Assembly (NCBI GenBank): GCA_905234985.1
Contig: CAJOJQ010000001.1
Location: 124,001-188,000 of the forward strand
Reading direction: 5' to 3'
Length of the DNA stretch: 64,000 bases
DNA from: an uncultured Christensenellaceae bacterium
Lineage (GTDB): Bacteria > Bacillota > Clostridia > Christensenellales > Aristaeellaceae
The number at the start of each line of letters is the position of its first letter. The stretch's first letter is position 1. A program made the translations under genes and the position numbers. The notes beneath the pieces are model-generated. The model searched no databases and was not told where the DNA came from. It worked only from the letters and a program-made list of their open reading frames with translations. Below, piece by piece: positions 1-64,000 of the stretch.

Positions 1-981
1 TTCGGCCCCCGTCCCCAGGACTTCTTCGCCTGCAACGCCCCCATCAAGGGCCTGTACGAGCTGGGCGTCGAAATCGAAGAAAACAGCGAATTGGACCTGC
101 TGGTTTCCTACAAGGCTCACGCCGGCGACAAGCGCATCCCCGCCGTCATGGACGATATGGCTAAGGAAATGGGCGAAGGCAAGTACTACGCCGAAATGTT
201 AGAGCGCATGGCCCAGTTTGAACTGACCCTGCTGGATTGGGCCGATCAGCACAAGGGCGCCCGCAAGTACGTCGCGTTTGCCGACAAGTGCTGGCCCGCC
301 TTCCCCGAGCAGTTCGGCTTTGAACCCTGCTATGTGAACAGCCGTCTGGCTTCCCGTGGCATCCCGGTTGCCTGCGAAGTGGACATCTACGGCGCGCTGT
401 CCGAATACATCGGCGCGTGCGTGTCCGGCGACGCCATTACCCTGCTGGACATCAACAACTCCGTGCCCGCCTCCATGTGGGAAAGCCAGATCAAGGGCAA
501 GTTCGATTATAGCCTCACCGACACCTTCATGGGCTTCCACTGCGGCAACACCCCCTCCTGCAAGATGTGCGACAGTCGTGCCATTAAGTATCAGCTGATT
601 CAGCACCGCCTGCTGGAGCCTGCCGGCAGCGAACCCGACTTCACCCGCGGCACGCTGGAAGGCGACATCGCTCCCGGCGAAATCACCTTCTACCGCCTCC
701 AGTGCGACAGCAACGGCGACCTGCGCTCCTACATCGCCGAGGGCGAAGTGCTGCCCGTGGCCACCACCTCCTTCGGCGGCATCGGCGTGTTCGCCATCAA
801 GGAAATGGGCCGCTTCTACCGCCACGTGCTGATTCAGAAGCGCTATCCGCATCACGGCGCGGTGGCTTTCGGCCATCACGGCAAGGCCTTGTTCGAGGTC
901 TTCAAGTTCCTGGGCGTCAAGGACATCGCTTACAACCAGCCCAAGACCCTGCCCTATCCCACCGAGAATCCCTGGGCGTAA
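1..981 (+). CDS. L-fucose/L-arabinose isomerase-family protein, 3' part
   Basis: The reading frame is open from base 1, so the start lies outside the window; 326 C-terminal residues are present. The text resembles sugar (aldose-ketose) isomerases of the L-fucose/L-arabinose isomerase superfamily: an N-terminal FGPRPQDFF stretch, then FHCGNTPSCKMC, and a C-terminal domain with the EGEVLPVATTSFGGIGVF stretch. Such enzymes interconvert an aldose and a ketose in the cytoplasm using a divalent metal. The actual sugar cannot be read from this fragment, and no other sugar gene lies on this side of the window. A strong hairpin follows 19 bases after the stop. The family call is fairly firm, the substrate unknown. 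Confidence 0.75.
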   Translation, partial: FGPRPQDFFACNAPIKGLYELGVEIEENSELDLLVSYKAHAGDKRIPAVMDDMAKEMGEGKYYAEMLERMAQFELTLLDWADQHKGARKYVAFADKCWPAFPEQFGFEPCYVNSRLASRGIPVACEVDIYGALSEYIGACVSGDAITLLDINNSVPASMWESQIKGKFDYSLTDTFMGFHCGNTPSCKMCDSRAIKYQLIQHRLLEPAGSEPDFTRGTLEGDIAPGEITFYRLQCDSNGDLRSYIAEGEVLPVATTSFGGIGVFAIKEMGRFYRHVLIQKRYPHHGAVAFGHHGKALFEVFKFLGVKDIAYNQPKTLPYPTENPWA

Positions 982-1000
982 GTTCTTTGAAATTTTTTCA

Positions 1001-1045
1001 GGGGGAAACCTCTCTTTGCAAGCCAAAGAGAGGTTTCCCCCTTTT
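1001..1045 (+). terminator. Terminator hairpin, copy 1 of a dispersed palindrome
   Basis: GGGGGAAACCTCTCTTTG (1001-1018), five-base loop, then its perfect complement (1024-1041) and TTTT. It fits a Rho-independent terminator for the isomerase gene. Almost the same palindrome recurs at 48841-48885 and 57136-57174, where no T-run follows. Confidence 0.75.
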
Positions 1046-1316
1046 CCGCATCCTCAATCGGCGCAAGTCCGCTTCATGCGGACATTGCTTGTTTCGGATG
1101 ATCTCACCGCCGATGAGATTCCCGCCACAGGCGGTCATCGGCGCTTCGTCCCCTTCCGAGAAAGCCACAAAAGGTTAAGCGTTATTCCGGCTGTCGCGGT
1201 AACACGGCGGCCTTTTTTGATGCAAAAATTCATTCCCTTTTTTCCATGGAATAACCATATATTCAATGATATAATATGAGATAAGAAAACCCATTTGGAA
1301 AACGGAGGATGACGCC
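1046..1316. other. Intergenic region with small hairpins and a -10 box
   Basis: No gene is visible here. Two hairpins can be drawn: GTCCGC-ttcat-GCGGAC (1067-1083) and a nested one in which CCGATGA (1110-1116) pairs with TCATCGG (1135-1141) around CCGCC-aca-GGCGG. A TATAAT at 1270-1275 is placed correctly to serve the gene starting at 1317, but no good -35 box lies 16-18 bases before it. The rest is unremarkable. Confidence 0.4.
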
Positions 1317-4019
1317 ATGAGAAGGATTATTTGCCTGCTGTTGGCTTTTATGATCCTTGTTTGCTGCACCGCTTCGGCTTTGGGGGAAAGCAGCGCACAG
1401 CAATATGAGAAAGCGATGGAACTGCTGAAAGAAAACCAGTACACGGAAGCGGGCCGTTCCTTCGCCGCGCTGGGAACGTATGCCGATTCCCCGCGCTATA
1501 CCATGTACTGCAACGCGATTGCGGCGGGAGAAGCCGGGTTTTATTCCGTTGCCGTGGACAATCTGAACAGCCTGAGCGGATTTCTGGACAGCAATCTGCT
1601 GGCCGTTTACTACGCGGGGCTTAGCTGGGAAGCCGCCGAGGATTATGAACGCGCCAGCGAGGTTTTGAGCGGTATTACTCTGTATCGGGACGTTGCGACG
1701 CGCGTGGCGGGTTATCCGGCTTTGATAGAAGCGAGGGATGCGGCGGCGGCGGAGCGGGCCCGCGCGGACGCTTACGCGGCGGCTGATCGGGCGGAACAAA
1801 GTGGGGATTATGACACAGCGTATACAGGATTTGTAAAACTGGGTGATTATAAAGACAGCGTGGGCCGCGCCGCCAAGCTGAAAACAGTGATCGAGGAAAG
1901 GGACGCGGCAGCAGCGGAGCAGGCCCGCGCGGTCGCATACGCGGCGGCTGACCGAGCGGAACAAAACGGTGACTATGCCGCAGCCTATACAGGATTCAGC
2001 GAATTGGGCGATTATAGAGACAGCATGGCCCGTGCGGCAGCCGTTCAGAACAAGGGGAAATACGCCCAGGCCATGCAATACGCCATGGCGGGGGAATACG
2101 CTTCCGCGTATGCTCTGTTTGACGCGCTGGGTGATTATGAGGACAGCGCGTTAAAAGCCTATATTCTCAGCGTAACAACTTTTGCGACGGTAGAGGATCG
2201 CGGAAATGGCATCGCGGCGTTAAAGTTCCACGATACATGGGGTATCCTGAATGTGAACGACAACGTTATCTTGTCTCCCCTTTGGGACAGTATTGGTTCG
2301 TTTGACAGCCTCGGCCTTGCCAAGGTTTCCCGAAATGACAAGTACGGCTATATCAACACCCAGGGCGAAGCGATCATTGCCTGTGAATGGGATGAAGTCA
2401 GCGCGTTCAGCGGTTCTCTTTGTACCGTTCGTCAGAATAGTTCCTTCGGATTGGTTGACGCTCAGGGCCGCGTCATTTCCGAGGCTCAATGGAAAACGCT
2501 TGGCGGTTCATGCAATGTCCATTATTCGTATTATGTGTATGCCCCCGCTTTCAGCGAGGAGAAAATCAAAGTGCAGGACAGCAATGGGAAATGGGGCTTT
2601 ATTGATACAGATGGAAAACTGGTAGGAGAAGTTGCCTGGGATGAAATTCAGGACTTTTCCGAGGGGCTTGCAGCCGTAAGCCAAAACGAGAAATACGGTT
2701 TCATTGATAAAAACGGACAGATCGTCATTCAGCCGCAGTACACCGCAGTCCGTTCGTTCCATGAAGGGCTGGCGGCGGTACAGGATGGCGGCGAATGGAA
2801 GTATATCAATGCAAAGAACGAAACTGTCATTCCTGCCCGTTATTCACAGGCGTTGGATTTCTCCGATGGAAAAGCTGATGTATTCCTCCCCGGAACAGGC
2901 TGGCAAGTCATTGATAAGGAAGGGTCGCTCGTTTATTTTATATCCTCGGAAATGATAACCGATTACAATCTCGCGGTGAAGCTGGAAGAAGCCGGGGAAC
3001 TGGAGCAGGCGTTTGCGCTTTTCAGCAGGATGGATTACAAGGATTCTGCGAAAAGAGCGCGTAAAGTTTTGTATAACCTCGGAACAAAAAAGCGAGAAGC
3101 CCAGGATTGGGAAGGGGCAGTACAGGCATTTGAACAGGCGGAAAGCTACAGCGACGCGGCGACGCAGATCACAGAAACCCGGTATCAGCAAGCCGCAGCT
3201 CTGAACAAAGCGGGAAAATATGAGGAAGCCTACGCGATTTACGCGGCGATTGCCGGGTATAAAGATGTTGACAGCATCGTGAAAACGGATGAAAAAATTG
3301 CAGGTGTTGCTGCAAACGCTGCTGCTGGTGCTGCTCGCGAGGCGATGATTGCGTCCTGCAAAAAGGCTGGAAGTTATGTAACTTTCGGCACGTATCCGCA
3401 AACGCCAAGCGGCACGGACAGCACGCCCATCGAATGGATGGTGCTGGATTATGACGCGGCAAACAATCGCGCCTTGCTGATCAGCCGATATGGGCTGGAC
3501 GCGCAGCCATACAATGAGAAATCCGTGGAAATTACCTGGGAGAAATGCACGCTGCGTACTTGGCTGAACAGCGCCTTCTATAACAAAGCGTTCAGCACCA
3601 GCGAACAATCCGCTATCCTGCCGACCAACGTGGACAACGGCAGCAGCCAAGGCTTCAGCTTATATAGCACCAGCGGCGGAAACAACACGCAGGACAAAAT
3701 CTTTTTGCTGAGCGTTGCGGAAGCATACAAATACTTCAATGTGCAATATTCGGTTTCAAACAATACAAAATCCACCAATACAAAATCCCGCGTCCAACCG
3801 ACAGCTTATGCCCTTGAGCAGGGCGCGTATATAAGCAACGGCAACAAGACAGCGGAGGGGACCGCCGCAGGGATTTGGTGGCTTCGTTCTCCTGGCAGTG
3901 TTCAGGACAGCGCCGCGTTCGTCAACTACGACGGTTCGCTGCTCTCCTGCTATGTGTACTTCGCGTCCTGCGCTGTCCGCCCCGCTTTCTGGCTGGATCT
4001 GAACGCGGATATTTTCTAA
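1317..4019 (+). CDS. Secreted TPR / WG-repeat / DUF6273 protein
   Basis: The 900-residue product starts with a signal peptide (about 1-22, ending ALG). Residues about 28-290 hold TPR-like repeats of the type GDYxxAYxxFxxLGDYxDS, three of them near-copies separated by Ala/Glu-rich linkers. Residues about 300-530 hold WG repeats such as KWGFIDTDGKLV and KYGFIDKNGQIVI. A second TPR-like block follows (about 555-690), and the last 200 residues match the DUF6273 type domain, with VTFGTYPQT, TPIEWMVLD, WLRSPG and AVRPAFWLDL. It is exported and probably displayed on or released from the surface; its role is unknown. GGAGG lies 10 bases before the ATG. The gene stands alone between the isomerase and a serine hydrolase. 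Confidence 0.8.
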   Translation: MRRIICLLLAFMILVCCTASALGESSAQQYEKAMELLKENQYTEAGRSFAALGTYADSPRYTMYCNAIAAGEAGFYSVAVDNLNSLSGFLDSNLLAVYYAGLSWEAAEDYERASEVLSGITLYRDVATRVAGYPALIEARDAAAAERARADAYAAADRAEQSGDYDTAYTGFVKLGDYKDSVGRAAKLKTVIEERDAAAAEQARAVAYAAADRAEQNGDYAAAYTGFSELGDYRDSMARAAAVQNKGKYAQAMQYAMAGEYASAYALFDALGDYEDSALKAYILSVTTFATVEDRGNGIAALKFHDTWGILNVNDNVILSPLWDSIGSFDSLGLAKVSRNDKYGYINTQGEAIIACEWDEVSAFSGSLCTVRQNSSFGLVDAQGRVISEAQWKTLGGSCNVHYSYYVYAPAFSEEKIKVQDSNGKWGFIDTDGKLVGEVAWDEIQDFSEGLAAVSQNEKYGFIDKNGQIVIQPQYTAVRSFHEGLAAVQDGGEWKYINAKNETVIPARYSQALDFSDGKADVFLPGTGWQVIDKEGSLVYFISSEMITDYNLAVKLEEAGELEQAFALFSRMDYKDSAKRARKVLYNLGTKKREAQDWEGAVQAFEQAESYSDAATQITETRYQQAAALNKAGKYEEAYAIYAAIAGYKDVDSIVKTDEKIAGVAANAAAGAAREAMIASCKKAGSYVTFGTYPQTPSGTDSTPIEWMVLDYDAANNRALLISRYGLDAQPYNEKSVEITWEKCTLRTWLNSAFYNKAFSTSEQSAILPTNVDNGSSQGFSLYSTSGGNNTQDKIFLLSVAEAYKYFNVQYSVSNNTKSTNTKSRVQPTAYALEQGAYISNGNKTAEGTAAGIWWLRSPGSVQDSAAFVNYDGSLLSCYVYFASCAVRPAFWLDLNADIF

Positions 4020-4089
4020 TCGTATATCTCGAAAAACTGTTAATCAGAAAATACCGGCAAGACCGGACAGAATAGAGGGAGGCGTTTTC

Positions 4090-5148
4090 ATGTTCGATTT
4101 TCAGTCTTATTTGACTTCCATGCTGGCGGAAGGAAAAGAAAAAGGGGCGTTTCCGTCCGCCGCCGCCGCCATTGGCGCAAAAGATCAGGTATTGGCAAAG
4201 GCTTTTATGGGGGAAGCGCCCCTGCCCGGCGACGCCCCCGTGAACGAGCATACCCGGTGGGATATGGCGTCCCTGTCCAAGGTGCTGGGTCCCACCATGA
4301 TTGCCTTGAAAGCGCTGGAGGATGGAACGCTCTCTTTAGAAGAACGGGTGGGGGATTTTTTTCCCGACGCGCCGGAGGACAAGCAAAATATCACCGTGTT
4401 CATGCTCATGACCCACACCGGCGGGTTCAATCCTTCCTTCCGGCTGGATCATCTGCTCACCGACCCCAAGGACGTTGCTGACTGCATCCTGCGCTATCCC
4501 CTGGACGAAACGCCCGGCAAGCGGCCCATTTATTCCTGCATGGGCTATATCCTGTTCGCCAAAATGCTGGAAAAGCGCTTCGGCAAGCCTTTGAATGAAT
4601 TGGCAAAGGAGCGGGTGTTCGGCCCCCTCGGCATGACGGAAACGGGCTATTGTCCCGACTCCGCTGCCCAGTGCGCCGCCACGGAAGTGGATCCGGCGTC
4701 CGGCAAGCCCTGGATCGGCGTCGTTCACGATGAAAACGCTCGGTTTCAGGGGGGCGTGTCCGGCAACGCGGGGGTGTTTATGCCCCTGTGCGACGGGATT
4801 CGCTTTTCTTCCATGCTGGCCCGCGGGGGAGAAGGCTTCCTGAAGCCGGAAACCCTGCAAAAGGCTATCCGCAATTACACCCCCGGCATGGACGAGCATC
4901 GGGGCCTCGGCTTCCACATCGCGGGCACTCCGGACTGCTTTTTCAGCACCGGCGTGCCGGAATGCTGCTTCGGGCATACCGGCTTTACGGGCACCAGCCT
5001 GCTGGTGGAGCCGGAAACTGGATTCTGGGTGCTGCTGCTCACCAACCGGGTCTACCCCACCCGGGAAAGCGCCGCCCTGTTCCCCTTCCGGCGAAAGCTC
5101 CACGCGGAAAGCTGGAAAGCGTACAAAAATGGCGAAATCATGGCGTAA
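4090..5148 (+). CDS. Serine hydrolase, beta-lactamase class C/esterase family
   Basis: The 352-residue protein belongs to the serine hydrolase family that includes class C beta-lactamases, D-alanyl peptidases and esterases. The nucleophile motif S-x-x-K is SLSK at residues 61-64; YSCMGY near 150 stands where family members have YxN, with Cys in place of Asn; HTGFTG near 300 corresponds to the third motif. There is no signal peptide, so it is probably cytoplasmic and more likely an esterase or peptidase than a resistance enzyme. GGGAGG precedes the ATG at a good distance. It follows the DUF6273 gene by 70 bases and may be co-transcribed with it. Confidence 0.8.
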   Translation: MFDFQSYLTSMLAEGKEKGAFPSAAAAIGAKDQVLAKAFMGEAPLPGDAPVNEHTRWDMASLSKVLGPTMIALKALEDGTLSLEERVGDFFPDAPEDKQNITVFMLMTHTGGFNPSFRLDHLLTDPKDVADCILRYPLDETPGKRPIYSCMGYILFAKMLEKRFGKPLNELAKERVFGPLGMTETGYCPDSAAQCAATEVDPASGKPWIGVVHDENARFQGGVSGNAGVFMPLCDGIRFSSMLARGGEGFLKPETLQKAIRNYTPGMDEHRGLGFHIAGTPDCFFSTGVPECCFGHTGFTGTSLLVEPETGFWVLLLTNRVYPTRESAALFPFRRKLHAESWKAYKNGEIMA

Positions 5149-5171
5149 TGCACGCGTTTTTTCTTTCGCGC

Positions 5172-5200
5172 TTGACAGGATTTTTCCATTCGCGTATAAT
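5172..5200 (+). promoter_or_regulatory. Consensus sigma-70/A promoter
   Basis: TTGACA (5172-5177), 17-base spacer, TATAAT (5195-5200): a perfect match to the housekeeping consensus. It drives the DegV-family gene 75 bases downstream. The leader contains a six-base-pair stem GCCCGA/TCGGGC. Confidence 0.9.
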
Positions 5201-5275
5201 CTTTTTTGAAGGCGACGCCCGATCCAAAGGCGTTCGGGCAAGCGCTTTCAACGGAAGAAAGAAGGGGAAACACCA

Positions 5276-6163
5276 ATGAGCGATTTTATTCTCAGCTGCT
5301 GCTCCACCGCCGATCTCTCCCAGCGGCATTTTGACGAACGGGATATTCACTACATCTGCTTCCATTTTTATCTGGATGGCAAGCCATACGCCGACGACCT
5401 GGGCCACAGCATACCTTTCGCGGACTTTTATCAGGCCATGGCGAACGGCGCGGAAACCAAAACTTCCCAGATCAACGAGGGCGAGTTCGTGGATTACTTC
5501 ACGCCCTTCTTGGAGCAGGGAAAGGATATCCTGCACGTGTGCCTGTCCAGCGGCATTTCCGGCGTGTACAATTCGGCGGTGCTGGCGCAGGAATCCCTGA
5601 AGGAAAAGTATCCCGAACGGAAAATTTATATCGTGGATTCCTTAGGCGCGTCCTCCGGTTACGGCCTGCTGATGGATACCCTGGCCGATCTGCGGGACGG
5701 CGGCATGGATATCGACACCCTGCACGAGTGGGCGGAAACCCATAAGCTGGAAATGCACCACTGGTTTTTCTCCACCGATCTGACCTTCTATGTGAAGGGC
5801 GGCCGCATTTCCAAGGCCGCGGGCTGGTTCGGCACGGCGCTGAAAATCTGCCCCCTGCTGAATATGGACAATTTGGGCCGCCTGATCCCCCGGGAAAAGA
5901 TTCGCACCAAGAAAAAGGTGATCGCCCGCATCGTGGAGCAGATGCAGGCCCACGCGAAAAACGGGGCGGATTACAACGGCAAATGCTTCATCTCCCAGTC
6001 CGCCTGCGAAGAGGACGCCAAAGCCGTGGCGGAATTGGTGGAGACGGCCTTCCCCAAGCTGAACGGCAAGGTACTCATCAATTCCATCGGCACCGTCATC
6101 GGCAGCCACACCGGCCCCGGCACCGTGGCCCTGTTCTTCTGGGGCGACAAAAGGACGGAATAA
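5276..6163 (+). CDS. DegV-family fatty-acid-binding protein
   Basis: The 295-residue product has the DegV fold features: an N-terminal CSTADLS segment, SSGISGVYNSA near residue 100, SLGASSGYG, and the late GTVIGSHTGPGTVALFF motif that closes over a bound fatty acid. DegV (FakB-type) proteins present a fatty acid to the FakA kinase for phosphorylation and entry into phospholipids; no fakA is in this window. GAAGGGG lies 9 bases before the ATG, and a perfect consensus promoter lies just upstream. It seems to be transcribed as a single gene, ending before a heptamer-armed palindrome. Confidence 0.88.
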   Translation: MSDFILSCCSTADLSQRHFDERDIHYICFHFYLDGKPYADDLGHSIPFADFYQAMANGAETKTSQINEGEFVDYFTPFLEQGKDILHVCLSSGISGVYNSAVLAQESLKEKYPERKIYIVDSLGASSGYGLLMDTLADLRDGGMDIDTLHEWAETHKLEMHHWFFSTDLTFYVKGGRISKAAGWFGTALKICPLLNMDNLGRLIPREKIRTKKKVIARIVEQMQAHAKNGADYNGKCFISQSACEEDAKAVAELVETAFPKLNGKVLINSIGTVIGSHTGPGTVALFFWGDKRTE

Positions 6164-6180
6164 ATGATCGGCTTTATACA

Positions 6181-6300
6181 GAAGGTAGGAGGTAGGAAGT
6201 AGGAGGTAGAAGGTTTTATATTGTTCAAAGAAAGTGAGCGAACTCATGTATCTTTGACAAACAAGATAAACCTCCTACTTCCTACCTCCTACCTCCAACC
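6181..6300. repeat. Heptamer-armed palindrome A
   Basis: The left arm GGTAGGAGGTAGGAAGTAGG and four more bases (6184-6207) is a perfect 24-bp inverted repeat of 6270-6293. Each arm is a tandem run of seven-base units (GGTAGGA, GGTAGGA, AGTAGGA, GGTAGAA). The left arm has one additional unit. An inner stem TCAAAGA/TCTTTGA continues the symmetry, so the whole 120 bases can fold on itself. It sits between degV and the IrrE-like gene and codes for nothing. Similar heptamer arms occur at 50.8, 52.6 and 63.1 kb. Confidence 0.85.
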
Positions 6301-6329
6301 TGTCTCAATCCATCAAGGGGGGCTTTGCC

Positions 6330-7133
6330 ATGTCGTCCACCTACCGGCAGTATCAGGAAGCGCGGGATACGGCCTGGCGGGCGCTGCTGCGGCTGGAGAA
6401 TAAGCGCCTGCCGGTAGAGCCGGAGGAATTGGCGGCCTTGCTGGGCGTGGAAATCCATCCGTTTCCCGATCCGAAGGAAAACAATCGGCTGTGGACGCTG
6501 ACGAATCAGGTGCGGGGCGTGGGCGTCTCCCTGCGCGTTGAGGGCGCGTGGCATATGTTTGTGCGGGACGACGTTTTGGACGCGGCTCAAAGGCGGTTTG
6601 CGGTGGCTCATGAATTGGGCCACCTTTTGCTTGGGGCGAAAACCAAGGCCCTGGCTCCTGGCGTGCGCTGTTTTGAAAGCGGGGACAATCAGGGCGACCT
6701 GATGGAGGATCCCCAGGAGGCGGCGGATTACGCGGCGGACATTTTCGCCATCCGCCTGCTTGCCCCGGCCTGCCTGCTGCATGAATTGGGCGTGGACGAT
6801 GTGGGCGGCATCATGGCCCTGTGCGGTCTGCCGCCCAAGGCGGCGGCGCTCCGGGCGGAAAGAATGAAGCTGCTGAACCAACGGAACGCCTTTTATTCCA
6901 ATCCCCTGGAGCGGCAGGTGCGAGACGCTTTCCGCCCCTTTCTGCTGTCCCGGATCACGCCCAACCCGCCCAATCGGGCCGCCGTCCCGCTGGTTCTGCC
7001 GGAACGGAAGCACCCGGATGCGCGGACACCGCGCCGCCGCTTTTCCCTGGGCTTTTGGCAGCGGCGGGCGCTGTACGTTTTGCTGGCGCTTGCGGCCCTG
7101 GCCCTGCTGTTCCTGCTGGGAAAACGTGGATAG
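6330..7133 (+). CDS. IrrE/ImmA-like metallopeptidase with C-terminal membrane anchor
   Basis: The 267-residue protein has a zinc peptidase signature HELGH at residues 94-98 and a downstream EAADYAADIFAIRLLAP helix supplying the third ligand, as in ImmA/IrrE (peptidase M78 type) proteins. Relatives cleave repressors in response to stress or mobile-element signals. Unusually, a hydrophobic segment at about 245-263 (YVLLALAALALLFLLG) near the C-terminus would tether it to the membrane. No XRE repressor lies next to it. AAGGGGGG precedes the ATG. The next gene, FtsB/DivIC-like, starts 77 bases later on the same strand. Confidence 0.8.
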   Translation: MSSTYRQYQEARDTAWRALLRLENKRLPVEPEELAALLGVEIHPFPDPKENNRLWTLTNQVRGVGVSLRVEGAWHMFVRDDVLDAAQRRFAVAHELGHLLLGAKTKALAPGVRCFESGDNQGDLMEDPQEAADYAADIFAIRLLAPACLLHELGVDDVGGIMALCGLPPKAAALRAERMKLLNQRNAFYSNPLERQVRDAFRPFLLSRITPNPPNRAAVPLVLPERKHPDARTPRRRFSLGFWQRRALYVLLALAALALLFLLGKRG

Positions 7134-7210
7134 ACGATGCAGGAAAAACGCCCGGCGCGGCGAAAATAGAAAAAAGAGATCATTCCGGCTTTTTCGGAAG
7201 GAGGAAAAAC

Positions 7211-7549
7211 ATGCGTCCGAGAATCAAGCTGATTTATGTGCTGGCCATCGCGTTTGTGATCGCCGCGGGCGGGATCATGGCAATCAACCGTTTGAACGGG
7301 GAAATCGCCGATTGGGAGGACCAAGTGACGCAGAGCCGCCTGGAACAGGCCGCCGTGAACGCCAAAGGCAGCGAAATGGAGGCGGAACTGAGCGACGTGG
7401 ACTCGGACAGTTATATCCGCAATAAGGCCCGTACCATGTACCACTATCTGAGCCAGGGGGAAATTCTGTTCGTGGTGGAAAATCCCGAAGCGCTGTATGA
7501 GGACGGGGAAATGCCCCAGGAGGACACGGCGGAGGATACGGAAGGATGA
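7211..7549 (+). CDS. FtsB/DivIC-like septum protein
   Basis: The 112-residue product begins at the ATG at 7211, which has GGAGG 6 bases upstream; a longer open frame begins upstream but lacks such a site. It has one N-terminal membrane helix (about 8-25), then a coiled coil (LNGEIADWEDQVTQSRLEQ) and a conserved-looking YIRNKARTMYHYLSQGEILF segment near 80, the layout of FtsB/DivIC cell-division proteins. Its stop overlaps the start of the Ppx/GppA gene in ATGA, indicating translational coupling. Confidence 0.72.
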   Translation: MRPRIKLIYVLAIAFVIAAGGIMAINRLNGEIADWEDQVTQSRLEQAAVNAKGSEMEAELSDVDSDSYIRNKARTMYHYLSQGEILFVVENPEALYEDGEMPQEDTAEDTEG

Positions 7550-8436
7550 CGCGCGCGGCCATTGCCATCGGCTCCAATTCCACCCGCATGCTGGCGGCGG
7601 ACAGGCAGGCCGGCGCGCTGTGCCGCGTCCTGCGGGGCCGGGAGGAAACCCGACTGTTTTTGGGCCTGGACGAGCAGGGCAACATTCGCCCTGAACGCAT
7701 GGAAAGCACGGCCCAGGCGGTGCTTCGTTTGGCGATCCTGGCCCGGCGGCATGGGGCGGAAACCATTGATCTGCTCGCCACCAGCGCCACCCGGGACGCA
7801 AAAAACGGCGACGCTCTGGCGGACAGGATTTTTGCTTTGTGCGGCTTAAAGCTCCGGGTGATTTCCGGCCAGGAGGAAGCGGCGCTGGCGTTTCGCGCCG
7901 TATCGGAGGGGCAGCGGCGGCTGGTGATGGATATCGGCGGCGGCTCCACCGAATTCACCGTGGGGGAAAACAACGTGCCCCAGTGGAGCGTGAGCATGCA
8001 GTTAGGGGCCTCCCGGCTGTTGAAAATGGGGGAGATCAACAGCCTTTCCGACGCGGAGAGGACGCTGGATATCGCCCGGCAGATCATGGCCCCTTACGCG
8101 GCCCAGTACCGCGCCCTGCCTCCCGCCCCCGCCCTGGTGGGTTTGGGCGGAAGCTGCACCACCTCCGCCGCTATGCTGATGGGACGGGAAGCCCACGATG
8201 AAGGCGTGGAAGGGAAAACGGTCACGCTGGATTGGGCGCGGAATCAATTGCGCCTGCTTTCGTCCCTTACCCTGGAGGAACGCATGCGGGTGCCCGGCCT
8301 GCCCCCCGCCAGGGCCGCCCATATGCCCCACGGCCTGTGCATCCTCATCGCCGCCCTGGAAGCCTGTGGGTTCGATGATCTAACGGTATCTGGCAGAACC
8401 AATTTGGACGGGTATCTGCTTTCTTTGGACAACTGA
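7546..8436 (+). CDS. Ppx/GppA-family phosphatase
   Basis: The 296-residue protein is a single actin-like ATPase-fold domain of the exopolyphosphatase/guanosine pentaphosphatase family. The N-terminal phosphate loop is AIGSNSTRML, the second loop DIGGGSTEF near residue 130, and GGSCTT near 205. These enzymes release phosphate from polyphosphate or pppGpp. It lacks the C-terminal HD-type domain of long Ppx proteins. It shares ATGA with the FtsB-like gene, and oligoendopeptidase F follows after 17 bases, so the three genes are probably one transcript. Which of the two substrates it uses cannot be seen. Confidence 0.85.
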   Translation: MTRAAIAIGSNSTRMLAADRQAGALCRVLRGREETRLFLGLDEQGNIRPERMESTAQAVLRLAILARRHGAETIDLLATSATRDAKNGDALADRIFALCGLKLRVISGQEEAALAFRAVSEGQRRLVMDIGGGSTEFTVGENNVPQWSVSMQLGASRLLKMGEINSLSDAERTLDIARQIMAPYAAQYRALPPAPALVGLGGSCTTSAAMLMGREAHDEGVEGKTVTLDWARNQLRLLSSLTLEERMRVPGLPPARAAHMPHGLCILIAALEACGFDDLTVSGRTNLDGYLLSLDN

Positions 8437-8453
8437 AACACGAGGGAGAAGTT

Positions 8454-10241
8454 ATGGCGCAGGAACTGAAAACCCGAAACGAAATGGACAAGCGCTATCA
8501 GTGGCGTTTGGAAGATATTTTCCCCACGGACGATGCCTACGAGCAAGCGTATGCCCGGGCGGAAAAGGCCATCGAAAGCATGGCGGCCTGGCAGGGAAGG
8601 GTGCAGGAAAACCCACGGCAGGCCATCCGGGACGCCGACGCCCTGGCCCTGCAACTGGATCATTTGGCGGCTTACGCCCTCATGCGCAGAGACGAGGACG
8701 GCTCCGACCCCGAACGCCAGGGCCGGGCCATGCGGTTTCAGACCTTAGGGGCCAAGGCGGGCAGCACCCTGTCCTTCCTGGACCCGGAGCTGCTGGCCCT
8801 GCCGGAAGAAACCCTGCGGGCCATGATGAACGACCCGGATTTTGCCGATTACAGCGAAAAGCTGCGTCTTTTGCTCCTGCAAAAGCCCCACACCCTGCCC
8901 GCCGAGCAGGAAAAGCTGCTGGCCCAGGCGGAGATCGTGATGGACGTGCCGGGCGACGTGTTTTCCATGTTCAGCGACGTGGATCTGCCCCTGCCCGAAG
9001 TGACGGACGAAAACGGGGAAAAGGTGCGCTTAACCCACGGCAATTACAGCACCCTGCTGTTCAGCCGGAACCGGGACGTGCGCAGGGAAGCCTTCGAGGG
9101 CATGATGGGCACGTTCAAGGCCTTTTCCTCCACCATGGCCGCCTGCTACGCCGGGGCCGTGAAGGCCGCCGTGTTCAAGGCCCGCGCCCGGCGCTATGAT
9201 TCCGCCCGGCAGGCCTCCCTGGCCCCCCTGGAAATCCCCGAGGGGGTGTACGATAACCTGCTGGCCGAGGTGGAAGCGGCCCTGCCCGCTTTGACGGACT
9301 ATCTGAATATCCGCAAAAAGCTGCTGAACGTGGACGAACTGCACATGTACGACCTGTACGTGCCCATGATCGCGGATTTTGATATGAAGATGACCTATGA
9401 AGAAGCCTGCGATCTGGTGTGCGAGGGCCTGGCGCCCTTGGGCGAGGAATACGTTCTCAGGCTGCGGGAGGGCTTTGACCGCGGCTGGGTGGACGTATAC
9501 GAAAACAAAGCCAAGCGCAGCGGCGCGTATTCCTGGGGCTGCTACGGCGTACATCCCTATGTGCTGCTGAATCATACCGACGATCTGGACGGCGCATTGA
9601 CCATCGCCCACGAAATGGGCCACAGCATGCACACCTGGTACAGCAACGAAAACCAGCCCTTCGCCAAGGCCGAATATTCCCTGTTTGTGGCGGAGGTGGC
9701 TTCCACCTGCAACGAAGTGCTGCTCATGCGCTATTTGATGAAAAAGTATCAGGACGATCCCAAGGCGTCCGCGTACCTGCGCAATCAGCTGCTGGAGGCG
9801 TTTCGCACCACCGTGTTCCGCCAGACCATGTTCGCCGCCTTTGAAAAGGAGGCCCACAGCCTGTACGAACGGGGCGAGGCTCTGACAGCCGACGCCCTGA
9901 ACAGCCTGTACTTGGGCCTGAATGAAAAGTATTACGGCGGCGGCGTACAGGTGGACGAAGTGATCGCCTGCGAATGGATGCGCATTCCCCATTTCTACCG
10001 CAATTTCTACGTGTACCAGTACGCTACCGGTTTTTCCGCCGCCGTGGCCATCGCCGACCGCATCCTGCGGGAAGGGGAAAGCGCCGTAAAGGACTACAAG
10101 AAATTCCTGTCCGCCGGCTGCTCTGTGCCGCCCATCGAAGCCCTGCGCTACGCGGGGGTGGATATGGAAAAGCCCGACGCCGTGCGCGGGGCCATGCGGG
10201 TGTTCGCCCAAACGGTGGAGGAAATGAAAAAACTGATCTGA
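8454..10241 (+). CDS. pepF: Oligoendopeptidase F
   Basis: A 595-residue M3-family zinc peptidase, the usual length of PepF. HEMGH at residues 386-390 supplies two zinc ligands and the catalytic Glu, and FVAEVASTCNE about 25 residues on carries the third ligand. The N-terminal helical region and the late FYVYQYATGFSAA motif are typical. It digests short peptides in the cytoplasm. GAGGGAG lies before the ATG, and it is the last gene of the run begun by the IrrE-like gene, ending at a bidirectional hairpin. Confidence 0.95.
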   Translation: MAQELKTRNEMDKRYQWRLEDIFPTDDAYEQAYARAEKAIESMAAWQGRVQENPRQAIRDADALALQLDHLAAYALMRRDEDGSDPERQGRAMRFQTLGAKAGSTLSFLDPELLALPEETLRAMMNDPDFADYSEKLRLLLLQKPHTLPAEQEKLLAQAEIVMDVPGDVFSMFSDVDLPLPEVTDENGEKVRLTHGNYSTLLFSRNRDVRREAFEGMMGTFKAFSSTMAACYAGAVKAAVFKARARRYDSARQASLAPLEIPEGVYDNLLAEVEAALPALTDYLNIRKKLLNVDELHMYDLYVPMIADFDMKMTYEEACDLVCEGLAPLGEEYVLRLREGFDRGWVDVYENKAKRSGAYSWGCYGVHPYVLLNHTDDLDGALTIAHEMGHSMHTWYSNENQPFAKAEYSLFVAEVASTCNEVLLMRYLMKKYQDDPKASAYLRNQLLEAFRTTVFRQTMFAAFEKEAHSLYERGEALTADALNSLYLGLNEKYYGGGVQVDEVIACEWMRIPHFYRNFYVYQYATGFSAAVAIADRILREGESAVKDYKKFLSAGCSVPPIEALRYAGVDMEKPDAVRGAMRVFAQTVEEMKKLI

Positions 10242-10259
10242 TGATTTGAGCATATAAAG

Positions 10260-10300
10260 AACAGGCTGGCGTCACATTGCTGACGGCCTGCCTGTTTTTG
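10260..10300. terminator. Terminator after pepF, convergent with zinc-ribbon gene
   Basis: AACAGGCTGGCGTCA can pair imperfectly with TGACGGCCTGCCTGTT, followed by a T-run in the + direction. It lies between two convergent genes. Confidence 0.7.
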
Positions 10301-10309
10301 TGGGCAGAA

Positions 10310-12187
10310 TCACTCGAAGGAGCAGCGGATGCCCATTTTGGTCACGCGGCTGTTTTCCAGGTAATAGCTCAGCGTCACCTTGCCGTTGTCCGAACGGTAA
10401 TAGATGTAGTCGATGCGGTCATTGAAAGCGTCCAGGTGCGCCATCATGGCGTATTTCTTGTTCTGTGAATCGAAATAGATGCTGCGGCTGCCGTCCTGGT
10501 TATGAAGCTGCTGCATATCGCGGAATTTTTCGGTGATTTCCGTTTCCGTCATGCCAATTTTGGTTTTTCGGGGACCGGTGACGGTGGCGCTGGAGGTTTC
10601 GATGGCGTACAGGATGTAGCCCCTCTCGGTCATATAGAAGCGCGCTTCGCCCCAGCTGTAGGTGAGCAGGATGGCGCTTCCGGGCACGGAATCGTCCTCC
10701 AGGCTGGTTTCCGAGCTGGGCGAGCCGTATTTCTTCACAAAGGCGTCCCGGCCGGTTTCCATGATGGTGAAATCGGAGAAATTGTCGCTTTCACTGAAAT
10801 ACAGCTTGAAGGGCAGCTTCACTTCATAGGTGCGCTCCATTACGTTGCTCGCCTTGCCGTATCCGTTCACGGCGATGGCCTTTACGGTGGACTTGCCTAA
10901 TGGCAGCAGGAAGGATTCACCCGTGTATATGGGGGAATTGGCGGTGGGCGTCTGGCTGTCCAGCGTGTAATAAATCGTCAGATCCTTGAGCTTGGCTAAG
11001 TGGGCTTCCTCCTGGGCGGTCCGCTCCCGCTTTCCTTCCAGCAGGGTCACATCTTCAGTGGGATTATATTTCAGCCAGATACGCTGCCGCCGTTCGTACA
11101 CGCCCGGGGCCAGGGAGGCGTAGGGCGCGGCGGGGCGGGGCAGGCTGATGTTGTACTGAATGCGCAGCTCGTCGCTTTGCAGATCGTTGGTCACGGCGAT
11201 GGCGCGGATGATATGGGGACCCTCGGCCAGATGGATCGGCCCAGTATATTGCTTGCCATCATCCGGGAAAACGCCCACATCATCGTCTAACATAAAAATG
11301 ATTTCATAGCCCTCTGCGGAGATCAGCTCCACGTCCTGCTCCGATTTGCTGGAACCCGCTTCCTTGGAGGCGGTGGGGGTGGAGGGCAGCAGCTCTTCCC
11401 GCTGGCGGCGGAAGGTAATGTCGCCGGTCTTTTCATAGGCCAGCTTCAAAAAATTGGCCAGCTCCATCAGGCGGTTCTGGTTTTCCAGCAGCTGCGCCAC
11501 ATGGCGGTAAACGGTGGGATCCTCCGGGGCAACGTCGGTGTACAGCTTGGTATAGATCCGTTCGGCGTCGCCGACCCGGCCCACCGTTTCATAGGCGTCG
11601 GCCAGCTGCAGCAGCCGCTCGTAGATGTCATTCCGCTCTGGCTCCATTTCGTAGGCCTTCTCCAGCACGGAAACGCATTTCTCCAGGTACCCCTGATCCA
11701 TCAGCTCCTGGCCGTAGATCCACAGGGCGGTGGCGCTGGCCTCCCGGCCCATGCGGGCCAGGATCAGCTGGCCCTGATCCGTCATTTTTAAAAACACGTA
11801 AGCGCCGCCTATGGCAAAGACCGTCAGCACGATCACCACGGTCCACAGCAGCGCCCAGTTAATCATGACCCGGCGCATGGGCCGCTTGCGGGTATGGTGC
11901 TGCCGGTCCATGGTCCGGGCCGCCTTGGCGCTTTTGGGCGCGGTGCGCTGCGGGGCGGCGGCGCGGCCCTCGCTGCGGGAGGGGCTGCGGCGCGCGGTGG
12001 GCGCGTCCCGCAAATCGGGTTCCGAGGGGGTCATGCTGCCCATTCGGCCCCCGGCGGATTTTTCCGGCCTGCCCTGACGGCGGGCCGCGGCGCCTTCGCC
12101 CCGGCGCGGACGGTTCACCTGCGCGCCGCACTGGCTGCATACCGCCGCGCCCTCCTCCAGGATATTGCCGCAATGCTCACAAACCAT
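10310..12187 (-). CDS. Zinc-ribbon, membrane, TPR and chitobiase-C-like protein
   Basis: The 625-residue product has a zinc ribbon with Cys 3, 6, 17 and 20, a basic low-complexity linker, one membrane helix (about 109-134), TPR-like helices (about 150-270), and then a beta region whose stretch IYYTLDSQTPTANSPIYTGE is the signature of chitobiase/beta-hexosaminidase C-terminal-like (Fn3-associated) domains. A C-terminal globular domain of about 150 residues follows (SYSWGEARFYMTERGYILYA). By topology the zinc ribbon is inside and the rest outside. Function unknown. It is the last gene of the unit starting near 18.4 kb, only 9 bases after the HEAT gene. Confidence 0.75.
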   Translation of the reverse strand: MVCEHCGNILEEGAAVCSQCGAQVNRPRRGEGAAARRQGRPEKSAGGRMGSMTPSEPDLRDAPTARRSPSRSEGRAAAPQRTAPKSAKAARTMDRQHHTRKRPMRRVMINWALLWTVVIVLTVFAIGGAYVFLKMTDQGQLILARMGREASATALWIYGQELMDQGYLEKCVSVLEKAYEMEPERNDIYERLLQLADAYETVGRVGDAERIYTKLYTDVAPEDPTVYRHVAQLLENQNRLMELANFLKLAYEKTGDITFRRQREELLPSTPTASKEAGSSKSEQDVELISAEGYEIIFMLDDDVGVFPDDGKQYTGPIHLAEGPHIIRAIAVTNDLQSDELRIQYNISLPRPAAPYASLAPGVYERRQRIWLKYNPTEDVTLLEGKRERTAQEEAHLAKLKDLTIYYTLDSQTPTANSPIYTGESFLLPLGKSTVKAIAVNGYGKASNVMERTYEVKLPFKLYFSESDNFSDFTIMETGRDAFVKKYGSPSSETSLEDDSVPGSAILLTYSWGEARFYMTERGYILYAIETSSATVTGPRKTKIGMTETEITEKFRDMQQLHNQDGSRSIYFDSQNKKYAMMAHLDAFNDRIDYIYYRSDNGKVTLSYYLENSRVTKMGIRCSFE

Positions 12188-12196
12188 AGGCGTTCC

Positions 12197-13027
12197 TCAC
12201 TGCATATTGCGCATGGCCTCGTAGGCCGGGTCTTCCGCGTCGAAATTCCTTTCCGGCGCGTCGCCGCCCAGGGCCTCGATGGCGCTGCGCAGCTCGATAT
12301 AATCCAAATACGGGGTTTCCTCGCTGGCGGCCAGGGCGATCAGGGCGGGCAAGGCCCGCTCGTCGCCTAATTTGCCTAAGCACCCGGCCAGCACGGCGGC
12401 CCGGTCCCGGCGGGTTTTCAGCAGGGAAAGGGCGGTTTCCAGCACCTGTTCGTCCCCCGGATAATCGGAAAGCACGGTGAGCATGGCCTCCTGCCCGTCG
12501 GGGGAACACAGGGCCAGGGCGGCGCGCATGGCGTCCACGGCCCTTTCGCCCATGGAGGATAAGCTGTCCAGGGCGTTGTCGGCCAATTCGTCCTCGCCCT
12601 CCTTGCGGATGGCCTGGAGGCCGATGTAGTATTCCAGGGGCGCGACAGAATCAATTTCCCGCAGCAGGGTCACGGCGGCCATGCGGATTTCCTGGGTGGC
12701 CTTTTCCTTTTTCAGCAGGTTCATGAGGGGTGCTTCCGCCGCGAGGCCCAGCTCGGCGATGCGGTTCAGCAGCATGTCCGGCACGGGAATGCGCTGCTTG
12801 AAATAATCCTCCATCCAATTGACCAGATGCAGGGCGTTGTCAAACTGGGCGAAGTATTCTCCCGGCTTGGCTCCGGACAGCCAGTTCACCGGCGTGTCCA
12901 GAAAGGCCGCGTACACGTCCGGCATGGCGGCTTCCATTTCGTCGTAATTGCGGTATTCCTTGGCGTGTTCCTTCATCCACGCGCCCACGTACCGCTCAAA
13001 TTCCTTGTCAAAATTGATGCACCGCAT
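12197..13027 (-). CDS. HEAT-repeat-like protein of unknown function
   Basis: A 276-residue, acidic, soluble protein. From about residue 95 onward it consists of paired helices with the HEAT-like pattern (ALPALIALAASEE, EAPLMNLLKKEKATQEIRMAAVTLLREI). The N-terminus (FERYVGAWMKEHAKEYRNYDEMEAAMPDVYAAFLDTPVNW) is a separate helical region. No catalytic motif is visible; such proteins usually scaffold others. It lies between the TPR gene (25 bases upstream) and the zinc-ribbon gene (9 bases downstream). Confidence 0.7.
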   Translation of the reverse strand: MRCINFDKEFERYVGAWMKEHAKEYRNYDEMEAAMPDVYAAFLDTPVNWLSGAKPGEYFAQFDNALHLVNWMEDYFKQRIPVPDMLLNRIAELGLAAEAPLMNLLKKEKATQEIRMAAVTLLREIDSVAPLEYYIGLQAIRKEGEDELADNALDSLSSMGERAVDAMRAALALCSPDGQEAMLTVLSDYPGDEQVLETALSLLKTRRDRAAVLAGCLGKLGDERALPALIALAASEETPYLDYIELRSAIEALGGDAPERNFDAEDPAYEAMRNMQ

Positions 13028-13052
13028 GATCGTATCTCCTTCTTAAACCATT

Positions 13053-14360
13053 TCACGCCCGGGCAAAGCGTCGTAAAAACCGCAGCAGCCGTTTTTTACC
13101 GGGCGAGCGCTCAAACAGCTCCCGGGCGTCCTTGGGGCGGTTGGCGGCCAGCAATGCGCATATGCCCAGCATGGCGGGATAAAAGCGGCCGCGCCGGTCG
13201 TCGCAGACCCACTGCTCCGCCGGGGTCATGGCGCGCCACAGGGGCGGCACCAGCAAATAAATTTCCTTGGGGGTGAGCAGGCCGTCCATGCCGATCACCA
13301 GTTCATGCAAGATCCTGTTCAGGGGGCTTTCCTTCCGGGGCGGGATGCTGGCATAAATCAGGCTGCCCAGCACGGAAAGCATCATATACCGATCCTCGGT
13401 CAGGGCGGCTTCCTCGGGGTAGGCGCGGAAACGCCGGGCGGAAATGTCGTCCGGGTCGATTTCCAGCAGCAGGTCCAGGGTGCGGCCCGCTTCGCAGGAT
13501 TGGCCCAAGCGGTATTGGCACAGGTATTTGAGGCGCAGGTAATCGGCACTGAAGGGCATTTTTTCCAGCCACCCGTTCACCGCGTCCAGCGCTTCCCGGA
13601 GGCTGCCGATGCTCCAGGCCGTTTCGCAGAACAGCTCCGCGTCGGTGATGGTTTCGCAGAGACAACCGGCGTCCGAAAGGGCCTGGCGGGCTTTCTTTTC
13701 CTGCCCGGCCAAATGACAGGCCCGGGCCAAAAGGAGGAAAGCGCGGAAAGGGGCGCTGACGCGCCGGGCGGCATAGGCGAGCAGGACGGTCCCCCGCCGG
13801 GGCGGCAGGAGCGCCCCTAACTGGAGAGCGATTTCCGGGGTATGCGCTTTCTTCCAGGCGCGTTTGGCAAGGGCCAGGGCTTTTTCGTTCTGCCCCGCCG
13901 CCAGGGCGTAACCGGCCCGACGGCACAGGGCTTCGCCCCGGCTGCAACGGGGCCGCCAGGGAGTCTGCCGCCAGGGATAGGTTTCCAGCACATCCTGGGC
14001 CTGCTCGGCGCAGGGGCCGTTTGGATCCACGCGCAGGCTCAGGTCGATGGCCCGTTCGCCCAATTCCTCCTCGCCCCGGTTCAGGGCGGCGCAGCCCGTC
14101 AGGAAGCATACCGGGCCGGTGAGGCCCTCCCGGGCGCAGGCGCGCATGAGGTACCGTTCCGCGGCGGTATAGCAGTGCATGCGGGCGTAAATCTGGGAAA
14201 GCTCCAGGGCCAGGCCGCCTTCGCCGCTTTTTTCCAGGGCCTTGCGCATGAGCCGCGCCGCGTCCTGCAATTGGGCGGGCTTATCGTGCCGCCGGGCCTT
14301 GACCGCCCAGTAGGACGCGGGGCGCTCAAAGGGCACCACGTTGGTTCGCGTGCGGGTCAT
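13053..14360 (-). CDS. TPR-like helical repeat protein
   Basis: A 435-residue protein made of TPR-like helix pairs (MRKALEKSGEGGLALELSQIYARM, YLRLKYLCQYRLGQSCEAG). It has many Cys and Arg residues, no signal peptide and no recognised enzyme domain. Its ATG overlaps the hslO stop in ATGA, so it is translationally coupled to Hsp33. It may be an adaptor or a chaperone-associated protein, but that is inferred from position only. Confidence 0.65.
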   Translation of the reverse strand: MTRTRTNVVPFERPASYWAVKARRHDKPAQLQDAARLMRKALEKSGEGGLALELSQIYARMHCYTAAERYLMRACAREGLTGPVCFLTGCAALNRGEEELGERAIDLSLRVDPNGPCAEQAQDVLETYPWRQTPWRPRCSRGEALCRRAGYALAAGQNEKALALAKRAWKKAHTPEIALQLGALLPPRRGTVLLAYAARRVSAPFRAFLLLARACHLAGQEKKARQALSDAGCLCETITDAELFCETAWSIGSLREALDAVNGWLEKMPFSADYLRLKYLCQYRLGQSCEAGRTLDLLLEIDPDDISARRFRAYPEEAALTEDRYMMLSVLGSLIYASIPPRKESPLNRILHELVIGMDGLLTPKEIYLLVPPLWRAMTPAEQWVCDDRRGRFYPAMLGICALLAANRPKDARELFERSPGKKRLLRFLRRFARA

Positions 14361-15259
14361 CGGCTCGCCCTTTCCAATAAGGCCAGCAGGTCGTCCCTGC
14401 TGAACTGGTGCGCCGTGCGGCAGAAATGGCAGGTCAATTCGGCCTTGCCGTCCTCGTCGATCAACTGCTTTAATTCATCTCGGCCCATGGCAATCAGCGC
14501 CTTTTCCATCTTCTCCCGGCTGCAGTCGCACTGATAGGAGACGGGTTCCTGGCTCAAAATTTTCATATCCAGCCCGTCAAACCAGGCCTTGGCTAAGTCC
14601 TCCAGGGGTACGTCCGCCACTTCCCGGCTGATGGCCGTGAAGAACACGGAGCGCAACTCCAATTGCTGCAGCAATTCCTCAGAGCAGCCCGGCATGGCCT
14701 GCACCAGCACGCCCCCGGCGGACAGGCAATACCTGTCATGCACCAAGCATCCCAAGGCCACCAGGGAGGGCTGCTGCTCGGAAACGGTGAAGTACTGGGC
14801 GAAATCCTCGCCCAATTCGCCGGAAACCAGGGGACTTTGACCGATATACGGTTCTTTCAGGCCCAAATCCTTGATGACGGTCAGCCGTCCGTGATGGCCC
14901 ACCAGGCCGCCCACGTCCAAATGGCCGTCCTTTTTCAGAGGCAGATCGACTTCCGGGTGATGGGCGGAAACCTTCACCCTGCCTCCGTGGGCCACGGCGG
15001 TGATTTTGCCGATGGGGCCGTCTCCCGCCACGGTGACGGTGACGGAGGCCTCGTCGTCCTTCATCATCACGCCGAGCATGGCGGTGGCCGTCATGGTGCG
15101 GCTCAGCGCCGCCAAAGCCGTGGAGGAAGGGGCGTGGATTTCCGCCGCCTTCCGGGCCATGGCGGTGGTACGGCACAAAAGCACCTTGGCCTGACCGTCC
15201 ATGAGGGTCATGTGCAGCATTTCGTCGGGGAGATTTAAAACATTGAAATTCTCGTTCAT
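14357..15259 (-). CDS. hslO: Redox-regulated chaperone Hsp33
   Basis: A 300-residue Hsp33. The C-terminal zinc switch is present: CDC, 30 residues, then CHFC; under oxidation these cysteines form disulfides and turn on holdase activity. The N-terminal domain has the family text GDGPIGKITAVAHGGRVKVSAHHPEVDLP. It acts in the cytoplasm on proteins unfolding under oxidative stress. It is followed with overlap by the TPR gene and preceded by the nucleoside phosphorylase gene (36-base gap). Confidence 0.95.
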   Translation of the reverse strand: MNENFNVLNLPDEMLHMTLMDGQAKVLLCRTTAMARKAAEIHAPSSTALAALSRTMTATAMLGVMMKDDEASVTVTVAGDGPIGKITAVAHGGRVKVSAHHPEVDLPLKKDGHLDVGGLVGHHGRLTVIKDLGLKEPYIGQSPLVSGELGEDFAQYFTVSEQQPSLVALGCLVHDRYCLSAGGVLVQAMPGCSEELLQQLELRSVFFTAISREVADVPLEDLAKAWFDGLDMKILSQEPVSYQCDCSREKMEKALIAMGRDELKQLIDEDGKAELTCHFCRTAHQFSRDDLLALLERASR

Positions 15260-15295
15260 GTTAACTCCTGCTTTAAAATTTCGGGAAACCTTGAT

Positions 15296-16090
15296 TTATT
15301 GTTTGGCAAGCGCAAGAATCATATCCGGAAGCACAACTGTTCTTCCGTATTCAAATCGCCGCTGCTGTTCTTCGGAGCGCCCGACCAAAGGCACGCCGAC
15401 GGCGGAATTATCGGATACGACCAGCAGCGCGACGCCGGGCAATTCAAAAAGTGACCTCATCAGGTAGAAAGAACTCGTTTCCATTTCAATCAAGTCTGTA
15501 TCAAACGCCCTAATTTCATCCAAGTGGGAATACTCTAAAGCGATCGAAGGCGTACAGAAGACGCTGGCCTTGCGAATCGTGTATCCCATCTGTCTGCCGA
15601 CGCCAATTGCTTCATCCACGTCTTTCATATCGGGCATAACTTTTGAAAACAGCATGCTTTCCCGAATGGATTCCTTCATGAGATACGAATCCGCGCTGCT
15701 TCCCGATATGGAAAAGGACGGCGTACAAACATCTCCCACACAGAAACCCTCCTTGAGCGCACCAACCGCGCCAATGAAAATCATTCTTTTAAAGGAAAGC
15801 TCCGCGCATAATGATAAGTGATCAATGAGGTTCCCGGCGGACGATCCGATTTTGATCCACGCGATCCTCAAATTGTCCTTTTCGACCAGATAGCCCGCAA
15901 TATATGAACCCTCTCTCAGCGTTGTCACGTTGCAGCCGTTTTCCATGCGCAGCTTGTACGGGGTAAAGCTCGGGGCGACAACCAGCGCATCGTAAGTGAT
16001 TTCATCGCTCAAGCCGAAAGCCTGCGCGGCCATGTGTTCTGAGTTGTATTGATGAAAAGCGTCCACGATGCGTTTCAAGGCTTCTTTCAT
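15296..16090 (-). CDS. Nucleoside phosphorylase (PNP/UDP family)
   Basis: A 264-residue protein of the hexameric PNP/uridine phosphorylase family. Visible signatures are IGAVGALKEGFCVGDVC around the phosphate/ribose site, LIEMETSSFY (the conserved E-M-E that binds ribose), and VVSDNSA, matching the base-contacting SD motif. It would split nucleosides into base and ribose-1-phosphate. Base specificity is not clear. It lies within the minus-strand unit between a membrane protein gene and hslO. Confidence 0.82.
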   Translation of the reverse strand: MKEALKRIVDAFHQYNSEHMAAQAFGLSDEITYDALVVAPSFTPYKLRMENGCNVTTLREGSYIAGYLVEKDNLRIAWIKIGSSAGNLIDHLSLCAELSFKRMIFIGAVGALKEGFCVGDVCTPSFSISGSSADSYLMKESIRESMLFSKVMPDMKDVDEAIGVGRQMGYTIRKASVFCTPSIALEYSHLDEIRAFDTDLIEMETSSFYLMRSLFELPGVALLVVSDNSAVGVPLVGRSEEQQRRFEYGRTVVLPDMILALAKQ

Positions 16091-16134
16091 TGCGTCACCT
16101 CAGCAAAATGTACGTTGGGGTTTCCCCGCACGGA

Positions 16135-16752
16135 TCACCGGGCGGTTTCCAGGGTGAATTCCTTGCCGATCAGGGGTTCCAGCTCCGCTTCTTGATTTTC
16201 ATCCAGGATGGCTGGAACCAGCTTTTGGGCCAGCTCCGTCTGGATGGGCGTTTTGTCCATGAGCTTCGCCAGGGAGATTTCTCCGTCCTTTCGCCGGATA
16301 TAATACCGGGCGTCCAGCGGCACCAGGAAGGTATTTTTCGCCCAGCCTTTGTCCTTGCGCACGATTTCCGCCGCGTAGAACGCCAGGGGCCGCGGCACGT
16401 ATACGCTCAGCCCGATGACCCACAGAATGCCCGCCACCATGGGCAGCACCGTGGGGGCCGAGGCCACCTCCCTGCGGATGTCCCTGTTGGGCCGGGCCTT
16501 GAACAGGCTGAAAAAGGACAGCACCAGCGTCATCAGCAGCGTGACGGGGACGGTGAGCAGGATGGCCTTGAGCTTTTCCTTCCAGGCGCAGGAGGAGCAG
16601 ACGGAAACGCGGGCCACGCCCAGCAGCTTTTCTTTCACGACCTTTTTTTGCTTGCCGCCCCCCGGAGGATTCTCGTAAACGGTATTCTTTTCCACGTGGG
16701 CAAAACGGTATTCCTCGCCCGCGGCGCTGCCGCATCGGATGCACGCGCACAT
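16135..16752 (-). CDS. Two-helix membrane protein with Cys pairs
   Basis: A 205-residue product from the ATG at 16752 (GAGAGGA is placed well upstream; the frame is open further upstream but would overlap the UPF0210 gene). It has CACIRC at the N-terminus and CSSC near residue 70, likely one zinc site, then two membrane helices (about 80-100 and 120-142) and a soluble C-terminal part. I do not recognise a family. Position between UPF0210 and the nucleoside phosphorylase suggests only co-transcription. Confidence 0.6.
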   Translation of the reverse strand: MCACIRCGSAAGEEYRFAHVEKNTVYENPPGGGKQKKVVKEKLLGVARVSVCSSCAWKEKLKAILLTVPVTLLMTLVLSFFSLFKARPNRDIRREVASAPTVLPMVAGILWVIGLSVYVPRPLAFYAAEIVRKDKGWAKNTFLVPLDARYYIRRKDGEISLAKLMDKTPIQTELAQKLVPAILDENQEAELEPLIGKEFTLETAR

Positions 16753-16765
16753 GGGTTTCGTCCTC

Positions 16766-18118
16766 TCAGTTCCGCAGGCTGTGGAGCGGAGCGGGGATGC
16801 GTCCGCCCCGGGCGATGAAGGCATCGCTGCCGAAAGGATGCACCGGGATCACGGGAGCGCGGCCCAGCAGGCCGCCGAATTCCACGGAATCGCCCACGGT
16901 CTTGCCCGGGGCGGGGATGACGCGCACGGCGGTGGTTTTATTATTGATCATGCCGATGGCCGCCTCGTCGGCAATGATGGCGCTGATGGTGGCGGCGGAG
17001 GTATCGCCGGGCACGGCGATCATATCCAGGCCCACACTGCACACGCAGGTCATGGCTTCCAGTTTGTCCAGGGCCAGCGCGCCGCAGGCGGCGGCTTCGA
17101 TCATGCCGATGTCCTCGCTGACGGGAATGAACGCGCCGCTAAGGCCCCCCACGTGGGAGGAAGCCATGACGCCGCCCTTTTTCACCGCGTCATTGAGCAG
17201 TGCCAACGCCGCCGTGGAGCCGTGGGTGCCGCACTTTTCCAGGCCCATTTCTTCCAGGATGTGCGCCACGCTGTCGCCCACCGCCGGGGTGGGGGCCAGG
17301 GACAAATCCACGATGCCGAAGGGCACGCCCAAGCGCTGGCTGGCCTCCATCGCCACCAGCTGGCCCACGCGGGTGATGCGGAAGGCGGTTTTCTTGATGG
17401 TTTCGGCCACCACGTCAAAGGGTTCTCCCCGCACGTTTTCCAGGGCGCGCTTTACCACGCCGGGGCCGCTGACGCCAACGGAAACGGCGCAGTCGCCCTC
17501 TCCTGGGCCGTGAAACGCGCCCGCCATGAAGGGATTATCCTCCACCGCGTTAGCGAAAATCACCAGCTTGGCGCAGCCTAAACCGTCCTGCGCCTTGGTG
17601 CGCTCCGCCAGGGCTTTGATGGCTTCGCCGCACAGGCGCACGGCGTCCATATCAATGCCCGCCCGGGTAGAAGCCACGTTGATGGAGGAACACATGAGAT
17701 CGGTTTCAGAAAGCGCCTGGGGAATGGACAGGATCAGCCGCCGATCCGCCTCCGTCATGCCCTTCTGCACCAGGGCGGAATAGCCGCCGATGAAATCAAC
17801 GCCCGTTTCCTTGGCGGCCTTGTCCAATGCCAGGGCCACGGGCAGCGGATCGTCCACCGCGCCGGTGATCAGGGAAACAGGGGTGACGGAAATGCGCTTG
17901 TTCACGATGGGCACGCCGAATTCCCGCTCGATTTCCCGGCCCACCTTCACCAAATTTTCCGCCTGGCGGGCGATGCGGCTGTAGACCCGACTGGCTAAGC
18001 GCCGGGTGTCGTCGCACACGCAGTTGAACAGGGAAATGCCCATGGTAATGGTGCGCACGTCGAGCTTTTCCTGGTCGATCATGCGCAGGGTTTCATAAAT
18101 CTGACTGCTCTGGATCAT
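16766..18118 (-). CDS. PFL family protein, UPF0210
   Basis: A 450-residue UPF0210 protein. The N-terminus [23 protein letters not shown] and the [13 protein letters not shown] stretch are hallmarks. I chose the ATG at 18118 because GGGGGAA lies 6 bases before it; an in-frame TTG at 18136 overlaps the stop of the upstream gene and has no ribosome site, and the ATG gives the family's usual length. The family is conserved beside small ACT proteins, as here, but the reaction is not established. Confidence 0.9.
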
Positions 18119-18132
18119 ACGGCTTTCCCCCG

Positions 18133-18414
18133 TCAAATCTGATGCATGGCTTCAAAGATTTCGCTTTTCTGAATGCGGATCTGCAGGCCCAATTTTTGCC
18201 CCAAGGCGTTCAGCTCGCCCTGCAGTTCGTCGAAGGGGCAGGTGGGTTCGGAAATGTCCACCATCATGACCATATTGAAATAACCGTCCAAAATCGTTTG
18301 GGAAATATCCAGGATGTTGATGCCCCGATCAAACAGGATCGCGCTCACCTGGGCGATGATGCCCTTGCGGTCAAAGCCCAGCACCGTCACTACCGCCTTG
18401 GAAACTGCCGCCAT
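18133..18414 (-). CDS. ACT-domain protein, UPF0237
   Basis: A 93-residue stand-alone ACT domain ([33 protein letters not shown]), the fold that binds amino acids and regulates enzymes. It is the usual partner of UPF0210, whose gene starts 14 bases after its stop. It is the first gene of the long minus-strand unit; GGAGG lies 8 bases before the ATG, and a TTGCGG/TATAAT promoter plus a 14-bp palindrome lie in front. Confidence 0.9.
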
Positions 18415-18439
18415 TTTTCTGCGCCTCCAATTATCCGCG

Positions 18440-18453
18440 TGAACCGCGGTTCA
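18440..18453. promoter_or_regulatory. 14-bp perfect palindrome at the start of the ACT transcript
   Basis: TGAACCGCGGTTCA is a perfect palindrome lying about 5-18 bases after the predicted transcription start of the ACT gene. That position suits an operator. Confidence 0.45.
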
Positions 18454-18464
18454 AAATCCTGTTC

Positions 18465-18493
18465 ATTATATCATATCGTCCCTTTGTCCGCAA
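18465..18493 (-). promoter_or_regulatory. Promoter for the ACT-UPF0210-hslO unit
   Basis: Read on the minus strand: TTGCGG (18493-18488), 17-base spacer, TATAAT (18470-18465). It is back-to-back with the lipid-locus promoter at 18555-18583. Confidence 0.75.
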
Positions 18494-18554
18494 GGGCGGC
18501 AAAAACGGCGCGGCGCGAAGGCAAGAGACACGCTTACATTTTTTTTGCATTTAT

Positions 18555-18583
18555 TTGCATTTCGGATGAAAATGGCGTATAAT
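18555..18583 (+). promoter_or_regulatory. Promoter for the SDR-ligase/ACP/AOS operon
   Basis: TTGCAT (18555-18560), 17-base spacer, TATAAT (18578-18583). Predicted start near 18590, which gives a leader of about 88 bases before the chosen GTG at 18678. Confidence 0.78.
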
Positions 18584-18677
18584 GAACAAGATTCTGCCCT
18601 AACGATTGGAAATCGCGGGGCGGAACGATAAAACGGGAGAAACCCTTCCGTTTTACGGGGGAAAGGGGGCGAAAAAA

Positions 18678-19520
18678 GTGACGCGGGTGGTATGGATCAC
18701 CGGGGCTTCCAGCGGTCTGGGCCTGCATACGGCGCAGGCGCTTTCGGAAAACGGATTCACCGTGGTCGCGGGCGCCCGGTCCTTCGGAAAGGGCAAAAGC
18801 GTGCCCGGCTGCACGTGCCTGCCCCTGGACGTGACCGACCAGGACAGCATCGGCGTTTTCGTACGGGAAGCGCAAAAAATCAGCGGCCCGCCGGACGCGC
18901 TGGTGAACTGCGCGGGGATGCTGATTTTAGGCCCCTGCGAAACCTATCCCCTGAACGAATTGCGTCAGGTGATGGAAACCAACTTTTTCGGCCAGGCGGC
19001 CATGATCTCCGCCGTGCTGCCCCTCATGCGGGCGAACGGACACGGGCGCATCGTGAACTTTTCTTCCATCAACGGTTTGCTTGGCATTCCCTTCGAGGGG
19101 GCGTATACCGCCAGCAAGCACGCTGTGGAGGGGTACAGCGAATGTTTGGCCCTGGAGGTCAAGCCCTTCGGCATCGAAGTGATGCTGGTGGAGCCGGGGG
19201 ACCACCGCAGCGGCAGCGCCGCCTACCGGCGCCATTCCGCGGGCATGACGGAGGCGTCCCCCTACAAGGCCGACTTTGACAGCGGCACGGCGGCCATCGC
19301 CCGGGACGAGGCGGGCGGCTCCGACCCGGATATCTTAGGCCGGAAGATCGCAAAAGCGCTGAAAAAGAAGCGCCTGCCCCGCCGCCTGCGGGTGGCGAAG
19401 CCCGACCAGCATTTGGCGGTGATCCTGCACGACGTGCTGCCCGCCCGGATGTTTGACTGGATTTTGCGGGATTATTACTGTAAAACTTCCCAAGAGAAGA
19501 ATCGAGGAAAAGGAACATGA
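18678..19520 (+). CDS. SDR oxidoreductase, 3-ketosphinganine-reductase-like
   Basis: A 280-residue classical short-chain dehydrogenase. TGASSGLG at residues 8-15 binds NAD(P)H, NCAG follows near 79, the catalytic Ser is in FSSINGL, and Tyr143/Lys147 form YTASK. I chose the GTG at 18678 because AAAGGGGGCG lies in front; an upstream in-frame TTG at 18606 has no ribosome site and is only about 16 bases from the predicted transcript start. Its stop overlaps the start of the following fusion gene in ATGA, so the two products should be made together. Given that partner, a likely job is reducing the beta-keto group of an amino ketone, as 3-ketodihydrosphingosine reductase does. That function is inferred; the SDR call is firm. 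Confidence 0.82.
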   Translation: MTRVVWITGASSGLGLHTAQALSENGFTVVAGARSFGKGKSVPGCTCLPLDVTDQDSIGVFVREAQKISGPPDALVNCAGMLILGPCETYPLNELRQVMETNFFGQAAMISAVLPLMRANGHGRIVNFSSINGLLGIPFEGAYTASKHAVEGYSECLALEVKPFGIEVMLVEPGDHRSGSAAYRRHSAGMTEASPYKADFDSGTAAIARDEAGGSDPDILGRKIAKALKKKRLPRRLRVAKPDQHLAVILHDVLPARMFDWILRDYYCKTSQEKNRGKGT

Positions 19521-22500
19521 GCGAGGTACTCGCCCGCAGCAATCAATTGCGGGAGAATATGACCCTTCAAAACCTGTTTGAAATCATCACCGGCGACGAA
19601 GACCGGATCGCGGCCCGCTATTTGGAGGGCGGCGAGGAAAAAACGATTTCCTACCGGGAATACCGCAGCCGCACCTTCGCCTGCGCATTTCTGCTGCAAA
19701 ACGTGCTGGGCGAAAAGAACCGGGGCAAGTTCGTGGGCATCCAGCTGGACACCAGCCCGGAATGGTTTTACCTGTTCTGGGGCGTGATCGCCGCGGGCTA
19801 TAACGCGGTACTCATGGATTTTACCCTGAGCGATGAAATGACCGCCTACATCCTGCGCCAGGCCGGGGCCGTGGCCCTGATCGGCAAAGCCCCCCGGAAC
19901 TTAAGCGGCGGCGTGCGCCAGTTCACCGTGAAGCAAATGGCTATGGCCCAGCCCGTTTCCGCTTTCAAGCCCGATTTCGGCCATATGGTGGCTTTGTGTA
20001 CCTCCGGCACCACCGACACCAGCCGCGTGTTCGTCTACAACGAAACGGCGGTGTGCAGCCAGGTACTCAACGCGGAAATGCTGTACAAGGCCAACAAGCG
20101 CATCATCTGCGACGAACCCCGGCGGCAGCTGGCCTTCCTGCCTTACCACCACATTTTCGGGTTCATGGTGTGCCTGCAGTGGATTCATTTTTTAGGCTAT
20201 GAAACGGTCTATTTGCAGAACCGCAGCCCCCAGTGCATCCAGGAAACGGCCCGGCACTTCAAGATCACCCATCTCATGGCCGTGCCCCTGCTGGCTAATA
20301 ACCTGTGCGTGGCCCTGAACAAGCAGGTGGCAAAGCAGAGCCGCTTAAAGCGGGCGGGCTTCAAGACCCTGCGGGGCCTGTCCCTGGCCCTGCAAAGCGT
20401 GGCCCCCGGCTTCGGGCTGGACTTTGCCCGGAACGTGCTGTTCAAATCCATCACGGAGCAAATGTTAGGCAGCGACGTGCGCTGCATCATTTTGGGCGGC
20501 AGCCATACCCCCAAGGAGCATATGCGCACCCTGTCCGCCTTGGGTTATTTCACCGTGTCCGGCTTTGGCATGACCGAAACGGGCGTCACCTCCGTGGAAA
20601 CCAACATGAACGTGATCACCCGCACCTCCGGCAGCGTGGGGCGGCCTCTTGCCAGCGCCGAATACCGGGTGCAGAGCGACGGGGAAAAGAGCAACCGGGG
20701 CGAAATGTACATCCGGGGCAACACCCTGCATACGGGCCGGCTGGTGGAGGGGAAAATTCTGCCCCCCGCCCTGGACGACGAGGGCTGGTTCCGCACTGGC
20801 GACGTGGTGCGCCTGGAAAAGGGCAGCCGCATGTACGTGGAAGGCCGCGCCAAGGACGTGATCATCAACGAATCCGGCGAAAACGTGTACCCCGACGAGA
20901 TCGAGGACGCTTTCGGCGTGTTGGAGGGCGTGGAGCAGTTCTGCGTATTAGGCGTGAAAGCGCAGAAAAAGAAAGAAAAAGAGGAAAAAGGCTTTCTTTC
21001 CCATATCCCCCTCCCGCATTTGCCCGGAAGGAACAAGGGCGTGGTGGATTACGAGGACATCACCCTGGTCATCAATGTGGGCCAGCATTACCGGGACGAT
21101 GATTATATTTCCGGCCTCATGGGTCAGGTGCGCCGCGTCAACGCGGGCCTGCCCGCCTTAAAGCGGGTGAACCGGGTGCTGGCGACCTCCGAAAAATTCC
21201 AGACGGCGGGCGGCATCAAAGTGAAGCGCCTGGCGCTGAAAAAGCAGATCGAGGAAAAGAAGCTGGCCTACCGGGATATTGATTTCAACCGCCGGGACGA
21301 AGCCTCCATCGAGGAGAGCAAGCCCCTGGTGCAGGAGGAAAACACTCCCTCCGATCTGCAATTGGAGGAAATCAAGCAGAAGGTGCGGCTGGTGTACGCC
21401 GAAACCCTGAACGTGACGCCCGACCAGATCCGGGACGACGCCCACTTTATCGACGAATTAGGCGGCGACAGTTTACAGGTTTTAGGCATGAGCCTGAAAA
21501 TCGAGGAACAGTTCAACGTGCTGATCCCCACCGAGGAATACGGCAAGTGTACCACGGTGAACGACTTAAGCGCCCTTTTGTACGCCAAGGTGCGCGGCGA
21601 CGTGGCCTATGAGAGCGCGGGCGAGGAAAGCGGGGAGCCGGTCACGCCCATCACCCGCTTTGAGGACGCGCCGGAATATTTGGCCTTTGAAAAGCGCTGG
21701 CAGTCCCTCATGGGCGAAGGCCAGGAAAACCCCTATTTCGTGGCCCACGATTCCCCCTTGCTGGATAAGAGTTTCGTGGACGGCCAGTGGATGCTGGATT
21801 TCGGCAGCTACAACTACGTGGGCATGAGCGGTCGGGAGGAAACCAAGGCCGCCGCCAAGGCTGCCATCGACAAGTACGGCACCTCCGCTTCCGGCAGCCG
21901 GTTGCTTGCGGGCGAAAAGACCCTGCACAAAGAGCTGGAAGCCGAAATCGCCAAGTGGAAGCACACGGAAGACGCCCTGGTGCTGGTAGGCGGCCATTCC
22001 ACCAACGTGACCTGCGTGGGCAACTTCTGCGGCAAGGGCGATTTGATCGTTTACGACGCCATCGCCCACAATTCCATCGAGCAGGGCTGCCGCCTTTCCC
22101 AGGCTACGGCCAAGCCCTTCCCTCACAGCGACGTGAAGGCCCTGGAAAGCATCCTGCGCAACCAGCGTCACAAGTTCGGCAAGGTGCTGATCGTCATCGA
22201 GGGCGCCTACTCCATGGACGGCGATATCGCTCCCGTGCCCGAATTCGTGGCCCTGAAAAAGAAGTACGGCTGCTTCCTGATGGTGGACGAGGCTCATTCC
22301 GCCTGCGTCATCGGCAAGACTGGCGGCGGCGTGGACGAATATTTCGGCCTGGCCCCCGACGATATTGATATCAAGTACGGCACCCTGTCCAAGGGCCTTG
22401 GCACCTGCGGCGGCTATCTGGCCGGTAAGCGTTCCCTGATCGAATACCTGCGCTACAACCTGCCCGGCTTCGTGTTCTCCGTGGGCATTTCCCCGCCCCT

Positions 22501-22864
22501 GGCTGCCGCCAGCTTAGAGGCCATCCGCCTGCTGCAAAAGGACCCCTCCATCATGGAGCGCCTGCGCCGCAACATCAAATGCTTCTACGAGGAAGCCCAC
22601 AAGCGCCATATGAACACGTGTTTGGCCGGGGAAACGGCCATCCTGCCCATTCTGGTGGGCCGGGACGAGGACGCCTGGGAGCTAAGCAACCGCCTGCGCA
22701 AAAAGGGCGTGATCGTGCCCCCCGCCGTGTACCCCGCTGTGCCCAAAAACAAAGCCCGCCTGCGCTTCTGCGTGATCTCCGAGCATAACCCGGAGGAAAT
22801 TGTGGAAGCCTTGGACAAGCTGGTGGAATGCGCCAAGGAAGCGGGCATTCAGCTGCCTGAATAA
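19517..22864 (+). CDS. Fusion: acyl-AMP ligase, ACP and alpha-oxoamine synthase
   Basis: The 1115-residue protein has three enzymatic parts. Residues 1 to about 600 are an ANL-superfamily adenylation domain: phosphate loop CTSGTT (161-166), FGMTETG (350-356), GWFRTGD. Residues about 618-690 are an acyl carrier protein with the phosphopantetheine serine Ser652 in ELGGDSLQVLG. Residues about 730-1110 are a PLP-dependent alpha-oxoamine synthase: TSASGSRLLAGE, IEGAYSMDGD, VDEAHS (Asp924, His927) and TLSKGLGTCGGYLAG with the PLP lysine Lys959. This implies a fatty acid is activated, loaded on the ACP, and condensed with an amino acid with loss of CO2 to give a beta-keto amine. If serine is used, the product is 3-ketosphinganine. 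The family also includes KBL, BioF and ALA synthase, so the amino acid is open. Coupled to the SDR gene by ATGA. Confidence 0.9.
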   Translation: MSEVLARSNQLRENMTLQNLFEIITGDEDRIAARYLEGGEEKTISYREYRSRTFACAFLLQNVLGEKNRGKFVGIQLDTSPEWFYLFWGVIAAGYNAVLMDFTLSDEMTAYILRQAGAVALIGKAPRNLSGGVRQFTVKQMAMAQPVSAFKPDFGHMVALCTSGTTDTSRVFVYNETAVCSQVLNAEMLYKANKRIICDEPRRQLAFLPYHHIFGFMVCLQWIHFLGYETVYLQNRSPQCIQETARHFKITHLMAVPLLANNLCVALNKQVAKQSRLKRAGFKTLRGLSLALQSVAPGFGLDFARNVLFKSITEQMLGSDVRCIILGGSHTPKEHMRTLSALGYFTVSGFGMTETGVTSVETNMNVITRTSGSVGRPLASAEYRVQSDGEKSNRGEMYIRGNTLHTGRLVEGKILPPALDDEGWFRTGDVVRLEKGSRMYVEGRAKDVIINESGENVYPDEIEDAFGVLEGVEQFCVLGVKAQKKKEKEEKGFLSHIPLPHLPGRNKGVVDYEDITLVINVGQHYRDDDYISGLMGQVRRVNAGLPALKRVNRVLATSEKFQTAGGIKVKRLALKKQIEEKKLAYRDIDFNRRDEASIEESKPLVQEENTPSDLQLEEIKQKVRLVYAETLNVTPDQIRDDAHFIDELGGDSLQVLGMSLKIEEQFNVLIPTEEYGKCTTVNDLSALLYAKVRGDVAYESAGEESGEPVTPITRFEDAPEYLAFEKRWQSLMGEGQENPYFVAHDSPLLDKSFVDGQWMLDFGSYNYVGMSGREETKAAAKAAIDKYGTSASGSRLLAGEKTLHKELEAEIAKWKHTEDALVLVGGHSTNVTCVGNFCGKGDLIVYDAIAHNSIEQGCRLSQATAKPFPHSDVKALESILRNQRHKFGKVLIVIEGAYSMDGDIAPVPEFVALKKKYGCFLMVDEAHSACVIGKTGGGVDEYFGLAPDDIDIKYGTLSKGLGTCGGYLAGKRSLIEYLRYNLPGFVFSVGISPPLAAASLEAIRLLQKDPSIMERLRRNIKCFYEEAHKRHMNTCLAGETAILPILVGRDEDAWELSNRLRKKGVIVPPAVYPAVPKNKARLRFCVISEHNPEEIVEALDKLVECAKEAGIQLPE

Positions 22865-22871
22865 TATACAG

Positions 22872-22908
22872 AAACCGTCCCGGCCTGGATTTGGCGGGGA
22901 CGGTTTTT
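22872..22908 (+). terminator. Terminator after the fusion gene
   Basis: AAACCGTCCC, 15-base loop, GGGACGGTTT and further T residues. Closes the two-gene lipid operon. Confidence 0.85.
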
Positions 22909-22988
22909 GAAATATTTTCATATTTTGTGGAACAAAACCATTTTGAAAAGCGTCTAAATGTATGAAGGGATTCAAAGGAGGGGTACAG

Positions 22989-24749
22989 GTGAAACGAACG
23001 CTGCTTCTGCTGCTTGCGATGCTCATGCTTCCCTTTTGCGCGCTGGGGGAGGACGTGGACGATGCGGACGATTGGGACTGGCGGGCGGACTGGGAGGAAT
23101 ACGGGTACTTCGATTTCTGCGACGTACAGGACGATACGCTGATCATCTTCGAGGGCGTCACGGCCTTGGGGGAGGCCAGAATCAGCTACTGGGATGACGA
23201 ACTGGAGAAAGACATCGAGATCGAGCCGAGGTTCGAGAATGGTCCGAGCTGGTGGATTTACGATGAGGGCGGCGATTTCCATAAGGTTTCCCTCCCATCC
23301 ACCCTGCGGTATTTGGGCATGGACGCGTTCTGCGGCTATGATTTTACGGAATTTACCCTGCCCGCCCAATTGGAGGTGCTGGAGCATTACGCTTTTTATG
23401 GCTGCGATTTTGACGTGCTGCGCATTGAAACCACCCTGCCCATGGAAGACATTCTGAGCAGCATGGATTCTTGTTCCGTGAGCGCTTACGAAGTGCCGGA
23501 GGATCATCCCCTGTACAAAACCGTGGACGGAGTGCTGTTCTCCAAGGATGGAAAAACCTTGCTGGCCTACCCTGACAACCGCAAAGCGGAGCATTACGAC
23601 GTGCCCGCCGGGGTGGAGCGCATCGAAGATATGCATAATGAATATCTCAAAACCATTTCCCTGCCCATCGGCCTCAAATCCGTTGGGGATTACGGGTTTT
23701 CCGGCTGCACCCGGCTGCAATCCATCGCCCTGCCGCTGACGGTAACGGAAATCGGCAAGGAAATCTTTAACTGCTGCGTTTCCTTGGAGTTAGTTTCCAT
23801 GCCGGAGGGACTGGAGGCGGAAAAGGACGAAAGCGGATACTATGAGGAATACTACCCGGACGACGCCATCTTCCGGGGCGATAACGGCGACACATTGGGC
23901 GGGGCAAGGAGCGAGGGCTGGATCGGCGCGCCGGGCCGGGTGCGGAAAACGGAAAAGGGATACGCGACCCTGTACGAAACCGCGGACGGGAAATATGCGG
24001 GAAAGCTGCTGATGGAAAAACGGATCGTGGACATGGGGCGGTATCGGAACGGCAAAGTGGAAGTGAAGGAACCCCTGATCAACCAATCGCTGGGGTGGGT
24101 CGATCTGGAAGATCTGGAATATCTGCCCCGGGAAACGCTGTTCTCTTATGCTGACATTTGGCCGGAGGAAACCCTGGAAGTTTGGTGGAACCATATGCCC
24201 TATGATTCCAAATGGGACCCCTGGGAAACGAAGATTCCCCTGGAGGGCAGAAGCTACGTCGCCGCCTTTTACGGCCCCTTTGTCCGCTTTACCCAGTCAT
24301 TGAGCTACGCGCGTTTCGCCTGCCGGATCGAGGATGTGACGCTGACCCGGAAGCCGGACGGCACCGGAAACGTGTACGGCGTCGTGTATCGCCCACGCGC
24401 GATGATCGAAGGAGTGCCCCTGCTGGACAGCCCGGACGGCAAGGAGATCAAGACGCTGGCCTTAAAAACAAAGGTCAAGGTGCAGGACATGGAAGACGAA
24501 TGGGTACGGGTTTCGGACGGCCAGGACGAAGGCTGGATCGAGAAAGGATATCTGCAAAAATCGTATCTAAACGATATTCCGTTGCGAAGCGCTCCCGGCG
24601 GCGAAAAAACAAAAATGCTGATCGGCGGCACCCAGGTGCAGATTCTGGATGAAAAAGACGGCTGGGTTCAGGTGACCGACGGCCGGGACACCGGCTGGGT
24701 GGGAGAAAAATATGTGCTGATCGTACCGGAGGAGGGGAAAGAACAATGA
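22989..24749 (+). CDS. Secreted BspA-like LRR protein with SH3-type domains
   Basis: I chose the GTG at 22989 because AAAGGAGGGG ends 6 bases before it; an upstream in-frame ATG (22962) would translate through that ribosome site and puts extra residues before the signal peptide. The 586-residue product begins with a signal peptide ending ALG. BspA-type leucine-rich repeats follow (LPIGLKSVGDYGFSGCTRLQSIALP, about 100-280), then a middle region and two bacterial SH3-type domains at the C-terminus (about 460-580, GWIEKGYLQ, GWVGEKYVL). This is a wall-binding surface protein layout. Its stop overlaps the next gene in ATGA. Confidence 0.8.
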   Translation: MKRTLLLLLAMLMLPFCALGEDVDDADDWDWRADWEEYGYFDFCDVQDDTLIIFEGVTALGEARISYWDDELEKDIEIEPRFENGPSWWIYDEGGDFHKVSLPSTLRYLGMDAFCGYDFTEFTLPAQLEVLEHYAFYGCDFDVLRIETTLPMEDILSSMDSCSVSAYEVPEDHPLYKTVDGVLFSKDGKTLLAYPDNRKAEHYDVPAGVERIEDMHNEYLKTISLPIGLKSVGDYGFSGCTRLQSIALPLTVTEIGKEIFNCCVSLELVSMPEGLEAEKDESGYYEEYYPDDAIFRGDNGDTLGGARSEGWIGAPGRVRKTEKGYATLYETADGKYAGKLLMEKRIVDMGRYRNGKVEVKEPLINQSLGWVDLEDLEYLPRETLFSYADIWPEETLEVWWNHMPYDSKWDPWETKIPLEGRSYVAAFYGPFVRFTQSLSYARFACRIEDVTLTRKPDGTGNVYGVVYRPRAMIEGVPLLDSPDGKEIKTLALKTKVKVQDMEDEWVRVSDGQDEGWIEKGYLQKSYLNDIPLRSAPGGEKTKMLIGGTQVQILDEKDGWVQVTDGRDTGWVGEKYVLIVPEEGKEQ

Positions 24750-25795
24750 AAAAATTTCTGTGCGTTTTGCTGGCTTGCCTGCTGTGCGCCGCGCCCGCGC
24801 TGGCGGAGAAAACGGAAGAGGATAAGTCCACCGGCTCCTGGAGCCAGATCAACCAGTCCGTGAGCAAGGGGGAGAGATGGGAGCAGGTGGAAACGGACGG
24901 CAGCTTCCACTTGGGAGAAAAAAAGCCCCTGGAGGGCTACGATAACCTGTTCATCTGCGACTGGGGCACGTACCCCAGCATGGACGGCAGCACGGTCTGT
25001 GTTCCCCTGGCCATGGAGCTGGCCCGGCAGTGGCTGGGCCTTCCCGAAGGGGACATGAACGGCTTCGTCAATTTCTCCACCACCCCCTACGCCTACGACC
25101 GGCTAACCCAGGGCAAGGCCAACCCCCTGGTGACCATCAAAAGCCAGGGCGTGATGATGGACGATACCCACCCCATCGATCTGGTGCTGGGCACCTATCC
25201 CAACGCCGACGAGCGCAAGGCGGCGGCGGACGCCGGGGTGGAGTTGGTGTACGTGCCCTTCTGCTACGACGCGTTCGTGTTCATGGTGAACGATTTGAAC
25301 CCCATCGAGAGCCTGACGGTTCAGCAGATTCAGGAAATCTACACGGGGCAGCATACCTCCTGGGCGGACTTTGGCGGCACGGCCCAGCAATTGTACGCCT
25401 ACCAGCGGCCCCATGGCAGCGGCAGCCAGACCGCCATGGAGGAAATGGTGATGCGGGGGCTGGAAATCCAGGAAGTGGTAGCAAACTACATTTCCAACGG
25501 CATGGCCGACGCGGTGGCGCAGATCGGCAACTACGACAACGGGCCGGGGGCCATCGGCTACAGCTATCTTTACTATGTGAACACCCTGGTGGAGAACAGC
25601 GGCGTCAAGGTGCTGGCCGTCGACGGCGTGGCCCCCACGGACGAAAACCTCCAGTCCGGGGCCTATCCCTTCACCGTGAATTACTACGCCGTGTACCGCA
25701 AGGGCGACGAAAACACGGAAGCCTTCGTCAGCTGGCTGGTGAGCGAGGAAGGCCAGAAAGCCGTGCGCCAGGCGGGCTATGTGACGCTGCATTAA
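24746..25795 (+). CDS. Secreted PstS-like substrate-binding protein
   Basis: The 349-residue product has a signal peptide (APALAE, about 1-20) and a type-II periplasmic-binding fold like phosphate-binding PstS: VPLAMELARQWL, FVFMVNDLNPIESLTVQQIQEIYTGQHTSW, then GSGSQTAMEEMVM and AIGYSYLYYV. The N-terminus lacks a lipobox Cys after the signal, so it may be released or tethered otherwise. No permease or ATPase gene is nearby, so it may not belong to a transporter. Overlaps the preceding gene in ATGA. Confidence 0.8.
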   Translation: MKKFLCVLLACLLCAAPALAEKTEEDKSTGSWSQINQSVSKGERWEQVETDGSFHLGEKKPLEGYDNLFICDWGTYPSMDGSTVCVPLAMELARQWLGLPEGDMNGFVNFSTTPYAYDRLTQGKANPLVTIKSQGVMMDDTHPIDLVLGTYPNADERKAAADAGVELVYVPFCYDAFVFMVNDLNPIESLTVQQIQEIYTGQHTSWADFGGTAQQLYAYQRPHGSGSQTAMEEMVMRGLEIQEVVANYISNGMADAVAQIGNYDNGPGAIGYSYLYYVNTLVENSGVKVLAVDGVAPTDENLQSGAYPFTVNYYAVYRKGDENTEAFVSWLVSEEGQKAVRQAGYVTLH

Positions 25796-25807
25796 AGGCA
25801 AACATCA

Positions 25808-25842
25808 AAAAACACGGGGGAAAGCGCATCCCTCGTGTTTTT
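25808..25842. terminator. Bidirectional terminator between convergent genes
   Basis: AAAAACACGGGGG pairs (one G-U) with CCCTCGTGTTTTT, giving A/T tails on both sides. It serves the binding-protein gene and the DHHW gene. Confidence 0.85.
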
Positions 25843-25854
25843 CTGTGAAGTTTT

Positions 25855-26829
25855 TTATCTGTACGGCGTGCCCAGGGAGAAGAACGCGCCGTCCCCCAGC
25901 AGCATCACCTTGGTCACGTTCCACGCTTTAATGGAACGGGTCAGGTTGAATTTTTCGCCCATGTCCTCATAATAGTGGCGCAGATCCAGGAAATAGGTGT
26001 GGTTGAAGTGGCTGGCGATCAGCATTTTCACCGCGTTGGAGAAGGAATTGCAGAAAATGATGATGTTTTCCTTGTCCGGCTGATCCGTGAAGAATTCCAC
26101 GAGGCCCTCGTCCCCGCCGTAGAAGGCTTCATAATGATTGGTCAGTTTTTTCTTGGAATACTTGCCCGCGAAATAATCTTCCTGCCGTCCGTAAGCCTTT
26201 TTCTTTTTCCCGTTGATCCGGATCGTCATTTCCGGGTAATCGAAGCGGTAAACGGTAAAGGGCTGGTCGCTGGTCTGCCGGTTCAGGTTGTTCTTGTTGT
26301 GGTAGGAGCCGTTGAACATGACGGGGAATTCCACCGTTTCCAGGGGTTCCAGCACGGGTTCGTCTTCGCCCAGCAGCATGTGGATGATCTGGGTATAGCC
26401 CAAATAAGAAGCGAGATAATTCCAATGGTGGTCGGTCTTATAGAAATATTTTTGGTAGTCCTCTATGGAGTCGATCTGGAAGGAACCGAGCGTGCTGTTG
26501 GGGTAGTTTTCCTTGATGATCGTCCACACCGGCGGATCGCTGTCCAGATGATCCAGATCCATCGTCCGGGAAGAATTGATCAGGTAAACGTAGGTTTTCA
26601 CATCGTCGAAGGCCGACATGACGGCGTTGAAGCTTTCCGCCTGCTTGACCGTATTCTCCGGGATGTATTTTTCCGTCCAGTGCTGGATCAGCCAGCCCGT
26701 ACCGGCGATTTCGTATATTTTGCGCCTTTCGCTGACCAGATGATAAACGGATTCCTGTTCCTCCGCCCCCGCCGCCTGCACCGGCAGGAGACAACACAGA
26801 AGCAGGGCCGCCAGCAAACGTTTTGGCAT
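25855..26829 (-). CDS. DHHW-family secreted protein (AlgX/SGNH-like)
   Basis: A 324-residue product with a signal peptide (PVQAAGA) and the DHHW motif at residues 133-136 (KTDHHWN), the defining mark of DHHW proteins related to alginate O-acetyltransferase-type SGNH enzymes. A later segment IIIFCNSFSNAV resembles the Ser-containing block of such folds. The ATG at 26829 is preferred over the GTG at 26838 because AAAGGA is about 11 bases from it but only two from the GTG. It follows the polysaccharide deacetylase by 31 bases, suggesting a joint role in modifying surface glycans; the reaction itself is unproven. Confidence 0.8.
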   Translation of the reverse strand: MPKRLLAALLLCCLLPVQAAGAEEQESVYHLVSERRKIYEIAGTGWLIQHWTEKYIPENTVKQAESFNAVMSAFDDVKTYVYLINSSRTMDLDHLDSDPPVWTIIKENYPNSTLGSFQIDSIEDYQKYFYKTDHHWNYLASYLGYTQIIHMLLGEDEPVLEPLETVEFPVMFNGSYHNKNNLNRQTSDQPFTVYRFDYPEMTIRINGKKKKAYGRQEDYFAGKYSKKKLTNHYEAFYGGDEGLVEFFTDQPDKENIIIFCNSFSNAVKMLIASHFNHTYFLDLRHYYEDMGEKFNLTRSIKAWNVTKVMLLGDGAFFSLGTPYR

Positions 26830-26860
26830 CGTTTCCACATTCCTTTCGCAAAATCCTGTT

Positions 26861-28648
26861 CTATTGCTGATTGACGATCATGTTCTTGGGATCCACCCAG
26901 TTGTACACCTTGCCGGGCACGGCCCCTTCCTTATGGAAGGACAAAAGCTCCGACACCGTGACCAGCTGGTAGCCCTTTTCGATCAGCGCGGGGATGGCCT
27001 TTTCCGCGGCGGAGGCGGTGGACATGTACAGATCGTGGCACAGGATGATTTCGCCGTTGCCCGCGCCCTTCATGATGGCATTGTAGATTTTGCTGGTATT
27101 GCGGGATTTCCAGTCCTCGGTGTCGATCTGCCAGCGCACGATCGTAATCCCTAAATCCTTGCACACATTGCGCACGGTTTTGTTCTGGTTGCCGTAGGGC
27201 GGGCGCATGCACTTTACCTCCACCCCGGTGATTTCCTTGATCTTTTCGTTGGTGCGGGTGATTTGGCTGCGTACCCTGGAGGCGGAAACGGTGTTCAGGT
27301 TCACATGGCTCCAGGTATGGCAGGCAATCTCGTTTCCGGCGGCGGCGGTGCGCTTGAGCACGTCGGCATAGGTTTCCAGCTTGTTGCCGATCACGAAAAA
27401 GGTGGCCCTGGCGTCGTACTGCATCAGCACGTTCAGGATGCGGTCGGTCTGCTCGGAGGGGCCGTCGTCAAAGGTGAGGGCCAGCATGGGCTTGGTGGGG
27501 TCGATGGTGCGCATATGGCTGCGCACCGCCTCGGAATCCAGCGTCATACATTCCGCCATTTGGCTGTAACGCAGGCTCAGCTTCCGAGTGCCCAAGGCGC
27601 AGGGCAAATACAGGCCCGCGGGCAAAAACAGCTGCACCGCGTCGTGGCCCAGGACGGCGTATTGCAGGCAGTCCAGGCCCGGCTTGCCGGAATAGCCGTC
27701 CGTGGGCTTGGAAAGCAGGGCGGAAAATACGCTTTCCAGGCAGAGCCGCACCCGCGTTTCATTGAGGGAAAGCAGGGCGCGGTTGTCAAGCACCGTTTCC
27801 GCCTGGGAATCCACGTTCACGGTCAGCACCTTTTCCGCTTTCAGGCTGCCTACCTTGTATTCCGCCAGCAGCACCACGCTGTGGTAGCGGCTGTCCACGT
27901 CCAGAGACTGGTATTCCACGGTGCACGCGCCCGTTTCGCCGGGATGATTCTGCTGAAAGTCCTCCTGGAAAACGCGCAGGGTTTCCTGCACCCAGGCGGA
28001 CAGCTTTTCGTCCGCCGCCGCCACGCCCGTTTCCGGGTAGGTGAGGGAATAAGTGAAATCCCCCTCGGTTTTTTCCATGGTTTTGGCGCTGCCGTATTCC
28101 CGAAGGGCGGAATGAAGCTGCGCGGCGGTCACGGCGTCCTGGGCGGCGAGGGAAAAGCCTGACTCAAAATCGCCGTCCAGCACCGTTACCCTGCTCTTTT
28201 CCACATAGGCGAACTGATCGCCAATGCGCACGCGGTACCACGCGCCCGCGTCCTCCACCAGCTCAAAGCAGCAGCCGCTCATGACCTTGTACACGATGGG
28301 GAAGGTGTTTCCTGCTCCGCCCCGGAAATTCAGCACCGTGCCGTCGTCGGCGGTCTTGCACCAGCCCAAATGCGGATAATTGGCCTTAATGGTCAAATAC
28401 TGGGCCATCATGTAGCCCACGTTTTTGCCTACCTGCACCTTGCACCAGGTACCGTCGTTTTCCAAAATTTCCACCTGGGTGCCCGATTTATAGGTTTTGA
28501 TCACCTTGCCGGAGCTGTCAGGCTCCCGGCGCAGGTGCAGGCTGCCCCCGGTAATGGTGCCGGTATAGGTGATTTCCTCCGCGCCGCCCCAAACGGCTAT
28601 GCCCGCCAGCAGAACCAGCGCCGCCAGGAACGCAAGGATTCGCTTCAT
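26861..28648 (-). CDS. Secreted polysaccharide deacetylase with SH3 domains
   Basis: The 595-residue product has a signal peptide, two SH3-type domains (about 25-85, 95-160), a middle region of about 200 residues, and a C-terminal NodB-type (carbohydrate esterase 4) domain. Catalytic motifs are TFDDGP near residue 391, HTWSH (the zinc histidines), RPPYG, and ILCHD. It should remove acetyl groups from peptidoglycan or another N-acetyl glycan outside the cell. GGAGG precedes the ATG/GTG pair. Linked to the DHHW gene downstream. Confidence 0.92.
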   Translation of the reverse strand: MKRILAFLAALVLLAGIAVWGGAEEITYTGTITGGSLHLRREPDSSGKVIKTYKSGTQVEILENDGTWCKVQVGKNVGYMMAQYLTIKANYPHLGWCKTADDGTVLNFRGGAGNTFPIVYKVMSGCCFELVEDAGAWYRVRIGDQFAYVEKSRVTVLDGDFESGFSLAAQDAVTAAQLHSALREYGSAKTMEKTEGDFTYSLTYPETGVAAADEKLSAWVQETLRVFQEDFQQNHPGETGACTVEYQSLDVDSRYHSVVLLAEYKVGSLKAEKVLTVNVDSQAETVLDNRALLSLNETRVRLCLESVFSALLSKPTDGYSGKPGLDCLQYAVLGHDAVQLFLPAGLYLPCALGTRKLSLRYSQMAECMTLDSEAVRSHMRTIDPTKPMLALTFDDGPSEQTDRILNVLMQYDARATFFVIGNKLETYADVLKRTAAAGNEIACHTWSHVNLNTVSASRVRSQITRTNEKIKEITGVEVKCMRPPYGNQNKTVRNVCKDLGITIVRWQIDTEDWKSRNTSKIYNAIMKGAGNGEIILCHDLYMSTASAAEKAIPALIEKGYQLVTVSELLSFHKEGAVPGKVYNWVDPKNMIVNQQ

Positions 28649-28692
28649 CACACATTTCCTCCGGTTCTTCGTGAAGTATCTGTTACCGCATT

Positions 28693-28722
28693 AGTATACA
28701 ATGCGCCCGCGCTTTTTCGCAA
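28693..28722 (-). promoter_or_regulatory. Promoter for the deacetylase-DHHW pair
   Basis: On the minus strand: TTGCGA (28722-28717), 18-base spacer, TATACT (28698-28693), about 45 bases before the start codon. A plus-strand TATACT at 28815-28820 may serve the divergent membrane gene but has a poor -35. Confidence 0.6.
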
Positions 28723-28927
28723 GCCGTTTTTCAGATTTTACATCAAATTTCGACAAAAAGGGGACGGCCCCGGGAAGCGAAAAATTTGTGCTTTTCTTTT
28801 GGCGCGGAATTTGGTATACTAAGAGTCTAAAAAAGCTGCTTTGGATTTGTTTCGCAGCGGATACCGGAAAGCCTTCGCAATGGCGGATCGGCCTCCGTTC
28901 GCAATATCATTTCAGCGGGAGAAGCGT

Positions 28928-29746
28928 ATGCAGGATCAAGCGAAGAAAACGAAAAACAAAAAGCGGCCCCTGGTCTTCAAGCCATACGCCAAGGGCGATG
29001 CTTTCGATTCCGGCGTGCTGAAGCGGAGCCTCAAGGTGATGGCGTACTTTTTCATGTTCGCCTTTTTGTATGTGATCGCGGGCAGCACGCTGCAGTTCGG
29101 CAATGTGGTGCTGCGGGTGGTGCTGAACCTGCTGATGGTGGCGGTCTGCGCCTCCGTGGTGTATATGGACGGAGCGCGCTTAGGCGAAAGCGAGGTCGCT
29201 TACGGCGAGATCGTCTACGCCCGGCAGCAGGCGGGCAAGGAAACGGAAACGAAGGACAAAACGCGCTGCTTCCATCCCCTCAAGGGCGTGACCATCGCGT
29301 TGATCGCGGCGGTGCCCGCGCTGCTGATCACCGTGCCCCACGCGATCACGGCGGTGAAGCAGACGTATTATTTGCAGCAGCTGCCTAACTGGGTTTCGGG
29401 CTACAGCAATCAGGCGGAAGTGATGGCCCCCCTGAAGTTCTATTCCCGGGATGTGCAGCTGACGGCGCTGGATATCCTGCGGATGGTCAGCCGCGTGCTG
29501 ATTTTTCCCTTTGCCAATATCGCCACCGTGGATAATACCGACGCCCTGCTGGTGATGGATCGCTTAAGCCCCTTGCTTTCCTGCCTGCCCCTGGTCGGGT
29601 TCCCGCTGGGCTACCTCACCGGCCCCCGGTCCCGCGCCATGGTACACGGCGATATTAACAGCAGCAACAAGCGCGCCCAGCGGAAACAGCGGAAGGCCAT
29701 GAAAGCCCGCCAGGCCCGCACCGCCAAGAAGAACGAGCTGATCTGA
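28928..29746 (+). CDS. Multi-pass membrane protein, unknown function
   Basis: The start is placed at the ATG at 28928, with GGGAGAAG in front. The 272-residue product has a Lys-rich N-terminus, two closely spaced helices near 40-80, one near 125-145, and a C-terminal hydrophobic hairpin around 195-235, ending in a very basic tail (KRAQRKQRKAMKARQARTAKK). I do not recognise the family. It precedes rsmD by a single base, so the two genes are probably co-transcribed. Confidence 0.65.
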   Translation: MQDQAKKTKNKKRPLVFKPYAKGDAFDSGVLKRSLKVMAYFFMFAFLYVIAGSTLQFGNVVLRVVLNLLMVAVCASVVYMDGARLGESEVAYGEIVYARQQAGKETETKDKTRCFHPLKGVTIALIAAVPALLITVPHAITAVKQTYYLQQLPNWVSGYSNQAEVMAPLKFYSRDVQLTALDILRMVSRVLIFPFANIATVDNTDALLVMDRLSPLLSCLPLVGFPLGYLTGPRSRAMVHGDINSSNKRAQRKQRKAMKARQARTAKKNELI

Positions 29747-29747
29747 T

Positions 29748-30341
29748 ATGCGCATTATTGCCGGAGACATGCGTTCCCGCAAGCTGAAAGCGCCGGAGGG
29801 AATGGACACTCGCCCCACCGCGGACCGGGTGAAGGAAGCGCTTTTTTCCATCCTGCAAGGCCGGCTGTATGGCGCGCGGGTGCTGGACCTGTACGCGGGC
29901 AGCGGCGCTCTGGCCTTAGAGGCCCTGAGCCGGGGAGCGGAAAGCGCCGTGCTGGTGGACTGCGCCTCCAAGGCCTGCCAGGCCATCAGCGAAAACATCG
30001 CCGCCTTGGGCTGTGAGGGCCGCGCCCAATTGCTGCGCATGAAGGATACTGCCGCCCTGGCGTCGCTTGAAGCCCGGGGAGACGCCTTTGACCTGATTTT
30101 TCTCGACCCGCCGTACCGGATGGATACTGCCCCCGTGTGCCGCGCCCTATTAAAATCGGGCCTGCTTCGGCCCGGCGGCATGATCGTGATCGAACACGGC
30201 CGGGAAACCCCGCCCCGGATCGACGCGCCCCTCGCCATGACGGATCACCGGGAATACGGCGCGGCGGGATTGGGGTTTTACCAGTTGATGGAGGTGTTGC
30301 CCATTGAAAGCATCCCGCTGCCTGTATCCGGGCAGCTTTGA
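29748..30341 (+). CDS. rsmD: 16S rRNA (guanine-966-N2)-methyltransferase
   Basis: A 197-residue SAM-dependent methyltransferase. Family text is clear: MRIIAGDMRSRKLKAPEG, TRPTADRVKEALFSIL, LDLYAGSGALALEALSRGA for SAM binding, and DLIFLDPPY, the N-methyltransferase D/NPPY motif. It modifies G966 of 16S rRNA. Its end overlaps coaD by 38 bases, a common pairing in Firmicutes. Confidence 0.93.
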   Translation: MRIIAGDMRSRKLKAPEGMDTRPTADRVKEALFSILQGRLYGARVLDLYAGSGALALEALSRGAESAVLVDCASKACQAISENIAALGCEGRAQLLRMKDTAALASLEARGDAFDLIFLDPPYRMDTAPVCRALLKSGLLRPGGMIVIEHGRETPPRIDAPLAMTDHREYGAAGLGFYQLMEVLPIESIPLPVSGQL

Positions 30342-30792
30342 TCCTGTGACTTTAGGGCATATGGACGTCATTCGCCGGGCCGCCGCGATTTTCGATACGG
30401 TGGTGGTGGGCGTGCTGCACAATCCGGAAAAGAAGGGCTGCTTTTCGGTGGAGCAGCGCATGGATATGCTCAAAAGGGCCTGCCAGGGCATTCCCAACGT
30501 GGAAGTGATTTCCTACGGCGGTCTGCTGGCCCAATTGACGAGGGAAACAGGCATTTCGGTGGTGGTGCGCGGCGTGCGCGGCGTGAATGACCTGGAAAAC
30601 GAAACCGCCATGGCCCGCATCAACCGCCAATTGAACCCCGCCCTGGAAACCCTGTTCCTGCCCGCGTCCCCCGAAATGGGGGAAATCAGCGCCAGCATGG
30701 TGCGCCAATTGGCCGCCTTCGGCGCGGACCTTTCCGCTTACGTTCCCAAAGAGGCGCTGCCGGTGATGCAGGCCGCCTTTCAAGCCCCATAA
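30304..30792 (+). CDS. coaD: Phosphopantetheine adenylyltransferase
   Basis: A 162-residue CoaD, the fourth step of CoA synthesis (phosphopantetheine plus ATP to dephospho-CoA). YPGSFDPVTLGHMDVI with the T/HxGH nucleotidyl-transferase motif, VVRGVRGVNDLENE and SASMVRQLA are typical. The start is a TTG at 30304 inside rsmD, with GGAGG 9 bases upstream; no other start gives a full N-terminus. Confidence 0.95.
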   Translation: MKASRCLYPGSFDPVTLGHMDVIRRAAAIFDTVVVGVLHNPEKKGCFSVEQRMDMLKRACQGIPNVEVISYGGLLAQLTRETGISVVVRGVRGVNDLENETAMARINRQLNPALETLFLPASPEMGEISASMVRQLAAFGADLSAYVPKEALPVMQAAFQAP

Positions 30793-30817
30793 GACTATTT
30801 CAAGGGAGGATTTGATC

Positions 30818-31444
30818 ATGGCTTCGAGTAAACGACTGATGACCTTTGAACTGCTGGAACGTATGTCCAAGATGATCGAAGATGCGAAAACCATCCCGCT
30901 CTTCAACAAGATCACGCTGGACAAGGAAGAATTCACCAGCCTCATGCGCCGCCTGAATGAGACCGTTCCCCCCGATATGCAGAGCGCCCGCGCCATCATA
31001 GATCAGGAAGAGCGCATCTTGGGCGACAGCCAGAAGATCGCCGAGGAAACCACGTCCCGGGCCAACAGCGAGGCGAAGGCCACCGTTTCCAACGCCCAGG
31101 CCCAGGCCGACGCTATGGTGACGGACGCCCAGAACCGCGCCAACGAAACCATCCGCAATGCCACCGATCAGGCCAACGCCATGGTCGCCGACGCCCAGGC
31201 CCGCGCCAACGCCATGATCGCCGACGCGCAGGCCCGCGCCCAGCAGATGGTGGCCGAGAGCGAAATCGTGGCCCGCGCCCAGGCGGAAGCCCAGGAAATG
31301 CTGGAAAGCGCCCACCGGGACTGCGAGGAATTTACTGCCCGCGCCCATGACGCCGTGAACCAGATGCTGGAGCAGGCCGATATGTACATGACCCAGCAGC
31401 TGGATTCCCTGCGCGCCACCCGGGACCAGTTTGCCAATCTATAA
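30818..31444 (+). CDS. Hendecad coiled-coil protein
   Basis: A 208-residue protein with GGAGG before the ATG at 30818. Residues about 70-185 form an Ala-rich coiled coil in eleven-residue repeats (ANAMVADAQAR, ANAMIADAQAR), like F/V-ATPase b/H-type stalk subunits or DivIVA-like proteins. The N-terminal 60 residues are a separate helical region (KTIPLFNKITLDKEEFTSLMRRLNE). No membrane segment. Probably structural or a scaffold; the link to the convergent flotillin gene is positional only. Confidence 0.7.
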   Translation: MASSKRLMTFELLERMSKMIEDAKTIPLFNKITLDKEEFTSLMRRLNETVPPDMQSARAIIDQEERILGDSQKIAEETTSRANSEAKATVSNAQAQADAMVTDAQNRANETIRNATDQANAMVADAQARANAMIADAQARAQQMVAESEIVARAQAEAQEMLESAHRDCEEFTARAHDAVNQMLEQADMYMTQQLDSLRATRDQFANL

Positions 31445-31738
31445 AGAGCATCGACAAAGTCGATGCTCTGCCATCAAAAGCCAGCTGACGCAGGCTTTCG
31501 ATGGGTTGCATCAATTTCTTGTAAAATGGCGTTTCCGGCCTGATAGGCCGGGAACGCTCATTTTACGGCCAGAAATTGATAGAGGAAGCGGTCAAGGACC
31601 GTTCCTCGGCGACGTACACGCCGCCGCCTGCGGAATAAAAATCGAAGGGCCTGTGGACCCTTCGATGCATCCCAGGGGTTGTTGACGTTTCGCCAGCCCA
31701 TACCGGCGATCCGGTATGGGCTGTTGACGTATGACGGT
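31445..31738. other. Hairpin cluster with dispersed 30-bp core
   Basis: No gene; instead six strong hairpins in a row. Stems: 31445-31455/31459-31469 (11 bp, loop AAA); 31471-31482/31493-31504 (one mismatch); a long one 31510-31580 combining three stems; 31582-31593/31597-31607; 31641-31666; and 31695-31706/31711-31722 (12 bp, loop CGAT), the last flanked by direct repeats TGTTGACGT. Between the fourth and fifth lies a 30-base core (31604-31633) repeated exactly, inverted, at 55730-55759. Only the first hairpin could be a terminator for the coiled-coil gene. Confidence 0.75.
31604..31633 (+). repeat. 30-bp core repeat, copy 1
   Basis: Begins CCTCGGCGACGTACACG and ends CCGCCTGCGG. Exact inverse of 55730-55759. 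The core itself can form two small stems, GGCG/CGCC and CCGC/GCGG. Confidence 0.9.
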
Positions 31739-33241
31739 TTATTCGCCGTCGGTTTCCGTATTGGGTTTGGTTTCAGGCGCGGGGTTGGGCGCGGCCAGCT
31801 TGCCGCCCAAGAAACCGGCCAGCAGGCTCTTTAAGTCCAAACCGATGCTTTCGGTCAGGCCGTCGGACACCTGGGTGGTGGATTTCACGATGTCCTCGAT
31901 GAGCCGGGCGGAATTGCCCTCGCCGTACATGGTGATCTTGTCCACCTGGGCGAGAGGAGCCGCCACGTTCTTGGCGATTTCGGGCAGGGCGGCAAAGTAC
32001 ATCTCAAGCACGGCGGCTTCGCCGTACTTCTTCATGGCTTCGGCCTTCTTGTCGATACCCTCGGCTTCGGCCAGGGCTTTGGCCCGGATGGCTTCGGCTT
32101 CGGCCAAACCGGCGGCGCGCACGGCTTCGGCTTCCTGCAGCTTGGCGAACTTGTCCGCCTCGGCCTGCTGCTCCTTGGCAAAGCGCTCGGCCTCGGCCTG
32201 GAGCCGCAGGGCCTCCGCCTGGCGGGTGGCTTCCGCCAATTCGGCCTCGGCTTGCTTCTGGCGTTGATACAGCTCGGCTTCCGCTTGCTTCTGGCGCTGG
32301 TACAGCTCGGCTTCCGCCTTTTTCTTCACGGTGGCTTCCAGGGTGCGCTCGGTCACTTCCACTTCCTTTTGCTTCAGGATGGCTTCGCGCTCCTGGCGGG
32401 CGATGTTGGCGTCCTGGGTCTTGATTTCGATGGTGCGCCGCTGTTCCTCGCCCTGGATGTTGTAGGCGGCGTCGGCCTCGGCCTTCTTGATGTCGGACAG
32501 CAGTTTCAGCTCCGCTTCCTTGATCTTCAGGTCGTTGTTCTTGATGGCGATTTCCGTCTCGGCGGCGATGCGGGCGTCGTTGGCTTCCTTGCTGGCCTGG
32601 GCCTGGGCCTTGGTGATTTCCTTGTCGGCCTCGGCCTTGGCGATGGCGGCCTTCTTCTTGATCTGGCTGATGTTGTCGATACCCAGATCGTTGATGACGC
32701 CGTTGGCGTCGGAGAAGGACTGGACGTTGAAGCTGATGATGTCCAGGCCCATCCTGCGCAGGTCGGGCACCGCGTTTTCCTGCACCTTTTCGGCGAAGGA
32801 TTTGCGGTTGGTCACCATTTCTTCCAGGCGCATCTGGCCGATGATTTCGCGCATGTTGCCTTCCAGCACGTCCTGCACCTGGCTGATGATGTAGTTGGTG
32901 TCCTTGTTCAGGAAGTTTTCCGCGGCGATGGCCAGCATTTCCTTGTCCGTGCTCACCTTGATCTTCACCGCCGCGTCCACGGTGATGTTGATGTATTCGG
33001 CGGTGGGCACGAAGGAATTGGTTTTCACGTCCACGGAGATCATTTTCAGGCTCAGCTTGTCCAGCCTTTCAAAGAAGGGAATGCGGATGGACGCTTTGCC
33101 GATGATGATTTTCCTGCGCAGACCGGAAATCAGGTACGCTTCATCCGGCGGCGCTTTCACGTAACCGAAAAGCACCAGCAGCAGGATCAATCCCACGACG
33201 GCAATGGCCGCGATTCCCACAGGGCCCAGCAAAAATTCCAT
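31739..33241 (-). CDS. Flotillin (SPFH/Band 7 membrane scaffold)
   Basis: A 500-residue flotillin. N-terminal membrane segment (about 8-26), SPFH domain (about 30-190, YLISGLRRKIIIGKASIRIPFFERLDKLSLK), then a long EA-rich coiled coil (about 200-430) and a short tail. Flotillins organise membrane microdomains. An 11-residue unit AELYQRQKQAE is tandemly duplicated in the coiled coil, mirrored at DNA level by a 33-bp repeat (32254-32319, few changes). GGAGGATGAAC leads into the ATG. A hairpin GCTGTTTCCC/GGGAACAGC lies in its leader. Confidence 0.93.
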   Translation of the reverse strand: MEFLLGPVGIAAIAVVGLILLLVLFGYVKAPPDEAYLISGLRRKIIIGKASIRIPFFERLDKLSLKMISVDVKTNSFVPTAEYINITVDAAVKIKVSTDKEMLAIAAENFLNKDTNYIISQVQDVLEGNMREIIGQMRLEEMVTNRKSFAEKVQENAVPDLRRMGLDIISFNVQSFSDANGVINDLGIDNISQIKKKAAIAKAEADKEITKAQAQASKEANDARIAAETEIAIKNNDLKIKEAELKLLSDIKKAEADAAYNIQGEEQRRTIEIKTQDANIARQEREAILKQKEVEVTERTLEATVKKKAEAELYQRQKQAEAELYQRQKQAEAELAEATRQAEALRLQAEAERFAKEQQAEADKFAKLQEAEAVRAAGLAEAEAIRAKALAEAEGIDKKAEAMKKYGEAAVLEMYFAALPEIAKNVAAPLAQVDKITMYGEGNSARLIEDIVKSTTQVSDGLTESIGLDLKSLLAGFLGGKLAAPNPAPETKPNTETDGE

Positions 33242-33294
33242 TGTTCATCCTCCTTTTCTGCGTCGCTGTTTCCCTTGGATGGGAACAGCATATC

Positions 33295-33328
33295 AAAAAA
33301 AGGCCGCCGTGTCCATAAGGAACGGCGG
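33295..33328 (-). terminator. Terminator of the XRE gene
   Basis: On the minus strand CCGCCGT, 11-base loop, ACGGCGG, then CC and a seven-T run. It separates the XRE regulator from flotillin. Confidence 0.85.
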
Positions 33329-33390
33329 AATGATACAATTTTGCGCTTGAATTGTCGAAAAATGCACAGGATACGTGCTTGGACGCCCTG

Positions 33391-33696
33391 CTATTTCATC
33401 GTTTTCACCAGGGCGATCAGGTGATCCAACTGTTCGTTGGTCAAGCGTTTTGCGGCCTGAACCAGCTCATTCATCTTGGCGGGATTGGGCGTATCCACGT
33501 CGAAAAACTCCTTGGGTGTGATGCCGAAATAATCGCAAATATAGAAAAAGTTGGTCATGGAAGGATAACCGCCACCATTTTCAATGACGTTGATGTAATT
33601 GGGACTTAGCCCTATAGAAAGGCTCATATCCCGCGCAGACACATTCTTGTTCATTCGCAATTGCACCAAGCGCCAGATAAAATCCTCTTTTTCCAT
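33391..33696 (-). CDS. XRE-family HTH regulator
   Basis: A 101-residue protein from the ATG at 33696 (AAGGA upstream). Residues about 10-65 are a Cro/C1-type helix-turn-helix (RMNKNVSARDMSLSIGLSPNYINVIENG), with the typical FFYICDYFGITPKEFFD extension. The frame is open further upstream without a ribosome site. It is divergent from a 105-residue gene and has its own terminator, so it may regulate itself and that neighbour. Confidence 0.85.
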   Translation of the reverse strand: MEKEDFIWRLVQLRMNKNVSARDMSLSIGLSPNYINVIENGGGYPSMTNFFYICDYFGITPKEFFDVDTPNPAKMNELVQAAKRLTNEQLDHLIALVKTMK

Positions 33697-33780
33697 GAAA
33701 ATGACCATCCTTGTACAACAATCCTTCATCATTGTACTATGCAAATATGACGTTTCGATTCGGTTATCTGTGTAATTCCA

Positions 33781-33809
33781 TTGACAAACACAAAATAATT
33801 GGGTATATT
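33781..33809 (+). promoter_or_regulatory. Promoter of the divergent 105-residue gene
   Basis: TTGACA (33781-33786), 17-base spacer, TATATT (33804-33809), 58 bases before the ATG. Confidence 0.82.
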
Positions 33810-33867
33810 TGACTTGATGAATATTTGAAATTGTTAGAAAGGTCATTCAGAAGGAAGTGGTATACCA

Positions 33868-34185
33868 ATGAATCCAGAGGAAGGCTATGCCTATTTCGTT
33901 CAGAATCCCCGCAGGATTGGCGATTTGCTTCGGCCCCATCTGCCGGAAAAGGAATGGCCCTATGAAGTGGCCGCGTCGGTGGCGCTTTCCAATTTGGACT
34001 ATGAAAACTTCACCCAGGACATGACGGTGGATCGTCCCATTCTGGAAAAGTACAGCGCTCTGTGCGCCATAGGCCCTGTATGGCGCTGCATCCTGGTGCA
34101 TAGAAAGGAAAAGCGGGAAGAAGGGGTGCTGGTGATCCCCAAGAACAGATGCTATATCGGCTGGGCGGCGCATTTCCAGCCATAA
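33868..34185 (+). CDS. Small soluble protein of unknown function
   Basis: A 105-residue protein, no membrane helix or signal peptide, unrecognised. It contains YFVQNPRRIGDLLRPHLPEKEWPYEVAASVALSNLDYENF and a basic HRKEKREEG segment. It has a strong promoter of its own, GAAGGAAG in front of the ATG and a terminator after it, all signs of a real single-gene unit. Divergent from the XRE regulator, a common regulator-target arrangement. Confidence 0.7.
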   Translation: MNPEEGYAYFVQNPRRIGDLLRPHLPEKEWPYEVAASVALSNLDYENFTQDMTVDRPILEKYSALCAIGPVWRCILVHRKEKREEGVLVIPKNRCYIGWAAHFQP

Positions 34186-34188
34186 GAA

Positions 34189-34220
34189 ACGGCCCGGGGC
34201 AAATTGCTCCGGGTCGTTTT
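34189..34220 (+). terminator. Terminator of the 105-residue gene
   Basis: ACGGCCCGGGGCAA pairs with TTGCTCCGGGTCGT (two G-U pairs), followed by TTTT. Confidence 0.85.
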
Positions 34221-34316
34221 CAAAGTAATGACCTCTTGTATGTAAAAGCAATGGTACTTTCCCTATCAGTGGTACGTTGTAATATTTTAAGTCAAGAAAA
34301 ATCCACTGTTGCGGGT

Positions 34317-34366
34317 CCAGGGGCGTCACGCCCCTGGCGCGGGGTCTGGGGCCGCGGAGGCCCCAG
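34317..34366. repeat. GC-rich double hairpin after the ABC transporter gene
   Basis: Two hairpins: CCAGGGGCG-tca-CGCCCCTGG (34317-34337) and CTGGGGCC-gcgga-GGCCCCAG (34346-34366). They lie 9 bases beyond the transporter's stop on its downstream side, with A/T-rich sequence further on. Possibly its terminator or a 3'-end stabiliser. Confidence 0.6.
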
Positions 34367-34374
34367 CGTTCCCC

Positions 34375-37035
34375 TTATTCTGTCCGCAGGGCCACCACGG
34401 GGTCCTTCTTGGCCGCCATGCGGGAGGGGATCAGGCCGGCGATCAGGGTGAGGATCATGGAAATGCCCACCAGGATCAGCCCGGCCTTGGCGGGCAGGCC
34501 TGCCAGGTCGGGGATGCCGGTCACGTTCTTGATGATGATATTCATCAGCACCACCAGCGCCAGGGTGACCAAGATGCCGATGGCCCCGGCCACGAAGCCC
34601 ACGATGAGGGTTTCGGCGTTGAACACCCGGGAAATGTCCCGCTTGCTGGCGCCGATGGCCCGCAGGATGCCGATTTCCTTGGTGCGCTCCAGCACGCTGA
34701 TATAGGTGATGATGCCGATCATGATGGAGGACACCACCAGGGAGATGGCCACGAAGGCGATCAGCACATAGCTGATGGCGTTCACGATGGTGGTGACGGA
34801 GGACATGAGCAGCCCCACGTAATCGGTGTAACGGATGGCGTTATCTTCCCCCGCCGCTTCGTTATAGGCGGCGATCAGGGCCGACAGCTTTTCCTTGGAG
34901 GCGAAATCTTTGGGATAAATGAAGATGGAGCTGGGCTTGCTCACGTCGCTGACGCCCATGAGGCTCAAATTCTTTTCCAGGGAGGTGCCCCGGCTTTCCG
35001 GCTGGGTGGCCAGCAGCACCGATTTTACGTCTTCCTTGCTGACCATGTTCACGGCGAAGTCGGGCACCTGCTCCAGCCGCTTCTGGATGTCGGGGCTGAG
35101 GCCTAAGAAGCCGATGTATTCTTTCAGGAACTCGCTCACGCTCATGCTGTCCAGGGCGGCGACCAGGTCCACCGCGTTGGTCTCAAAGGGCTGGCCGGTG
35201 AACACGTCCACGGTGGGGTTAGCTAACTGTTCCTGTACGATCTGGCTGTTGTTTACCTGATCCAGCAGGTATTCCATCAGCTCGAACCGATAGCCGATGG
35301 AGCCGGTGGCGGAAGTGACCACCGCGCCCTCCGCCGGGCGCAGGATGCCCACGATTTTGATTTCCAGGGCGTCCTGCAGCTTTTCCCGCAGATAGCCTTC
35401 CTCCTGGCTGTAATCCTTCCACAGCGCCCCGTCCTTCCGGAACAGGTCTGTGTTCAGCAGCAGGCGGAAGCGGAGGCTCATCAGTTCCTCGTAGGTGAAC
35501 TCCATATCCTCGCTTTCAATGGCTTCCCCGCGCATGAGGGCCTCGAACTGCCCTTTCAGCTCGCTTTGGTCCTTGAGGCCCAGGGTGTACAGGGTATAAT
35601 CGCTCAATTCGTTGCGGGAATTGACGATGATCACCATCTCATCCAATTTTTCCGGCATGCGGCCTGCCAGCACCGTGTACTGGGCTTTGAGCAGCTCCGG
35701 GTTGTCCAGCAGGGCTTCAAAGGCGTTCATGCGGCGCATGGAGGTATTCATCATGGTCTGCTGGATGCCCGAGCCGGAACCCATCATATTCAGCATGCTC
35801 ATCATGCCGGTTGCTTCCAGGGTGGTGGAGGGGTTCACCTGAATGGGTTCGCCGTTTTCATCCAGGCGGTACAGGGGCATGGGCGTGTCGTACTCGTACT
35901 GAATGCCGCTGACCAGCTCCTGCACGCCGGAGGCGGGATCGTCCAAAAATGCCTTGAAGGGCGTCAGGTTGTTTTCCGAAATGCCGCTCATCCAGCCGCT
36001 CATGAGCTTGGTCATGCGGCTGCCGGAATAGATCTTGCCCGGCTCCCGCACCCGTTCGTCGCCGGAAATGCCCATTACGCCGCTCATCATGTCGGTCATG
36101 TCCATGGTGCGCTCGTCGATTTCCACGGGATAGGAGGAAAGCGTGTCCTGCTCCACCCGGTTGATGTAGGCGTTCACCCCGGCGGACAGGGACAGGATCA
36201 GCGCGATGCCGATGATGCCGATGGAACCGGCGAAGGCGGTAAGCACCGTGCGGCCTTTCTTGGTGAGCAGGTTGTTCAGCGACAGGGAAAGGGCGGTCAG
36301 GAAGCTCATGGAGGGCTTTTTCTGCTTTTCTCCCGTCCCTGTTTTCGTCTCCGATTCTGTGCAGGGGTTGGAATCGCTGGTCACCTTGCCGTCCAGCAGG
36401 CGGATGATGCGGCTGGCGTACTGGTCGGCCAAATCAGGATTGTGGGTGACCATGATGACCAGCTTGTCCTTGGAAATTTCTTTCAGAATTTCCATCACCT
36501 GCACGCTGGTTTCGCTGTCCAGGGCGCCGGTGGGTTCGTCGGCCAAAAGGATATCCGGGTCGTTCACCAAGGCGCGGGCGATGGCGACGCGCTGCATCTG
36601 GCCGCCGCTCATCTGGTTGGGCTTCTTTTTCAGCTGATCGCTTAAACCTACCTTTTCCAGGGCTTCCACGGCCCGCCGCCGCCGCTCCTCCCGGCTCACG
36701 CCGGAGAGGGTCAGGGCCAGCTCCACGTTGGAAAGCACCGTCTGGTGGGGGATCAGGTTATAGCTCTGGAATACGAAGCCGATGGAATGGTTGCGGTAGG
36801 CGTCCCAATCGCTGTCTTTAAACTGCTTGGTGGATTTTCCGTTGATGATGAGATCGCCCCGGCTGTACTGGTCCAGGCCGCCGATGATGTTCAGCAGCGT
36901 GGTTTTTCCGCAGCCGGAGGGGCCTAAAATGGCGGCGAACTCGCAGGGACGAAATTGCAGGTCGATTCCTCGCAGGGCTTCCACCTTGGCGCTTCCGGTT
37001 TGATAATCCTTGGCGATATCTTTGAGAATCAGCAT
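34375..37035 (-). CDS. ABC transporter, fused ATPase and FtsX-like permease
   Basis: From the ATG at 37035 (AAAGGAG upstream) the product is 886 residues. The N-terminal ATPase has Walker A GPSGCGKT (38-45), signature SGGQ (143-146) and Walker B DILLADEP (161-168), of the LolD/MacB class. After a linker, a helix near 260 leads to a large extracytoplasmic region of about 450 residues, then three C-terminal helices with the FtsX motif (SVLERTKEIGILRAIGASKRDISRVF). This is a MacB-like mechanotransmission machine, moving or releasing a peptide, lipoprotein or antibiotic. No two-component system or adaptor is adjacent. The substrate is unknown. Confidence 0.9.
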   Translation of the reverse strand: MLILKDIAKDYQTGSAKVEALRGIDLQFRPCEFAAILGPSGCGKTTLLNIIGGLDQYSRGDLIINGKSTKQFKDSDWDAYRNHSIGFVFQSYNLIPHQTVLSNVELALTLSGVSREERRRRAVEALEKVGLSDQLKKKPNQMSGGQMQRVAIARALVNDPDILLADEPTGALDSETSVQVMEILKEISKDKLVIMVTHNPDLADQYASRIIRLLDGKVTSDSNPCTESETKTGTGEKQKKPSMSFLTALSLSLNNLLTKKGRTVLTAFAGSIGIIGIALILSLSAGVNAYINRVEQDTLSSYPVEIDERTMDMTDMMSGVMGISGDERVREPGKIYSGSRMTKLMSGWMSGISENNLTPFKAFLDDPASGVQELVSGIQYEYDTPMPLYRLDENGEPIQVNPSTTLEATGMMSMLNMMGSGSGIQQTMMNTSMRRMNAFEALLDNPELLKAQYTVLAGRMPEKLDEMVIIVNSRNELSDYTLYTLGLKDQSELKGQFEALMRGEAIESEDMEFTYEELMSLRFRLLLNTDLFRKDGALWKDYSQEEGYLREKLQDALEIKIVGILRPAEGAVVTSATGSIGYRFELMEYLLDQVNNSQIVQEQLANPTVDVFTGQPFETNAVDLVAALDSMSVSEFLKEYIGFLGLSPDIQKRLEQVPDFAVNMVSKEDVKSVLLATQPESRGTSLEKNLSLMGVSDVSKPSSIFIYPKDFASKEKLSALIAAYNEAAGEDNAIRYTDYVGLLMSSVTTIVNAISYVLIAFVAISLVVSSIMIGIITYISVLERTKEIGILRAIGASKRDISRVFNAETLIVGFVAGAIGILVTLALVVLMNIIIKNVTGIPDLAGLPAKAGLILVGISMILTLIAGLIPSRMAAKKDPVVALRTE

Positions 37036-37231
37036 AGCGTCGCTCCTTTCCCCGATAACCGATGGGGACGCAAAAAACAAAAAAGAAAAATATGCGCGCC
37101 GCCGCCCGAAACCGAAGCGGCGCGCATTTATTATATGACAGCAAAGGGAAAATATCAACCGCAAGCGCGGTATGAATTGCAAATCTCAATTTCTCATTCA
37201 CGCGTGAGCCGTGACTCAGGGCGGATTTTTC

Positions 37232-37260
37232 TTGATTTTCCCGCTTTTTTCCATTATAAT
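37232..37260 (+). promoter_or_regulatory. Promoter of the MATE-GNAT-phosphatase operon
   Basis: TTGATT (37232-37237), 17-base spacer, TATAAT (37255-37260). The leader of about 130 bases contains CCGTGAC/GTCACGG (37273-37305) and GGGCTTT/AAAGCCC stems before the start codon. Confidence 0.78.
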
Positions 37261-37397
37261 GCAAAGTACATTCCGTGACGCCGGGAACAGGCCCAGCGGT
37301 CACGGATCGCGGGGAAACGAGGAAAGCCGCGTTTCTGCCGGGCTTTGAAGCGTAAGCGGAGAAAGCCCCAGCACAGCATGAATGATTGAAAGAAGTT

Positions 37398-39191
37398 ATG
37401 CATTCAATGGATCGAACGCGAGAAAACCGGACGGAGACTGAACTGGCGCAAAACGCCGCGTTTATTCGCGGCGCTTATCGCAAAGCCGTGATCACGGGAA
37501 TGCTCTCCATCCTGAGCGTCAATATCAACGTGTTTGTGGACGGCATTCTGGTGGGCAGCCGCATCGGCTCCGACGCGCTGGCGGCGATCAATCTGAGCCT
37601 GCCGGTTTGCTGGGCGCTGTGCGTGGTGGGCGCGTTCCTCGCCGCCGGAACGGAGATTCCCGCCGCATGGGCTATCGGCATTGGCGACGGCGGAAAGCGG
37701 GACGTGTTTTTCCGCACCGGCCTGAACGCCTCCGTGCTGGCTTCGCTGGTCATTACCGCGCTTTCCCTGGCGCTTCGGGAGCCGCTGGTGTCGTTTCTGT
37801 GCGACGACGAAGCGGCCCGGGCCTATGTGATGGACTATGTGGTGATCACGCTGATCGGGGCGCTTCCCAAGATTTTGATTTACATTCCCTTCTGGTATCT
37901 GCGCCTGGACGGGAAAAACGCGGATATCAGCGTCATGATGATCGGCATGGCCCTGATCAATATCGTGCTGGACGTGCTGCTGGTGTACGTTTGGGATATG
38001 GGCGTTTTCGGCGCGGGGCTGGCCAGCGTGATCGCCACGGCGCTGGCCTGTCTGTATGGTCTTCTTCGCCTGTTTTCCAGGGGAAGCCCCTATACCTGGC
38101 GGCCGGAGATGGCGCGCGGGCGAAAGGAATGGGTGACCATTGCCGCGGCGGGCTTTCCGTCGGCCTTTAACAACCTCTGCTCCACCGTGCGGCTGCTGAT
38201 CATCAATTCCCTGCTGATGGCCCACGGCGGCGCGGGACTGGTGGCGGTGTTCACCGCGGTCAACGGCATATGGGGCTTTGGCGAGTGCGTCACTTTAGGG
38301 GTGCCCGCCGCGGGCGGCGGCATGCTGGCCGTATTCAGCGGCGAGCGCGACAACGGAAGCTGCCGCCTGCTGCTGCGGGAGGAATGGAAGATCGGCTGGA
38401 TGGCCGGGGGCGTGTTCCTGGCGCTGTGTGCGGCGCTGTCCGGGGTGATTTCGGCCATGTACGGCCTGAAGGGCAGCATCCTGGTTCCGCTGCTGTGGAT
38501 GGCCCTGTCCGTGTTTCCCGCCCTGCTTCTGAACATCCTGTCCACCTATTACAACATGTCCGAGCTGAACGGGTGGGCCAGCGGGCTGATCCTGCTGCGG
38601 ACGATCGTGATGGTCTACGCCGGGCTGCGCCTGGTCATCGCCTCGGGCTTTTCCACGTTCTCCTTCCTGCTGGCGGCGGAGCTGTTCACGCTGATTTTCT
38701 GGTGGGGGGCCACGGGGCTGCATCACCGGCGGCGTCCCCGGGATTCCCGGTATCTGCTGACCGACCTGGAAAATGAAAAGAGCGGAAAGGTGCTGAACTT
38801 CTCCGTGAGCGCCAACGTGGAGGAGATCGTCAGCGCCAGCGAGCGCATCAGCCGATTCTGCGCCGTGAACGGAATGAACGCTCAGGAGACGATTCGCCTG
38901 GAGATGAGCATGGAAGAAGTGATGACGCTGATCCACCAGGTCAACGCGGAAAAGGGCGTCCAGAACCTTCAATTCGACCTGCGCGCCTTTTCGGTCAACG
39001 ACGACAGGGGCATCCGCATCCGGTACAGCGGGATCCCGTTCAATCCGTTCAATTTTTCGCCCGGAGCCGAGAGCGCCGAGGACGACGTGTTTATGGGCGT
39101 TCGGATGATCAAGAAAATGGTGGAGTCGATCAACTACCAAAGGGCCTTCGGGGTCAACACGCTGCAGATTGTGCTGAAAGAGGGTGAATGA
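37398..39191 (+). CDS. MATE-type transporter fused to degenerate RsbW-like domain
   Basis: The start is one of two close ATGs (37398 or 37407); the ribosome site is weak. About 597 residues. The first 440 form some twelve membrane helices of a MATE-type exporter (VNINVFVDGILVGSRIGSDALAAINLSLPV, FGECVTLGVPAAGG). The last 136 residues resemble an anti-sigma-factor/HATPase_c kinase domain (NFSVSANVEEIV, ISRFCAVNG, SGIPFNPFNF, MIKKMVESINYQRAFGVNTLQIVL). Key ATP-binding residues look lost: Leu stands where the N-box Asn is expected (EEVMTLI) and Tyr-Ser precede GIPFNP instead of Asp. It may bind a partner rather than phosphorylate. First gene of a three-gene operon with a GNAT and a SpoIIE-type phosphatase. 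Confidence 0.8.
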   Translation: MHSMDRTRENRTETELAQNAAFIRGAYRKAVITGMLSILSVNINVFVDGILVGSRIGSDALAAINLSLPVCWALCVVGAFLAAGTEIPAAWAIGIGDGGKRDVFFRTGLNASVLASLVITALSLALREPLVSFLCDDEAARAYVMDYVVITLIGALPKILIYIPFWYLRLDGKNADISVMMIGMALINIVLDVLLVYVWDMGVFGAGLASVIATALACLYGLLRLFSRGSPYTWRPEMARGRKEWVTIAAAGFPSAFNNLCSTVRLLIINSLLMAHGGAGLVAVFTAVNGIWGFGECVTLGVPAAGGGMLAVFSGERDNGSCRLLLREEWKIGWMAGGVFLALCAALSGVISAMYGLKGSILVPLLWMALSVFPALLLNILSTYYNMSELNGWASGLILLRTIVMVYAGLRLVIASGFSTFSFLLAAELFTLIFWWGATGLHHRRRPRDSRYLLTDLENEKSGKVLNFSVSANVEEIVSASERISRFCAVNGMNAQETIRLEMSMEEVMTLIHQVNAEKGVQNLQFDLRAFSVNDDRGIRIRYSGIPFNPFNFSPGAESAEDDVFMGVRMIKKMVESINYQRAFGVNTLQIVLKEGE

Positions 39192-39782
39192 ATGCAGCTT
39201 GAAACGCGAAAAGCGGAGGACCGTGATCTGCCCGCGATCAAGCGCTTGACGGACGAGTATCTGGCGCGGGATTATTATTCGCTGGAAGAACTGGAAGCGT
39301 GCATTCACGGGGACAGGAACCTGTTCTATGTGGTGACGGACGCGGAGCGCAATAACGATGTCATTTCCTACTTTTACGCGTTCCTGGCCGGACTGGACGA
39401 GGCGCTGAAAATCATGCATGTGAAGGAAAGGCCGGAACCGCTGCGCAAGTATGACGGAGACGCGCTCATGGGCGTGTACAAGCTGTCGAGTACGGAAAAG
39501 GCGTACCAGCGGCACGGCATATGCTCATCCTTCGTGCGTAATTTGGAGCCGGTGCTTCGGGAACGCGGCGCCAAGATGATCCTGGCTACGGCCATGCGTT
39601 CCCCGGATCAAAAGGTGCCCATGAAGAAAATCTTCCACGATACCGGCTTTTCCGCCATCGCGGAAATCTTTCGGCCCTGGGAGGAAATGACCCTGTACTG
39701 CCCTTACTGCAACCGGAACCACTGCGTCTGCGACGCGGTGTTCTACGCGAAGAACCTGGAGGATGGGAATGGACGTGAATAA
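39192..39782 (+). CDS. GNAT-like acetyltransferase with Cys-rich tail
   Basis: A 196-residue protein starting directly after the MATE stop. The N-terminal part follows GNAT order (ETRKAEDRDLPAIKRLTDEYL; KAYQRHGICSSFVRNLEPVLRERGAKMILATAM, the acetyl-CoA-binding region), though the R/QxxGxG/A loop is loose (QRHGIC). The tail has CPYCNRNHCVC, a probable zinc cluster. The 3' end overlaps the phosphatase gene by 14 bases. Role within the signalling operon is unknown. Confidence 0.68.
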   Translation: MQLETRKAEDRDLPAIKRLTDEYLARDYYSLEELEACIHGDRNLFYVVTDAERNNDVISYFYAFLAGLDEALKIMHVKERPEPLRKYDGDALMGVYKLSSTEKAYQRHGICSSFVRNLEPVLRERGAKMILATAMRSPDQKVPMKKIFHDTGFSAIAEIFRPWEEMTLYCPYCNRNHCVCDAVFYAKNLEDGNGRE

Positions 39783-41385
39783 GGAGAAGAAACCCGGCGG
39801 GAAGCGATTTGGCGTCAGCAAGAAGCTGCTGTTGAGCATTATTCTGATGACCCTCCTGATCTGCGTGATTTCCACGATCAGCGGGTATTACCAGTACGAC
39901 GGCGCGATCAGGAAGCTCTATAACGACAACGGCTATGTGATCGGGAACATCATTTTGGATCACATCGACCACGACAAGGTGGGTTACTACGCGCAGACCT
40001 GGACCGAGGACGAGCATTACGCGGAAATCGCGGACTACTTAAAGGACGTGGAACAGATTTCCGGCGCGGCGTTCATTTACATCGTCACCGTCTACGAGGA
40101 TCAAACGCTGCGCTACGTGTTTGATTCCTCCGGCACGCCCATCGGGGAAACCGACCCGGTCTCCTCCCATTTTGACGAAGTGTGGGCGGCCTATACCGAA
40201 GGAAAGAAACCGGAGAGCTATCTGGTTCGCCATTCCGCAAAGTACGGTTATCTCACTTCGAGCATGCTGCCCATCATCGACAGTCAGGGCAAGGTGGTGG
40301 CGCTGCTGCTGGTGGACGTCTGGATGGAAGTGATTCTGTCCACCCTGTACAGCTATATCATCAGAATGGTGCTGATTTCAGCGGGAGTTCTGGCGTTGTT
40401 CAGCGTGGTCTATTGGTTCTTCATGCGCAGGAATTTCATCGGGCCGCTGATGAAAATTCGCGGAAACGTTACGGAGTTCGCGCGGAACGATACGCAAACC
40501 ACCATCTCCCTTGCGGACATCCAAACCGGGGACGAGATTCAGGATCTGGCGCAGTCCATCGGCACGATGGAGAGCGATATCGTCCAGTATATCGACAACA
40601 TCCAGAAAATCACGGCGGAAAAGGAGCGTATCGGCGCGGAACTCAACGTGGCCACCCAGATTCAGGCGGACATGCTGCCCCGCATTTTCCCGCCTTTCCC
40701 GGAACGCCATGAATTTGACCTGTACGCCTCCATGGCCCCCGCCAAGGAAGTGGGCGGCGATTTTTACGATTTCTTCCTGATCGACGACGATCATATCTGC
40801 CTGGTCATGGCCGACGTTTCCGGCAAAGGCGTGCCCGCCGCGCTGTTCATGGTCATCGCCAAAACGCTGATCAAAAACCGCGCCCAGCAGGGCGACAGCC
40901 CGGCGGAGATCATGCGGAACGTAAACGAGCAGCTGTGCGAGGGCAACGAGGCGCAGCTCTTCGTGACCGTTTGGGTGGCGATCATCGAAATCTCCACGGG
41001 CCGCGGCGTGGCCGCCAACGCGGGCCACGAGAATCCCGTGATCCGGCGCAGGGACGGTCTATACGAGCTGGTGGTGTACCGCCATTCTCCCGCCCTGGCC
41101 GTTTTCGGGGGCATCCGCTTCCGGGAGCATTCCTTTGAGCTGCATCCCGGCGACAGCCTGTTCGTTTATACGGACGGCGTGCCCGAGGCGACGGACGCCC
41201 AAAATCAGCTCTTTGGCTCAAACCGGATGCTGGAGGCCCTGAACCAAAACGTTTCGCTGTCCCCGGAGGAAACCATCAAAAACGTTCGGCGCGCGGTGGA
41301 CGGCTTTGTGGGCAGCGCGCCGCAGTTTGACGATATCACCATGCTCTGCTTCCACTACAAAGGAAACGCTGGGCTTGCCGAATGA
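39769..41385 (+). CDS. SpoIIE/RsbU-type PP2C phosphatase with sensor region
   Basis: From the ATG at 39769 (GGAGG 6 bases upstream; a nearer ATG at 39763 sits on the ribosome site) the product is 538 residues. Two membrane helices (about 19-40 and 200-222) bracket an outside sensor domain of about 150 residues. A HAMP-like region and coiled coil follow, then a PP2C-type phosphatase (about 300-530) with VGGDFYDFF, ADVSGKGVPAALFM and PQFDDITMLCF, the metal-binding aspartates. Such proteins dephosphorylate anti-anti-sigma factors in partner switching. No STAS-domain substrate is in this window. The upstream RsbW-like fusion makes a switch plausible. Confidence 0.9.
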   Translation: MDVNKEKKPGGKRFGVSKKLLLSIILMTLLICVISTISGYYQYDGAIRKLYNDNGYVIGNIILDHIDHDKVGYYAQTWTEDEHYAEIADYLKDVEQISGAAFIYIVTVYEDQTLRYVFDSSGTPIGETDPVSSHFDEVWAAYTEGKKPESYLVRHSAKYGYLTSSMLPIIDSQGKVVALLLVDVWMEVILSTLYSYIIRMVLISAGVLALFSVVYWFFMRRNFIGPLMKIRGNVTEFARNDTQTTISLADIQTGDEIQDLAQSIGTMESDIVQYIDNIQKITAEKERIGAELNVATQIQADMLPRIFPPFPERHEFDLYASMAPAKEVGGDFYDFFLIDDDHICLVMADVSGKGVPAALFMVIAKTLIKNRAQQGDSPAEIMRNVNEQLCEGNEAQLFVTVWVAIIEISTGRGVAANAGHENPVIRRRDGLYELVVYRHSPALAVFGGIRFREHSFELHPGDSLFVYTDGVPEATDAQNQLFGSNRMLEALNQNVSLSPEETIKNVRRAVDGFVGSAPQFDDITMLCFHYKGNAGLAE

Positions 41386-41401
41386 CGGCACAGTCCATCC
41401 C

Positions 41402-41434
41402 GGGAACGCCGCTTGTCCGGCGTTCCCCTTTTTT
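41402..41434 (+). terminator. Terminator of the MATE operon
   Basis: GGGAACGCC, 8-base loop, GGCGTTCCC, C and six T. Confidence 0.9.
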
Positions 41435-41438
41435 GCGC

Positions 41439-41467
41439 AAAAAAGGCCGCCGCAGCCTGCGGCAGCC
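41439..41467 (-). terminator. Terminator of the purine operon
   Basis: On the minus strand GGCTGCCGC-aggct-GCGGCGGCC followed by six T, 18 bases after the purL stop. Confidence 0.82.
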
Positions 41468-41484
41468 GGTGAATGATCCGTTGA

Positions 41485-44400
41485 TCAGCCGAAATATTTC
41501 TTCGCGCTGCGGAACAGGCCCATATCGTAGTTTCCGGGCACGTTGCGGTACAAGCCCGCGTCGATGCGCTCGCTGTGGCCCATTTTGCCCAGCACCCGAC
41601 CGTCGGGGGAAAGGATGCCCTCGATGGCGGCCTCGGAGCCGTTGGGGTTAAAGAGAATATCGTCGGTGGGATTGCCGTCCAAATCCACGTACTGGGTGGC
41701 GACCTGACCATTTTTGATCAGTTCTTTCAGCACCTCGTCGCTGCACAGGAAGCGGCCTTCGCCGTGGCTGATGGGCACGGTGAAGATATCGCCGGGTTTG
41801 GTTTCCATGAGCCAGGGGGAGTTGTTGGAGGCCACCCGGGTGTACACCAGGCGGCTCTGGTGGCGGCCGATGGTGTTGTAGGTAAGGGTGGGCGCTGTGC
41901 TGCTCGGCGTGGTGATTTTGCCGTAAGGCACCAGTCCCAATTTGATCAGCGCCTGGAAGCCGTTGCAGATGCCGAGCATGAGGCCGTCCCGGCTGTCCAG
42001 CAGGTCGTGTACGCCGTCCATCACCGCCGCGCTGCGGAAGAAGGCGGTGATGAATTTGCCGCTTCCGTCCGGCTCGTCGCCGCCGGAGAAACCGCCGGGG
42101 ATGAACACGATCTGGGCGTTTTTGAGGGCTTTGGCGAAGCGCTCCACCGAATCGGAAACGCCCTGGGCGGAAAGGTTGTTCAGCACTAAAATTTCGCCCT
42201 TCAGGCCCGCTTTTTCCACGGCGCGAATGGAATCGTATTCGCAGTTGGTGCCGGGGAATACGGGGATCAGCACCCGAGGCACGGCGACGGAGGCCTTGGG
42301 CCGGATCACGGGTTTGCTTTCGGCGGTGATGACGGGGATTTCCTGCTTGCCGGGCACGGTGGCGGGATAAACGCTTTCCAGCCGGTCTTCATAGATTTGA
42401 GAAAGCTCGGAAAGGGGCAGGCTTTCCTTTTTCCAGGTGAAAACGCCTTTTTTCGCGGTGCGTCCTAAGGATACGCCGATTTCCGCGTCTTCCGCCAATT
42501 CCAAAATGAACGCGCCGTACTGCTTGCGGAAAAGCAACTCCAGAGAAAGATTTTCGTCAAAGGCGAAGCCCAAGCCGTTGCCAAGGGCCATTTTGAACAC
42601 GCCCTCCGCCGCGCCGCCCCGCTCCAGCGTCCAGGCGGACAGGGCTTTTTTGCTTTGCAGCAGCTCGTGTACCTGCCGGAGCAGAGCCGTAAAGCTGTTC
42701 TTTTCGGGAAGGCCGTTTTTGTCGTAATCCGGGGCCAGCAGAACGGCTTTGTGTCCAGCGCCCTTGAATTCGGGGGAACGCACGTCGTCGATCTTGCCGG
42801 TGGTGACGGCGAAGGAAACCAGGGTGGGCGGCACGTCCAAATTCTCAAAGGTGCCGCTCATGCTGTCCTTGCCGCCGATGGCCCCGCAGCCCAAATCCCA
42901 CTGGGCCTGCAAAGCGCCTAACAGCGCCGCCAGGGGCTTGCCCCAGCGATCGGGTTTTCCCTGGGGCTTTTCAAAGTATTCCTGGAAGGTGAGGTAAACG
43001 TCCTTTAATTCCGCGCCGCTGGCGATCAGCTTCGCCACGGACTGGGCAACGGCTAAATAGGCTCCACGGTAAGGGCTGGCTTCCATGGTATAGGGATCGT
43101 AGCCCCAGGCCATGAAGGACACGGCGTCCGTATCGCCCTGCTCCCGGGAAATCTTGTGTACCATGGCCTGAATGGGGGTCAGCTGGTTTTTGCCGCCGAA
43201 GGGCATGAGTACCGTACACGCGCCGATGGTGGAGTCAAAGCGTTCGGAAAGGCCCCGCTGGGAGCAAATGTTCAGATTGCCCGCCAAATCTTTGAAGGCG
43301 GAAGAAAAATCCGTGGGGGCTGTCAGGCTTTCCGGCGTGGGCGCGTGAACGTGGGCGGTGGTTTCCTTGGGCGCGCCGTTGGAATTGAGGAAGGCCCGGG
43401 AAATGTTCACGATGGTCTGCCCGCGCCACTTCATGGTGAGCCGGGGTTCGCCCTGCACCACGGCCACCACCGTGGCTTCCAGGTTTTCCGCGCCGGCCAG
43501 GGCGATGAATTTTTCCGCGTCCTCGGGGGCCACTACCACGGCCATGCGCTCCTGGCTTTCGGAAATGGCTAATTCCGTGCCGTCCAGGCCTTCATATTTT
43601 TTGGGCACCTTATCCAGGTCGATGGCGATGCCGTCCGCCAATTCGCCGATGGCCACGCTTACGCCGCCCGCGCCGAAATCGTTGCAGCGCTTAATGAGCA
43701 GGGAGGCGGCAGGATTGCGGAACAAACGCTGTAATTTTCTTTCCTCCGGCGCGTTGCCCTTCTGCACTTCCGCGCCGCAGGTGTCGATGGACTGGAGGGT
43801 GTGAGCCTTGGAGGAACCGGTGGCCCCGCCGCAGCCGTCGCGCCCCGTGCGTCCGCCCAGCAGAATGATGATGTCGCCGGGGGCGGGCACTTCCCGCCGC
43901 ACGTTTTCCGCGGGAGCGGCGGCGATGACCGCGCCGATCTCCATGCGCTTGGCGGCGTAGCCGGGATGGTACAATTCATGCACCTCACTGGTGGCAAGGC
44001 CGATCTGGTTGCCGTAGCTGGAATAGCCCGCCGCGGCGGTGGTGACCAGCTTGCGCTGGGGCAGCTTGCCGGGCAGGGTTTCGGAAAGGGGCACGGTGGG
44101 GTCGGCGGCGCCGGTGACGCGCATGGCGGCGTACACATAGGCCCGGCCGGAGAGCGGATCGCGAATGGCCCCGCCGATGCAGGTGGCCGCGCCGCCGAAG
44201 GGTTCGATCTCGGTGGGATGATTGTGGGTCTCGTTTTTGAACAGCAGCAGCCATTTTTCGGGACCGTTCTCCGTCTGCACGTCGATCTTCACCGTGCAGG
44301 CGTTGATTTCTTCGGATTCGTCTAACTTGTCCAGCAGGGCCTGCTTTTTCAGATATTTGGCCCCGATGGTGGCCATGTCCATGAGGGTGACGGGCTTCTT

Positions 44401-45174
44401 GATTTTCAGTTCTTCCCGCACCTGCAAATAGCGTTCATAGGTCTTCCGCGCCGCCGGGTCGTCGATTTGCATGTCCTTCAGATGGGTCAGGAAGGTGGTG
44501 TGGCGGCAATGATCGCTCCAGTAGGTGTCCAGCATGCGGATCTCGGTCAGGGTGGGGCAGCGGTTTTCCGCCTTGAAGTAATCCTGGCAGAATTTCAGGT
44601 CGTCCCCATCCATGGCGAGGCCGTACTTCTTCACAAAGGCTTGCAGGCCCGTTTCGTCCAAGGTCAGGAAATCTTGCAGGGTTTCCACCATGGGCGGCGC
44701 GTCGTAAGCAATTTTCAGGGTGTCGAAGGGGGAAAGCGACGCTTCCCGGCTCTCCACGGGGTTGATGACGTATTTTTTGATTTTTTCGCGGTCGGCGTCC
44801 GTCAAAGCGCCGTACAGCAAATAGACCTTCGCCGAGCGCACGAGGGGGCGTTCTCCCTGGGAAATGAGCTGGATGCACTGGGCCGCGCTGTCCGCCCGCT
44901 GGTCGAACTGACCAGGCAGGTATTCCACGGCAAAAATATACGCATCTTTCGCTTCGGGCAGGGCTTCTGAAATGTTGTCCAAAGGCGGCTCGGAGAATAC
45001 GGCGGTCTTGGCCGTTTCAAACAGCGCTTCGTCGATGCCTTCCACGTCGTATCGGTTCAGCAGCCGCAGGTTTTCAAGCGCTTCAATGCCCAGCAGATTG
45101 ACCAAATCGTTTTTTAAGCTCTGGGCCTCGTGATCCAGGCCCGGCTTTTTTTCCACGTATACGCGGTAAACCAT
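41485..45174 (-). CDS. purL: Phosphoribosylformylglycinamidine synthase, one-chain
   Basis: A 1229-residue FGAM synthase carrying both synthetase and glutaminase parts. The synthase half has [40 protein letters not shown] and [15 protein letters not shown]; the C-terminal glutamine amidotransferase has the nucleophile Cys1070 in GICNGFQ and SHGEGRF with the His-Glu pair. It converts FGAR to FGAM with glutamine and ATP, step four of purine synthesis. Last gene of the purine operon; purD stops 7 bases before its ATG. Confidence 0.97.
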   Translation of the reverse strand: [1229 protein letters not shown]

Positions 45175-45180
45175 AGCATA

Positions 45181-46449
45181 TTACTCCTTATTTAATGCGC
45201 GCTGGCCGATGTCCCGGCGGTAAAAGGCGTTGTCAAAGTGGGTCTTCTCCGCGGCGGCGTAGGCTTTTTCAATGGCGGCTTTGATGCTGCCCGCCGTGGC
45301 GGTGACGCCTAACACCCGGCCACCGTTGGTAAGCAGCTCGCCGTTCTCGCCGAGCTTCGCCCCGGCCACGTAGGTGGTGATTTCATCGGTGTCGGGGGTC
45401 AGGGTGATGGGGAAGCCCTTTTCGTAATGCTGGGGATAGCCCTGGGAGGCCATGACCACGCAGCAGGCCGCGCCGTCCGAAAACTCCACCGGGCAATCCG
45501 CTAAGGTCTCATTGCGCACCGCCTGCATGATCGTCAGCAGGTCGCTTTTCAGCAGGGGCAGCACCACCTGGGTTTCCGGGTCGCCGAAACGGCAGTTGTA
45601 TTCGATCACCTTGGGGCCGTTCTTCGTCACCATGAGGCCGAAGTACAGGCAGCCCTTGAAGGGACAGCCCTCTTTTTCCATGGCGCGGATGGTGGGCAGG
45701 AAGATTTCGTTCATGCACCGTTCCGCCACTTCTTCTGTATAATACGGGTTCGGCGCGATGGTGCCCATGCCGCCGGTATTTAATCCCTGGTCGCCGTCCA
45801 AAGCCCGCTTGTGATCCATGGAGGAAACCATGGGGCGTACGGTTTTCCCGTCCGTAAAGGCCAGGACGGAGACCTCCGGCCCTTCCAGGAATTCTTCAAT
45901 GACCACCCGGCTTCCGCTGTCGCCGAAGACCTTGTTTTCCATCATGTCCGAAACGGCGGCTTCCGCGTCTTCGAGGGTCAGGGCGATAATGACCCCTTTG
46001 CCCAGCGCCAGGCCGTCCGCCTTGATGACGGCGGGCAGGGGGGCGGTTTTGAGGTAAGCCTTGGCGGCGTCCGGATCGGTGAACACCTGATAAGCGGCGG
46101 TGGGGACGCCGTACTGCTTCATCAGTTCCTTGGCGAACACCTTGCTGGCTTCGATGCGGGCGGCGGCCTTGGTGGGGCCGAAGGAAGGAATGCCCGCCGC
46201 TTCCAAGGCGTCCACCGCGCCAAGCGCCAGGGGATCGTCCGGGGCCACCACGGCAAAGCCGATCTTGTTTTCCACGGCAAATTTTACGATGCCGTCAATA
46301 TCCTTCGCCCCGATGGGCACGCAAACCGCGTCCTTCGCCATGCCGCCGTTGCCGGGGAGGGCGTAGATGGTTTCGATTTCCTGATTCTTTTTCAGAGCCT
46401 TGATGAGGGCGTGTTCCCGCCCGCCAGAGCCGACGACCAGAATGTTCAT
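45181..46449 (-). CDS. purD: Phosphoribosylamine-glycine ligase
   Basis: A 422-residue GAR synthetase of the ATP-grasp family. MNILVVGSGGREHAL, VKADGLALGKGVIIA, GMGTIAPNPYY and NCRFGDPETQVVLP are signatures. It joins glycine to phosphoribosylamine, step two of purine synthesis. It lies after three genes unrelated to purines and right before purL. Confidence 0.97.
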   Translation of the reverse strand: MNILVVGSGGREHALIKALKKNQEIETIYALPGNGGMAKDAVCVPIGAKDIDGIVKFAVENKIGFAVVAPDDPLALGAVDALEAAGIPSFGPTKAAARIEASKVFAKELMKQYGVPTAAYQVFTDPDAAKAYLKTAPLPAVIKADGLALGKGVIIALTLEDAEAAVSDMMENKVFGDSGSRVVIEEFLEGPEVSVLAFTDGKTVRPMVSSMDHKRALDGDQGLNTGGMGTIAPNPYYTEEVAERCMNEIFLPTIRAMEKEGCPFKGCLYFGLMVTKNGPKVIEYNCRFGDPETQVVLPLLKSDLLTIMQAVRNETLADCPVEFSDGAACCVVMASQGYPQHYEKGFPITLTPDTDEITTYVAGAKLGENGELLTNGGRVLGVTATAGSIKAAIEKAYAAAEKTHFDNAFYRRDIGQRALNKE

Positions 46450-46470
46450 GAAGTGCCTCCTCTTGAAAAA

Positions 46471-47190
46471 TCAAATGGGAATAAACGCCGCGATCACCGC
46501 GAACACAACGGCGGGCAGCAGGTTCGCCACCCGGATTTTCTTTCCCCAGACCAAATTCAGGCCCACGCAGAAGATTAAGATGGAGCCGATCAGGGATAGA
46601 TACTGCATGGCCAGATCCGTCATGACGGGCTTCAAAAAAGAAGCAAAAACGGTGATCAAGCCTTCAAAGACCAGCACCGGAATGGACGAAAACCCTGCGC
46701 CCTTTCCCAGCGAGCAGGCCATGACCATGATAATGATGAAGTCCAAAACCGCCTTTGTGGCCAGGATAGACCAGTCGCCCAAAATGCCGTCCTGGATAGC
46801 GCCCACAATGGCCATAGCGCCGATGCATACCGTCAGGGAGGCGGTGACAAAGGCATTGACGAAATCTTTGTCTTTGGCGTTTCCGGTTTTCCGCTTCAGC
46901 CATTCCCCAAGACGCTCAAACCAGCCTTCAATATTGACCGCTTCGCCAATAAACGCGCCCAGGGCCAGACAGACCGTAACCAGCATGGCCTGACCGCTGG
47001 TGATAACGCCCTCGCTGACCGTCAGCATGCCCTGCATGGCCCCGGCGATGCCGATAAACAGAACGCTGACGCCGCAGGCGGCGGTCAGGGAGGATTGATG
47101 CCGTTCCTTGAGCAGTTTTCCGAAAAAATGCCCGGTGAACCCGCCCAGTACAATGGCCGCAGTATTGATGATCGTTCCGAATCCAAACAT
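46471..47190 (-). CDS. DUF554 membrane protein
   Basis: A 239-residue protein with about six to seven membrane helices and DUF554 family text (GTIINTAAIVLGGFTGHFFGKLL at the N-terminus, GAIQDGILGD in the middle). Possibly a small-molecule transporter; no function is established. It is one of three genes inserted between purH and purD. Confidence 0.85.
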   Translation of the reverse strand: MFGFGTIINTAAIVLGGFTGHFFGKLLKERHQSSLTAACGVSVLFIGIAGAMQGMLTVSEGVITSGQAMLVTVCLALGAFIGEAVNIEGWFERLGEWLKRKTGNAKDKDFVNAFVTASLTVCIGAMAIVGAIQDGILGDWSILATKAVLDFIIIMVMACSLGKGAGFSSIPVLVFEGLITVFASFLKPVMTDLAMQYLSLIGSILIFCVGLNLVWGKKIRVANLLPAVVFAVIAAFIPI

Positions 47191-47209
47191 ACTTTCACCT
47201 AAAAATGCT

Positions 47210-47872
47210 TTATGCCGCCGGTTGCAGTTTGCCCCTGATTCGCAAAGCCGCTTCGATGTGCATGATCCAGTGCCGGGAGAAGGGCATCTGGATCAGGCCG
47301 CGCACATCCTTTTCGCACCAGTAATCGATCAGCCAATGGGCGCTTTCATCTTCGCTGACCACATGCAGGGCTTCCAGGGCCGCTTTTCTTTCCTCCGGAA
47401 TCTTTCGTTTCAAATCCTCGCAGGAGAAACCTCGCAGGAGGCTTTCCGTGCTTTCCTTGACTTCGGACAGATAGGCGTAAAGCGCGTCCAAATTCAACTG
47501 CGCCGAAAAATCCGCGATCTGCTGCTTTTTCAATTCATTCCCCGTGGTGACGATGGGGGCGTTGATGCGCTGCTGATACCCGCCATGGAAAAAGACCTGC
47601 TCGTCCCCGTTGATGAGCGTGTGGGCCACAATGTCCTCAATGCGGAAAATGTGCCAGAGGGAATAGGCGACGGTTTTGCTGTGATAGCCGTCGGCGTTGA
47701 TGAAGGGGATGGCGCTGAAATCCGCCGGGTTCAAGGCCTCCCGGAAGGAAAGAATCGTGTCCATGAGCTGATTGCGCAGGGCAAACAGCGTTTCCAGGCC
47801 CGCCTGAAAGGTATCCTTTTTCCGAAGCCGGGCCTGCATGGTTTTGTTCAGTTCAGACCATTCCTTGTTCAC
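47210..47872 (-). CDS. DinB/YfiT-like putative metalloprotein
   Basis: A 220-residue helical protein. SLWHIFRIEDIVAHTLI in the middle and SRHWIMHIEAALRIRGKL near the end give histidines spaced as in the four-helix DinB/YfiT fold, often metal-binding thiol-dependent enzymes. Family call is moderate. 12 bases separate it from the hydrolase gene upstream and 19 from DUF554. Confidence 0.65.
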   Translation of the reverse strand: MNKEWSELNKTMQARLRKKDTFQAGLETLFALRNQLMDTILSFREALNPADFSAIPFINADGYHSKTVAYSLWHIFRIEDIVAHTLINGDEQVFFHGGYQQRINAPIVTTGNELKKQQIADFSAQLNLDALYAYLSEVKESTESLLRGFSCEDLKRKIPEERKAALEALHVVSEDESAHWLIDYWCEKDVRGLIQMPFSRHWIMHIEAALRIRGKLQPAA

Positions 47873-47884
47873 GGCAATCCTCTC

Positions 47885-48796
47885 TCACTTTCCAAGAAGA
47901 TGCTTTTCCATGCTGGAAAAAAGCGCGTCGGAACTGTCGGGCATGTGGCTCAAATAGGTAACGATCAGGTTTTCATGAGGCAGGATAAGGCATCTCTGAC
48001 CCCATTTGCCGCTGACGCGGAAGCCGTCCCGATATTTCCAGAGAAAGTACCCGTAGCCCCCTTCCCGGTTCATCTGCTGTACGGAGGAAGCCATTTTCAC
48101 ATAAGATTCTGAAACGATCCTGTTTCTCTCATATATCCCACCGCTGTACAGCAGCAAGCCCACGCGGCTTAAGTCGTTCACCGACAGTTTCATGCCAGAA
48201 GCGCCGTAGAAGTAACCGTCCGGGCACCGGTCATATTCCGCGCCGGAGATTTGCAGGGGTTTCAGAATTTTCCGTTCGATGAACGCCCAGGCGTCCTCCT
48301 GGATGGCTTCGGTCAGGGCCACGCCCGCCAGATAGGCCGGAATGTTGCTGTAATCAAAGCGCGGGTTTTCCGGCGCGGGCAGGGGACAGCTCAGGGAAAA
48401 CCGCAGGAAGCTGCCGCCTTCGGGGCGGAAGGGATAACCCGCTACCGACATGCACAGCAGGCGGTGGAGCGTAATGGTTTTGTACATGTCCCGCTGTTCC
48501 CGCGTCATTTCCGAAACGAACCGTTCGGGCAGGTAATCCAATACGCACCTTTGCAGGTTGATCTTTCCCTGATCCACAGCGATGCCCACGGCGACGGAAA
48601 GAATGCTTTTCGTTGCGGAATAGATGGGATATTTCATATCGCGGGTATCGCCGAAGCTGTGGACTAATTGCCCGCCGGAATAAACTTCTGCGCCGTGTAC
48701 CTGCCACTGGTTGTTTTCGATGTCCTGAACAAAGGCGTCAAAGACCAAGCGTTTCACTCTCCCAGAATACTTGTAACAGTGGGAAATTGTAGGCAA
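47885..48796 (-). CDS. Serine hydrolase, beta-lactamase family
   Basis: Second serine hydrolase in the window, 303 residues if started at the TTG at 48796; weak ribosome sites make a later GTG (48757) or TTG (48748, GGGAGA upstream) possible. The catalytic motif S-x-x-K is SATK (60-63) and YSN follows in FDYSNIPAYL. No signal peptide. Not closely similar to the one at 4.1 kb. It opens the three-gene insertion inside the purine operon. Confidence 0.78.
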   Translation of the reverse strand: MPTISHCYKYSGRVKRLVFDAFVQDIENNQWQVHGAEVYSGGQLVHSFGDTRDMKYPIYSATKSILSVAVGIAVDQGKINLQRCVLDYLPERFVSEMTREQRDMYKTITLHRLLCMSVAGYPFRPEGGSFLRFSLSCPLPAPENPRFDYSNIPAYLAGVALTEAIQEDAWAFIERKILKPLQISGAEYDRCPDGYFYGASGMKLSVNDLSRVGLLLYSGGIYERNRIVSESYVKMASSVQQMNREGGYGYFLWKYRDGFRVSGKWGQRCLILPHENLIVTYLSHMPDSSDALFSSMEKHLLGK

Positions 48797-48840
48797 AAGA
48801 ACTCAAGAAATATCCACGGGAAGTTTTCTCGGAAGGGGGT

Positions 48841-48885
48841 CTGGGGGAAACCGCTCTTTGACTTTCAAAGAGCGGTTTCCCCCAG
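48841..48885. repeat. Dispersed palindrome, copy 2
   Basis: A 20-bp perfect inverted repeat, CTGGGGGAAACCGCTCTTTG, five-base loop ACTTT, then its complement. No T-run on either side, so it is not an ordinary terminator. It sits exactly at the border between purH and the inserted serine hydrolase gene. Confidence 0.85.
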
Positions 48886-48898
48886 TATATCCTTCATT

Positions 48899-50083
48899 TT
48901 AATGATGGAACAATCTCATGCCGGTGAAGGCCATGACCATGCCGAAGCGGTCGCAGGTTTCGATCACCTGATCGTCGCGGATGGAGCCGCCGGGCTGGGC
49001 CACGTAGGAAACGCCGGAGCGGCGGGCGCGCTCGATGTTGTCGCCGAAGGGGAAGAAGGCGTCGCTGCCCAGGGAAACGCCGGTGATGGCGTCCAGGAAA
49101 GCGCGTTTTTCTTCCCGGGTGAAGGGGGCGGGCTTTTCGGTAAAGAACTGCTGCCATTTGCCGTCGGCCAGTACGTCATCGTCCCAATCGGACAGATACA
49201 CGTCAATCACGTTGTCCCGGTCGGCGCGGTCCAAGGTGGGCAGGAAGGGCAGATTCAGCACCTTGTCGCTCTGGCGCAGGTGCCATTTGTCGGCCTTGTC
49301 GCCGGCTAAACGGGTGCAGTGGATGCGGCTCTGCTGGCCCGCGCCCACGCCGATGGCCTGGCCCTGGTAGGCGTAGCAGACGGAATTGCTCTGGGTGTAT
49401 TTCAAAGTGATAAGGCTGATAATCAAATCCCGCTGGGCTTCCTCGGGCAGATCCTTTTTCGCGGTGGGGATGTTGGCGAGCAGTCCTTCGTTGATTTCAA
49501 AATTGTTCCGGCCCTGCTGGAAGGTGACGCCGAACACGTCCTTGGTTTCTACGGGGTTGGGAATAAAATTGGGGTCGATCTTCACGATGTTGTAATTGCC
49601 CTTGCGCTTGGATTTGAGGAGTTCCAGGGCCGCGTCGGTGTAGCCGGGGGCGATAACGCCGTCGGACACTTCCCGCTTGATGATTTTCGCGGTGGTTTCG
49701 TCGCAAATGTCGGAGAGGGCGATCCAGTCGCCGAAGGAACTCATGCGGTCAGTGCCCCGGGCGCGGGCGTAGGCGCAGGCCAGGGGGGAATCATTGAGGC
49801 CCTCGATATCGTCCACAAAGCAGGCTTTGGCCAGCTTTTCGGGCAGGGGCAGGCCCACGGCGGCGCAGGTGGGGGATACGTGCTTGAAGGACGCGGCGGC
49901 GGGCAGGCCCAGGGCCGCTTTCAGTTCCTTCACCAGCTGCCAGGAGTTCAGGGCGTCCAGAAAATTGATGTAGCCGGGACGACCGCAGAGGATTTCAAAG
50001 GGCAGATCGCCGCCATCCTTCATAAAGACCTTGGCGGGCTTCTGGTTGGGGTTGCAGCCGTATTTCAGTTCAAATTCCTTCAT
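48899..50083 (-). CDS. purH: AICAR transformylase, stand-alone (PurH C-terminal type)
   Basis: A 394-residue protein corresponding to the AICAR-formyltransferase part of PurH only. KHVSPTCAAVG contains the catalytic Lys-His pair; SFGDWIALSD, SDGVIAPGY and FFPFGDNIERARRSGVSYVAQPGGSIRDDQVI are family motifs. The IMP cyclohydrolase domain that normally precedes it is absent; the gene before it encodes a PurO-type cyclohydrolase instead. GGAGGGG precedes the ATG. It adds the last formyl carbon to make FAICAR. Confidence 0.93.
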   Translation of the reverse strand: MKEFELKYGCNPNQKPAKVFMKDGGDLPFEILCGRPGYINFLDALNSWQLVKELKAALGLPAAASFKHVSPTCAAVGLPLPEKLAKACFVDDIEGLNDSPLACAYARARGTDRMSSFGDWIALSDICDETTAKIIKREVSDGVIAPGYTDAALELLKSKRKGNYNIVKIDPNFIPNPVETKDVFGVTFQQGRNNFEINEGLLANIPTAKKDLPEEAQRDLIISLITLKYTQSNSVCYAYQGQAIGVGAGQQSRIHCTRLAGDKADKWHLRQSDKVLNLPFLPTLDRADRDNVIDVYLSDWDDDVLADGKWQQFFTEKPAPFTREEKRAFLDAITGVSLGSDAFFPFGDNIERARRSGVSYVAQPGGSIRDDQVIETCDRFGMVMAFTGMRLFHH

Positions 50084-50095
50084 GGGGGCCCCTCC

Positions 50096-50803
50096 TTAAA
50101 TGTGTTTGTTTACGATGCGGGTTTGAGCTTCACCGGTTTTCACGTCCACGAACCGCACGAACAGGGAAATCTTGTTGTCCGCGTTCAGGTTATCCCAAAT
50201 GCAGGCGGTCAGCGCGTCGATATCGTCCATCAGATCCACCTGCTCCGGCTCTCCCTCGAAGGAGGGCAGGGGCTTGCCGTCGCCGATATAGGTGTGGATG
50301 AAGTGGCCCAGGCCCGTTACGGGGGCAAAATCGAAGGTGAAGCGGTTGCAGCGCTTGCCTTCCCCGTCGGCGGCTTTCAGGATGCTCATCTGATACCACC
50401 AGCACTTGTCAAAGTGCAAAAGCGCGCTGATGCGGGGGGTATAGTTGGGCTTGTCCGGCTCAAAACCCCGGGTGCGCAGAGCGTTTTCAAAGCTATCGCC
50501 CTTTTTGAGGAAATCCCGGACGGTGTCGGTCTGGTCGCCGTTGGTGACGATCAGGGCGTTTTTCACCGTGCGCACCGGCGCGTAGATGATGAGGGAGGGG
50601 TCCTCCACCTTGCTTTCGTCGAAGGGATAGATCATCACGTCGTCCCCTTCGGCGCGGAAGACGCGGTTGCGGCTGTTTTCGCTGCGGCCCATGATGAAAT
50701 AGGCGGACACGGCCTGGGTTCCGTCCGGCGATAGCCCGACGATGATGCCGCGACCGGGATAGGCGTTGGTGGAGAGGAGAGAAGCGATAGAAGATTTCTG
50801 CAT
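50096..50803 (-). CDS. purO: IMP cyclohydrolase, PurO type
   Basis: From the ATG at 50803 (AAAGGGG upstream) a 235-residue protein. YPGRGIIVGLSPDG, YFIMGRSENSRNRVF, NGDQTDTV and NYTPRISALL match the archaeal-type IMP cyclohydrolase family. It closes FAICAR to IMP, the last step of purine synthesis, and complements the neighbouring stand-alone transformylase; together they replace bifunctional PurH. The frame is open upstream through a heptamer-type repeat but that part is not coding. Confidence 0.9.
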   Translation of the reverse strand: MQKSSIASLLSTNAYPGRGIIVGLSPDGTQAVSAYFIMGRSENSRNRVFRAEGDDVMIYPFDESKVEDPSLIIYAPVRTVKNALIVTNGDQTDTVRDFLKKGDSFENALRTRGFEPDKPNYTPRISALLHFDKCWWYQMSILKAADGEGKRCNRFTFDFAPVTGLGHFIHTYIGDGKPLPSFEGEPEQVDLMDDIDALTACIWDNLNADNKISLFVRFVDVKTGEAQTRIVNKHI

Positions 50804-50824
50804 ATGGGATGGCCCCTTTCTATG

Positions 50825-50860
50825 GAGAGTGCAGAGTTCAGAGTACAGAGTGATAATTAA
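50825..50860. repeat. Half of a heptamer-armed element (D)
   Basis: Units GGAGAGT, GCAGAGT, TCAGAGT, ACAGAGT run in tandem, then GATAATT. Only one arm is present, unlike elements A, B and C. It sits between purN and purO. Confidence 0.6.
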
Positions 50861-50888
50861 GTGATAACATGATGTATCATAGCATGAA

Positions 50889-51584
50889 TCATCTTTTGCG
50901 ATTTGCGCGGATGTCCGCCATGGCTTCGGAGAAAGGCTTGGCATTTCCTGATTGAATATCATCCAAGCCCTTTTTTATATCCTGCTCAAGAAGGATTGAC
51001 TGTGCCGCTATCTCCGCCGCCTGGGGCAGGATGATCCATTCGGCCTGTTCCATGACCCTGCGCTGGAGGGTTTCGGGGGTGTCGCCGGGGAGTACGTCCA
51101 CGGCCTTTTGCAGGATGATTTCGCCCCCGTCGGCGATTTCGTTCACGTAATGCACCGTAGCCCCGGTGACCTTCACGCCCCGTGCCAGGGCCGCTTCGTG
51201 CACGTGGAGGCCGTAATAGCCCTTGCCCCCGAAGGCGGGAAGCAGGGCGGGGTGTACGTTCAGGATGCGGCGGGGATAGCGCTTCACGAAATCCTCCGAC
51301 AGGATGCTCATAAATCCGGCCAGGACGATCATTTGTATTTTCTGCTTTTTCAAATAGGACAGGATTTCCCCTTCAAAGGCTTCCTGGCTTTTTCCTTTCC
51401 GTTCCGCCACAAAGACGGGAATGCCCGCGTTTTTGCCTCTGACCAATGCGTAAGCGTCAGGCCGGGAGGAAATGACCGCGCAGAACTGCACGTGGGGCAG
51501 CTTGCCCTTCGCCTCCGCGTCGAGCAGGGCCTGCAGATTGGTGCCGCCGCCGGAGACCAGCACGGCGGTTTTCACCTTGCTCAT
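50889..51584 (-). CDS. purN: Phosphoribosylglycinamide formyltransferase
   Basis: From the ATG at 51584, overlapping the purM stop in ATGA, a 231-residue GAR transformylase. VLVSGGGTNLQALL binds substrate; NVHPALLPAFGG with the catalytic His and HYVNEIADGGEIILQ with the Asp are standard. The C-terminus runs about 30 residues beyond the usual length (EQDIKKGLDDIQSGNAKPFSEAMADI). It uses 10-formyl-THF for step three. Confidence 0.95.
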   Translation of the reverse strand: MSKVKTAVLVSGGGTNLQALLDAEAKGKLPHVQFCAVISSRPDAYALVRGKNAGIPVFVAERKGKSQEAFEGEILSYLKKQKIQMIVLAGFMSILSEDFVKRYPRRILNVHPALLPAFGGKGYYGLHVHEAALARGVKVTGATVHYVNEIADGGEIILQKAVDVLPGDTPETLQRRVMEQAEWIILPQAAEIAAQSILLEQDIKKGLDDIQSGNAKPFSEAMADIRANRKR

Positions 51585-52591
51585 GCGATAATGACCCCCT
51601 CGTTCCCTTCCACGATCTCGCCCAGCACGTAGCTGCCGGGGCACAGGGACAGGATTTTCAGGGCGTTGTCGGGGGAGCAGGTCAGGGTCATGCCCACGCC
51701 CATATTGAAGGTGTTGAACATGTCCCGTTCGGGGATGTTTCCCTTTTCCTGGAGGAAGGAGAAAATTTCCGGGGTGCGCAGGGCGCTTTTGTCGATCTTC
51801 GCCGTCACGCCCTCGGGCAGGCTGCGGGGAATGTTTTCATAGAAGCCTCCGCCGGTGATGTGGGCGGCGGATTTGATGAGGCCGCCGTCGATCAGGGGCA
51901 GCAGGTCCTTCACATAAATGCGGGTGGGGGTCAGCAGGGTTTCGCCTAAGGTGGTTTTGCCGAAGGGCATGTTGAGGTCTAAATCGGCGATGATCTTCCG
52001 CACCAGGGAAAAGCCGTTGGAATGGACGCCGGAGGAGGGCAGGGCGATGAGGGCGTCGCCGGGCTGCACCTTTGTTTTATCCAAAATCTTCGGCTTGTCC
52101 ACCACGCCGACACAGAAGCCCGCCAGATCGTATTCGTTTTCGGGATAGAAGCCGGGCATTTCCGCCGTTTCGCCGCCGGTGAGGGCGGCCCCTGCCTGTA
52201 CGCAGCCTTCGCACACGCCGCTTACGATTTCGGCGATTTTTTCCGGCACGTTTTTGCCGCAGGCGATGTAATCCAGGAAAAACAGGGGCTTGGCTCCGCA
52301 GACGATCACGTCGTTGACGCACATGGCAACGCAGTCGACGCCCACGGTGCCGTGCTTATCCAGCTGAAAAGCCAGCTTCAATTTGGTGCCCACCCCGTCG
52401 GTGCCGGAAACCAGCACGGGCTGCTCCATGCCCTTCACGTCCAGCTCGAACAGGCCCCCGAAGCCGCCCACGCCGCCGAGCGCTCCGCTTGTCAATGTGC
52501 GGGCAATATGGGTCTTCATCAGCTCCACGGCCCTGTAGCCCGCCGTGATGTCTACGCCCGAGGCTTTGTAAGATTCGGAATAGCTTTTCAT
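51581..52591 (-). CDS. purM: Phosphoribosylformylglycinamidine cyclo-ligase
   Basis: A 336-residue AIR synthetase. SYKASGVDITAGYRAVELMK at the start, GTDGVGTKLKLA, GCVQAGAALTGGETAEMPGFY and HITGGGFYENIPRSLP are family text. The ATG at 52591 has GGAGGA 5 bases upstream and is preferred to a GTG at 52603. It closes the imidazole ring, step five. Confidence 0.96.
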   Translation of the reverse strand: MKSYSESYKASGVDITAGYRAVELMKTHIARTLTSGALGGVGGFGGLFELDVKGMEQPVLVSGTDGVGTKLKLAFQLDKHGTVGVDCVAMCVNDVIVCGAKPLFFLDYIACGKNVPEKIAEIVSGVCEGCVQAGAALTGGETAEMPGFYPENEYDLAGFCVGVVDKPKILDKTKVQPGDALIALPSSGVHSNGFSLVRKIIADLDLNMPFGKTTLGETLLTPTRIYVKDLLPLIDGGLIKSAAHITGGGFYENIPRSLPEGVTAKIDKSALRTPEIFSFLQEKGNIPERDMFNTFNMGVGMTLTCSPDNALKILSLCPGSYVLGEIVEGNEGVIIA

Positions 52592-52612
52592 ATTGTCCTC
52601 CACCCGTCTTTC

Positions 52613-52735
52613 ATGCAGAGTTGAGAGCGGAGAGTTGAGAGTTGAGATTTATATAGCTGAGATGACCGGAATACGAAAGAATCAGCAATTATCATCTCAA
52701 CTCTCAACTCTTAACTCTCAACTCTCACTCCTCGG
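52613..52735. repeat. Heptamer-armed palindrome B
   Basis: AGAGTTGAGAGTTGAGAT (52631-52648) is a perfect 18-bp inverted repeat of 52694-52711. Arms are built of GAGTTGA-type heptamers. The first 26 bases of the left arm (52617-52642) are identical to 63090-63115 in element C, and GAATACGAAA in the middle is shared too. It lies between purF and purM and partly touches the purF 3' end. Confidence 0.85.
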
Positions 52736-54164
52736 GCCGCCTTTCGCTTTTCTTATATTCAAACCGGGATTTGGCGCGTTTGGTGGGAACCTCGGTGGGA
52801 TATTTGCCGGAGAAGCAGGCGTCGCAATAGCCGCCGCACACGCTGCTGTCCGCCAGACAGTGTACGTCCTCCAGGGCCAGATAGCCCAGGGAATCCACGC
52901 CGATGATCTCCGCGATTTCGGGAACGGTGTGGCGGCAGGCGATCAGGTGATCCCGGGAATCAATGTCCGTGCCGTAATAGCAGGGGTTCAGGAAGGGCGG
53001 CGCGGTGACGCGGAAATGAACTTCCGTGGCCCCGGCGTCCCGAAGCAGGTTCACGATGCGCTTGCTGGTGGTGCCGCGCACGATGGAATCGTCGATGAGC
53101 ACTACCCGCTTGCCCCGGACGACGGAGGCGATGGGGTTCAGCTTGATGCGCACCTTGTCCTCCCGGGATTTCTGGCCAGGAGAGATGAAGGTGCGGCCGA
53201 TATAGCGGTTTTTGATGAAGCCGATGCCGTAGGGGATGCCGCTTTGCCGGGCGTAGCCGACGGCGGCGTCCAGGCCCGAATCAGGTACGCCGATGACGAT
53301 GTCCGCGTCGGCGGGCTGCTTGATGGCTAAGAATTCCCCGGCGCGTACCCGGGCTTCGTGTACGCTGGCCCCGTCGATGACGGAATCGGGCCGGGCAAAA
53401 TAGATGTATTCAAATACGCACAGGGAGGGCTTGCATGCCCCGCAGTGTTCCCGAATGGAGCGCACGCCGCTATGCTCAAACACGATCACTTCGCCGGGTT
53501 CCACGTCCCGAACGAACGTGGCGCCCACCGCGTCCAGGGCGCAGGATTCGCTGGCGACCACGTAGCCGCCGTCAGGCAAGGTGCCGTAGCACAGGGGGCG
53601 GAAGCCGTGGGGGTCCCGGGCGGCGATGATCTTGCTGGGGGACATGACCACCAGGGAGTAAGCGCCCTGGATGCGGCGCATGGCGCGGCAAAGGGCGTCC
53701 TCGATGGAGGGGGCGGTGAGGCGTTCCTTGGTGATGATGTAGGAAATCACCTCTGTATCGGAGGTGGTATGGAAAATGGACCCCTCCAGTTCCAGCCGCT
53801 CCCGCAGCTCGAAGGAATTGATCAGGTTGCCGTTGTGGCACAGGGCCATGGGGCCTTTGATGTGGTTCACCAGGATGGGCTGGGCGTTCATGCGGCTGGA
53901 GGAACCGGTGGTGCCGTAGCGCACGTGGCCCACGGCCATGTCCCCAAAGCCCAATTTTGCCATTACGTCCGGGGTGAACACGTCGTTCACCAATCCAACG
54001 TCCTTATGGGCGGTGAACAGTCCGTCGTCGTTGACCACGATGCCGCAGCTTTCCTGGCCCCGGTGCTGTAAGGCAAATAATCCGTAATAGGCGGTGGAGG
54101 CCACGTCGCGGCGTTCCTTGGACAGAATGCCGAACACGCCGCATTCTTCGTGCAATTGACTCAT
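52725..54164 (-). CDS. purF: Amidophosphoribosyltransferase
   Basis: A 479-residue glutamine PRPP amidotransferase. The N-terminal MSQLHEECGVFGI shows a short leader to be cleaved before the nucleophile Cys8. Glutaminase motifs VGHVRYGTTGSS and CHNGNLIN, the PRPP loop VVLIDDSIVRGTTSKRIV and Cys residues for an iron-sulfur cluster (CVFEYIYFARPDS, CYYGTDI, CGGYCDACFSG) fit the Bacillus-type enzyme. First committed step. The C-terminal tail reaches into element B. Confidence 0.96.
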   Translation of the reverse strand: MSQLHEECGVFGILSKERRDVASTAYYGLFALQHRGQESCGIVVNDDGLFTAHKDVGLVNDVFTPDVMAKLGFGDMAVGHVRYGTTGSSSRMNAQPILVNHIKGPMALCHNGNLINSFELRERLELEGSIFHTTSDTEVISYIITKERLTAPSIEDALCRAMRRIQGAYSLVVMSPSKIIAARDPHGFRPLCYGTLPDGGYVVASESCALDAVGATFVRDVEPGEVIVFEHSGVRSIREHCGACKPSLCVFEYIYFARPDSVIDGASVHEARVRAGEFLAIKQPADADIVIGVPDSGLDAAVGYARQSGIPYGIGFIKNRYIGRTFISPGQKSREDKVRIKLNPIASVVRGKRVVLIDDSIVRGTTSKRIVNLLRDAGATEVHFRVTAPPFLNPCYYGTDIDSRDHLIACRHTVPEIAEIIGVDSLGYLALEDVHCLADSSVCGGYCDACFSGKYPTEVPTKRAKSRFEYKKSERRPEE

Positions 54165-54168
54165 GCGC

Positions 54169-54879
54169 TTATTCTCCCAGCAACCTGCGCAGGATTTCCT
54201 GGTAGGCGTCTTCCACGCCGCCCAAATCCCGACGGAAACGGTCCTTATCCAGCTTTTCGTGGGTCACGCTGTCCCAGAAGCGGCAGGTATCGGGGGAAAT
54301 CTCGTCGGCCAGCACGATGGCGCCGTCCTTGGTCTTGCCGAATTCCAGCTTGAAGTCGATCAGCTCGATCCCGGCTTCCTTCAGATATTCGGACAGCACC
54401 TGATTCACCTTGAAGGAATAGGCGGCGATCTGATCCAGCTCTTCCCTCGTGGCCCAGCCCATGGCTAAGATGTGGTAATCGTTCACCATGGGGTCGCCTA
54501 AATCGTCATTCTTGTAGCAATATTCCAGCACAGTGCTGCCTAACTTCACGCCCTCGGGCAGGCCCAGCCGCTTGCTCAGGCTGCCGGCGGCGATGTTGCG
54601 CACGATCACTTCCAGCGGCACGATGGTCACTTTTTTCACCAGGGTTTCCCGATCGTTCAGCTCTTCCACCAGATGGGTGGGCACGCCGTTCTTTTCCAGC
54701 AGGCGCATCAGGTGGTTGGTGACGCGGTTGTTGATAGCGCCCTTGCCTAAGATGGTGCCCTTTTTCAGGCCGTTAAAGGCGGTGGCGTCGTCCTTGTAGG
54801 AAACGATGCAGAAATCGGGATCGTTGGTGGCGAATACTTTCTTGGCTTTGCCTTCATACATCTGAGTGGTCTTTTCCAT
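54169..54879 (-). CDS. purC: SAICAR synthase
   Basis: A 236-residue enzyme with [38 protein letters not shown] and [29 protein letters not shown]. It couples CAIR and aspartate. Four bases separate it from purF and 19 from purE. Confidence 0.97.
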
Positions 54880-54898
54880 GGCGGTATACCCCTTTCAA

Positions 54899-55384
54899 TC
54901 AACGGTTTTGCAAAGCGCGGTCCTTTTCCAGCACCTTGTCCGAAGCGGCTTTGCGCAGGTTCTTTAGTTTTTGGGTGAGTTCCGGGTCGTCCACGGCGAT
55001 GATCTGGGCGGCCAGCAGGGCGGCGTTCTGCGCCCCGTCGATGGCGACGGTAGCCACCGGGATGCCGGAAGGCATCTGCACGGTGGAGAGCAGGGCGTCC
55101 AGCCCGTCCAAGGTGGAGGATTTGATGGGAATGCCGATCACCGGCAACACGGTGTTGGCGGCCAGCGCGCCCGCCAGGTGGGCGGCCTTGCCCGCCGCGG
55201 CAATCAGCGCGCCGAAGCCCCTGTCCGCCGCGTTCAGGGCGAAGTCCCGGGCTTCCACGGGGGTGCGGTGGGCGGAATAAACGTGCATTTCATAGGGGAC
55301 GTCCAGGCTTTTCAGCGTTTCCGCCGCCTTTTCCACCACGGGCAGATCGCTGTCGCTGCCCATGATGATGCCAACCTTCTTCAT
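54899..55384 (-). CDS. purE: N5-CAIR mutase
   Basis: A 161-residue class-I-type PurE with IIMGSDSDLP, YSAHRTP and AAGKAAHLAGALAANTVLPVIGIP, and SGIPVATVAIDGAQNAALLAAQI. First gene of the purine operon. A PurK partner, usually needed by this class, is not in the window. AAGGAG lies 12 bases before the ATG. Confidence 0.96.
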   Translation of the reverse strand: MKKVGIIMGSDSDLPVVEKAAETLKSLDVPYEMHVYSAHRTPVEARDFALNAADRGFGALIAAAGKAAHLAGALAANTVLPVIGIPIKSSTLDGLDALLSTVQMPSGIPVATVAIDGAQNAALLAAQIIAVDDPELTQKLKNLRKAASDKVLEKDRALQNR

Positions 55385-55438
55385 CGGATCACGGCTCCTT
55401 GCAAATCATAGGATGGTCGCCCAAAGCGAAACATAAAG

Positions 55439-55467
55439 ATTATAGCATGCTCCGTGCCGATATGCAA
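55439..55467 (-). promoter_or_regulatory. Promoter of the purine operon
   Basis: On the minus strand TTGCAT (55467-55462), 17-base spacer, TATAAT (55444-55439). Confidence 0.83.
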
Positions 55468-55502
55468 GAGAAATCCTGAATTATTTTCGGAAAAATAGGG
55501 CG

Positions 55503-55516
55503 AATGTTCGTATTTT
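55503..55516 (-). promoter_or_regulatory. PurR-box-like site 1
   Basis: Minus strand AAAATACGAACATT; the 13-base box within it matches the Bacillus PurBox AWWWCCGAACWWT at 12 of 13 positions. Upstream of the pur -35. A weaker CCGAA-containing sequence lies at 55481-55497. Confidence 0.55.
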
Positions 55517-55574
55517 TAATGGAAAGATCGGCAATAATCCCATGATAAAACTACATCATATCAAATAAGGCCAT

Positions 55575-55590
55575 AAAATAACGAACATTC
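55575..55590 (+). promoter_or_regulatory. PurR-box-like site 2
   Basis: AAAATAACGAACATTC, the inverse of site 1 with one additional base; spacing between the two cores is about 60-70 bases, much wider than in Bacillus. Confidence 0.5.
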
Positions 55591-55729
55591 TACATGAAGC
55601 GGATCAGCGCGTTTTCTCCCTGATTTTCCATGGGCCGCCACTTTGCGAGAAGATTTCCTTTACTTTCCAATTGAGAGATCAAGAAACGGGCCCAACGGGG
55701 GGCGTCAGGGGAACTCCCCCGACTGTAAT

Positions 55730-55759
55730 CCGCAGGCGGCGGCGTGTACGTCGCCGAGG
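55730..55759 (-). repeat. 30-bp core repeat, copy 2 (inverted)
   Basis: Exact inverse of 31604-31633. Flanking hairpins have the same order but different sequences. Confidence 0.9.
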
Positions 55760-55872
55760 AGCAACAGAATGTTGCTTCCATTCAGCGAAAGCTGAATGGT
55801 AATAGATTTCCTGCATAGGCATTCCCAAAAGCAAGCATAATGGGAAGCGAAAAAGGAAAACGGAGGATGCGT

Positions 55873-57114
55873 ATGAACGGGAAAAGGAACTGGATACGCA
55901 AAAGCGCGGGCTGCGCGCTGCTGCTGCTTACGGGCTGGATGCTGTTTTCGCCCACCGCCCAGGCGCTTCGCGCGCTGCCGGACACCTATCGGCTGACGGT
56001 GGGCCAGGCTTATGCTTTGGATACGGGGGTCGCCGTGCTGTCCAGCCAGGACGAGCGGCTGGAATGGAAGGAAAACACCCTGCGCGCTAAGGAACAGGTG
56101 GACGCGGAGGTGACGGTGAACCTGCTGGGTCTGTTTCCCATCGGCCGCATGCGGGTGACGGCGGGGGAGGAAACGCGGCTCATGCCCGGCGGCGCGGCGG
56201 TGGGCGTGGCGCTGGCAACCCAAGGCGTGCTGGTGGTGGGCACTTCCGACGTGGCGGGCAAAAGCCCCGCCCAGAGCGCGGGCCTTAGGGCCGGGGACGT
56301 GATCGAGGGGATCAACGGCCAATCGGTGAACACCAGCAAGGAGCTGACCGACCTGGTGGCTTCCTCAAAAGGCGCGCCCCTGAACCTGACCTTTAACCGG
56401 AACGGCGACCGCCGCACGGTGACGCTGACGCCCTCCCTGGACAGCGCTTCCGGCGCGTACCGCATGGGGGCCTGGGTGCGGGACAGCACGGCGGGAGTGG
56501 GCACCCTTTCTTATTATTCTCCGGACGACGGTACCTACGGGGCCTTGGGCCACGCCATCAACGACGCGGACACCGGCAATCTGCTGCCGGTGCGCATGGG
56601 GTCCCTCATGCAGGCGGAGATCGTGGACGTAAGGCGGGGGAGAAAGGGCACGCCGGGAGAGCTGCGGGGCAGCTTCCTCAAGGATCAGGTGATTTTGGGG
56701 GACATTGAGGAAAACACCAATTTGGGCGTTTTTGGAAAAATGGACGCGCCCTATGTGAATCCCCTGTACCCCGACGGCCTGCCCATTGGCTATCAGGAAA
56801 CGGTGAAAACGGGGCCTGCCACCATCCTGTCCACCATCGACGGCGAGGGAATCAAGGAATACACAGTGGAAATCACGCAAGCCACCCGGCAAATGTCCCC
56901 CGCCCCCAAAAGCATGGTCATTAAAGTGACCGATCCCCGGCTGCTTGCCGCCACCGGCGGCATCGTGCAGGGCATGTCCGGCAGCCCCATCTTGCAGAAC
57001 GGGCGCATCGTGGGCGCAGTGACCCACGTGTTTGTGGACGATCCCACCCAGGGCTACGGGGTGTATATCGAATGGATGCTTTCCACCGCCGAAAAAATGG
57101 ACGAGGCGGCGTAA
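55873..57114 (+). CDS. spoIVB: SpoIVB-type serine peptidase
   Basis: The ATG at 55873 has GGAGG 6 bases upstream; another at 55867 abuts the ribosome site. The 413-residue product has an N-terminal membrane/signal segment (about 13-32), a PDZ domain (about 110-190, SAGLRAGDVIEGINGQSV) and an S55 peptidase domain with His227 in GALGHAIND and Ser369 in QGMSGSPI. In spore formers SpoIVB is secreted by the forespore and triggers sigma-K processing. It stands alone here, with no spo0A next to it as in Bacillus. Confidence 0.9.
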   Translation: MNGKRNWIRKSAGCALLLLTGWMLFSPTAQALRALPDTYRLTVGQAYALDTGVAVLSSQDERLEWKENTLRAKEQVDAEVTVNLLGLFPIGRMRVTAGEETRLMPGGAAVGVALATQGVLVVGTSDVAGKSPAQSAGLRAGDVIEGINGQSVNTSKELTDLVASSKGAPLNLTFNRNGDRRTVTLTPSLDSASGAYRMGAWVRDSTAGVGTLSYYSPDDGTYGALGHAINDADTGNLLPVRMGSLMQAEIVDVRRGRKGTPGELRGSFLKDQVILGDIEENTNLGVFGKMDAPYVNPLYPDGLPIGYQETVKTGPATILSTIDGEGIKEYTVEITQATRQMSPAPKSMVIKVTDPRLLAATGGIVQGMSGSPILQNGRIVGAVTHVFVDDPTQGYGVYIEWMLSTAEKMDEAA

Positions 57115-57135
57115 GAGGGTAGCGGAGGCAACTGG

Positions 57136-57174
57136 GGGGAAACCGCTCTTTGGAAGCCAAAGAGCGGTTTCCCC
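57136..57174. repeat. Dispersed palindrome, copy 3
   Basis: GGGGAAACCGCTCTTTGG, loop AAG, perfect complement (18 bp). Lies 21 bases after spoIVB; no T-run follows. Confidence 0.85.
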
Positions 57175-57267
57175 GAGAAAGCTATAAGGGATGCTTTTCG
57201 ATTTTGCCGTATGGTTGAACAGTAACCGGCGGCGCGCTTTTCATCGGAATGATAGCACAGCGCGCCG

Positions 57268-57296
57268 TTGTTTTTCGCTTCTTTTTTTGGTATACT
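57268..57296 (+). promoter_or_regulatory. Promoter of the GNAT gene
   Basis: TTGTTT (57268-57273), 17-base spacer, TATACT (57291-57296). An 8-bp inverted repeat CGGCGCGC/GCGCGCCG (57230-57267) ends just before the -35. Confidence 0.65.
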
Positions 57297-57328
57297 TGAA
57301 ATGAAAACAGAGATGCGGAGGAGGGAAC

Positions 57329-57781
57329 ATGGCGATCGTTTACAGAAGATTAAGGGATGAAGACCTGGATGCGTTTATTGCAATGAGAATTCGCCAGCTG
57401 CGGGAAGAGGGCGCGAAGGAAGAAATCGACCTGGTTCCCGCGCTCCGGGACTATTATCGGCGGCATATGGGGGACGGCACGTTCCTATCCTGGCTCGCCG
57501 TGGATGGCGAAACGATCGTCGGCACCAGCGGCATATCCATCGTGGAAAAGCCGCCTTACTTCGGCTGCCCCAGCGGGAGAATCGGGCTATTATCCAGCAT
57601 GTTCACGGAAAAAGCCTACCGCAGGCGGGGCATCGCCCGGGAATTGCTGTCCCGGGTGGTGAACGAAGCGCGGGAGAAGGGCTGCGGGGCCGTTCAAATC
57701 ACCGCCTCGGATATGGGCGTTTTGCTGTATACGGATTTTGGCTTTACAAAGAACAGCAACTTTATGCAGCTCAAACTGTGA
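57329..57781 (+). CDS. GNAT-family N-acetyltransferase
   Basis: A 150-residue acetyltransferase with the acetyl-CoA loop AYRRRGIARELL near residue 98, preceded by LLSSMFTE and followed by the YTDFGFTKNSNFM strand typical of GNATs. GGAGGAGGG precedes the ATG. The substrate cannot be told. It has its own promoter and a terminator. Confidence 0.87.
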   Translation: MAIVYRRLRDEDLDAFIAMRIRQLREEGAKEEIDLVPALRDYYRRHMGDGTFLSWLAVDGETIVGTSGISIVEKPPYFGCPSGRIGLLSSMFTEKAYRRRGIARELLSRVVNEAREKGCGAVQITASDMGVLLYTDFGFTKNSNFMQLKL

Positions 57782-57784
57782 AAG

Positions 57785-57813
57785 AGATTCCGGTCTGCTT
57801 GAATCTTTTTTTC
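57785..57813 (+). terminator. Terminator of the GNAT gene
   Basis: AGATTC, 10-base loop, GAATCT followed by a T-run. Confidence 0.7.
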
Positions 57814-57902
57814 GTGAAGGAAAAAGGAAAAACGCCTTTTTTGTCCAATATTGATATACAGCCTGGTTAGCAGGGTCTAATGAGGGGCAAGGAGGCATGC
57901 GG

Positions 57903-60245
57903 ATGAAGCTTTGTGAATTGAAGCCCGGACAATCCGCGCGGATCGTTACAGTGGGCGGCGAAGGCGCGCTGCGTCAGCATTTTTTGGATATGGGCGTGAT
58001 CCCCGGCGCGGAGGTCACGCTGATCAAATTCGCGCCCATGGGGGATCCCATGGAGCTGCGCGTTCACGGCTATGAACTGACCCTGCGGCTGGCCGACGCG
58101 GAAAAAATCGGCATTGCCTTAACGAAAACGGCGGCCGAACCGCCCAAATCAAAGGAACCGAGAAAACGCACCGAGCATCCCGGCCTGGGCGAGGAAGGCA
58201 AATATCACCCCAAGGGCAGCGGCGATCCCCTGCCGGAAGGAACCACCCTGACTTTCGCCCTGGTGGGCAACCAGAACAGCGGCAAAACCACCCTGTTCAA
58301 CCAGCTCACCGGCTCCAATCAGCACGTGGGCAATTTCCCCGGCGTGACGGTGGATCGCAAGGACGGCGTGATCCGGGGCTACAGCGACACCCGCATCACC
58401 GACCTGCCGGGCATATACTCGATGTCCCCCTACTCCAGCGAGGAACTGGTTTCCCGGGATTTCGTGCTGGATCAGAAGCCCCGAGCCATCATCAACATCG
58501 TGGACGCCACCAACATCGAACGCAACCTGTATCTGACCATGCAGCTGCTGGAAATGAACATCCCCATGGTGGTGGCCCTGAACATGATGGACGAACTGCG
58601 GGGCAACGGCGGCACGGTGGATGTGAACGCCATGGAAGAAATGTTAGGCGTGCCCGTGGTACCCATCGCCGCCGCCAAGAACGAGGGCGTGGACGAACTG
58701 GTGCGCCACGCGGTACACATCGCCAAGTATCAGGAGAGGCCCGTGGAACAGGATTACTGCGGGGCCGACGATCACGGCGGCGCGGTGCATCGGGCGCTGC
58801 ACGCGGTGGGCCATCTGATCGAGGATCACGCCAGGGAAGCCGGTCTGCCCCTGCGCTTTGCCGCGGGCAAGCTCATCGAGGGCGACGTCCTGATTTTGGA
58901 TAAGCTCAAGCTGGATCAGAACGAAAAGGAAATGCTGGAGCACATCGTGTTCCAGATGGAAAAGGAGCGGGGATTGGATCGCAGCGCCGCCATGGCGGAC
59001 ATGCGCTTTGATTTCATCCGCCGGGTGTGCTCCACCTGCGTCATCAAGCCCCACGAAAGCAAGGAGCACGTGCGCAGCCGGAAGATCGACGAGGTGCTCA
59101 CCGGCAAATGGACGGCCATTCCCGTGTTCGTGGGCATCATGGCGCTTGTATTTTTCTTGACCTTCTTCCTGATCGGCCCCTTCTTCCAGGATCTTTTGGA
59201 GCAGGGCATCGGCGGCCTGAAAGGGATGGCCGAAAAAGGCATGGAAGCGGCCAACGTGAACCCCGCCATCCAAAGCCTGGTAAAGGACGGGATTTTCGAG
59301 GGCGTGGGCACCGTGGTCAGCTTCCTGCCCATCATCGTTACCCTGTTCTTCTTCCTGTCCCTGCTGGAGGACAGCGGCTACATCGCCCGCGTTGCCTTCG
59401 TGATGGATAAGCTGCTGCGCCACATCGGCCTTTCCGGCCGCAGCATCGTGCCCATGCTGATCGGCTTCGGGTGCACGGTGCCCGCCGTCATGTCCACCCG
59501 CACCCTGCCCAGCGACCGTGACCGGCGCATGACCATCCTGCTCACCCCCTTCATGTCCTGCACGGCCAAGCTGCCCATTTACGGCTTTTTCGTCAGCGCC
59601 TTTTTCCCCGGCGTCAGCTGGCTGATCATTACGGGCCTGTACCTGCTGGGCATCATCACCGGCGTGCTGGCGGCGTACCTGTTCAAGAGCACCCTGTTCA
59701 AGGGGGAGGCCGTTCCCTTCGTGATGGAGCTGCCCAATTACCGCTTCCCCAGCCCCCGGAACGTAATGCAGCTTTTGTGGGAAAAGGCCAAGGATTTCCT
59801 GCACCGGGCCTTCTCTGTCATCCTGGTGGCCACCATCGTGGTCTGGTTCCTGCAGCGCTTTGATTTCCGCTTCAATCTGGTGGCGGATTCTCACGACAGC
59901 ATTTTGGCCGCCGTGTCCGGCGTGCTGGCCCCGCTGCTTGCGCCCGTGGGCCTTGGCGACTGGCGCGTCGTCACCTCCCTGATCAGCGGATTCATGGCAA
60001 AGGAAAGCGTGGTTTCCGTCATGGAAATGTTGTTCCCGGGCGGCGTGGAAGCCATTGGCGCATTGGCGGCCAGCAGCATGCTGGTGTTCAGCCTGCTGTA
60101 TACCCCCTGCGTGGCCGCCATCGCCGCCATCCGGCGGGAAATGGGCCGCAGGTGGGCCTTGTACGTGGCCCTGTGGCAGTGCGCCGTGGCCTGGGTGTTC
60201 GCTCTGATCGTGCGGCTGATTGGCTTGGCGCTGGGATTGGGCTAA
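57903..60245 (+). CDS. feoB: FeoA-FeoB fusion, ferrous iron transporter
   Basis: From the ATG at 57903 (AAGGAGG 7 bases upstream; an ATG at 57897 is too close to it) a 780-residue protein. Residues 1 to about 75 are a FeoA SH3-like domain (ELKPGQSARIVTVGG, LRVHGYELTLR). After a charged linker comes the FeoB G domain: GNQNSGKTT, GVTVDRKDG, DLPGIYS, NMMD. A helical GDI-like region and about 8-10 membrane helices follow with GFGCTVPAVMSTR and the two Gate repeats. It imports Fe2+. A Cys-rich microprotein gene follows 12 bases on. Confidence 0.95.
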   Translation: MKLCELKPGQSARIVTVGGEGALRQHFLDMGVIPGAEVTLIKFAPMGDPMELRVHGYELTLRLADAEKIGIALTKTAAEPPKSKEPRKRTEHPGLGEEGKYHPKGSGDPLPEGTTLTFALVGNQNSGKTTLFNQLTGSNQHVGNFPGVTVDRKDGVIRGYSDTRITDLPGIYSMSPYSSEELVSRDFVLDQKPRAIINIVDATNIERNLYLTMQLLEMNIPMVVALNMMDELRGNGGTVDVNAMEEMLGVPVVPIAAAKNEGVDELVRHAVHIAKYQERPVEQDYCGADDHGGAVHRALHAVGHLIEDHAREAGLPLRFAAGKLIEGDVLILDKLKLDQNEKEMLEHIVFQMEKERGLDRSAAMADMRFDFIRRVCSTCVIKPHESKEHVRSRKIDEVLTGKWTAIPVFVGIMALVFFLTFFLIGPFFQDLLEQGIGGLKGMAEKGMEAANVNPAIQSLVKDGIFEGVGTVVSFLPIIVTLFFFLSLLEDSGYIARVAFVMDKLLRHIGLSGRSIVPMLIGFGCTVPAVMSTRTLPSDRDRRMTILLTPFMSCTAKLPIYGFFVSAFFPGVSWLIITGLYLLGIITGVLAAYLFKSTLFKGEAVPFVMELPNYRFPSPRNVMQLLWEKAKDFLHRAFSVILVATIVVWFLQRFDFRFNLVADSHDSILAAVSGVLAPLLAPVGLGDWRVVTSLISGFMAKESVVSVMEMLFPGGVEAIGALAASSMLVFSLLYTPCVAAIAAIRREMGRRWALYVALWQCAVAWVFALIVRLIGLALGLG

Positions 60246-60257
60246 GGGAGAACCGTT

Positions 60258-60410
60258 ATGAATATCTGGGACGTCGCGATCCTGCTGGCGGTCGCCGGAG
60301 CCGTCGTATTGGCTTTGCTTCGGATGCGCCGCCAGAAAGCCAAGGGCTGCGGCTGTGGGTGCGGGTGCGGCTGCGACAATTGCTCCGGCTGCGGGCAGAA
60401 AAAGCAGTGA
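60258..60410 (+). CDS. FeoB-associated Cys-rich membrane microprotein
   Basis: A 50-residue gene read directly from the DNA. It has an N-terminal membrane helix (about 4-22, ILLAVAGAVVLALL), a basic patch RMRRQK, and seven cysteines at 31, 33, 35, 37, 39, 42 and 45 (GCGCGCGCGCDNCSGCG). This matches the small FeoB-associated Cys-rich proteins found after feoB, thought to help iron transport or metal sensing. AAGGGAG lies before the ATG, and a strong terminator follows. Confidence 0.88.
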   Translation: MNIWDVAILLAVAGAVVLALLRMRRQKAKGCGCGCGCGCDNCSGCGQKKQ

Positions 60411-60428
60411 GAAAAAAGATTTTTCGTG

Positions 60429-60467
60429 AAATGCCGGGGCAAATAGCGCTTTGCTCCGGCATTTTCT
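60429..60467 (+). terminator. Terminator of the feo operon
   Basis: AAATGCCGGGGCAAA, six-base loop, TTTGCTCCGGCATTT: 15 pairs with one G-U, then T-rich sequence. Confidence 0.9.
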
Positions 60468-60521
60468 TCTATTTTTGGGGTGAAAAAGGGAAGGTTTTCT
60501 CAATCTATCCCAATTTTGCTA

Positions 60522-60551
60522 TTGGCGAACGGGGAGAAACCATGTTATAAT
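60522..60551 (+). promoter_or_regulatory. Promoter of glgP
   Basis: TTGGCG (60522-60527), 18-base spacer, TATAAT (60546-60551). It supports the ATG at 60603 as the glgP start. Confidence 0.65.
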
Positions 60552-60602
60552 GAATCGTTCGGTTTGCCGAACACCGAATTGAGGAAGGATGGGAAAACAC
60601 CG

Positions 60603-63029
60603 ATGCCTACTACGCAGTTTGATAAAGAATCCATCAAACAATCCATTTTGGGCAAATTGCAGCGGTACAACGGTCGCAGTCTGGCCGAAGCCACCACGCA
60701 GCAGATTTATCATGCCCTGGCCTCCACCGTGCGCGACCAGATCATGCAGAAATGGATGGCCTACCGGGAAAAGGACAGGCACTACACCGGCAAGCGCCTG
60801 TATTATCTTTCCATTGAATTTTTGACGGGCCGCAGCCTGCACTGCAACGTGCTGAACCTCTGCTCCCGGGACAATTACCGCCAAGCCCTGGAGGAATTAG
60901 GCCTGGACTGGCGGGATATCCTGAAGGAAGAACCGGAACCCGGCCTGGGCAACGGCGGCTTGGGCCGTCTGGCCGCCTGCTTCCTGGACAGCCTTTCTTC
61001 CCTGTCCCTGCCCGCCATGGGCTGCACCATCCGCTATGAATACGGCCTGTTCCGCCAGAAGATCATGGACGGCCAGCAGGTAGAGGTGCCGGACAATTGG
61101 CTGGAAAACGGCAACGTGTGGGAAGTGGCCTCCATGGAGGACGTGTGCGAGGTGCGCTACGGCGGCCATGTGGAAGAAGACACGGTGGACGGACGGGTGG
61201 TCTTCAACCTGAAGGACTACTACACCGTGGAAGCCGTGCCCTACGATATGCCCGTGGCCGGTTACGACTGCGAAACCGTGAACACTCTGCGCACCTGGCG
61301 CGCCCGGTCCTCCAAATCCATGGACTTAAGCTCCTTCAACAGCGGCAACTACGCCAAGGCGCTCCAGGAGCAGGAATTGGCCGCCGTCATCAGCAAGGTA
61401 CTCTATCCCGAGGATAAGCATTACGAGGGCAAGGAGCTGCGCTTAAAGCAGCATTACTTCTTCACCAGCGCCACCCTCCAGTACGCCATCAAGGATTTCA
61501 AGCGCCGCTTTGGCCGCAATTTCCGCCTGCTGCCGGAAAAGATGACCATTCACATCAACGACACCCACCCCGGCCTGGCGATTCCCGAGCTGATGCGCAT
61601 CCTGATCGACGAAGAGGGCCTGAGCTGGGACGAAGCCACCTGGATCACCCAGCGCACCGTGGCCTACACCAACCATACCGTTATGAGCGAGGCTCTGGAA
61701 AAGTGGCCCGAGGACATGATGCGCAACCTGCTGCCCCGCATCTACATGATCCTCAAGGAGATCAACGAACGGGTCTGCCGCCGTCTGGCCGATCATTTCG
61801 GCAGCGGCACCGATCCCCGCATCGCCAAGATGGCCATCACCGCCTACGGCCAGGTACATATGGCGAACCTGTGCGTGGCCATGAGCTACTCCGTCAACGG
61901 CGTCAGCCAGCTCCACGGCGAGATTTTGAAGGAAGATACCTTCAAGGATTACTATGAATTCACGCCCAAGAAGTTCTCCGCCATCACCAACGGCATCACC
62001 CACCGCCGCTGGCTCATGAGCTGCAACGACGGGCTGCTCAAGCTCATCAATAACAGCATCGGCGACGCCTGGGTGCGGGAGCCGGAGCGCCTGCGCGACC
62101 TGCTGGCTTTCCGGGAGGACGCCGCTTTCCAGGCCGAGTTTGCCCGGATCAAACGGGAAAACAAGGTGATCTTCACCAACTTCCTCAACCGCCAGCAGAC
62201 CTGCTCCCTGGATCCGGACTTCATGTTCGACGTGCAGGCCAAGCGGCTGCATGAATACAAGCGGCAGCTGCTCAACGCCCTGCATATCCTGGTGCTGTAC
62301 AACCGCATCATGGATGATCCCAACTTCACCATGGCTCCCCGCGTGTTCGTGTTCGGCGCCAAGGCCAGCCCCGGATACCATATGGCCAAGCAGATCATCC
62401 GCCTGATCATCGCCATCAGCAAGCTGATCGACAAGAGTCCCCGCGCCCAGAAGTATCTGAAAGTGGTGTTCCTGGAGAACTACTGCGTATCCGCCGCCGA
62501 GCGCCTGATTCCCGCCGCCGACCTGTCCGAACAGCTGTCCACCGCCGGCAAGGAAGCCAGCGGCACCGGCAACATGAAGTTCATGATGAACGGCGCGGTC
62601 ACCATCGGCACCATGGACGGCGCCAATGTGGAAATCCACGATCAGGTGGGCCTGGACAACGTCTACATCTTCGGCATGCGGGCCGACACCGTGGCCGACC
62701 TGTACCGGGAAGGCACCTACTCGCCCATGCACATTTACGAAAACAACGCCGAGCTGCGCAAGGCGCTGACCCAGATCATCGACGGCACCCTGTTCCCGGA
62801 TAACCCCGCCGCCGTGCAGGATGTATACCACAACCTGCTGTTCTCCGATCCGTACTTCGTGCTGAAGGACTTCGGCTCCTACTCCATGGCCCAGCGCCGC
62901 GTGGACGTGGACTACCAGAACCGGGAAAAGTGGCTGCGCATGGCCATCACCAACACGGCCTGCTCCGGCGTCTTCTCCTCCGACCGCACCATCAAGGAAT
63001 ACAACGATTTGATCTGGCACTTGAAATAA
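60603..63029 (+). CDS. glgP: Glycogen/alpha-glucan phosphorylase
   Basis: An 808-residue phosphorylase from the ATG at 60603; an upstream in-frame ATG lies before the promoter. Motifs: YYLSIEFLTGRSL, GLGNGGLGRLAACFLDSL, NDTHPGLAIPELMRIL, VQAKRLHEYKRQLLN, and EASGTGNMKFMMNGAVTIGTMDGANVE with the PLP lysine Lys659. It releases glucose-1-phosphate from storage glucan. No other glycogen gene is in view, and it ends at a 12-bp hairpin. Confidence 0.96.
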   Translation: MPTTQFDKESIKQSILGKLQRYNGRSLAEATTQQIYHALASTVRDQIMQKWMAYREKDRHYTGKRLYYLSIEFLTGRSLHCNVLNLCSRDNYRQALEELGLDWRDILKEEPEPGLGNGGLGRLAACFLDSLSSLSLPAMGCTIRYEYGLFRQKIMDGQQVEVPDNWLENGNVWEVASMEDVCEVRYGGHVEEDTVDGRVVFNLKDYYTVEAVPYDMPVAGYDCETVNTLRTWRARSSKSMDLSSFNSGNYAKALQEQELAAVISKVLYPEDKHYEGKELRLKQHYFFTSATLQYAIKDFKRRFGRNFRLLPEKMTIHINDTHPGLAIPELMRILIDEEGLSWDEATWITQRTVAYTNHTVMSEALEKWPEDMMRNLLPRIYMILKEINERVCRRLADHFGSGTDPRIAKMAITAYGQVHMANLCVAMSYSVNGVSQLHGEILKEDTFKDYYEFTPKKFSAITNGITHRRWLMSCNDGLLKLINNSIGDAWVREPERLRDLLAFREDAAFQAEFARIKRENKVIFTNFLNRQQTCSLDPDFMFDVQAKRLHEYKRQLLNALHILVLYNRIMDDPNFTMAPRVFVFGAKASPGYHMAKQIIRLIIAISKLIDKSPRAQKYLKVVFLENYCVSAAERLIPAADLSEQLSTAGKEASGTGNMKFMMNGAVTIGTMDGANVEIHDQVGLDNVYIFGMRADTVADLYREGTYSPMHIYENNAELRKALTQIIDGTLFPDNPAAVQDVYHNLLFSDPYFVLKDFGSYSMAQRRVDVDYQNREKWLRMAITNTACSGVFSSDRTIKEYNDLIWHLK

Positions 63030-63047
63030 TGCCGCGAAAAGCGGGCA

Positions 63048-63079
63048 GGGCCTGCATCCACGCTTGGGGATGCAGGCCC
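63048..63079 (+). terminator. Hairpin after glgP
   Basis: GGGCCTGCATCC, 8-base loop, GGATGCAGGCCC (12 bp perfect), then ATTTCGTT; a probable terminator with a weak T-tail. Confidence 0.7.
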
Positions 63080-63089
63080 ATTTCGTTGA

Positions 63090-63199
63090 AGAGTTGAGAG
63101 CGGAGAGTTGAGAGTGGAGATTTTTATAATGATTTGACAGAATACGAAATGGCCATCTATTATTATCTCAACTCTTAACTCACAACTCTTAACTCGCTA
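63090..63199. repeat. Heptamer-armed palindrome C
   Basis: Left arm of GAGTTGA-type heptamers, middle containing GAATACGAAA, right arm of AACTCTT-type heptamers. The first 26 bases equal element B (52617-52642). The arms pair less perfectly than in B. It lies between glgP and the glycosidase gene. Confidence 0.82.
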
Positions 63200-63242
63200 C
63201 TCTGTGTTTTCTGAACACCAAACTTGATAAGGAGAAATCACC

Positions 63243-64000
63243 ATGTCCACAATACTTGACCTTTCCGGCATCTGGCAATGCGAAATCCCCGGCCAAAGCG
63301 GGCCTCTGCGCCTGCCGGGCACCCTGAATGAAAGCGGGATCGGGTTTCCGGACGACCCCAAAAAGCAATGGAAGGTGGACGAGGTGGCCCGCATCGGGTT
63401 TTACCGGGAAGGCGACCCCATCGTGACGCGCCTGACCCGGAGACACACCTTTGAGGGACAGGCCAAAATCAGCCGCGTCATCAATTTGAAGGCGCCCCAG
63501 GGAAAGCGCCTGTTCATCGACGTGGAACGCGCCCGGCATCTTCGGCTGCTGGTGAACGGGGAGGAGATTCCGCCTTACGATGCCCCTTCCGTCAGCACGC
63601 ATTATGTGTTCGAGGTCACGGGGAAAATGACCGGAGACGATCAGATCGTGTTCCTGTCGGACAACAGCTATCCCGGCTGGCCTCGGGACGCCATCGTGTA
63701 TTCCTCCGCCGCCTCCGACGAAACGCAAACTAATTGGAACGGCTTGTTGGGGTATATCCGCCTGCGGGAAGAAGAACAGAATTTCATTGACCGTGTGCGG
63801 GTATACCCGGATGGGGATTCTGTGGACGTGTGCGTGGAAGTGGACGCGGCGCGGGATTGGGAAGGGGAGGTGCTTCTTTCTTCCGAAGCGCTGGAGGGCG
63901 GAACAGTACAAGCCCACGAGCGCGTGAAAGCGGGCAGGCGGGAGCTGTGGTATACTCGCCTTAACCTCCGGCTTGACGGGAAAGATTGGGACATAGACGA
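63243..64000 (+). CDS. Glycoside hydrolase family 2-like protein, 5' part
   Basis: The frame from the ATG at 63243 (AAGGAG 8 bases upstream) stays open to the window's end, giving 252 residues. DLSGIWQCEI at the start and RLPGTLNESGIG, RHTFEGQAKI, TNWNGLLGYIRL match the N-terminal jelly-roll sugar-binding domain of GH2 beta-galactosidase/glucuronidase/mannosidase enzymes. The catalytic domain lies beyond the window, so the specificity is unknown. No signal peptide. Confidence 0.78.
   Translation, partial: MSTILDLSGIWQCEIPGQSGPLRLPGTLNESGIGFPDDPKKQWKVDEVARIGFYREGDPIVTRLTRRHTFEGQAKISRVINLKAPQGKRLFIDVERARHLRLLVNGEEIPPYDAPSVSTHYVFEVTGKMTGDDQIVFLSDNSYPGWPRDAIVYSSAASDETQTNWNGLLGYIRLREEEQNFIDRVRVYPDGDSVDVCVEVDAARDWEGEVLLSSEALEGGTVQAHERVKAGRRELWYTRLNLRLDGKDWDID

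Follow-up and report, generated by a model that had tools for sequence, protein, structure and literature searches.

A single protein of 1115 residues that joins an acyl-AMP ligase, an acyl carrier protein (ACP) and a PLP-dependent alpha-oxoamine synthase is somewhat likely to carry out the committed step of sphingoid-like base formation in one chain, in the manner of a serine palmitoyltransferase (SPT), with reduction of the ketone by an SDR to follow. The genes of both proteins lie side by side in the window, the 64,000-nucleotide stretch of DNA analysed here, which belongs to a Clostridia genome assembled in 97 contigs totalling 3.57 Mb. The pair is a real and conserved two-gene lipid locus, probably a core one in a Clostridia family. 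Animals and plants begin sphingolipid synthesis by joining an activated fatty acid and serine, and sphingoid-type lipids made by Bacteroides enter host metabolism. The locus is a new arrangement of known chemistry, and its link to eukaryotic SPT is possibly notable.

Organization of the locus and proposed pathway

The first gene encodes a KDSR-like SDR (18678..19520, forward strand), whose product has the Pfam domain adh_short (1e-41) and the classical motifs TGASSGLG, NCAG and YTASK, all kept in its relatives. Its GTG start at 18678 is preceded by the purine-rich GGGGGAAAGGGGG; the frame is also open from an alternative TTG start at 18606. A promoter-like TTTGCA-18-TATAAT found upstream by consensus scan (18554..18583, forward strand; 10/12 positions) is only suggestive, such sites occurring in the region at about the number expected by chance. 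The SDR stop at 19520 and the ATG of the second gene at 19517 share an ATGA overlap (19517..19520, forward strand). Immediately 5′ of the operon lie divergent DUF711 and ACT-domain genes with a 4-base overlap of their own (16766-18414), which as far as seen bear no relation to it.

The second gene (19517..22864, forward strand) encodes the fusion, as delineated by its open reading frame, Pfam and its relatives. The ligase domain spans residues 1-598 (19517..21310), with Pfam AMP-binding at 27-405 (5.5e-40). It is followed by the ACP at residues 622-688 (21380..21580; PP-binding, 1.7e-11), in which the phosphopantetheine serine, Ser652 (21470-21472), sits within GGDSL. The synthase occupies approximately residues 738-1110 (21728..22846), as outlined by Pfam (Aminotran_1_2 at 759-1102, 2.3e-47), NCBIfam, alignment and a structural model; its PLP lysine, Lys959 (22391-22393), lies within GTLSK, and a SYNY motif is found at residues 764-767. 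Alignment places both Ser652 and Lys959 at the expected catalytic positions. The reading frame, the gene overlap, the motifs and these two residues had all been described in an earlier note on this DNA and were reproduced here from the sequence and Pfam.

In the proposed pathway, the ligase would adenylate a free fatty acid with ATP to give an acyl-AMP, and the acyl group would then pass to the Ser652 arm of the carrier protein in cis. The synthase would form a PLP aldimine with an amino acid, most likely L-serine, and condense it with the acyl thioester, releasing CO2 and yielding an amino ketone of the 3-ketosphinganine type. With a long acyl chain, reduction of this ketone by the SDR would produce a sphinganine-type amino alcohol.

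Distribution of the fusion

The fusion is present in 27 of 28 genomes of the same genus, the exception being G003. Close genomes are on record from gut assemblies, among them ones from goat reticulum, the rumen of sheep and buffalo, and cattle duodenum; two genomes of the family are in 2 contigs each and may represent isolates. An even draw of genomes over the order recovered the fusion in numerous genera belonging to the same family, where ACP and synthase are approximately 70% identical, and in two more families of the order (f21 and f31) at 50-60% identity. Outside those families, a class-wide draw yielded no genome with a match covering the ACP. Within the family, conservation is highest in the synthase (~75-78%) and lowest in the ligase (42-57%). 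In many genera the complete architecture is retained at 54-98% identity, which argues that the fusion is not a product of chance. Its relatives all keep the adenylation motifs CTSGTT, MTET, TGD and GRxKD, the lysine of the C-terminal IKVKR, and the ACP serine; motif conservation was scored on correctly extracted rows, after re-extraction of five rows that had been spoiled by long antisense reading frames in GC-rich DNA.

Several variants of the architecture were encountered. Stand-alone synthases of 409-415 residues occur in three family genomes, G114, G342 and G031 (L137 8709-9941, L138 8345-9574 and L146 8865-10112), at 68-71% identity to the fused domain and with no ligase-ACP adjoining. 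It is likely that they arose by fission or loss, since they are nested within the fusion clade in the tree. Divergent fusions in G261 and G198 (L141 7053-10235 and L142 6431-9613) keep the ligase and ACP motifs and have lost both the PLP lysine (SLCGAFG in place of GTLSKG) and the stacking histidine, so that their synthase domain is apparently dead or repurposed. Another genome of the order, G055, encodes two relatives of the ligase in frames of ~670-690 codons that lack a synthase domain (L147 8153-10120 and L148 8463-9881), one of them with a matching ACP.

Pairing with the SDR

At the loci of the genus, the SDR gene lies immediately 5′ of the fusion gene, often with a 4-base overlap, while the other neighbours vary. 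The SDR also adjoins the fusion in several other genera, and further members of the family carry it elsewhere in the genome. Targeted searches of the family genomes found the SDR (47-63% identity or higher) in 14/15 with the synthase and in 1/12 without it (G060), a co-occurrence with a Fisher p of 1e-5 that is optimistic, as the genomes are related and kinship is uncorrected. A close SDR was not found in f21 and f31, where the fusion would need another reductase. Other neighbours were considered as pathway partners and rejected, only the SDR being conserved beyond close relatives, and targeted searches for downstream lipid genes found none that co-occurs cleanly with the fusion.

The earlier note likened the SDR to 3-ketosphinganine reductases. 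Among 207 NCBIfam families its best match is indeed the KdsR model NF049977, but the score of 229.8 bits falls under the cut-off of 400. This top rank says little, because the same model finds nothing above its cut-off in Bacteroidota, whose SDRs score like that of the window. Reduction of a 3-ketosphinganine-type ketone is its putative role.

The later fate of the base may include N-acylation. As the earlier note remarked, no N-acyltransferase lies nearby; a distant 375-residue, full-length homologue (28% identity) of YghO/Aca, the N-acyltransferase of proteobacterial ceramide synthesis, sits on another contig of the same genome (C7, L245 8622-9746). This enzyme type was rejected as a partner: it occurs in G003, which lacks the fusion, and many genomes that do have the fusion are without it.

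Ancestry and active site of the synthase

Two trees, of 82 and then 58 sequences, unite the synthases of the family with that of a Planktothrix polyketide synthase (PKS) and with eukaryotic LCB2 (support 99/93 and 99/90), while KBL, BioF and ALAS fall elsewhere in both. LCB2 is the nearest characterised group. A grouping with KBL/BioF, which the earlier note had named as part of what would refute its reading, thus did not appear. The branches are long and the exact place of the family among SPT-like enzymes is unsure: constraining it to the prokaryotic SPTs costs 17.5 log units with a p-AU of 0.0585, which does not reject that placement.

The active site points in the same direction. Residues with PLP- and serine-binding roles have been described in the SPT of S. 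multivorum (PMC10196870; also PMC9304779), and alignment finds equivalents of His138, Ser81, Ser185, Asp210, His213, Thr241, Ser243, Lys244 and Arg367 in the fused synthase. The position of S. multivorum Asn52 is Tyr in the window synthase, in LCB2 and in Sphingomonas SPT. The surrounding motif is SYNY in the window synthase and LCB2, TYNY in Sphingomonas SPT, and NNY or NDY in KBL, BioF and ALAS, in which, as in most others, the first Tyr position is N. The AlphaFold2 model of the synthase (pLDDT 88) fits the serine-bound S. multivorum SPT best (3a2b; Z 51.4, rmsd 2.0 over 386 residues), and the next enzyme follows at Z 49.6, with a tie margin of 1. Both the phylogeny and the active site bear out kinship with SPT-type enzymes, and the sphingoid-type interpretation put forward in the earlier note is partly supported.

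Against it, both genes stay under every curated SPT and KdsR cut-off. The synthase scores 268 bits on NF047599 (cut-off 500), 289 on NF047600 (640) and 219 on NF047603 (670), and for this reason it is called SPT-like rather than placed in a curated SPT family. Its highest raw NCBIfam score is to bioF (TIGR00858; 338.9 bits, under the cut-off of 426). This score, together with known BioW-BioF fusions (PMC9544090), would suit a biotin enzyme in which a pimeloyl-ACP ligase is joined to BioF. Such a role is disfavoured and scarcely credible: bioB above cut-off was found neither in the source genome nor in 13 relatives tested, the BioF proteins of E. coli and Azospirillum are separate from the synthase in the tree, and the partner gene of the fusion encodes an SDR rather than a biotin enzyme.

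A cysteate-using, capnine-type synthase of sulfonolipids is likewise disfavoured and very improbable. SulA is an acyl-ACP-dependent synthase of the same fold (PMC9304779) that aligns with the model at Z 44.6, but the position of its diagnostic Lys281, matched by alignment through the FAKS of Formosa sequences, is Val989 in the window synthase, and the Formosa sequences with this lysine lie far away in the tree.

The choice of amino acid is a closer matter. Should the same chemistry proceed with glycine or alanine, the products would be 1-amino-2-ketones or the corresponding alcohols, or 1-deoxysphinganine-type lipids. The SPT of S. multivorum accepts alanine and glycine, though only weakly (PMC10196870), and 1-deoxysphingolipids have been reported from anaerobic marine bacteria (PMC11334938). 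At position 79 (counted as in S. multivorum), close to the side chain of the substrate, the S. multivorum enzyme has Ala and the window synthase has Ser, a difference that speaks for this alternative. However, the SYNY Tyr, Ser81, Ser243 and the remainder of the serine-contact set match SPTs, and the tree places the synthase with serine-using LCB2. Use of glycine or alanine is on balance unlikely, and serine is the more probable substrate.

A different kind of synthase was observed in other genomes of the order, mostly ones without the fusion. Here an unfused SPT-like synthase gene overlaps an SDR gene (L201 7183-9152, L202 8358-10299, L203 2910-4851, L204 397-2354, L205 8437-10390, L211 9030-11002 and L212 8228-10238). 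In the tree, synthases of this unfused type form the sister group of S. multivorum SPT; on the model for Bacteroidota SPT, which has a cut-off of 640, they reach 504-569 bits. Judged by sequence, Clostridia thus have another sphingoid-type pair, distinct from that of the window.

The ligase and its acid

The acid taken by the ligase is the weakest link of the proposal, because the domain resembles MenE and CoA-ligase types and its fold search is nearly tied. Its best family models are of the CoA-ligase and menE types. It shares 24% identity over 292 residues with an AasR, a protein that itself scores 802 bits on PRK09192, and is not clearly an AasR of the FAAL type. With an AlphaFold2 model of pLDDT 85, in which an insert at 485-510 is poorly modelled, MenE, FadD13, MatB and aryl ligases came out near-tied, a result that does not fix the substrate. 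The matches listed include no fatty acyl-AMP ligase, which is not evidence of absence.

Among the nearest ligases of solved structure are MenE, the feruloyl- and malonyl-CoA ligases and enzymes that adenylate aryl acids, and the nearest relative of the synthase is the terminal domain of a PKS. Both facts would accord with a specialised-metabolite enzyme that takes a non-fatty acid (aromatic, dicarboxylic or short) and makes a small amino ketone or alcohol. This possibility is rated slightly below use of glycine or alanine, since the fusion is near-universal in the genus and widespread in the family and has no other biosynthetic genes conserved nearby, a pattern to be expected of a core lipid more than of a metabolite cluster with patchy distribution. 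A fatty acid is the substrate assumed in the sphingoid pathway.

Relation to known systems

In Caulobacter and E. coli BL21, the same steps are performed by the separate proteins AasR, AcpR and SPT, and SPTs of this kind prefer acyl-AcpR as their substrate (PMC9386255). The earlier statement that known makers use separate genes holds for E. coli BL21 and Alphaproteobacteria, whose gene order was checked; in BL21, acyl-AMP ligase, epimerase, ACP and SPT are neighbours, arranged in this order. The domain order of the fusion is the ligase-ACP-SPT gene order of these bacteria, and a ligase, a dedicated ACP and an SPT-like synthase stand in line as in Caulobacter CC_1165/1163/1162 and E. coli BL21 ECD_02851/02853/02854. 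The window locus differs from these sets in its single chain, in a ligase that is not clearly FAAL-like, in having an SDR where they have CerR/epimerase, and in a synthase that lies nearer LCB2 than their SPTs do in the tree.

In Pseudomonas fluorescens MYb115, SPT activity is proven for the PKS-fed synthase PfSgaB, and a KDSR homologue is encoded in the same cluster (PMC12134224). PfSgaA/SgaB/SgaC resemble the window locus in that an acyl chain passes to a synthase with SPT activity and that the cluster includes a KDSR-like SDR, whereas there an iterative PKS builds the chain for a separate synthase and here a ligase would activate the acid. Eukaryotic LCB2/SPTLC2 shares SYNY and the catalytic residues with the fused synthase. 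It differs in working as a membrane heterodimer on acyl-CoA, in contrast to fused ACP and ligase domains, and in having GTFTKS for GTLSKG.

The Planktothrix agardhii protein is a 2532-residue type I PKS on plasmid p3 (NZ_LR882937; L155 8584-16182) that ends in an ACP and an SPT-like synthase. The latter is 49% identical over 97% of the window synthase and likewise follows an ACP in the same chain, but its chain also contains a full PKS. Glycosyltransferases and a separate fatty acyl-AMP ligase are encoded nearby, and the locus is a candidate for a cyanobacterial PKS-made sphingoid lipid. An AMP-binding enzyme with an embedded SPT-like domain, B1XHP8 of Synechococcus PCC 7002, was already listed in 2013 (PMC3870968). 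It resembles the fusion, by description only, in combining both functions in one protein, and such fusions are therefore not wholly new as an idea.

Implications

The main text of three papers on bacterial SPT (PMC12134224, PMC11334938 and PMC9386255) makes no mention of Clostridia. The broader proposal, that a single ligase-ACP-SPT chain makes sphingoid bases across a gut Clostridia family and that its synthase has its closest known ancestry with LCB2, is a tentative one that we regard as possible rather than probable. The single chain offers a compact enzyme for testing, and the LCB2 link would ease study of the origin of eukaryotic SPT. If the proposal is true, common rumen Clostridia would be unrecognised makers of sphingoid-type bases, ruminant Clostridia would supply such sphingolipid-type bases, and the synthase would be a bacterial relative of LCB2.
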